Under the pieces are notes generated by a model that saw only the letters and a list, made by a program, of their open reading frames with translations, had not been told where the DNA came from and ran no database searches. A DNA stretch of 34,879 nucleotides from Chloroflexota bacterium. GTDB taxonomy: Bacteria > Chloroflexota > Dormibacteria > CF-121. Shown here piece after piece: positions 1-34,879 of the stretch (within the stretch, counting starts at the first letter, position 1; each line of letters opens with the position of its first letter). The stretch covers positions 1 to 34,879 of the forward strand of contig VBJI01000012.1 of assembly GCA_005880875.1 (NCBI GenBank), read 5' to 3'. Both the position numbers and the translations under genes were made by a program.

Positions 1-476
1 TAATTCTCTTCGGCGAGCCATTGCGCTTTGAGCTTGGGGTGGATCAGGCAGTATCCATTGTTGAGGTCCGAGTCTTGCTTGAAGGCTTCGCAGGAGACGC
101 AGTACCAACCCTCATAGACACCCTTGTAGATATCGCCTCGGGTCTGCAGTTTGGAGATGAAGGCCTGCACCCCGCGGACATGGTCGGGATCCTCGGTCCG
201 GATGAAGCGGTCATAACTGATGCTGAAACGGGCTTCGACGTCGCGGTAGAGCTGGGCCATCCGGGCGGTGAACTCAGCAGTCGATACGCCCTCTTCCTCC
301 GCCCGCCGACGGACGTTTTGCGAGTGCTCATCCGTCCCGGTCAGAAAGAAGGTCTCGTCGCCGACCAGGCGGTGGTAGCGTGCCAGCGCATCCGTCCCGA
401 CCAGCTCGTAGATGAAGCCCAGGTGCGGCGCGGCGTTCGGATAGACGATGGCGGTGGTGACGTAGAACTTACTCAT
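1..476 (-). CDS. metG: Methionyl-tRNA synthetase, N-terminal part (runs off window)
   Basis: Reverse-strand translation begins MSKFYVTTAIVYPNAAPHLGFIYELVGTDALARYHRLVGDETFFLTGTDEHSQNV, the class I MetRS N-terminus; ATGA overlap with rsmI stop at 473-476. Confidence 0.93.
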   Translation of the reverse strand, partial: MSKFYVTTAIVYPNAAPHLGFIYELVGTDALARYHRLVGDETFFLTGTDEHSQNVRRRAEEEGVSTAEFTARMAQLYRDVEARFSISYDRFIRTEDPDHVRGVQAFISKLQTRGDIYKGVYEGWYCVSCEAFKQDSDLNNGYCLIHPKLKAQWLAEEN

Positions 477-1153
477 GAGGCCTTCCAGTCACTCCCGGCT
501 ACCACGACCGTCAGCTCGCCTCGGGGTGGAGTTTTCGCAAAGTGCTCCAGGAGCGTCGCCGGTGTTCCACGCAGAAACTCCTCGTGGACCTTGGTGATCT
601 CCCGCGCCACCACCAGCGAGCGGGGGCCGAGGGCGGACGCCATTATATCCAATGTTCGCAGCAATCGATGGGGCGATTCGAAGAACACAAAGGTCCGTTT
701 GGCCTCCCCCGCCTCGCGGAGGACGCGCTCCAGCTCGCCGCGCTTTCGCGGCAAGAACCCGAGGAAGGTGAACTGGTTGGTGGGCAGCCCGGAGCTGATC
801 AGCGCTGCCAGTACCGCCGAAGGACCGGGCACCGGCACCACAGGATGACCGGCGGCCACTGCGGCACTGACAAGCCGCACCCCCGGGTCCGAGAGCGCCG
901 GGGTGCCGGCGTCGGACACCAGGGCGATATCGTGCTGCTCGAGGCGAGCGAGAATCGTCTGCAGCTGGCGCTCTTCGTTGCGGGCATGGAGGCTCGTCAG
1001 AGGACGGCGCAACCCAAAGTGGGTCAGGAGCTTCAAGGTGTGGCGGGTATCCTCGGCGGCGATCAGGGGCACCGACTCGAGGACATGCAGGGCGCGCAGC
1101 GTCATGTCGTCCAGGTTGCCGATCGGGGTTGCCACCAGGTAGAGGGTCGCCAC
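473..1153 (-). CDS. rsmI: 16S rRNA (cytidine(1402)-2'-O)-methyltransferase
   Basis: MATLYLVATPIGNLDDMTLRAL...AAEDTRHT...LVSDAGTPALSDPG motifs. Confidence 0.95.
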   Translation of the reverse strand: MATLYLVATPIGNLDDMTLRALHVLESVPLIAAEDTRHTLKLLTHFGLRRPLTSLHARNEERQLQTILARLEQHDIALVSDAGTPALSDPGVRLVSAAVAAGHPVVPVPGPSAVLAALISSGLPTNQFTFLGFLPRKRGELERVLREAGEAKRTFVFFESPHRLLRTLDIMASALGPRSLVVAREITKVHEEFLRGTPATLLEHFAKTPPRGELTVVVAGSDWKAS

Positions 1154-1201
1154 GCTAGCCGGGGTCCATCGAGCCGTCTGTCCCGGCCTGGCCGGGTGCC
1201 A

Positions 1202-2077
1202 TCAGTGTCCCCAGTCGCGCGGGTAGCGGAAGTCACGATCGATGGTCCGGGAGGACAGCTTGGCGATCACGGGGAGGCGACGCTTGTACTGGTTGTCGCG
1301 GACCCGGCGGATGATGTCCTCGACGAACGCCTCCGCGAAGCCCAGCCGCTTGAGCTCATCGATCGAGTAGCGATGGTCCACCAGGTAATAGAGCAGCTGA
1401 TCGATCATCCGGTACTGGAAGCCGAGCTCGGTCTCATCGGATTGGCCGGCCCAGAGATCCGCGGACGGGGCTTTCTGGACGATCGCGGTGGGCACGCCCG
1501 CAGCATCCGCGAGCTGCCAGACCTGGGTCTTGTACAGGTCGCCGATCGGGTTGATGGCGCTCGCCATGTCGCCATAGATCGTCCCGTAGCCGAGCAGCAG
1601 TTCGGTCTTGTTGCTGGTCCCGATCACGAGTCCTCGCGAGGCAAACGACTGGTCATACAGGATGGTCATCCGCTCGCGGGCCATCTTGTTTCCCCGGCGC
1701 TTCTGGTCGGCCGCGGGAAAGCGCTCGAAGTAGGCGTCGATCTGCGGACTGATATCGATCTCCAACTGCTCGATGCCGAGCTGTTGGACGACCTGGAGGG
1801 CGTCGTTGCGGCTTTTGGGATCGCTGGTCCTGTAGGGCATGACCACGGCGAGCACGTTGCGCGGGCCCAGCGCCTCGCTGGCCAGCGTGGCCACCAGGCT
1901 CGAGTCGACGCCGCCGCTGAGGCCCAGCACCACCCGCTCGAAGCCGACCTTGCGCACCTCGTTGCGGATGAACCCGACCAGGATCCGCTTGACCAGCTCC
2001 GGGTGGATCGCGAGTGGCGGGAAGACCGGCTCAGAAAGGCTTGCGGGTGCGCTCATGCAGGACTCGTCGCAGTTCAT
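1202..2077 (-). CDS. nadE: NAD+ synthase, synthetase domain (start may be the internal ATG at 2056)
   Basis: [16 protein letters not shown]-loop motif, [30 protein letters not shown]; adjacent to a CN-hydrolase subunit. Confidence 0.93.
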
Positions 2078-2903
2078 TGATGGTCAGTTCCAGTCGTTCG
2101 TCCCGGAGCAGGGGGTTGGCCAGGCGTTCCCGCCGCACCTGGGCAAGATCGAGGCTGGCGAGCACGAGCGCCTCATCGGCATCTTCCTGTTGGGCGATGA
2201 TGTCGCCGTTCGGACCGATCACCATCGAGCCGCCCCAGAAGTTGGCCCCGTCTTCGAAGCCGACCCGGTTGCAGTAGAGAAAGAAGGTGGTCAGGAACTG
2301 CGCGTAGGTGCGGCAGACGAGGTTGTAGGATTCCGCCGTTCCGAGGCGCTCATCGGTCGTGATTCCCCGCCCCGGGCTCGACGATGGGCAGATGATCATG
2401 TCCACCCCCTCGAGGCTCAGGATATAGGCGCTCGACAGATGCCAGATGTCCTCGCAGACCAGTATCCCGGTCCGGCCGAATCCCGTCTTGAAGCTTCGGA
2501 AGCGGTCCCCAGGCGCGAAGTAGCGCTGCTCGTCGAACATCCCGTAGGTGGGCAGGTAGACCTTGCGGTGCAGGTGCACCAGCTCGCCGTGGCTGAAGTA
2601 CAAGCTGGCGTTGAAGTAGCGGTGGTCCGGGTCTTCGACGACCGCGCCGAGCACGACATCGAGCTTCGTCGAGAGTCCGGCAAGCTCACCCATGATCGGG
2701 TCATCCAGCCGGATGGCGCTGTCCGGGACCAGGTCCTTCAGGAAATACCCGGTCAGGCTCAGCTCGGGAAATACGAGCAGATTCGCACCAGCCGCGGTCG
2801 CCTGCCCAACCCATTCACGATGTCGCTCGAGGTTCCGGTCGCGATCCCCAAGCGCCGGGTCGATCTGTGCCAGGCCAACCGTGAGCCGTCCGTCGGCGTT
2901 CAT
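2031..2903 (-). CDS. Carbon-nitrogen hydrolase, probable glutaminase component of NAD synthetase
   Basis: Glu-Lys-Cys triad contexts [36 protein letters not shown]; 3' end overlaps nadE; start [13 protein letters not shown] overlaps dinG stop. Confidence 0.88.
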
Positions 2904-5543
2904 GCCTCGACATGCGGAAAATCCCGCAACCCTGACTCTCTGCTTGGCAGCCGCACGTTTTGGCCCCGGGTGAGCCACTGGGCGATGGCCGGGGCGAGCT
3001 CATCAGCGTGGCCCACATGCACCTCGGCACGCGGTAGAGCCTCGAGAAACGCCGCGCCGTAGGTCCGATTCGCGATCCGGTGATCCATCAGGACGACGGC
3101 GCCCCGGTCGCTCTGCCGACGGATGAGCCGGCCGAAGCCTTGCTTGAGCCGCAGGACGGCCTCCGGAAGCGCCAGCTGCCCGAACGGGTCGCCCAGGCTC
3201 GCGCTCCGCGCCCGCTGCAGCGGATCGCTGGGAACCCGGAAGGGCAGCCGGACGATTACGACACAGGAGAGTGCGTCACCGGGGACGTCGATCCCTTCCC
3301 AGAAGCTGCTGCTGCCGAGCAGGATGCTATGCGGGTTCTCCTGGAACTGCGACAACAGTTGCCGTCGTGTCCCATCCAGGTTCTGGGCCAGGACCGTGAG
3401 ATGGGACCGTGCCGTGCGGACTCGCAGCCGCTCGGCGACGTCTTGCAATTGTAGATGTGAGGTGAACAGGACCAGAGTTCGGCCGTCGATCGCGTCGGCG
3501 ATGTCACCCACCACGGTCGTGACCTGCTCGAGGAACCCCGGATCCGTGAGTTCTCGAAGGTCCGTCGGCAGGCAGAGCAGCGCCTGCGATAGGTAATCAA
3601 ATGGCGAAGCTAGCACCATCTCGTGGGTACTCAGCGCCGCGAGCCCGACCCCCCGTTTGAAGTAGGCGAACGAGTCGGCGACCGCCAGCGTCGCCGACGT
3701 GAACACGACGGTCTCTTTGCCGGCAAAGGCGCGCTCCTGCAGCTCGCGGCCGGCGGCCGTGGGAGCCGCCTGGACGAGCGGCCTGCCGGAACGGCGCTCC
3801 GTTCCGAGCCAGTACAGCCGCTCGGGTCGCGGCTGGAGGAGCGCGTGCACCACCAGGTCCACCCGGCTCTGCATTTGCGTGATGAAGAGATCGAGTTCTC
3901 GCTCTGCGTGGGGATTGCTCTCCATCGGTAGCTGCCCGCCGGCATCATCCAGCGCCCGGCGCAACGCGGTGGCTCGCTCGTCAAGGATGGCGGCGAGTTT
4001 TGAGAGGCCGATGATGTCAGGGACGACGCGATTGGCGGCATCGATGACGACCGGCTCCTCGCGTGATGGGCGGACGGGAATCTCGGGCTGCCGCTCGCCG
4101 AGGACGGTTCGAATTTCGCGAAACAGTTCGACCACCGCCTGGCGGCAGTCCGCCGCCGCCCGGCGAACCGCCTCGCTCGGGGTTCCGACGGCAGCCCGGA
4201 ACCAGGTCAGAGCGCCGTCGACACTTTCGAGCAGCTCCCCCTCCCCCACCCGCATGGTGAGCGCCTCGACCGCGGCCTCTTCCAGCTGGTGCGCCTCGTC
4301 GACGACCAGATGTTCGTGCGGCGGCAGCACCGACCCGCCTTTGAGCGCGTCGGCCAGCAGCAGCGCGTGGTTGGTGACGATCACGTCCGCGTCCTGTGCC
4401 GCGCGGCGGCTATTCCAGTAGAAGCAACGTTGCGTCTTGAAGTTCTCACAGTGGGCGGCGAGGCAATCGTCCGGGGTCGAGGCCGCCCGCAGCCAGAACA
4501 GGTCGTCGAAACCATTGAGCTTGATCTCGGAACGATCACCATGCTGGGTCTGGGCCAAAAAGACCAACATGCGAAGTTTGAACTTCACCTCGTCGTCGAA
4601 CCAGCTGCCGTCCGCACGCCGGCTGGGCGCATTGAGATAACGGTTCCAGCGGCGGAGGCTGACGTAGTTGGCCCGGCCCTTGAGCAGTGAGGCCTTGAAA
4701 TCGAATGGCAACCAGCTCCGCATGAACGGAATATCCTTCGAGAACAACTGCTCCTGCAACGTGATCGTGTTCGTCGCCACCACCACCCGTCTGAAGCTGG
4801 GACTCGCGGAGCTCGTAATCGTCGAGCCGATCTGCCATCGGACCATCCGGGCCGAGGAGCGCCCGGATCGCGAGCGGATCGGTCGAGGGCGACGCATCGC
4901 GCGGCAGCTGGGGCGGGGCGGCCGCCGCGGTCGCCAGGCTATCGATGCCACTGGAGCCGGCGGCGTATGCCTCGAGTAGGAAGTGCCGCAAGGGGTGCGG
5001 CCAGTCAGCGACCACTTCGAGCATCCGATCGAAGAGCTCGCGAGGAATGCCGCGCGCGAAGCGCCAGAAGTAGCGAAACAGTTGCCGAGCCGCGTCAGCA
5101 TCAGACAGCGCTCGGTGCGGATCCGGGTGGCTCAAACCGAGCGCCCGGGACAGGTGCGGCAGGCTATGGCTGGGGGCCATCGGCAGCATGATCCGCGCCA
5201 GGTCCAGGGTGTCGAACAATTCATAGCCCGGTCCGCTCTGGCCCTCGATCAGGAAGGATAGGTCGAAGGTGCCACTGTGGGCGACGACTGCGCTATCGCC
5301 GACAAAGTCGATGACCTGGGCTAGCACCTGCTCAGGCGGCGGTGCCGCTGCCACATCGGCATCGCGAATGCCGGTCAACTCCTGGACCGGCCTCGGAATC
5401 GCGACTTCGGGACGGACGAGTGATTGAAAGGTCGCGAGGACCTCATCGCCGCGGAACCGGACGGCGCCGACCTCGATCATGCGGTCGAGTCGCGGCGACA
5501 ACCCGGTGGTTTCCAGATCGAGCGCCACGAACGTGCGATCCAC
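2900..5543 (-). pseudogene. dinG: DnaQ-like exonuclease + DinG/XPD-family helicase, broken by a frame change near 4785-4800
   Basis: N-terminal frame (5543 down): MDRTFVALDLETTGLSPRLDRMIEVGAVRF...HRALSDADAARQLF; C-terminal frame: RRVVVATNTITLQEQL...LVVDEAHQLEEAA...GSSSFWEGIDVPGD...GFGRLIRR. Walker A is missing at the join. Confidence 0.85.
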
Positions 5544-5553
5544 GAGCTAAATG

Positions 5554-6871
5554 CTAGAGCAGTTTCGCCGCGAGCTCCGCGAGTTCGGATCGCTGTCCCT
5601 TGGTCAGCGTGACGTGCCCGGCCAGCGGATTGTTCTTGAATTTCTCGATGGCATAGCAGAGGCCGTTGCTGCGGAAGTCGAGATAGGGATGGTCGATCTG
5701 GTTCGGATCGCCGGTGAGGACGATCTTCGTGCCCTCGCCGGCTCGCGAGACGATCGTTTTGACCTCGTGCGGCGTCAGATTCTGTGCTTCGTCGACGATG
5801 ATGAACTGCTGCGGGATGCTGCGGCCTCTGATGTAGGTGAGCGCCTCTGCCTCGAACAGGCCCTTGTCCTGGATATGCCGGATCATGTCGGCAGCCATCT
5901 GTTCCTTGTAGATGCAGCCCATCAGGTACTCCAGGTTGTCATAGATCGGTTGCATCCAGGGCCGCAGCTTCTCCTCCTTGTCGCCGGGCAGATAGCCAAC
6001 GTCTTTGCCCATGGGAATCACCGGGCGGGTTACGAGCAGACGCCGAAAGCGGTGCTGGTCCAGTACCTTGCTCAAGCCGGCGGCCAGCGCTAGCAACGTC
6101 TTCCCGGTGCCGGCCTGGCCCGTCATCGTCACCAATGGCACCCGGTCGTCCAGCAGGATGTCGAATGCGAACCGCTGGCCCAGGTTCTTGGGCTGGATGC
6201 CCCAGATCTCTTTCTTGATCGGCGCCAACGCCACCACCTGGCCGGCGGTGGCATCGTAGCGACCCAGCGCACTGGATTTCGTGCCATTCAATGACTTGAA
6301 GTGGACGAACTGGTTATTGAAGAGCTGCCCGTTGCTGGGCAGGTAGACATTTGTCTTTGAGAAGGTCTCGATATCCTCCGGGGAGACCGTCATGGTCGAC
6401 ATGCCGTCGTACAGGTCCTCTTCGTTGAGCACCATCTTGTCAGTCTCGTAATCCTGCGCCTGGAGGTTGAGGGCATCGGCCTTCACCCGGACATTGATGT
6501 CCTTGCTGACCAGAATGACCGGTGTGCCGTTGCTCTCGGCCTTGAGCTGCAGCGTCAAGGCGATGACCTGGTTGTCCGCCTTTTTTGGATCGAGGTCATC
6601 CGGCAGGTGGGCGGTGTTTTCGTGGGTCAGCTCGACCCGCAGTGAGCCACCATACTTGAGAGCGACGCCTTCCGAAAGCTTGCCCGTCGCCCGAAGGTCG
6701 TCGAAATGATGCGCGATCAGGCGAGCGTGCCGCCCAACCTCGTCCTGCCGTCGCTTCTGGCCGTCGATCTCCTCGATGACCGTCAGGGGGATTCAAACGC
6801 TCGTATGGCACCTTCGGCGCCACTCGCGTCGGCCGGCGGGCCGGCGTGTCGAGAACGTAGATCTTCTTCAT
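5554..6871 (-). pseudogene. PIN domain + PhoH-like ATPase (YlaK/PhoH2 type), N-terminal PIN frame disrupted near 6795-6862
   Basis: MKKIYVLDT start at 6871 in one frame; PLTVIEEIDGQKRRQDEVGRHARLIAHHF...VTMTGQAGTGKTLLALAAG...VDEAQNLTPHEVKTI...GDPNQIDHPYLD in another. Confidence 0.82.
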
Positions 6872-7527
6872 GCTTCGGCGCGCTTGGACATCGGAGGGCT
6901 GGCGTATTCTCCCTGGTTTTCCAACGGAAGCAGCTGGGCGATCTTTGCCATCAGGTAATCGGCGCTCTGCTGATGGTCCATTTGGCTGCCGTCGCGGTTC
7001 CGATCCGGCAGCTGGAAGGGCTCGCCAAATGTCATCTCGACCTCCGCGCGGCGGGGAACGATCGCGTGGCGGCCCAGCACGTGCTGCGTGCCGGTGATGG
7101 CAATCGGTACCAGCGGGGCACCCGAACGGCGGGCGACAAAGCCGGCGCCCGGTTCCGCCCGCAACAGGCGGGCCGTCTCCGACCGATGGCCCTCCGGGAA
7201 AAGGACGACCGCCGATCCCTGCTTCAGTAGCTCGAAGGCGCGCCGAAGCGCGGTTCGATCCGGCGAGTGGCGCATGACCGGGAACGCGTGGTAACCGCGC
7301 ATCAGCCAGGCCCAGCTTCCCTTGAATAGCTCAGCCTTCGCCATGAACCAGACCGGGCGCGGTACCCAGGCGCCGATGAGGGCCGGGTCGACGGCGCCGA
7401 CGTGATTGGAAACGATGAGCACGGGTCCGCTGGCGGGCACATTTGAGGTACCGCGCAGCTGGAATTTTGAGCCGAGGACGATGCGGGTTAGGAGCCGTGC
7501 AAGACGCGTGAGGAAGGAATAGCTCAA
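6868..7527 (-). CDS. plsC: 1-acyl-sn-glycerol-3-phosphate acyltransferase family
   Basis: VSNHVGAVDPAL (HX4D), LFPEGHRSE, PLVPIAITGT motifs. Confidence 0.9.
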   Translation of the reverse strand: MSYSFLTRLARLLTRIVLGSKFQLRGTSNVPASGPVLIVSNHVGAVDPALIGAWVPRPVWFMAKAELFKGSWAWLMRGYHAFPVMRHSPDRTALRRAFELLKQGSAVVLFPEGHRSETARLLRAEPGAGFVARRSGAPLVPIAITGTQHVLGRHAIVPRRAEVEMTFGEPFQLPDRNRDGSQMDHQQSADYLMAKIAQLLPLENQGEYASPPMSKRAEA

Positions 7528-7532
7528 AGCGA

Positions 7533-8198
7533 TCAGTGCTTCGGCAGCCGGGCCATCACCTCGTCAAAAACTTGACGGACCGACTTGCCCTCAGTCGCGA
7601 CGATTATAGCATCGCTTGCCGCTCGTAACGGCGCGATGTCTCGTTCCTGGTCCGCACGGTCCCGCGCGCCGATTTCCTGCTCCAGCACGGCATCCGAGGT
7701 GGCGGTGCCCCGTGCCTGGTCGAGCTCGCGCCGCCGCCGCGCCACCCGTTCGGCGGCGGGGGCGGTGAAGAAATACTTCACGTCGGCATCCGGAAAGATC
7801 ACGGTCCCGATGTCGCGACCAAGCACCACGGCGTCGCCTCGAGCGGATCGACGCTGCGGCTCGACGAGTAGTTGCCGGACTGCGGGCAGCTGCGCGATGC
7901 GTGAGAGGTCGGCGGCAATCGCCGGATCATGCGCTTGGCGGCTCACGTCCCGGCCATCCACCGACAGCAGGGCCCCTGACGGAACCACTGCCGATGTGTT
8001 GACCTCGATGCGGATCGCGCCGATCATGAGGGTGAGCGCACTCACGTCGTCCGCTGCGATCCCACGGCGGCGGGCCTCGACGGTGACGGCGCGATAGAAC
8101 AAGCCGGTGTCAACCAGAGCGAAGCCGAGCGCCTCGGCGACCATCCGCCCGATGGTGGTCTTGCCGGAGCCGGCCGGTCCATCGATCGCGATGATCAC
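7533..8198 (-). CDS. cmk: (d)CMP kinase
   Basis: MIIAIDGPAGSGKTTIGRMVAEALGFALVDTGLFYRAVT; GRDIGTVIFPDADVKYFFTA. Confidence 0.95.
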   Translation of the reverse strand: MIIAIDGPAGSGKTTIGRMVAEALGFALVDTGLFYRAVTVEARRRGIAADDVSALTLMIGAIRIEVNTSAVVPSGALLSVDGRDVSRQAHDPAIAADLSRIAQLPAVRQLLVEPQRRSARGDAVVLGRDIGTVIFPDADVKYFFTAPAAERVARRRRELDQARGTATSDAVLEQEIGARDRADQERDIAPLRAASDAIIVATEGKSVRQVFDEVMARLPKH

Positions 8199-8915
8199 GA
8201 GGACAACCCCGCCGCGTGTTTCAGTCGCGCGACTTCGTCCCGATTGAGGGGCCGGACGCTGCCTTCGGCCAGCCCACCGAGTTCGACGCCGTCGATCCGA
8301 ATCCGTTGCAGGTCCAGCACGCGGTGGCCCAGCGCCCGCCAGAGCCGACGGACCTCGCGCTTGCGACCTTCGCGCATCACCATCGACAGCGTGGTCTGGG
8401 CGGGGGCGACCTCGAGCAGGCGGACTTCCGCCGGCTGAAACCTTTCGCTTCCCACGACCATCCCCTCAGCAAGCCGGCGCAGGGCATCGGTGCCCGGTCG
8501 GCCGCTAATGACCACGCGGTATTCCTTGTCGACATGGTAGCGCGGGTGCATCAGCCGATCCGCCAGCTCGCCGTCGTCGGTGAGCAACAGGAGTCCCCGG
8601 CTCTCGACGTCGAGCCGGCCGACCGGGAAGAGGCGTGGGTGCCCAGCCGGCAAGCGGTCCGTGACGGTGGGCCGGCCGCGCTCATCCCCCACGCTGGTCA
8701 ACACGCCGACCGGCTTGTTCATCATCAGGTACGTCCAGGCGGCCACCGGCGAAACGGGCCGGCCGTCGACCGTGACCCGGTCGACCCCGGGCGTCACCTG
8801 CTGGCCGGCGGTCGCGGGCGCCCCGTTGACGGAGACCTGTCCTGACGCGATCAACTGGTCGGCCTTGCGCCGAGCCGCTAGCCCGGCTCGCGCTAGGTAC
8901 TGGTTGAGCCGGATT
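8195..8915 (-). CDS. rluB: Ribosomal large subunit pseudouridine synthase B family (S4 domain + RsuA fold); start codon unresolved
   Basis: IRLNQYLARAGLAARRKADQLIASGQVSVNG S4 domain and PVGRLDVESRGLLLLTDDGELADRLMHPRYHVDKEYRV; only in-frame ATG/GTG/TTG in the ORF track is TTG at 8854. Confidence 0.88.
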
Positions 8916-9426
8916 GCGGTAGCGGTGGCAGCTCGTCGAGGCTGCTGAGCCCAAGAATCTGCAGGAACTTCATCGTCGTACCAAACAGCCGCGGCGTGCC
9001 GGGCGCGTCGAGCCGACCGGTTTCTTCGATCAGGCCCTTCTCCTCGAGGCTCTCCAGGACCGCCTCGCAGTTGACCCCCCGAATCTCTTCGATCCGGGCT
9101 CGGGTCAGCGGCTGGCGATAGGCGATGATCGCCAGCGTCTCATAGGCGGCCGGTGAAAGCCTCGACGGGTACTCGGGACGCAGCACCCGCCGGACCACGT
9201 CGGCCTGCGCCGGGTCAGTGACCAGCTGTAATTGGTCCTGGTGTCGTTGCAGGAAAAGACCCCTGCCGGCAAGGCCGGCACCCAATGCGATCGCAGCCGC
9301 CTCGACGTCAGGCAGCGGCGACTGCAGGATCTCCTGGAGCTCGAGAACCGTGACTGGACGATTGAGGGTGAACAGGACCGCTTCGAGTGCCGCCGCCAGT
9401 CCCGCCGTATCGCGTACGCCGATCAT
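8893..9426 (-). CDS. scpB: Segregation and condensation protein B
   Basis: LEAVLFTLNRPVTVLELQEIL...LSPAAYETLAIIAYRQPLTRARIEEIRGVNCEAVLESL. Confidence 0.93.
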   Translation of the reverse strand: MIGVRDTAGLAAALEAVLFTLNRPVTVLELQEILQSPLPDVEAAAIALGAGLAGRGLFLQRHQDQLQLVTDPAQADVVRRVLRPEYPSRLSPAAYETLAIIAYRQPLTRARIEEIRGVNCEAVLESLEEKGLIEETGRLDAPGTPRLFGTTMKFLQILGLSSLDELPPLPQSGSTST

Positions 9427-10163
9427 GTTTCCTGCTCCTGTCCGAACACGGTGATTTCGGCGAACGTGGAAGACTGGGCTACTCGGGCCTGCCCGATTCT
9501 AATCAGCTCCAGCAGGGCCAGAAACGTGACCACCGCCTCGAGCCGCGTCCGGGCGTGACGAAAGATAGCCGTGAAGTTCATCTGCGGCTGCCTGGAAAGC
9601 ATGGTACGGAGCTCTTCGAGCTTATCCGCCAGGGAGACGTGCTCCATCTCCACCGTCACCTGCTGCGCCGGCGGCAACCGATCGAGCACCTGCTGAAAGG
9701 CCGTGGCCAGCGCCTCGAGGCTCACCTGGACGCGCGCCTGCGGGACCACCTCGGGTTCCAGCAGGCCGGCAAACGTAAATCGCCCGCTGGCGTGCCGGCG
9801 CATCAACGACTCGGCGAGCTGCTTGAAACGCTTGTACTCCTCGAGGCGTCCTTTGATCGCGTCCTCCCAGGCCTGCAGCTCTTCCTCCTCGCCAACCGTC
9901 ACCTCCGGCATCAAGCCGGCGGCCTTGAGCTGGACCAGACGGGCGCCGATCACCAGAAACGCGGCCAGCCGTTCCAGGGGCGGCCGGTCCTGAGCGATGG
10001 CTTTGAGATAGTCGTCGGTGAGGGTGGCGAGCGGAATCGCCTTCAGGTCGACTTCCGCCCGCTGGGCCAGCGTCAACAGCAGCTCGATCGGCCCGTCGAA
10101 GGCCGGCGTCCGGACGATGTAGACGGGATCGCGCTCGAGTTCCGTGGAGATCTCCCGACTCAA
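9423..10163 (-). CDS. scpA: Segregation and condensation protein A
   Basis: FDGPIELLLTLAQRAEVDLKAIPLATLTDDYL...AAFLVIGARLVQLKAAGLMP; ATGA overlap with scpB. Confidence 0.93.
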   Translation of the reverse strand: MSREISTELERDPVYIVRTPAFDGPIELLLTLAQRAEVDLKAIPLATLTDDYLKAIAQDRPPLERLAAFLVIGARLVQLKAAGLMPEVTVGEEEELQAWEDAIKGRLEEYKRFKQLAESLMRRHASGRFTFAGLLEPEVVPQARVQVSLEALATAFQQVLDRLPPAQQVTVEMEHVSLADKLEELRTMLSRQPQMNFTAIFRHARTRLEAVVTFLALLELIRIGQARVAQSSTFAEITVFGQEQET

Positions 10164-10660
10164 TTTCGCGTGTCCGCCCGCTGCAGCCGCCGGGTCACCT
10201 CCGACACTGGGTGCGCCGCATGATGCTCAGCCACAATACCGGCAAGCTCCGCCGCCCCGGCGGCGCGCAATCGATCGGCGCCGATTCGCGCGTGGTCCGC
10301 GTAGATCGCATGGCGGCGCGCGAAGCCCGGTTGCGCCCGGAGCAGACGATCGAGCAGACCGGGCGACAGCGCGGCGAGCACCACCGTGAGGCTGCGGTCG
10401 ATCACCGAGAACTCGGCGCCGCTCTTGCCGATGTCGTGGAGGAGCGCCGCCTGCTGGAGCAGCCGGCTGGGCTCGGCTTCCAGCTGGGCCAGGGTGTGGA
10501 GCACGTCGAGCCCGTGCCGCTGGTCGTTGACCGGCAGCTGGAAGAACAGGGTGACGAGATTCGGTCCGAGAATCCGTTCGGCGTCGGCGGACTCGACGGG
10601 GCTCACCTGCGCCGAGGCGTGACGCCAGAACTGGCCGACTCGATGCAGCGCCGAGCTCAT
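10160..10660 (-). CDS. HD-domain protein
   Basis: HGLDVLHTLAQLE...LLQQAALLHDIGKSG...DHARIGADRLRAAG HD-type metal ligands. Confidence 0.7.
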   Translation of the reverse strand: MSSALHRVGQFWRHASAQVSPVESADAERILGPNLVTLFFQLPVNDQRHGLDVLHTLAQLEAEPSRLLQQAALLHDIGKSGAEFSVIDRSLTVVLAALSPGLLDRLLRAQPGFARRHAIYADHARIGADRLRAAGAAELAGIVAEHHAAHPVSEVTRRLQRADTRN

Positions 10661-11505
10661 CCCGGATCGCCATCGGTCAGCGGCAGCCCCCAGCGCAGCT
10701 TCCGTCGAAGCAGCTCGAAGAAGTTTCGGCCCTTGTCGAACTGCACCAGCTGGACCTCCAGGCCGGGCGCGGCGATCTCGATCCGGGCGCCCGGTTCCAG
10801 GGCAGCATTTTGTTGCCCATCGCAGGTCAGGATCGCCGAGGCATTGGGGAGGTGAATGACCACCCGGGCGTTCTCCGGTAAGCCGACCGGGCGGTTGAAG
10901 AGGCTATGCGGGTTCAGGGGCATGAAGACGAGGGCTCGAACATCCGGATGCACGATGGGCCCACCGAGCGACAGCGCATAACCGGTCGATCCCGTTGGGG
11001 TCGAAACGATTACCCCGTCGGCGTCGAACTGGCCGGCCGGCTGGCCGTCAACCGTGACCTCCATCCGGATGAGGTTGATGTCGATGCCTTTGTGGACGAC
11101 CGCGTCGTTCAGGGCATGAAAGACGCGATCCCCGACTCGGGCCTCGAGCAGGGCCCGCCGCTGGAGGCTGAAGTCACCCGCCGCCCAGCGATCGAGCGCT
11201 TTCCCCTCCTCACCGAGCTGCACCTGGGTGAGGAAGCCGAGGCGTCCGGCATTGATCCCGAGCACCGGAACATTGGCGACGGCCGCCTGCTGGGCGGTCC
11301 AGAGCATCGTCCCATCGCCGCCGATACTGACGATCAGTCGGGTGCCGTCGAGGTTGCCGACCAGCGCTCCGGGGCGCTCCTCGGCCGTCGCGCAGTAGGT
11401 CCAGACACGAAAACCGCGCTGCTCGAGCCGGCGGCGCGCGGCCATCACGGGCTCTCCCCCCATGTCGATGCGCGGGTGGCAGACGATCCCGACCGCGTCA
11501 GGCAT
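10657..11505 (-). CDS. nadK: NAD kinase
   Basis: SIGGDGTMLWTAQQAAVANVPVLGINAGRLGFLTQ; VSTPTGSTGYALSLGGPIVHPDV. Confidence 0.95.
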   Translation of the reverse strand: MPDAVGIVCHPRIDMGGEPVMAARRRLEQRGFRVWTYCATAEERPGALVGNLDGTRLIVSIGGDGTMLWTAQQAAVANVPVLGINAGRLGFLTQVQLGEEGKALDRWAAGDFSLQRRALLEARVGDRVFHALNDAVVHKGIDINLIRMEVTVDGQPAGQFDADGVIVSTPTGSTGYALSLGGPIVHPDVRALVFMPLNPHSLFNRPVGLPENARVVIHLPNASAILTCDGQQNAALEPGARIEIAAPGLEVQLVQFDKGRNFFELLRRKLRWGLPLTDGDPG

Positions 11506-12241
11506 TTGGCTTCAAGTACAACAGGAATTCACGGTTGCCCTTCGCCCCAAGCACGGGCGAGGCTATTTGGCCGGCGACTTGGTAACCGATCTCGCCAGCG
11601 AAACCACGGAGCTCCTTGAGAACTTGCTCGTGCAACGCTGGATCGCGAACCACGCCCCCCTTCCCTACCGCTCCCTTGCCGACCTCGAACTGCGGCTTGA
11701 CGAGGGCCACGACCTCACCGGGCGGACTGAGCAGCTGGCCAACGCGGGGCAGCACCAGCCGGAGCGAGATGAAGGACACGTCGATGACGGCAAAGTCGGC
11801 CGGAAAGGGAAGCTGGTCGAGGTGGCGGATGTTCACCCGCTCCATCACGGTCACCCGTGGGTTCTGACGAAGGCTCCACGCGAGTTGGCCGTAGCCAACG
11901 TCGATCGCCATCACCCCTTCGGCGCCGCGCTGGAGCAGGACATCGGTGAATCCGCCGGTCGAGGCGCCGACGTCGAGGCCGCGGCGACCCCGCGGATCGA
12001 AGCCGAAGGCGTCCAGCGCGGCCGCCAGCTTCTCGCCGCCCCGGCTAACATAAGCCGTCGATCCGGCAACCTCGATCACCTGGTCAACCGCGACCATTTG
12101 ATCCGGCCGATCCGCCGGCGCGCCGGCGACCCGGACCAGCCCGGCCCGAACCATCGCCTGCGCCCGCTCGCGCGACGTGACCAATCCGCGCTCCACCAGC
12201 GCCTGATCGAGGCGGCGCCGTTGAGCCACCATCATCGCCAC
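11498..12241 (-). CDS. tlyA: TlyA family rRNA (cytidine-2'-O)-methyltransferase
   Basis: S4 domain RLDQALVERGLVTSRERAQAMVRAGLV then YVSRGGEKLAAALDAFGFDPRGRRGLDVGASTGGFTDVLLQRGA. Confidence 0.93.
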   Translation of the reverse strand: MAMMVAQRRRLDQALVERGLVTSRERAQAMVRAGLVRVAGAPADRPDQMVAVDQVIEVAGSTAYVSRGGEKLAAALDAFGFDPRGRRGLDVGASTGGFTDVLLQRGAEGVMAIDVGYGQLAWSLRQNPRVTVMERVNIRHLDQLPFPADFAVIDVSFISLRLVLPRVGQLLSPPGEVVALVKPQFEVGKGAVGKGGVVRDPALHEQVLKELRGFAGEIGYQVAGQIASPVLGAKGNREFLLYLKPNA

Positions 12242-12669
12242 AGGCCAAGGCCGATGACGACCCCGAGGACCGCGCCGGCGATCACCTCGATCGGAGTATG
12301 CCCCAGCAGCTCCCGCAGCCGTTCCTGGTGGATGCCGCGGTGGGCAATGAACAGGTCGTCAAGCAATCGGTTGAGGATCATGGCTTGCTGCCCGGCGGCT
12401 CGTCGAACGCCGGTGGCGTCGTACATGACGACGGAGCTGAAGATCAAGGCGAGCGCAAACAAAGGCGATTGGATTCCCTGCATCCGCCCGATCACGGTTG
12501 TCAGCGAGACGACCAGTGCGCTGTGCGAGCTGGGCATGCCACCCGCCGTCGCCAGCCGCCGCACACTCAGCCGATGGAGCAGCACCGAATCGATGATCAC
12601 CTTACTGGTCTGCGCGATCGCCCACGCCACCAGCGGAACGACGAAGTAGGGATTCTGTAGCAGGCTCAC
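12232..12669 (-). CDS. Divergent PAP2 / DUF212 (YuiD-like) membrane protein
   Basis: WAIAQTSKVIIDSVLLHRLSVRRLATAGGMPSSHSALVVSLTTVIG...MYDATGVRRAAGQQA...LLGHTPIEVIAGAVLG. Confidence 0.9.
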   Translation of the reverse strand: MSLLQNPYFVVPLVAWAIAQTSKVIIDSVLLHRLSVRRLATAGGMPSSHSALVVSLTTVIGRMQGIQSPLFALALIFSSVVMYDATGVRRAAGQQAMILNRLLDDLFIAHRGIHQERLRELLGHTPIEVIAGAVLGVVIGLGLWR

Positions 12670-12884
12670 GGGCTGGTCGCGCGCTGGGCGGCTGGGGCCA
12701 GCTCGCTCAGCCGCCGTTCCGCGTCATCGAGCAGGCGGGCGCATCGGTGAGCCAGCGCCAGCCCTCGTTCGAACATCCGCACGGATTCAGCAAGGTCCTC
12801 CTGCTCTTTGCCGAGTTGCTGGACCGTTTGTTCGAGCTCGGCGACGGCCGCCTCATAATCCATCCGCGCGATGTCCTCGCTCAT
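12666..12884 (-). CDS. xseB: Exodeoxyribonuclease VII small subunit
   Basis: DYEAAVAELEQTVQQLGKEQEDLAESVRMFERGLALAHRCARLLDDAERRL. Confidence 0.9.
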   Translation of the reverse strand: MSEDIARMDYEAAVAELEQTVQQLGKEQEDLAESVRMFERGLALAHRCARLLDDAERRLSELAPAAQRATSP

Positions 12885-13339
12885 CGCGACGATGCGTCCG
12901 GCATGGCGGCCGCCTGATCGCCTGGCCGGCGCCGCGATTCCGCATCCGTCGCGATCCGGCCAAGAATGCCGTTCACGAATTTGCCGGAATCGGGCCCACC
13001 AAACGTCTTGGCCAGCTCGATCGACTCGTTGATCGCCGCCTTGAGGGGCACGCTCGGCAGGAACAGAATTTCGAACGCCGCGATCCGGAGCAGGGTCCGC
13101 TCAACTTTGGCCATCTGGTCGAGCCCCCAGTTGCGCGAGGCCTCCGCCAGCCGGGCGTCGATTTCCTGACGATGCTCGAGAACGCCCAGGATCAGCGCTC
13201 GGGCGAAATCGGCCGTCTCCGCGTCGGCGTGGGATTCCCCGATGTGATACTGGAGCGCGCGCTCGGCATCTCCTCCGTCGGCCTCCAGCTCGAAGAGGAC
13301 TTTCAGGGCGAGCTCGCGGGCCAGGTGGCGCCGTCCCAT
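12881..13339 (-). CDS. nusB: Transcription antitermination factor NusB
   Basis: RRHLARELALKVLFELEADG...VERTLLRIAAFEILFLPSVPLKAAINESIELAKTFGGPDSGKFVNGILG. Confidence 0.95.
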   Translation of the reverse strand: MGRRHLARELALKVLFELEADGGDAERALQYHIGESHADAETADFARALILGVLEHRQEIDARLAEASRNWGLDQMAKVERTLLRIAAFEILFLPSVPLKAAINESIELAKTFGGPDSGKFVNGILGRIATDAESRRRPGDQAAAMPDASSR

Positions 13340-13370
13340 TAGCGCAGGGCCTCGCCGAGGCGGCGTGGCA

Positions 13371-13727
13371 CTATCCGTCCTCGGGGAACCTCACGTCGCC
13401 GACGAAGACATTCACCTGACGGACCTCGAGGCCGAGCATCTTGTCGATCGCGTCGGCCACCTGCCGCTGCACTTCGGCGGCCACCGTGGGAACGTGGGCC
13501 GAGTGATCAACGACGAGAAATAGCTCGAGGTTGAGCGCGTCGTTGCCCAGGTCGACCCGAACGCCCTTGTACGAGCTGCCCAGGGGCAGCACCCGATGGC
13601 CGTCACGCGCCCGGGCCTGGTACATCCCGGCCACGCCCTGCACCTGGCTGGCGGTCAACGACGCGATATGGGCAATCACCTCGTTGGCGACCTTGACGGA
13701 GCCGAGTGGACGGTCGGTGGGCGACAC
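13371..13727 (-). CDS. Asp23/Gls24 family envelope stress protein
   Basis: SVKVANEVIAHIASLTASQVQGVAGM...GVRVDLGNDALNLELFLVVDHSAHVPTVAAEVQRQVADAIDKMLGLEVRQVNVFVGDV. Confidence 0.88.
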   Translation of the reverse strand: MSPTDRPLGSVKVANEVIAHIASLTASQVQGVAGMYQARARDGHRVLPLGSSYKGVRVDLGNDALNLELFLVVDHSAHVPTVAAEVQRQVADAIDKMLGLEVRQVNVFVGDVRFPEDG

Positions 13728-14293
13728 TAGACGCGCTCCACGTAGGCGCCGGTCCGGGTATCGACCCGGATGACGTCACCTTCGTTGACGAAGAAGGGCA
13801 CGTTCAGCGTCAGCCCGGTTTCAACCGTGGCCGGCTTGCCGCCCCCGGCCGCGGTGTCACCCCGGAAGCCGGGTGCCGTCTGTGTCACCTTTAGATCAAC
13901 GGTGGTGGGAAGCTCGACCCCCAGCGGTTGGCCGTCGTACATGAGGACCGAAATCGCCGAGCTTTCCTTCAAATATTTCAAGCTGTCGCCCAGCTGGTCA
14001 TCATTGATCGGCAGCTGGTCGTAGCTCGCCATATCCATGAAGAAGTGCCGGTCACCGTCGCTGTAAAGGTACTGCATGGAGACCTTTTCGATCCGCGCCC
14101 GGGTGAACCGATCCTTGTCTCGGAACTTCTGATCGATGATCACCCCGGACCGAACGTTGCGCAGCTTGGTGCGGAAGAAGGTATCGCCACGGGCGTTCTG
14201 GCCCTGCTGGAACTCGATCACGACCCATAGCTGACCCTCCCATTCGATGGTCATGCCGTTTCGAAAATCGCTTGGGTTCACCATATCCGGCAA
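13727..14293 (-). CDS. efp: Elongation factor P (non-canonical NARG loop tip)
   Basis: NPSDFRNGMTIEWEGQLWVVIEFQQGQNARGDTFFRTKLRN...SMQYLYSDGDRHFFMDMASYDQ...PGFRGDTAAGGGKPATVETGLTLNVPFFVNEGDVIRVDTRTG. Confidence 0.95.
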   Translation of the reverse strand: MPDMVNPSDFRNGMTIEWEGQLWVVIEFQQGQNARGDTFFRTKLRNVRSGVIIDQKFRDKDRFTRARIEKVSMQYLYSDGDRHFFMDMASYDQLPINDDQLGDSLKYLKESSAISVLMYDGQPLGVELPTTVDLKVTQTAPGFRGDTAAGGGKPATVETGLTLNVPFFVNEGDVIRVDTRTGAYVERV

Positions 14294-14324
14294 GCGATTG
14301 TACCCGGTCGTGCCGAGACCCGAG

Positions 14325-14807
14325 CTAGCTGGGTCGGCGGCGGGCCTCGATTTGGGCGAAGATCGCGTTGCGCAGCTGCTGGGGGCGCGGCACCGTGCTC
14401 AGCACCTCGGCGCTGTCCCGGCCCGCCGACTCCAGCTCGATGTCCCCAAACCCCCAGGTCCGGCCCCACAACCCCTGAAAGGTGGTCAGGTCCTGGATTC
14501 GATCGATGGCGATCGACCGGGAAAACTTGGAGACGATGCCCTCGTTCAGAATCACGCGCTGGTCGGTGAGCACGTACTCGTGCGCCCGCCAGCCCCAGTA
14601 ATAAAGGTTGAGCACGGCCAGGCCGGCCACGATCACCCCGAGCATCAGGAAGAGGCGCAGCTCGCCCGCGATCGGCAGCAGAACCGCGACGACGAGCGCG
14701 ACGGCCATCGCGACGATGCTGGTCGCGATCGGGCGCACCAGCACCACCCAGTGTCGCGAGCAGCTGGCCAGGACCCGCTCACCGGGGAGCAGCTCGTGCG
14801 CCTTCAC
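14325..14807 (-). CDS. PH-domain (bPH2/YdbT-like) membrane protein, GTG start
   Basis: VKAHELLPGERVLASCSRHWVVLVRP...YVLTDQRVILNEGIVSKFSRSIAIDRIQDLTTFQGLWGRTWGFGDIELESAG; GTGA overlap at 14804-14807. Confidence 0.82.
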   Translation of the reverse strand: MKAHELLPGERVLASCSRHWVVLVRPIATSIVAMAVALVVAVLLPIAGELRLFLMLGVIVAGLAVLNLYYWGWRAHEYVLTDQRVILNEGIVSKFSRSIAIDRIQDLTTFQGLWGRTWGFGDIELESAGRDSAEVLSTVPRPQQLRNAIFAQIEARRRPS

Positions 14808-15475
14808 GGTGCCTGGGCGAAGAGCGTGATCAGAGTTCCGATGACCAGGAAGGGGCCGTACGGAACGGCCTCCTTCAGGCTGCGAATCCGGGTGATGAGC
14901 AGAATTATCGCCACAAAGCCGCCGAGAAACACGCCGTAGAGCAGGGCGTGGACCATCCGCAAGTTCGATAGCCCGGTCGCCATGCCGATGAACGCCGCCA
15001 GCTTGACGTCCCCGAAGCCGAATGCCTCGGCCCCGAACACGGCCTGCCCGCCGAAATAGAGCAGGAAGAAGATGCCGCCTGCGATCAGGGCGGCGACCGG
15101 GGCAGTCCGCCAATCTGGCCACGGCCAGGTGAGAAAGGCCGTCCACGGGGTGACGAAGGCGAGCCCAAAGGCGATAACCAATCCGGGGAACATGACCAGG
15201 TCCAGGATGTAGCGCGTCTTGAGGTCGAAGGCCAGCACCTGCACCAGCACCGCGACATACACCGAGTCGATAAAGAGCAACGGCTGGATGCCGAGCTGGA
15301 GCGCGAACAGAAAGAAGAGTGCGGCGCCCAGCACCGGCATCAACAACATCTCGATGAGCGACGGTTGGTACTCGATCTCCTCGATCCGAGCCAGCCAGCG
15401 CGACAGGTAATTGAGGCCGGCCCCGACCAGCGCCCCGACCACGGCCCAGGCGAGCGCGATCAGCAGATGATTCAC
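14804..15475 (-). CDS. A24-family prepilin peptidase lacking the N-terminal methylase/zinc-cysteine domain
   Basis: DLKTRYILDLVMFPG and FGFGDVKLAAFIGMATG aspartyl motifs; multiple TM segments; no CxxC in the N-terminus. Confidence 0.85.
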   Translation of the reverse strand: MNHLLIALAWAVVGALVGAGLNYLSRWLARIEEIEYQPSLIEMLLMPVLGAALFFLFALQLGIQPLLFIDSVYVAVLVQVLAFDLKTRYILDLVMFPGLVIAFGLAFVTPWTAFLTWPWPDWRTAPVAALIAGGIFFLLYFGGQAVFGAEAFGFGDVKLAAFIGMATGLSNLRMVHALLYGVFLGGFVAIILLITRIRSLKEAVPYGPFLVIGTLITLFAQAP

Positions 15476-16310
15476 GCGCTCAACCGCCCGACCACCGCTC
15501 GCTCGAGCGCTGCCCGCATCGCCGCCTCGGGGGCCGGCTGCCCGGTCCAGATCTCGAAGGCGGCCAGCGCCTGAAAGAGCAACATGGTCAAGCCGTTGAT
15601 GGCCCGGGCGCCCCGATCGCGGGCGCCCAGAACGAGCGGCGTCACCGCCGGCTGGTAAATCAGATCGAAGACGAATTGGGCCGGGGTGATCCAGTCAACC
15701 GGAAAGAGGACGGATTCGCCGTCGCTGCCGACCGGGGTGGCATTCACGATCAGGTCGACCTTGCGCGCCAGCAACGATAGCGATCCAAGCGGTGCCGGTC
15801 CACCCAGCGTGACGCCCAGCTCGCGGCAAACCGCCCGGGCCTGGTCAAGGTCGTTGCTGGACACCCAGATTTTCGCCGTGGCGGCCCCACGCAGCGCGTC
15901 GACGGATGCCCGGGCTGCCCCGCCGGCGCCGAGCACCAGCGCCGCATGACCCTTAGGTTGAAAGCCGGCCTCGTCGAGGGCCTGAAGGAACGCCGCGCGG
16001 TCCGTATTCCAGCCGATCAGGGCGCCGGCCCGGTGGCTGATCGTATTCACCGCCCCCATGACTTGCGCCTCCGGACCCAGGCCATCGAGCAGCCCGGCGA
16101 CCGCCACCGTATGCGGCCGGGTGACGGCCGCGCCCAGGACACGCTGGTCCTGTCGCATGCCGGCCACGGCCTCGGTCAGACCCTCCGGCGGAACCGCGCG
16201 CGGCTCGCAGCGCGCGTCGATCCCGGCCGCCCGGAATCCGGCATCGTAAAGCGCTGCGGCCAGCTCGGCGTCCTCCGCCCCACCGACCAGCAGGAGACGG
16301 GACTTACTGG
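15472..16310 (-). CDS. Shikimate dehydrogenase-like protein (AroE family, catalytic residues substituted); start unresolved
   Basis: LLLVGGAEDAELAAALYDAGFRAAGID...MGAVNTI...GWNTDRAAFLQAL...ALVLGAGGAARASVDAL...VNATPVG...FDLIYQPAVTPLV...INGLTMLLFQALAAFEIWTG. Confidence 0.82.
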
Positions 16311-17359
16311 AGCCCGTACTGCTTGAGGAGGCGGGCGAACTCGTCGTTGGTCTTGGCGTAGTGATTGTGGCCCTGCGGGTCGGAGAGATAGAAGAAGTAC
16401 CCGGTTTGGGCGGGCTGGAGCGCGGCATCGATCGCCTTGATGCCAGGGTTCGCGATCGGTCCCGGTGGGAGTCCTGTATGTAAATAGGTGTTGTACGGCG
16501 ACGCAATCATGCGGTCCTGGGTGGTTACGGACGACTGCCAGATCCCTTTGGCGTAGAGCACCGTCGCGTCGACCTGCAGCGGCCAGCCGGCCGACAGCCG
16601 GTTATAGATGACGCTGGCCACGAGGGGCCGGTCCTCCTCAAACCGGGCCTCCCGCTCGATCATCGACGCGATGGTCACGATTTGGAGCGGGTTGAGCTTG
16701 CGCTGGGCCGCCTGTCCCTTGCGCGTGTCATCCCAGTGCCGGTTGAAGGCATCGAGCTGGAGCGCAATCAGCTGCTTGGCGGTCCCGTTGCGCGGAATCA
16801 AGTAGGTATCCGGGAAGAGGAAGCCCTCGAGTGACGTCCCCGGCGGCAGATCCTTGAGGAACTCGTATGTGAACGGACCTGCCACCGCCTGGGCCATGTA
16901 GTCGCTGCCCTTGACGACGCCACCCTGATCCAGCACGGCCGCCGTCTTCTTGATCGTGTATCCCTCTGGGATGGTGACAAAGATCTCGTCGGGAAGAGCG
17001 GTTTGCAGGGCGACCAGGATCTGCACCATGTTGAGATTGCGGCTGAGCTGGTAGGCGCCGGCCTGCACGTTGCGGTCCAGGTGCTTGTAGCGAGCGTAGA
17101 GGTCGAAGACGGTCACCGAATCGATCAATCCGGCGCGGTGCAGCGTATCGGCGACTTCGTGGAAGGTCGCGCCCGGAGGGACCACGAAGCGCACTTTCGC
17201 GTTGGCCGGATTGGCCGGTTGGTGCAGCTGGTGATCGACCCAGTTGTAGGCGAGCACGCCCGGGATCCCCAGCGCGGCGGGCAGCAGGAAGAGGATGGCG
17301 ACGAACCACTGGACGCAGCCCAGCGCACGGCTGCGCCGGCGCGGCGCTGGCTCATTCAA
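16304..17359 (-). CDS. mltG: Endolytic transglycosylase MltG (YceG-like); start TTG at 17359 or nearby
   Basis: FVVPPGATFHEVADTLHRAGLIDS...VTIPEGYTIKKTAAVL...SLEGFLFPDTYLIPR...IVTIASMIEREARFEEDRPLVASVIYNRL...YNTYLHTGLPPGPIANPG. Confidence 0.94.
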   Translation of the reverse strand: MNEPAPRRRSRALGCVQWFVAILFLLPAALGIPGVLAYNWVDHQLHQPANPANAKVRFVVPPGATFHEVADTLHRAGLIDSVTVFDLYARYKHLDRNVQAGAYQLSRNLNMVQILVALQTALPDEIFVTIPEGYTIKKTAAVLDQGGVVKGSDYMAQAVAGPFTYEFLKDLPPGTSLEGFLFPDTYLIPRNGTAKQLIALQLDAFNRHWDDTRKGQAAQRKLNPLQIVTIASMIEREARFEEDRPLVASVIYNRLSAGWPLQVDATVLYAKGIWQSSVTTQDRMIASPYNTYLHTGLPPGPIANPGIKAIDAALQPAQTGYFFYLSDPQGHNHYAKTNDEFARLLKQYGLQ

Positions 17360-17377
17360 CCGGCTGGCTGGAGTCAG

Positions 17378-17502
17378 CTAGTCCTCCACACCGCCGTCTT
17401 CATCCCCCTCGTCGTCCTCCTCGAACTCTTCCAACTGCTCGACCACCCGATCGTGCTCCTCATCGTCAAGGGTGACCAGCGCGCCTCTGGAATCTCTGGC
17501 AT
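17378..17502 (-). pseudogene. DUF1292-like acidic protein remnant (ATG frame and acidic C-terminal frame differ)
   Basis: ATG immediately after ruvX stop gives MPEIPEARW...; the other frame gives GALVTLDDEEHDRVVEQLEEFEEDDEGDEDGGVED*, resembling joined N- and C-terminal pieces of DUF1292 proteins. Confidence 0.4.
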
Positions 17503-17931
17503 TCAGCCTCCTGGCCCCCGCCCACGCTGGTAGTCGAGGTATCCCTGCAACAATAGCGTGGCAGCCATCCGATCGACCTCTTGCCGCCGCTTGCGCCGCC
17601 GTTTGCCCTGGTCGATCAGGTACCGCTCGGCGGCTACGGTTGTCAGCCGCTCGTCCCAGTATGCTACCGGGCGGCCGGTCGCCTGCTGAACCTTCGCCCC
17701 GAAGCCCTGCGCCTGTAAGGCCGCCGCCTCCAGGCGGCCGTCCATCAGCCGGGGCAGCCCGATCACGATCTGCCCAACATCGTGGCGTGCCACCAGGTCC
17801 TTGAGCGCGTCGAGATCCTCGGCCTCGGAGCGCCGCGAGAGCACGCTCAGCGGCTGCGCGATCGTTCCAGATGGGTCACTCAGCGCCAGTCCGAGCCGAA
17901 CGGTGCCCGGATCGATCGCGAGCACCCTCAC
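17503..17931 (-). CDS. ruvX: RuvX/YqgF family Holliday junction resolvase-like, GTG start
   Basis: VRVLAIDPGTVRLGLALSDPSGTIAQPLSVL...IVIGLPRLMDG...VAYWDERLTTVAAERYL; GTGA overlap with upstream stop at 17928. Confidence 0.92.
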   Translation of the reverse strand: MRVLAIDPGTVRLGLALSDPSGTIAQPLSVLSRRSEAEDLDALKDLVARHDVGQIVIGLPRLMDGRLEAAALQAQGFGAKVQQATGRPVAYWDERLTTVAAERYLIDQGKRRRKRRQEVDRMAATLLLQGYLDYQRGRGPGG

Positions 17932-19455
17932 CCGGACGAGCTGCTCGAGACCTCCTGGATCTTGAGGGTAATCCGCGAGCTGAACAGCGGAAGCCACGGC
18001 AGGCCGAAAGGTGACTGGACCACGCGCGCGTCGACGACGTTCCGAAGTGACTGGAGGAACGCGTGCGCCTTCGACGGGCTCATCCCCTTGAGATGCGACC
18101 GGATGGCCTTGTCCAGGAAGACCGGCGTGTAGAACCCGGAGGCGTGCCCGTTGAGCGTGACGTGACCGTCGGCCGTCGGGTCGATGGCGTCATAGCTGAG
18201 GGCGAGGTTTTCGGTGGTGAGCTGCGATCCTTGCGGCACCTTGTGCTGCAGGGCGGACTTCAGCATCGCCTTGACAGCCGCGTCGTCGAAGGCGACGCCG
18301 TCGCCGGACACCTTGATCGTCACCGTGAAGCTCGTTACCTCCTCGCCCACTTTGTGGTCGGACGTAACCGTAACCTGCACTCCGCTGCCGACCAGCACCA
18401 GCTTCTTGCCCTGGGCCTTGCCGCTCAGCTGGTCGGTCACCTGGGGCACGGCGTCTTTGGCATACGCGTCTTTCGGGCCGTCCAGATCCGATTGCTGGAT
18501 GACCGTCGCTGTCCGGGCATCGGCTCCACCCGATATCGCGCTCGGGTTATCGACGCTAGCCAATACTCCGAGAAGCCCGCTGTTGATGTTGTGAATCGTG
18601 TTGGCGTCTGTGTTGCCGTTTGCGCCAGCTTGTGTTGCAGTAACCGAAACGGACCCGGATGACTTCACACTTACGTCTTTCTGCGTCAGGTAGTGCTTAC
18701 CCGTGTCCGTGCTGACGTCGGTCCCAGACGGGATCGTAAAAGAGCAGTTATCGGATCCACAGTTCGAGTGGAACGTGACCTGACCTGTCGCCTTAACGGC
18801 GTCGCGCGGTTGCTGGCGCACCGAGGAGCGTGATGTCTTCCTTGATCGGCGTCCCCGCGACGGTGAGGGTGGCGGTGGCGGTGGGGAGGTACAGCATCCC
18901 GAACAGCAATCCGAGGACGACCACGACTCCGGCTCCGATCAGGTACGGCCGATAGCTTCCGAGTGGCGGGCCCGGGGAGGCGGCTCGAGGCGGAGTTGGT
19001 GCCTTGGCTCGTGGCGGCGCCGAAACGACCGAGGCTTGCCGCGGCCGGTCCAGGGTTGCGACGCCAGAAGGCCCGCCGGCGCTCGGCGACCGCATCTGGG
19101 CCGGAGCTGTCGGCGGCGGCGGCACGGCGCTGGCAACCCCCGGCTCATCGACCGGGGCCGGCTGGTGAACCTCGCTGCCACTGTCGTAGGCAGCCAGGCT
19201 CGGATAGGCCATGAATCCGGCCTCCAGGGACATTGCCTGGAGCCGTGGGTCGCCGCTGACGAGATTGACCCGCTTGCCGTAGCTGTCGGCGTAGCGCTTG
19301 AGCAGGCGGAAGCTCATCGCGCTTTGCAAGGCACGGGCTCGATCCGGGACCACGAACGTGACCTCGTCCTCGAGACTGAGATCACGGAGGCGATCGACGA
19401 GGTCGGTGATCTCCTCGTCGGCTTCGACGTAGAGCAGTTTGGCCAGAGTCTTCAC
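17928..19455 (-). pseudogene. Membrane-anchored baseplate-J-like envelope protein, reading frame broken near 18793-18821
   Basis: N-terminal ORF 18793-19455 (YVEADEEITDLVDRLRDL..., TM segment, TATLTVAGTPIKEDITLLGAPAT) and C-terminal ORF 17928-18821 (KATGQVTFHSNCGSDNCSFTIPSGTDVSTDTGKHYLTQKDVSV...) look like one protein split by frame. Confidence 0.6.
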
Positions 19456-19476
19456 AGTTTTAACACGTCGCTGCCT

Positions 19477-19505
19477 TTCATACCGGAAACGTCACTGATT
19501 GTCGA
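19477..19505 (-). promoter_or_regulatory. Candidate sigma70-like promoter (TCGACA-N17-TATGAA)
   Basis: Reverse-strand TCGACA, 17-nt spacer ATCAGTGACGTTTCCGG, TATGAA, about 20 nt upstream of the GTG start at 19455. Confidence 0.45.
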
Positions 19506-19537
19506 GTTGTTACGCTGTCAGGTTTTTGGGGCCTCGG

Positions 19538-20809
19538 CTAGACCTTCATCGCCTTGAGAACCTTCCGCATCAGCCCGTAGAGGGGCGCCTGGTCCTCCGC
19601 CTCCTGCTGGATCGCGTGGAATGCCAGCCCCATGGGGGTGATGTCCTGCTGATCGAGCAGCAGGCCGGTGGAATCGTAAATCCCGCGGATGTCGACCGGC
19701 CGTAGGGCGGTCACCGTGGGTGTCCGAGCGAACGGAAGCTTCTCCCCCCAGGCGAAGGTCTTGAGCTGGTCTTTGACCTCGGGCAAGGCGCTGCCGCCGC
19801 CGGCGAGGTAGATGGCGGTTGGCAGCCGGTCGCCCTTGGCCATTTCCTGCAGGGTGATCGCCACCCCCTCGACCAGCACTTCCGCGTCACGCGCCAGGAC
19901 GGAATGGACCTTCTCCGCGTGCTCGGGCGGCAGCTCACCACGGGAGTGCCGGAGCTTGACGGCTTCGGCGTCGGCGAAGGAAATCCCGAATCGGGCGGCA
20001 AGCTTCTTGGTAAAGACGCGGCCGCCGATGGGGAACATTCGGGTGCCTTCGATGCCGCCGTTGCGGATCAGGGCGATGTCGGTCGTGCCCCCGCCCACGT
20101 CAACGAAGATGCCGCCGAAGTCATACACCTCGTCGGTGGCGGCGCAACGTGCCATGGCATACGGCTCCGCCACGGTGGCGACGAGCTCCAGGTCCAGTTC
20201 GGAGGCGATCGTCTGTAGGGCGCCGACGTGGGTCAGCGGCGCAAACGTGTTGAAGACCGTGATCACCGTCTGCTTGCCCTGAAAGTCGATCGGGTTGTTC
20301 ACCACGAATCCATCGATCCGCACGCTGGTGATGGCGGAGTTGAGCAGCTTGACGTTCACATCGGGGACACCCAGCTCCAGGCTCATCTGATGCTGAGCCT
20401 CGCGAAGCGCCCGCTTCTGTACCAGCTGCAGGGTCTGCACCAGCTCCACCTCGTTGATCTTCAGGGCGGGATCGGCCCGGGGGACGGTCACCGAGGTACT
20501 GAACCCCTTGACCTGCTCGCCGGCGATGCCGATCACCGCCTGACCCGGGATGGTGTCACACATGTCCTCGGCCTGCGACATGGCCCGGTCGCAGCTGTCG
20601 ATGATGCCCTGGATGTTCGCCGGCACGCCGCCCTCCATGTCCGCGAATTCCTGACGCTGGCGGGACGCGCCGAGCACTACGCCATTGCGACCCTCGCGTT
20701 TGACGATGAGGGCCTTGATGTATTCGGTCCCGATATCGAGCGCCGTGTAGTAGTTCTCATAGTCCGATCCGCGTCGTAGGCGCTTGATGCGGTCCTTGAT
20801 TTTGATCAT
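19538..20809 (-). CDS. FtsA-like (SHS2/actin-fold) cell division ATPase
   Basis: YYTALDIGTEYIKALIVKREG...GIAGEQVKGFSTSVTV...FVDVGGGTTDIALIRNGGIEGTRMFPIGGRVFTKKLA...YLAGGGSALPEV. Confidence 0.85.
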   Translation of the reverse strand: MIKIKDRIKRLRRGSDYENYYTALDIGTEYIKALIVKREGRNGVVLGASRQRQEFADMEGGVPANIQGIIDSCDRAMSQAEDMCDTIPGQAVIGIAGEQVKGFSTSVTVPRADPALKINEVELVQTLQLVQKRALREAQHQMSLELGVPDVNVKLLNSAITSVRIDGFVVNNPIDFQGKQTVITVFNTFAPLTHVGALQTIASELDLELVATVAEPYAMARCAATDEVYDFGGIFVDVGGGTTDIALIRNGGIEGTRMFPIGGRVFTKKLAARFGISFADAEAVKLRHSRGELPPEHAEKVHSVLARDAEVLVEGVAITLQEMAKGDRLPTAIYLAGGGSALPEVKDQLKTFAWGEKLPFARTPTVTALRPVDIRGIYDSTGLLLDQQDITPMGLAFHAIQQEAEDQAPLYGLMRKVLKAMKV

Positions 20810-23394
20810 TTGTCTTTCAGATGGACCCGTACGTATTCCTGCACGGACTTGAACGCGGCGTCCACCCGGTCGGGGTCGATACCACCGCCTTGCCCGACCG
20901 GTCCGCGGCCGCCCCCTTTACCGCCCGCGACCTGCCGGAAGGCCTGGACCAGCTCGTTCGCGGCTAACCGATCAGCCAGCGGACTGGCGACCTTGACCGC
21001 GAAATTGCGGCCCCCGACCACGATCGCGACGCCCTTTCCATTCGTGCGGCTGAGCGCGTGATCGGCGAAGAGGAGTAGGTCCTTCTCGCCGGCATCGACC
21101 CGTTGCAGCAGCAGCCGCACCCCGTCGACGTCGGCCTCTTCGAGCTGGGCGCTCCCGCCCGCGGCGAGCCGCTGGCGGAGGTTCGCCGTCTCTTTCTCCA
21201 GCCGTTTGACCTCGGCCTGCAGCGCTGCCACCCTGGCCGGCAGGTCGGCGGGTGCCGCGCGAAGCTCGTCGCCAAGTTGCGCGAGGACGCGTTCGTACTC
21301 GCGAGCCTGACGTTCTGCCGCGGCGCCCGCCCGCATCTCGATGCGCCGAACGCCGGCGCCGATGCTTCGCTCGCTCGAGATCAAGGCGAACCCGATCTCG
21401 CCGGTGCGCTCAACGTGGGTGCCGCCGCATAGCTCGCGCGCCCAGTCACCGAAAGAAACGACCCGCACCAGATCGCCGTATTTCTCGTCGAACAGCGCGA
21501 CGGCTCCCGTGGCGATCGCCCTGTCGAGTGGAAGCTCCTCGACCCGCCGATCGAGGTCGGCACGAATTTTTTCGTTCAGCAGGCTGGAGACCCGGTCGAT
21601 CTCCTCCGCCGTCAGCGCTCGCGGAAACCGAAAGTCGAAAGTGGCGTAGTCCGCCTGCACCGATGAGCCCGCCTGGGTCGCCTGCTCGCCCAGCACCTCG
21701 CGGAGGGCTCGATGCAGCAGATGGGTGGCGGAGTGATGCCGCGCGATGGCCTGCCGCCGTCCAGCGTCGACCTCGGCGTGAACCCGGTGACCGGGCGTCA
21801 GGCGATCGGCACTGATCTCAACCCGATGGCGGATCGCTTCCCCCTGAGGCTGGGCATCGATGACGGCCGCCTTGCGGTGATCCCAGCTGATCCAGCCGGT
21901 ATCGGCGGTCTGGCCGCCGCGCTCCGCATAGAACGGCGTTTCCTCCAGAAACACGTCCGACTGCTCCGATTCGCCGGCCACCGGAAAAACATCGGTGATG
22001 GTCGAGTCTGCCTCAAGCCGGTCGTAGCCGACGAAGCGGGTTGCCGTGCCCGCGAGTGGTGCCGCGAACCCGCCGGTGGCGATCCGGCCCCGGTCGCGCT
22101 GAGCCTGCATCAATGTCTCGACGGCGGCCGTGTCGACGGTCATGCCCTGCTCGGCGGCCAGTTCCGCCGTCAGCTCCACCGGGAAGCCCAGCGTGTCATG
22201 CAGGTAGAACACGTCTTGAGGGCTAAGAGTTCCGCCCTCCAACAGGTCCTGGAGGCGCTCCATTCCCTGTCGAAGCGCAATCCCGAACCGCTCCTCCTCC
22301 GACCGAGCGACCGACTGAATCTGGTTTAGGTTCTTGGGTAGCTCGGGGTAGACCTCGCCCAGGATGCGAGCGACAATCGGGATGCCAGAGGAGAGCTGCG
22401 CGGCCGGGCCAAGTCGCCGTGCATGCACCATCGCGCGCCGGATCAGGCGTCGCAGCACGTAGCCACGTCCGTCGTTGGCTGGCGTAACGCCGTCGGCCAG
22501 GAGCATGGTGCTGCCGCGGGCATGGTCGGCCAGCACCTTGAGCGAGACGTCGCTCTTCGGATCGGCTCCGTAGGCATTCCCCGTCTGTTCGGCCCAGTGG
22601 CGAATCAACGGCTGAAAGAGATCCGTCTGAAAAACGCCCGACGGCGCCCTGGAGGAGCTTCGCTGATGGCTGGTTGGGTAGCCATTGACCACCGAGCTGA
22701 TTCGCTCCAGACCCATACCCGTGTCGATGCCCTTGCGCTCGAGGTCGGTGCGTTTTCCGGATTGATCACGATTCCATTGCATGAAGACGAGGTTCCAGAT
22801 TTCGAGGAACCGGTCGCAGCCTGGATGCTCGCAGTTGGGGCCGCAATCGGACTGCCCGCACCCGTACTCGCTGCCCCAGTCGTAGTGGATTTCCGAATCC
22901 GGACCGCACGGCCCGGTCGGGCCGGCCGCCCAGAAGTTGTAGTCGTCGCCGAAGCGCCGGATGCGCTCTTCCGGAATGCCGGTTTTCACCCAGATCGCGT
23001 AGCTCTCGTCGTCATCGTTGTGGATGCCGGCCCAAAGGCGACCCTCGTCGAGCCGCAGGTCCTTGGTCAGGAATTCATACGCGTACGGGATCGCTTTCTC
23101 CTTGAAGTACTCGCCGAAGGAGAAGTTCCCCAGCATCTCAAAAAAGGTCAGATGGTGCCCGTCGGTGCCCACCAGATCGATATCCACGGCACGAAAGACC
23201 TTCTGGCAGGTGGTCGTCCGAGGGTACGGCGGTTTGGCCTGGCCCAGGAAATAGGGCTTGAACTGCACCATGCCGGCACTGGTGAACAGCAGCGTCGGAT
23301 CGCCGAACGGGATCAGGGAGGAGCTTGGTAACACCTTGTGGTCCCGCTCTTTGAAGAAGTTGAGAAAACGCTGGCGGATCTCCGCGCTCGTCAT
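20806..23394 (-). CDS. alaS: Alanyl-tRNA synthetase
   Basis: MTSAEIRQRFLNFFKERDHKVLPSSSLIPFGDPTLLFTSAGMVQFKPYFLG; HHSATHLLHRALREVLG; ELCGGTHVERTGEIG; GGKGGGRGPVGQGGG. Confidence 0.97.
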   Translation of the reverse strand: MTSAEIRQRFLNFFKERDHKVLPSSSLIPFGDPTLLFTSAGMVQFKPYFLGQAKPPYPRTTTCQKVFRAVDIDLVGTDGHHLTFFEMLGNFSFGEYFKEKAIPYAYEFLTKDLRLDEGRLWAGIHNDDDESYAIWVKTGIPEERIRRFGDDYNFWAAGPTGPCGPDSEIHYDWGSEYGCGQSDCGPNCEHPGCDRFLEIWNLVFMQWNRDQSGKRTDLERKGIDTGMGLERISSVVNGYPTSHQRSSSRAPSGVFQTDLFQPLIRHWAEQTGNAYGADPKSDVSLKVLADHARGSTMLLADGVTPANDGRGYVLRRLIRRAMVHARRLGPAAQLSSGIPIVARILGEVYPELPKNLNQIQSVARSEEERFGIALRQGMERLQDLLEGGTLSPQDVFYLHDTLGFPVELTAELAAEQGMTVDTAAVETLMQAQRDRGRIATGGFAAPLAGTATRFVGYDRLEADSTITDVFPVAGESEQSDVFLEETPFYAERGGQTADTGWISWDHRKAAVIDAQPQGEAIRHRVEISADRLTPGHRVHAEVDAGRRQAIARHHSATHLLHRALREVLGEQATQAGSSVQADYATFDFRFPRALTAEEIDRVSSLLNEKIRADLDRRVEELPLDRAIATGAVALFDEKYGDLVRVVSFGDWARELCGGTHVERTGEIGFALISSERSIGAGVRRIEMRAGAAAERQAREYERVLAQLGDELRAAPADLPARVAALQAEVKRLEKETANLRQRLAAGGSAQLEEADVDGVRLLLQRVDAGEKDLLLFADHALSRTNGKGVAIVVGGRNFAVKVASPLADRLAANELVQAFRQVAGGKGGGRGPVGQGGGIDPDRVDAAFKSVQEYVRVHLKDK

Positions 23395-23495
23395 AGCTGG
23401 CCTGCGCGCACAGTGAATTGTAACGGGAACTCAGCGAAACCATTGGAGGCCGATCCCCGTTGCCCGTACTTGATGGGTCGGGTGGGTGTCTCCAC

Positions 23496-24998
23496 ATGCG
23501 AGTGAAGATGATTCTTCCTGCCCTGACCGAGGCGACGAGTCCCTTCTTCCGCCCGATCAAATACTCATTGTTTCCGCCCCTGGGATTGGCGACGCTGGCT
23601 GGGTTCCTTGCCGAGGACGATGACGTATCGATCTGGGACGAGCACGTCGAGAAGGTCGCGACAGACGACGAGCCTGACCTGGTCGTGATTCAGGCTTACA
23701 TCACGTCGGCCAGGCGCTCATATGAAATCGCCGATCGGTACCGCGCCCGGGGGGTTCACGTTGCCCTCGGCGGGCTGCATGTGACCTCGCTCCCAGAGGA
23801 GGCGCAGGCGCACGCCGACACGGTGTTCCTGGGCCCCGGGGAGGACACCTGGCCAGCGTTCCTCAGGGACTTTCGTGCTGGTCGCCCCGCCGCGCGTTAT
23901 GCCTCCCAGCATCGGACCTTGCTCGGTGTGCCACCCATCAGGCGCGACCTGATCAAGCGCCATAAGTACCTGGTGCCGAACTCCATCGTCGTCTCCCGTG
24001 GGTGCCCGCATGTTTGCGACTTTTGCTACAAGGTCGCCTTTTTCAAAGGCGGCAAGGAGTTCTATCTCCAACCGGTTGACTCGGCGTTGGCGGAGATCAA
24101 CCGGCTGCCCGGCCGCCATTTGTACTTCCTCGACGACCATCTCTTCGGTAGTCCGCCGTTCGCCTCAGCGCTGTTCGACGGGATGAGAGGCATGGGAAGG
24201 CTGTGGCAGGCGGCGGGAACTGTGAAGGCCGTGTTGGAGCAGCCGGGGCTCGTCGAGAAGGCCGTCAACGCCGGCCTTCGCAGCCTTTTCATCGGCTTTG
24301 AAACCGTCAATGCCGCAAACCTTTCGGAGCAGCGAAAATTCCAGAACATCGGCCGGGATTACGGCGCGGCAATTCGCCGCTTGCACGAGCTGGGCGTCAT
24401 GGTCAATGGCAGTTTCGTTTTCGGGATGGACCAGGACAGTCCGGACGTCTTCGACCGGACGGTCGAGTGGGCGGTTGGGCAGGGCATCGAAACCGCAACG
24501 TTTCACATCCTGACCCCCTATCCGGACACCGCGCTCTACCAACGGCTGGACAACGAAAACCGAATCGTGCATCGCGACTGGGACCTGTACGACACGCGCC
24601 ACGTCGTCTTTCGGCCCGCCCGGCTGGGACCGGCCCAACTTGAGGCCGGCTACTGGCGCGCCTATCGCGACTTCTACCGCTGGTCTTCTATCTGGCGAGG
24701 AGCATCGACCACGAGTGCCCCTCGGGATCGACTCCGGCACATCTCGTACGCAGCCGGCTGGAAAAAGTTCGAGCCGCTCTGGGACGTCCTCATTCGGGGT
24801 GGGCAGGTGCTGCACGCGCTGCCGTTTCTGGAGTTCATCCTCGAGGGCTTCGGCCGTCATCCCACGACACCGGAGCCGTCGGATCGTCGCTTAGCTGACC
24901 GGGAGTTCGCGCTTCAGCCGCTCGACGGCGGCGCGCTGCAGCCGCGAGACGTGCATCTGCGAGATGCCGAGCCGCTTGGCAACCTCCGCCTGGGGTAG
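23496..24998 (+). CDS. B12-binding domain radical SAM protein
   Basis: MRVKMILPALTEATSPFF...YSLFPPLGLATLAGFL...GGLHVTSLPEEA...SRGCPHVCDFCYK (CX3CX2C)...IGFETVN...GSFVFGMDQDSPDVFDRTVEW. Confidence 0.88.
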   Translation: MRVKMILPALTEATSPFFRPIKYSLFPPLGLATLAGFLAEDDDVSIWDEHVEKVATDDEPDLVVIQAYITSARRSYEIADRYRARGVHVALGGLHVTSLPEEAQAHADTVFLGPGEDTWPAFLRDFRAGRPAARYASQHRTLLGVPPIRRDLIKRHKYLVPNSIVVSRGCPHVCDFCYKVAFFKGGKEFYLQPVDSALAEINRLPGRHLYFLDDHLFGSPPFASALFDGMRGMGRLWQAAGTVKAVLEQPGLVEKAVNAGLRSLFIGFETVNAANLSEQRKFQNIGRDYGAAIRRLHELGVMVNGSFVFGMDQDSPDVFDRTVEWAVGQGIETATFHILTPYPDTALYQRLDNENRIVHRDWDLYDTRHVVFRPARLGPAQLEAGYWRAYRDFYRWSSIWRGASTTSAPRDRLRHISYAAGWKKFEPLWDVLIRGGQVLHALPFLEFILEGFGRHPTTPEPSDRRLADREFALQPLDGGALQPRDVHLRDAEPLGNLRLG

Positions 24999-25640
24999 CT
25001 CGTCAACAAACCGCAGGTACATGATCCGCCGCTCCCGCGGCGTGAGATGACGCATCGCCTGGTCGAGCAGGTCTTGCAGCTCCACTTTGTCGAGGTTCTC
25101 ATCCTCGAGGCCGAGCCGCTCGGTGAGCTGCAGGCCGTCATCATCCCTGGGCGCCGGGCCGGTCGACTCGAAGGGAATGGTCCGCTGCGCCGGGCTCGCC
25201 TCCATGGCCGCCAGCACTTCTTCTGGGGCCAGGTCCAACTCCTTCGCGATTTCGTTGACCGACGGCGTTCGCCCCAGCTTGGCCTGCAGGCGCTGCTGCG
25301 CCAGGTCGGCGCGCTGCATCGTCTCCTGCAGGCGGCGCGGCACCTTGATCGCCCAGCTCTTGTCCCGAAAGTAGCGTTTGATCTCCCCGACAATGGTGGG
25401 AGTTGCGAAGGTGGAGAATTCCAGGCCGCGCTGCGGCTCGAACCGTTCGATGGCCTGGAGCAAGCCGATATACCCGACCTGGACGATGTCCTCGAGCGGC
25501 TCGCCGCGGTTGCTGAATTTCTTGGCTAGGAAGACCACCAGATTGTTGAACAGCTCGACCAGCTGCTGGCGGACCTGCGGGTCTTTGGTCTTTTGATAAT
25601 CGAGGAAGAGGCGGCGAACGAGCGCTCGGTTCGGTCGGAC
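24891..25640 (-). CDS. SigB/SigF-type sigma-70 family RNA polymerase sigma factor; conserved N-terminus extends upstream of the first canonical start (25538)
   Basis: LVRRLFLDYQKTKDPQVRQQLVELFNNLVVFLAKKFSNRGEPLEDIVQVGYIGLLQAIERFEPQRGLEFSTFATPTIVGEIKRYFRDKSWAIKVPRRLQE...LTPRERRIMYLRFVDELPQAEVAKRLGISQMHVSRLQRAAVERL. Confidence 0.92.
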   Translation of the reverse strand, partial: VRPNRALVRRLFLDYQKTKDPQVRQQLVELFNNLVVFLAKKFSNRGEPLEDIVQVGYIGLLQAIERFEPQRGLEFSTFATPTIVGEIKRYFRDKSWAIKVPRRLQETMQRADLAQQRLQAKLGRTPSVNEIAKELDLAPEEVLAAMEASPAQRTIPFESTGPAPRDDDGLQLTERLGLEDENLDKVELQDLLDQAMRHLTPRERRIMYLRFVDELPQAEVAKRLGISQMHVSRLQRAAVERLKRELPVS

Positions 25641-25666
25641 GGTGGACGACGAGGACGCCGGCCGGT

Positions 25667-26152
25667 CTACTCGATCAGGTATTTGACCATCCTCATCCGC
25701 ATACTGCCCGTCTGATCGTCGACCTGGTAGCGGAGTTCATCGACGAACAGCCGGATCATGTTCAAACCAATCGTTTCATAATCGAGTTCGGCCTCGCGCC
25801 GGGTGCGGCGCACGGCCTGCTGCTCGACCGCCCGCGGTGGGACGCTGCGGACCTCGACTTCGATCCGTCGCGGCTGACTCTTGAAGATCAATTTCAGTTG
25901 CCCGTTGCCGCTGCCCCACTGTTGAGCGGCGGCCGCGCAGGCGCTCTCGCAGGCTTGCGTTATCGCGATGTTGAGGTCGTCGATCTCCTGCAGGGAGAAT
26001 CCGACGACCAGGCCGAGTGACGCCGCGGCGCGTTTGGCAACGACGATGTAGTCGCTGACCGCCGGCAGCTTGAGCTCGGTGATGTAAGCGCTGGCGCTGG
26101 TCGTCTCATGGCGACTGCCTGGCGGTTGATGGCGAAGTCGACTCTCCCTCAT
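25667..26152 (-). CDS. RsbW-like anti-sigma factor (HATPase)
   Basis: LKLPAVSDYIVVAKRAAASLG...EIDDLNIAITQACESA N-box-like motif; directly upstream of a SigB/F-type sigma factor. Confidence 0.78.
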   Translation of the reverse strand: MRESRLRHQPPGSRHETTSASAYITELKLPAVSDYIVVAKRAAASLGLVVGFSLQEIDDLNIAITQACESACAAAAQQWGSGNGQLKLIFKSQPRRIEVEVRSVPPRAVEQQAVRRTRREAELDYETIGLNMIRLFVDELRYQVDDQTGSMRMRMVKYLIE

Positions 26153-26163
26153 GATTCCTCCCG

Positions 26164-26493
26164 CTATTTGCCCGTCCGCGGTTGCCGGCGGCGACCGAGC
26201 CCGCCGAGCAGGTCACGCACCCGGTCGCGCCAGCCTGTGATGGCGGCGCCGGTCGCGGTCATCGCCCGGTCGGCCGCCGTGAACTTGTCGTTGCCCCCGG
26301 CGACCATGTCATCAACCTGCTGCAGGCTGTGCCGCAGCTCCGGGAGGGCCAGGCGTGCTTCGTCGAGCGTCAGCGTCAAGATGGCTTCGATGGTTCGAAG
26401 GCTGCGCGTCATGTTGAGCAGGATGAAGGAGGCGAAGAGACTGAGAACCAGGAATCCGATCCCGACCAAAAGCACGCCGACCTGCCAGACCAA
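26164..26493 (-). CDS. DUF948-like membrane protein
   Basis: N-terminal TM LLVGIGFLVLSLFASFILLNMTRSLRTIEAILTLTLDEARLALPELRHSLQQVDDMV. Confidence 0.6.
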   Translation of the reverse strand: MVWQVGVLLVGIGFLVLSLFASFILLNMTRSLRTIEAILTLTLDEARLALPELRHSLQQVDDMVAGGNDKFTAADRAMTATGAAITGWRDRVRDLLGGLGRRRQPRTGK

Positions 26494-26570
26494 TTACCCG
26501 ATCCTCCCGACGTTCGTCGTCACGGGATGTTTCCCATGTTCTACCGCGTTTGCCGCCGCCTCAAACGCCG

Positions 26571-26843
26571 CTACGCCGGCTGCTCCCGTCTGACCCACCG
26601 GGTTCCGGCCCACTGCAGGACCGCAAGCACCGCCAGGTCGTTGACCGGGTGCAGCTCGCCGATCGTCAACCGGGCGCCGACGCCGGCCAAGCCGGCGGCC
26701 TCACCAACCAGGACGGCCAGGGCGCTCAGCGCCAGGCGGACCAGGTAGTGCGGCGCCCTGGGGGCCACGACGTAGGCCAATTGCGTGCCCAGCAGGATGA
26801 CGAGCGTGGCCAGCACGAAGACCGGCGGGACGGGCACAGGCAA
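26571..26843 (-). CDS. Small hypothetical membrane protein
   Basis: 90 aa, hydrophobic segments PVFVLATLVILLGTQLAYVV and YLVRLALSALAVLVGEAAGLAG. Confidence 0.5.
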   Translation of the reverse strand: MPVPVPPVFVLATLVILLGTQLAYVVAPRAPHYLVRLALSALAVLVGEAAGLAGVGARLTIGELHPVNDLAVLAVLQWAGTRWVRREQPA

Positions 26844-26886
26844 CCCCGCGAGTGTAGCGGATATCGAGGAGTTGCCAGAAAACGAA

Positions 26887-26916
26887 GAGAGGCCCGGCCG
26901 CCTGGCCGGACCTCTC
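26887..26916 (-). terminator. Hairpin terminator downstream of the secreted-protein gene
   Basis: gagaggcccggcc-gcct-ggccggacctctc near-perfect inverted repeat between convergently placed gene ends. Confidence 0.65.
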
Positions 26917-26949
26917 CTGATTTGTCAGGGTCGCGGGATTCGCGCGTGT

Positions 26950-27732
26950 CTAGTGCGACTTGTGGTTGGTCTTATCAGCGTTGTTCGCGTGCGGGTTCGT
27001 ATTGACGGTCGTGCCGGGCTGCAGAGGCTGCCACTTCCACGCCTGGCTGTTCTGCGCGGCCGGCGTGATGCACGAATTGCCGGGGCGGTTGCAGCTGGCT
27101 TGCGGAGCTACCGGGTCGATCGTCAGGCCGGCGAGGTCGATCTGCAGGGCACCCCAGGTGTTGTTGTCGTTCAGGGTGACGCTGGTGACGGTCTTGCTGG
27201 GCAGCGCGATGGTCAGCATGTCGATGACGGCCGTTCCGCCACCCATGCCCGGCTGGGCGCTACCGGTCCAGACGTTCGCCGCCGCGGGATCGGAGAGCGT
27301 GTTGACGGTGAAGCCGGCGCCGGTCCGCCACTCGCGGATGTTGCCGCCGACCGTGAGGTCGGTGCTCTGGGTCGTCCCATCGCTGAAGGTAAACGTGACG
27401 TTGCCGACGACGGCACCCTCATACCACCAGTAGGTGTTGTAGGTGTTCAGCAGCAGGAAGGCGCTGGTCGCGCCCGCCCACGAGCCGCTGAAGGTCGCGC
27501 TCTGGCCATTGCCGAGGGTGAGCAGATTCCCTCCACTCAGGTCAAACGTATGGCCGCCCAGGCTCGCGCTGCCCGTCGGGGCCGACACGTAGAGCGTGCT
27601 GAGCGGGACGGTCGCTTGGGCACCGAGGGCTACCGGCGCGTCTTGGGCGAAGCCCATGATGCTCGAGGCGGCGAGGAAACCGGACGCGAGAATGAGACCT
27701 TTCGCTGGCTTGGTGAAGATGGCGGCGTTCAT
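26950..27732 (-). CDS. Secreted protein of unknown function
   Basis: Signal peptide MNAAIFTKPAKGLILASGFLAASSIMGFAQDA; 260 aa beta-rich, GTTQSTDLTVGGNIREWRTG. Confidence 0.8.
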   Translation of the reverse strand: MNAAIFTKPAKGLILASGFLAASSIMGFAQDAPVALGAQATVPLSTLYVSAPTGSASLGGHTFDLSGGNLLTLGNGQSATFSGSWAGATSAFLLLNTYNTYWWYEGAVVGNVTFTFSDGTTQSTDLTVGGNIREWRTGAGFTVNTLSDPAAANVWTGSAQPGMGGGTAVIDMLTIALPSKTVTSVTLNDNNTWGALQIDLAGLTIDPVAPQASCNRPGNSCITPAAQNSQAWKWQPLQPGTTVNTNPHANNADKTNHKSH

Positions 27733-27734
27733 GT

Positions 27735-27763
27735 CGCCTACTGTAAGTTCGGTACCTTACGCG
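27735..27763 (-). promoter_or_regulatory. Conserved upstream element copy A (CGTAAGGTACCGAACTTACAGTAGGC)
   Basis: Near-identical to the block at 28605-28632; contains a TACAGT -10-like hexamer 7 nt before the ATG and the inverted repeat GTAAG-N8-CTTAC. Confidence 0.6.
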
Positions 27764-27865
27764 CTTGGTGGCGTGCACCCCGGCGGAGGTAACGGGGTGG
27801 CAAAACCGGCGTGACGCTTTTCAGCCGGAATCTTTTCGGGCTGCGCTAAGGCTTCCCCGGAACGC

Positions 27866-27893
27866 GAAAGACCCGGCGACGGCCGGGTCTTTC
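27866..27893 (-). terminator. Hairpin terminator
   Basis: Perfect 12-bp stem gaaagacccggc / gccgggtctttc with 4-nt loop, downstream of the 27919-28602 gene. Confidence 0.75.
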
Positions 27894-27918
27894 CTTGTTC
27901 CAGTTCCCCCTGCTCCAG

Positions 27919-28602
27919 CTAGGTGCGGTCGCTCGCCTGACGGGTGTCTGCCGTCTGGCCGTCTTCGCGCTCGGCGCCGTTCGCTTTCCCCTCGCTGGAA
28001 GGCATGACGCCCGGCTTGGGCGCCTTCGTCTCATCAGCGTCTTCCCGCTTGGCTGGCGGGTTGACCTTCTTGACGTCGTCGTTGTCGCCGTGAGCTCCGT
28101 GGACGAACGCGAAGCTGGTCCTGGTGCCCTTGACGCTGAAGGAGGCGTCCGCACCGGGATTGCCCGCAAGTCCCGACGAGGCGGTACCGGAGAGGGCGCC
28201 AGTCGTCGCGTCGACCGTCCCACTCAGCTTGATCGCGTATCCGGCGAACAGGTTGTTGTAGGTGCTCAGATACGTCAGCGACGCGGCATGCTTGGCAGGG
28301 CCGAGCGCCAGGCTCCCGGTCAGGTCTTCGGTGATCTGCGGGTAGCCAACCTGCGCGCCGGTTCCTTTAAGGCCGCCTCGTACGTCGATGCTGAAGCTGT
28401 AGTTATGGGCATAGCCGACGCCCATCGCGCATCCGGGGCCACCAGTGCAGGTGTACATAACCGCGTAGGTGGCAGTCGCCATGACGGGGGCGGGAGCGGT
28501 TGGCGCTGGGGCGGCTGCCACCGCAAGGTTTGCGGTTGCGAGGAAGCCCCCAGCGGTCAGCGCGAGGGTCTTGGCGGATTTCGCAATGATGGCGGCGTTC
28601 AT
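27919..28602 (-). CDS. Secreted protein of unknown function with charged low-complexity tail
   Basis: Signal peptide MNAAIIAKSAKTLALTAGGFLATANLAVAAAP; C-terminal tail KREDADETKAPKPG... Confidence 0.75.
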   Translation of the reverse strand: MNAAIIAKSAKTLALTAGGFLATANLAVAAAPAPTAPAPVMATATYAVMYTCTGGPGCAMGVGYAHNYSFSIDVRGGLKGTGAQVGYPQITEDLTGSLALGPAKHAASLTYLSTYNNLFAGYAIKLSGTVDATTGALSGTASSGLAGNPGADASFSVKGTRTSFAFVHGAHGDNDDVKKVNPPAKREDADETKAPKPGVMPSSEGKANGAEREDGQTADTRQASDRT

Positions 28603-28604
28603 GC

Positions 28605-28632
28605 TGCCTAATGTAAATTCCGTACCTTACGT
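28605..28632 (-). promoter_or_regulatory. Conserved upstream element copy B (CGTAAGGTACGGAATTTACATTAGGC)
   Basis: Same spacing to ATG and near-identical sequence to copy A at 27735-27763. Confidence 0.6.
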
Positions 28633-28680
28633 CGCTGATGGCGCCCCGTTATTCAATCCGTAACGGTTTGCGAATAATTC

Positions 28681-30453
28681 TCAACGCGTTTGTGGCGGCC
28701 GACGAATCAGTTCCAGGCCGAGCTCCCGCAATTGTTTCGGATCAGCCGCTGCCGGGGCATCGGTCATCACCTCTTCGGCCTGCTGGTTCTTTGGGAACGC
28801 GATCACCTCGCGAATCGTCTCCTCGCCGGCGGCCAGCATCACCACCCGATCGAGCCCGTACGCGAACCCGCCGTGGGGCGGGGCTCCGTAACGGAAGGCC
28901 TCGAGCAAGAAACCGAATTTTCGTTCGGCGTCCGATCTGGAAATACCAAGGCCGTTGAACACGCGCTGTTGCATCTCCGGATCGTGGATCCGGATGCTGC
29001 CCGAGCCCAGCTCGGTTCCGTTGAGCACCAGGTCATAGGCGCGCGCCCGAACCTTCAGCGGCTCGCTCTCCAGCAGGGGCAGATCTTCGGGTCGCGGCGA
29101 GGTGAACGGGTGGTGGGCCGCCGTGATCTCGCCGGTTTCCTTACTTCGTTCGAACAACGGGAATTCCGTGACCCAGGCGAATTCGAAGGCCCCCACCTTG
29201 ATCAGGCCGAGCAGCCGCGCGGCCGACTTCCGGACGGATCCCAGGGCGGCCGCGACGACATCCGAACGGTCGGCAACCGCGACCACCACATCACCGGATT
29301 GCGCGCCCGTCGCCGCCAGCAGCCCGGCGAGTTCTCGATCGCTGAAGAATTTCGTGATCGGCGAGCGCCATCCCTCCGGCTCGCGATGCCAGAACGCCAG
29401 GCCTTTCGCCCCCTCCGCGCGGGCCAGCTCAGTGAGCGCTTCGATTTCCTTCCCGCCCAGGTTGCGCGGGATTCGAATGCCGCGGACGACGCCGCCGGTG
29501 TCGAGCGCCTGACGGAAGATCTTGAACTCGGTTGCGGCAAAGATGGAACTGAGCTCCTCGATCTCGAGCCCGTAGCGCAGATCTGGCTTGTCGACGCCGT
29601 AGCGCCGGATCGCCTCCGCGTGGGTCATCCGCAAGATCGGGCTCGGTAGCGTAATCCCGAGCACCTGCTTCCAGATATGCGCGAAGCTCCGCTCGATCAC
29701 GTCGAGGACGTCGTCCTCGCCCACAAATGACATCTCGAGGTCCAGTTGGGTGAACTCGGGCTGGCGATCGGCGCGCTGGTCCTCATCGCGGTAACAGCGC
29801 ACGATCTGGAAGTACCGGTCCAGGCCCGCCACCATCAGCAGCTGCTTGTAGAGCTGCGGCGATTGGGCAAGCGCATAGACGTAGCCGGGTTTGAGGCGGC
29901 TTGGCACCAGGTAGTCTCGCGCCCCTTCGGGCGTACTGCGGATGAGGACCGGGGTTTCGATCTCCACAAACCCCTCGTCGTCGAGAAAGTCCCGGATGGC
30001 CTTCGCCACCCGATGCCGCAGCTGGAGGTTCCTGGCCATCCGCGAACGACGGAGGTCGAGGTAGCGGTAGCGAAGCCGCAGCTGCTCCTCGACCACGCCA
30101 TCCTCGTTGACGGCAAATGGCGGCGGCTGGGCCCGGTTGAGGAGATCGACGGCATGCGCCTCCACCTCCAGCGCCCCGGTCGCCAGCTCCTTGTTCTCGG
30201 TTCCCGGGGGCCGCTGCAGCACCAGGCCGTGCACGTGAATCACCGACTCCGAACGCAGTTCGCCACCGGCGGTATGGGCGGGGGCATGTACCGGATCGAA
30301 CTTCACCTGAACGATCCCGCTACGGTCGCGCAGGTCGATGAAGATCAGGCCGCCTAGGTCGCGGCGCCGATGCACCCAGCCGTAAAGGTCGACATCGGAT
30401 CCGACGTGCTCCCTCCGGACGGCGCCACAGGGCGTCCGCACGGTCAGGCTCAC
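28681..30453 (-). CDS. aspS: Aspartyl-tRNA synthetase (GTG start)
   Basis: YGWVHRRRDLGGLIFIDLRDRSGIVQV; EIETPVLIRSTPEGARDYLVPSR; IVRCYRDEDQRADRQPEFTQLDLEMSF; GFAYGLDRVVMLAAGEETIREVIAFPK. Confidence 0.97.
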   Translation of the reverse strand: MSLTVRTPCGAVRREHVGSDVDLYGWVHRRRDLGGLIFIDLRDRSGIVQVKFDPVHAPAHTAGGELRSESVIHVHGLVLQRPPGTENKELATGALEVEAHAVDLLNRAQPPPFAVNEDGVVEEQLRLRYRYLDLRRSRMARNLQLRHRVAKAIRDFLDDEGFVEIETPVLIRSTPEGARDYLVPSRLKPGYVYALAQSPQLYKQLLMVAGLDRYFQIVRCYRDEDQRADRQPEFTQLDLEMSFVGEDDVLDVIERSFAHIWKQVLGITLPSPILRMTHAEAIRRYGVDKPDLRYGLEIEELSSIFAATEFKIFRQALDTGGVVRGIRIPRNLGGKEIEALTELARAEGAKGLAFWHREPEGWRSPITKFFSDRELAGLLAATGAQSGDVVVAVADRSDVVAAALGSVRKSAARLLGLIKVGAFEFAWVTEFPLFERSKETGEITAAHHPFTSPRPEDLPLLESEPLKVRARAYDLVLNGTELGSGSIRIHDPEMQQRVFNGLGISRSDAERKFGFLLEAFRYGAPPHGGFAYGLDRVVMLAAGEETIREVIAFPKNQQAEEVMTDAPAAADPKQLRELGLELIRRPPQTR

Positions 30454-31603
30454 CCGGCGCTCAGCGCCTGGGTGACCGTCGGCACGACTTCGCGCTCGGC
30501 CACACTCACCTGCGTCTTCAACCGCATGTCACGCACCACCGCCTCGCCTCTTTCACGCTCTTCGGGACCGACCAGCAGTGCCACCCGGGCGCCGCGGCCA
30601 CCGCATAGACGTCGGGGGTCACCGGTGCCAGCTCCTTTGTTTCCTTGAGCAGCATCGCCGTCCGTTCCATGCCGAGGGCAAAGCCGATCCCCGGGGTAGC
30701 CTTGTACCCGAGCGCGTCGGCCAGGCCATCGTAGCGGCCGCCGCCGCCGAGCGCGTTCTGTGCCCCGCCGAGGCTGACGTGCTGATACTCGAAAACCGTT
30801 CGCGTGTAGTAGTCGAGACCACGCACTAACTCGGGATTCAGGCTGAATGGCACACCTTCGGCCTCCAGGCTTTCTTTGACGGTGGTAAACGCTTCCGCGC
30901 ACGGCCCGCAGAGGTGGTCGACGATGCGCGGCGCGGCGCGCTTCAATGCCTGGTCCTGCGGCTCCTTGGAGTCGAAAAGGCGCAGCGGGTTCCTTTCGAA
31001 CCGAGCTCGGCTGTCGACACTCAACTCGCTGAGGTGCGGGCGGTAGTGCTCGCGGAGTAGGTCGCGATAGGCGGGACGGCAGACCTCGTCGCCGATGCTG
31101 TTCAACTGAAGGCTGACCCCGCCGAGACCGACGGCGGTAAACCAGTTCCAGCCCAGGATGATGGCTTCGACGTCGAGCAGCGGGCTGCCATCGCCGAGGG
31201 CTTCAACGCCGAATTGGTGGAATTCGTGAAAACGCCCGCGCTGGGGTCGTTCTGACCGGAAATACGGGCCCAGGTAATAGAGGCGAACCGGTTGCGGCTC
31301 GAGCTGCATGCCGGCGTCGAAGTAGGCGCGAACGATGGGCGCCGTCCCCTCCGGTCGCAACGTGAGTGCGCGGCCGCCGCGGTCCGCGAAAGTGAACATC
31401 TCTTTCGTGACGATGTCGGTCGCGTCGCCCACGCCCCGCACGAACAGCTCGGTGGACTCGAAGGCAGGAGTCTCGATTCGTAGGTATCCAAAGCGCTCGG
31501 CAAGGTCCTGTGCGGCGTGATCCATGGCGTCCCAGTAAGGTTGGTCCACCGGCAAGATATCCTGCGTGCCACGCGGACGCTGCGCGACGGGGGCCATGGT
31601 CAC
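30450..31603 (-). pseudogene. hisS: Histidyl-tRNA synthetase, broken by a frame change near 30585-30606
   Basis: Catalytic core PRGTQDILPVDQPYW...VRGLDYYTRTVFEYQ...GFALGMERTAMLL in one frame; end of the anticodon-binding domain ARVALLVGPEERERGEAVVRDMRLKTQVSVAEREVVPTVTQALSAG in another, ending in GTGA overlap with aspS. Confidence 0.9.
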
Positions 31604-31646
31604 GAAAGCTTATCGAATGACCGGCGAGATGCCCGCAACGGATGGT

Positions 31647-34301
31647 TTAGGCGATCAGCTGGGCGTCGCCGTTCCCGGTTTCGCTGCGAACCACGCGGTT
31701 GCGGCCCGTCCGCTTCGCCACGTAGAGCGCCTGGTCGGCGGCCTGCACCAGCGCCTCCCGGGTCTCGCCGTCTCGTGGGAAGACGGCGATGCCGAGGCTC
31801 AGGGAGAGGTTGGAAACCACCTTGCCGTCGAGCATCACGGCTTGATTGGCGACCGTCCGCCGGACCCGCTCCGCCACGGCGAGGGCAGCGCGGCTGTCCG
31901 CGCCGCGCAGCACGAGAACGAACTCGTCGCCACCGTAGCGAGCTACCAGGTCTTTCGGCCGCACCGCGGGCACCAGGATCTGCCGGGTGAGGTGGCGGAG
32001 CACTGCGTCACCCGCCGGATGGCCGACGGTGTCGTTGATTTCCTTGAAATGGTCGAGGTCGCAGATGATGAGCGCGAGCGACTCGCGCGTCTTACGAGCG
32101 CGCTGGAGTTCGCGCTCCAGGTAGGCCTCCAGCTCACGGTGATTGGCGACGCCGGTCACCGAGTCCGTGGTGGCCAGCTGCTTGGTCTGCTCGTAGGCAG
32201 CCGCGTTCTCGATCGCGATGACCGCCTGGTTCGCCAGCGTCTGCAGCACGCGGATTTCGCTTCGCTCCAGCACCCGCGGCGCCCGCATGTGGATCACGAG
32301 CACGCCCACGATCTCGCCGGCGAGGCACATCGGAACGGCGATGGCGCGTTGCAGCCCGACCCGCCGCGCGGCGGCCAGGCGTTCGACCCGCTCGCCAACC
32401 AGGTCGAGCTCGAGCACCTGCTCCGGGCGCTCCACCCGCTGGGCCGCCAGCTCGCCACTCTGGCGGACCGCCGCCAGTTCGCGCCGTGTCGTCCCGCCCA
32501 CGATGACGTCCGAGAATTGCTGGTGCCAGGCGGGCTTGCGCAGGTGCAACGACGCGTAGGGCACGTCCAGGATCTCCGCGGTGGCGTGGCTGACCGCCCG
32601 CAGCAGGTTGTCGGTACCGACCGTGACCGCCGTCAGGGCCTGAGAGATCTTCTCCAACGCAATGATGGCCTGGTCGAGCCGGTGAGCCTGAAGCACGGCC
32701 TTCTTGCGGAGATCCGCATTCTCGATCATCAACGCCATCTCAGTCGCGATCGTCTGCAGCAGCTCGACGTCCTGCTGCGGCAGGATGTAACCGGCCAGCA
32801 CGCCCGTGACCAGGTAGCCGGCATTCTTCTCGGACCGCACGAGCGGCACCACGAGGGCTTGCTGCAGCCCGGCCAACTCGCCAAAGACTCGGAGTCCATG
32901 CCGCGGGTCGCCGGAGAGGTTGGGAACGGTCTCCACCCCCGCCGCCGACTCCGCGGCAAAGCCTTCGGCAAGCTTCGCCGGACTCAGCCGCTCCAGTTGT
33001 CCGGCAGCCTTCGGCGTCAGGCCGACCACCGCGCGCACTTCCAGGCCGTTGGCATCGTTGCGTGCCAGCAATAGAGCTTTCTCCAGGCCCAGTGCTTTCA
33101 GACTCACGCCGAGGATGGCCTCCGCCATGGCCCCCGGCTCGGTCTCCTTACCGAGACCCTGACTGGTCTGCGAAAGCGCCGCGAGCCGACGCATTTGCTC
33201 GTTCAGCGACCGAGTACGCTCCTGCAGGTCTCCCGTCATCGTGTTGAAGGCGGTGGCCAGCTCGCCCAGCTCGTCGCGGCGCCGGACCTCGAGCCGCTTG
33301 GTGAGGTCCCCGCGCGCCACGGCCTGGGTGCCGGCCAGCAGTGCCTCGATCGGCCGGGTAAGGCGGAGGGCGAGCAGGTACCCGACGAGCAACAGGACGA
33401 GGACGACCCCGGCAAACAGCACCGTCATCTGGAAGGCCGATTGCAGCCCCGCGTCGATGACGCTGCGGCGCGACAGCCCGACGGCGAGAGATCCTTCGAC
33501 GTGCTGCCGGAGATAAAAGTTCGTGAACTGGAATTCGTAGGCCTGGCCCCCGATGGTGAGACTTCGGGTCGCTGCCCGGCCGGGCGACGCCAGCGCCAGA
33601 TAGGAGCGCAAGTGCTCGTCGATGAGATCGCCGTGCAGCTCGGCCATGGTGCTACCCAGGAGGTGGCCATTGGTGTCGAGCAAGGCGACCTGCGCCTGCG
33701 ACCTGCTTTGCATGTCGCTCAACACCGCCGCAAGCGGCGTCTCGACCAGGACGCCTCCGACCACCCGGTCCGCCAGCACCACCGGCCCGGCGGCGGCCAG
33801 GGCCGACGGGGGTGAGCCGCGGTAGCCGATGTACTTGTCGCCCAGGGAGTCGTACTGGCCCAGGAGCACCGGAAGGACCTCCGGCTCGGTGGAGAGATCT
33901 GTTCCACTGGCGAACACCAGACCGTTCGGACTCGTGGGATCCGGCTGCCTGATCTCCAGGATCGTGCGCCCGCTGGCATCGAAGATCATCACCGTGCCCA
34001 GCCGGTTGTTGACCTCCAGCGGAATGATCAGCTGGCGGAGGGCGGCCGCGTCCCCGGCGCTCACCGCGCGGTCGATGCCCTCGGTGTTCGCGATCAGGCG
34101 GATGGCAGCGACCTGGCGGCCCTGCAGCTGGACGGCGGCATCCAGCGCCGCATCCTCTGAATGAACCAGCTGGTCGGCGATCCGGTTCTCCAGGGAGGTC
34201 GCCACCAGGCTGGTCGTCAGGTAGGTGCCGACCACGCCGAGGATCAGCATCAGCAGCAGGAATGGCAGGACGATCTGGGTGCGGATCTTGAGCGTGGGCA
34301 T
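31647..34301 (-). CDS. Membrane sensor diguanylate cyclase (extracellular sensor, HAMP, GAF-like domains, GGDEF)
   Basis: TM segments, HAMP (RLTRPIEALLAGTQAVARGDLTKRLEVRRRDELGELATAFNTMTGDLQ), GAF-like repeats, ARYGGDEFVLVLRG with RPKD I-site five residues upstream. Confidence 0.93.
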   Translation of the reverse strand: MPTLKIRTQIVLPFLLLMLILGVVGTYLTTSLVATSLENRIADQLVHSEDAALDAAVQLQGRQVAAIRLIANTEGIDRAVSAGDAAALRQLIIPLEVNNRLGTVMIFDASGRTILEIRQPDPTSPNGLVFASGTDLSTEPEVLPVLLGQYDSLGDKYIGYRGSPPSALAAAGPVVLADRVVGGVLVETPLAAVLSDMQSRSQAQVALLDTNGHLLGSTMAELHGDLIDEHLRSYLALASPGRAATRSLTIGGQAYEFQFTNFYLRQHVEGSLAVGLSRRSVIDAGLQSAFQMTVLFAGVVLVLLLVGYLLALRLTRPIEALLAGTQAVARGDLTKRLEVRRRDELGELATAFNTMTGDLQERTRSLNEQMRRLAALSQTSQGLGKETEPGAMAEAILGVSLKALGLEKALLLARNDANGLEVRAVVGLTPKAAGQLERLSPAKLAEGFAAESAAGVETVPNLSGDPRHGLRVFGELAGLQQALVVPLVRSEKNAGYLVTGVLAGYILPQQDVELLQTIATEMALMIENADLRKKAVLQAHRLDQAIIALEKISQALTAVTVGTDNLLRAVSHATAEILDVPYASLHLRKPAWHQQFSDVIVGGTTRRELAAVRQSGELAAQRVERPEQVLELDLVGERVERLAAARRVGLQRAIAVPMCLAGEIVGVLVIHMRAPRVLERSEIRVLQTLANQAVIAIENAAAYEQTKQLATTDSVTGVANHRELEAYLERELQRARKTRESLALIICDLDHFKEINDTVGHPAGDAVLRHLTRQILVPAVRPKDLVARYGGDEFVLVLRGADSRAALAVAERVRRTVANQAVMLDGKVVSNLSLSLGIAVFPRDGETREALVQAADQALYVAKRTGRNRVVRSETGNGDAQLIA

Positions 34302-34326
34302 CGTCAGGCGGGGGCGGACGCGCGGC

Positions 34327-34879
34327 CTAGCCACTGCAAGTCCAACTCTGCGCCGGGACAGAGTAGGCGGGACTCGAAAAGACCAATTGATCAGACCCGC
34401 TGTGCACCGGGGTGAAGACATCGCTGGTCACACCGTGCAAGTTCTTGTCGCCGGCCGCCACGTAGACCGTCCCCGAGGCGCCGTTCGTCCGGTTGCCCTG
34501 GCTGTCGACGCGCACCCACTGGTAGGAGACGGTGCCACCGGCGCCGTTGGTGGTGAAGCCACCGGCGGCCGTGACGGTGGTCTGTGAGCAGCGGACGCCG
34601 TTGCCGTTCTTTGACTTGGTGACGAGCTCGCCGGCCCATGTGATCGCGAACTGCGGCCTGGGCGTCGGGGATGGCGTGGGCGTCGGCGTCGGTGTCGGCC
34701 TTGGCGTTGGGGTCGGCGTTGGGGTGGGGGCCGGCGTTGGCGTGGGGGCCGGCGTTGGCGTGGGCGTCGGGGTTGGTGCCGGGGTCGGCGAGGCGCTCGG
34801 TGACGGCCCAGTCGTTGGCGTGGGAGTGGGCGTTGGTTGCGGCGACGCGGTCGGCGTCGCGGTCGGTGCGGGAGCGGTG
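34327..34879 (-). CDS. 3' part of a gene encoding a secreted/surface protein with a Thr-Pro-rich linker (partial)
   Basis: Reverse translation ...[149 protein letters not shown]. Confidence 0.8.
34660..34879. repeat. Degenerate short tandem repeat (GGCGTn / GGGGnCGGCGTT units)
   Basis: Repeated ggcgttggcgtgggggccggcgttgg units encoding the TP/AP linker. Confidence 0.8.

Follow-up and report, generated by a model that had tools for sequence, protein, structure and literature searches.

Two adjacent secreted-protein genes of a Chloroflexota bacterium share a conserved promoter and start region that probably dates from a tandem duplication

Why do two neighbouring genes for dissimilar secreted proteins begin with nearly the same promoter and start-codon block? 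The question is raised by a stretch of 34,879 nucleotides from a Chloroflexota bacterium (contig VBJI01000012.1, positions 1 to 34,879; hereafter "the window", meaning the whole stretch that was analysed), in which the two genes, here P1 and P2, lie next to aspS. The source genome is a MAG assembly of 2.53 Mb in 250 contigs that is 75% complete. The features of the locus are as follows:

26950 to 27732, minus strand: P1, secreted-protein gene of 260 aa; open reading frame, family-wide ortholog
27919 to 28602, minus strand: P2, chimeric secreted-protein gene of 227 aa, with a P1-type start and signal peptide and an unrelated mature domain
27740 to 27745, minus strand: predicted -10 box of P1 (TACAGT), with its end 7 nt from the ATG
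28610 to 28615, minus strand: predicted -10 box of P2 (TACATT), with its end 7 nt from the ATG
27752 to 27760, minus strand: GTAAGGTAC, the invariant spacer element ahead of P1
28622 to 28630, minus strand: GTAAGGTAC, the invariant spacer element ahead of P2
28681 to 30453, minus strand: aspS (aspartyl-tRNA synthetase), conserved upstream neighbour
27867 to 27892, minus strand: terminator-like hairpin AAAGACCCGGC..GCCGGGTCTTT after P2, read directly from the sequence
26887 to 26916, minus strand: terminator-like hairpin GAGAGGTCCGGCC..GGCCGGGCCTCTC after P1, read directly from the sequence

Both blocks are present as originally predicted, with GTAAGGTACCGAACTTACA at 27742-27760 (minus strand, ATG at 27732) ahead of P1 and GTAAGGTACGGAATTTACA at 28612-28630 (minus strand, ATG at 28602) ahead of P2, and the 43-base blocks are identical at 38 of 43 positions, leaving five differences. 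When the comparison is extended to 53 bases, 43 positions agree between the P2 and P1 blocks, compared with 27 at the next best site on either strand of the window, and the likeness is therefore not a matter of chance. Identity between the two genes is limited to about -40 to +20 around the ATG, with background level beyond both limits. The prediction was also correct in that the mature proteins are dissimilar, being unrelated, and in that the TACAGT and TACATT hexamers stop precisely 7 nt short of the ATG of P1 and P2, respectively.

We consider one joint reading of these and the following results probable. The shared block would be the conserved promoter and start region of the P1 family, which is confined to a single family of soil Chloroflexi. 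RNA polymerase would use a TANNNT -10 box that ends 6-7 nt from the ATG and thereby produce a leaderless mRNA, and GTAAGGTAC, whose distance to the -10 box is fixed, would be contacted by a regulator or a non-standard recognition factor. In some species the P1 gene was duplicated in tandem behind aspS, and comparison with relatives shows that in the source genome the upstream copy kept its promoter and signal-peptide start and exchanged its mature part for the domain of another secreted family, giving rise to P2. As they have the promoter and signal-peptide start in common, P1 and P2 would probably be co-expressed and both exported.

Promoter elements and the case for leaderless transcription

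The promoter comparison comprised 20 sequences, namely 19 P1-type genes from four genera and P2. GTAAGGT(A/G)C occurs in all 20, with GTAAGGT invariant and followed by A or G and then C, as does a TANNNT box, in which TA and the final T are invariant and the three middle bases vary. The end of TANNNT lies 7 nt from the ATG in 18/20 promoters and 6 nt in 2/20, and the gap between GTAAGGTAC and TANNNT is constant in 20/20 even where the distance to the ATG shifts; because this gap stays fixed when the ATG spacing changes, the two elements can be regarded as parts of one promoter. Within the genus, identity amounts to 0.99 at -30 to -21 and 0.83-0.88 between this segment and the ATG, and drops to 0.36-0.58 upstream of -40 and 0.36-0.45 beyond -80. 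The P1-type promoters have no clear -35 box. Located in the -35/-10 spacer, GTAAGGTAC is the real constrained element and probably the contact site of a regulator. Most likely its partner would be a regulator or a non-standard promoter-recognition factor such as a special sigma factor, which would also explain why GTAAGGTAC is conserved more strongly than the -10 box itself. The more far-reaching proposal that an undescribed factor or regulator acts at GTAAGGTAC with the P1 locus as its only target, and that promoter and signal-peptide end form a natural cassette open to refitting, appears unlikely to us.

The spacing of the hexamers had originally been interpreted as that expected for a leaderless transcript, and this interpretation gained support from position statistics. 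Genes were predicted in about 0.9 Mb of the source genome, giving 587 ATG starts, each defined as the first ATG of its open frame rather than curated. TANNNT with its first T at -16 to -12 was found in 76 cases compared with 13.2 expected, an approximately six-fold excess, and the peak stops abruptly at -11. Out-of-frame positions give the same peak, which is thus not caused by in-frame stop codons. Control hexamers without motif overlap remained near background, and the overlapping controls T...AT, TA..T. and TA....T rose about 2-2.6-fold. A Shine-Dalgarno site precedes two of the 76 TANNNT genes compared with 89 of the 511 others; ahead of P1 and P2 there is no AGGAGG-type Shine-Dalgarno sequence, only AGTAGG or ATTAGG at 4 nt from the ATG. 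Both the TANNNT peak and the near-absence of Shine-Dalgarno sites agree with the signature described for leaderless genes (PMC3160421; PMC3898074), the first of these studies reporting 4-5.7% leaderless genes in four of 12 Chloroflexi genomes and the second being a start-site map of M. tuberculosis. For the source genome, the position peak suggests that roughly 10% of the ATG-start genes may be leaderless. All 20 promoters of the P1 family and P2 have the TANNNT box at the leaderless spacing of 6-7 nt, and a leaderless transcript from P1-type promoters is likely, judging from the position statistics together with this conservation.

In several respects, P1-type promoters resemble the TANNNT-type leaderless genes described earlier (PMC3160421; PMC3898074), namely in that TANNNT is located some 12 bp ahead of the start codon, in that its middle positions vary in a genome of high GC content and in that both a Shine-Dalgarno sequence and a clear -35 consensus are lacking. 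They differ from them in the addition of an invariant 9-bp spacer element. The analysis thus offers comparative evidence that leaderless transcription may be common in a soil Chloroflexi lineage which, in the records found, is known from metagenome bins.

A transcript that starts further upstream, with the block acting as a leader element that controls translation through a short hairpin or an unusual ribosome site, strikes us as rather improbable. A second TANNNT (TAAGGT) does sit inside the invariant element and, if it were the real -10 box, could yield a leader of about 15 nt. Moreover, fourfold sites in codons 1-20 of P1 (27673-27732) have a within-genus identity of 0.74-0.80 compared with 0.55-0.64 elsewhere in the gene, which is also in line with constraint on a leaderless start, other causes being possible as well. 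On the other hand, the pairs of the possible hairpin show no compensatory changes, AGTAGG lies only 4 nt from the ATG, nearer than is normal for a ribosome site, and the ATG spacing varies by one whereas that between GTAAGGTAC and TANNNT does not, as in a promoter.

An inverted repeat overlapping the -10 box

The block had further been proposed to contain an operator in the form of the imperfect inverted repeat GTAAG-N8-CTTAC. One part of this proposal holds, since GTAAGGTAC is very strongly constrained, but the repeat as such is not. A symmetric operator of a dimeric repressor covering the -10 box would fit a repeat that is a perfect 5-bp one in P1 and in 8/20 promoters overall and that overlaps the -10 box, a usual location for a repressor. 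In P2, however, the right arm reads TTTAC and matches at 4/5 positions. The left arm is invariant in 20/20 promoters, whereas the right-arm positions outside the -10 box are paired in 14/20 and 13/20 and their changes are never compensated. In addition, the inner positions 6 and 8 of the repeat are almost never symmetric, and those right-arm bases that are conserved are the bases of the TANNNT box. With arms neither both conserved nor co-varying, the dimeric repressor operator was rejected as quite unlikely, and we favour an asymmetric spacer element plus -10 box, as suggested by the pattern of conservation across the 20 promoters.

MerR-like regulators bind the spacer between the -35 and -10 elements. 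The P1-type promoters are comparable to the targets of such spacer-binding regulators in having a conserved spacer site at a fixed distance from the -10 box, but are unlike them in lacking a conserved dyad. No MerR-type gene was found among the adjacent genes scanned.

Copies of the block and gene order in relatives

The original prediction had regarded the block as a mobile or recurrent expression-plus-secretion cassette driving different cargo, and the source genome was scanned for the block. Within this 75% complete assembly there is no third copy; both copies are those of P1 and P2. Variants of the motif with two mismatches numbered 11 beyond the two true copies compared with 47 for a control pattern, and being rarer than the control they were treated as chance matches. 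A search of 60 related genomes that allowed up to three mismatches gave matches in 12 of the 14 same-genus genomes and in one other genome of the family, and every one of them precedes a P1-family gene. P1 itself was found in 14/14 same-genus genomes and in 3/3 other family members sampled; where the motif was not matched, in two genomes of the genus, the 5' end is missing from the P1 match. One P1-type gene without the block is the upstream copy in G015. The relatives are soil Chloroflexi MAGs, their soil origin being presumed.

Wherever the DNA reaches, the gene order hisS-aspS-P1 (one or two copies)-orf-DUF948-HATPase is constant across the family, and this fixed locus, together with matches confined to P1-family genes, argues for vertical inheritance rather than mobility. 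A cassette spread to different cargo is therefore very improbable: it can draw on two neighbouring genes that have the block and different mature domains, and on one real replacement of cargo in P2, but it would call for several copies with different cargo, and only two adjacent ones exist, in a fixed housekeeping neighbourhood. To judge from the sequences, the start region shared by P1 and P2 stems from an old tandem duplication and represents gene remodelling rather than a mobile cassette.

After P1, the minus strand carries a 90-aa frame (26571-26843), a DUF948-like gene (26164-26493) and an RsbW-like HATPase_c_2 gene (25667-26152), and this arrangement recurs in the family members examined. 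The adjoining position of an anti-sigma-like kinase (RsbW-like) and a conserved promoter is suggestive.

The P1 and P2 proteins and the origin of P2

The predicted signal peptide of P1 spans approximately residues 1-30. Read by eye, the N-termini of both P1 and P2 appear to have a positively charged start, a hydrophobic core and small residues before the cleavage site, on the basis of which both proteins are presumably exported. Neither protein could be assigned to a usable family in Pfam or NCBIfam, P1 having only a sub-threshold match to a MiiA motif, and no relatives of P1 or P2 with solved structures were found by sequence. AlphaFold2 applied to a seven-sequence P1 alignment resulted in a mean pLDDT of 38.8, which makes the model unusable beyond an all-beta tendency; the mature part of P1 is thus probably all beta. 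At the C-terminus of P1 (approximately 27000-27095), CxRPGNSCxTPAAxNSQAxKW is kept in most members of the genus within an otherwise variable tail. P1 can be described as a family-specific conserved, predicted exported protein with an unusually constrained promoter.

For P2, the closest relative by the P1 locus (G005) was informative, as it has two P1 genes, a and b, after aspS. Colinearity between the window and G005, at 84%, extends from aspS over the intergenic DNA and the promoter into the first codons of copy a. According to the blastn break points, homology to G005 then breaks inside P2 and resumes about 110 bp before P1, which delimits one further feature:

approximately 27843 to 28571, minus strand: replaced cargo, without homology to the tandem P1a of G005 and of G001, from blastn break points

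The 5' part of P2 is colinear with aspS-P1a at the same locus in both G005 and G001, and its region from -75 to -30 reaches a score of 34/45 against G005 copy a compared with at most 13 against any other. The mature part of P2 is about 43% identical to the product of an unlinked gene at C192 in the same genome, a gene that has a different signal peptide, a different upstream region and no motif, and that sits between leuB-like and threonine-synthase-like frames (named by eye). Because its 5' part is orthologous to G005 copy a and its mature part is C192-like, P2 is best interpreted as tandem copy a after replacement of its cargo, the promoter and signal-peptide end having been re-used once. 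The originally proposed driving of different cargo accordingly holds for exactly one event, P2. The C192 paralog appears too diverged to be the direct donor. It is a second member of the P2 mature-domain family (L141, G000:C192, 7797-8297) and was not found outside the source genome in the collections searched. With this paralog as query, no homologs of the P2 mature domain were detected in 110 genomes of the class, nor were any found in 400 genomes of the phylum, plasmids or viral contigs.

P2 is absent from every relative and known from one MAG contig of a 250-contig assembly, but an assembly artefact joining two loci is highly improbable, as the frame is open across the junction, about 43% identity means that it is not the C192 locus that was misjoined, and the orthologous P1 promoter continues directly after P2.

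Read as cargo replacement in a tandem copy, P2 would be a clean case of a new exported product in which promoter and signal peptide were retained and the rest was swapped. As in other cases of tandem duplication with capture of a 5' end, the promoter and signal-peptide codons of the duplicate were kept and the downstream coding part was replaced in frame; P2 is unlike other 5'-end captures in the position of the swap, at the boundary of signal peptide and mature domain, and in having been observed in one genome only. No paper emerged from a literature search for chimeric genes that carry signal peptides.

The start block of P2 (ATGAACGCCGCCATC) resembles that of P1b rather than P1a, so that the two copies may later have undergone conversion; the promoter grouping has modest support in the tree (0.65). 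Another genome, G010, has its own tandem P1 pair (L035 / G010:C84, 77238-79190), whose members group together in the protein tree, and duplication at the P1 locus thus seems to have occurred more than once.
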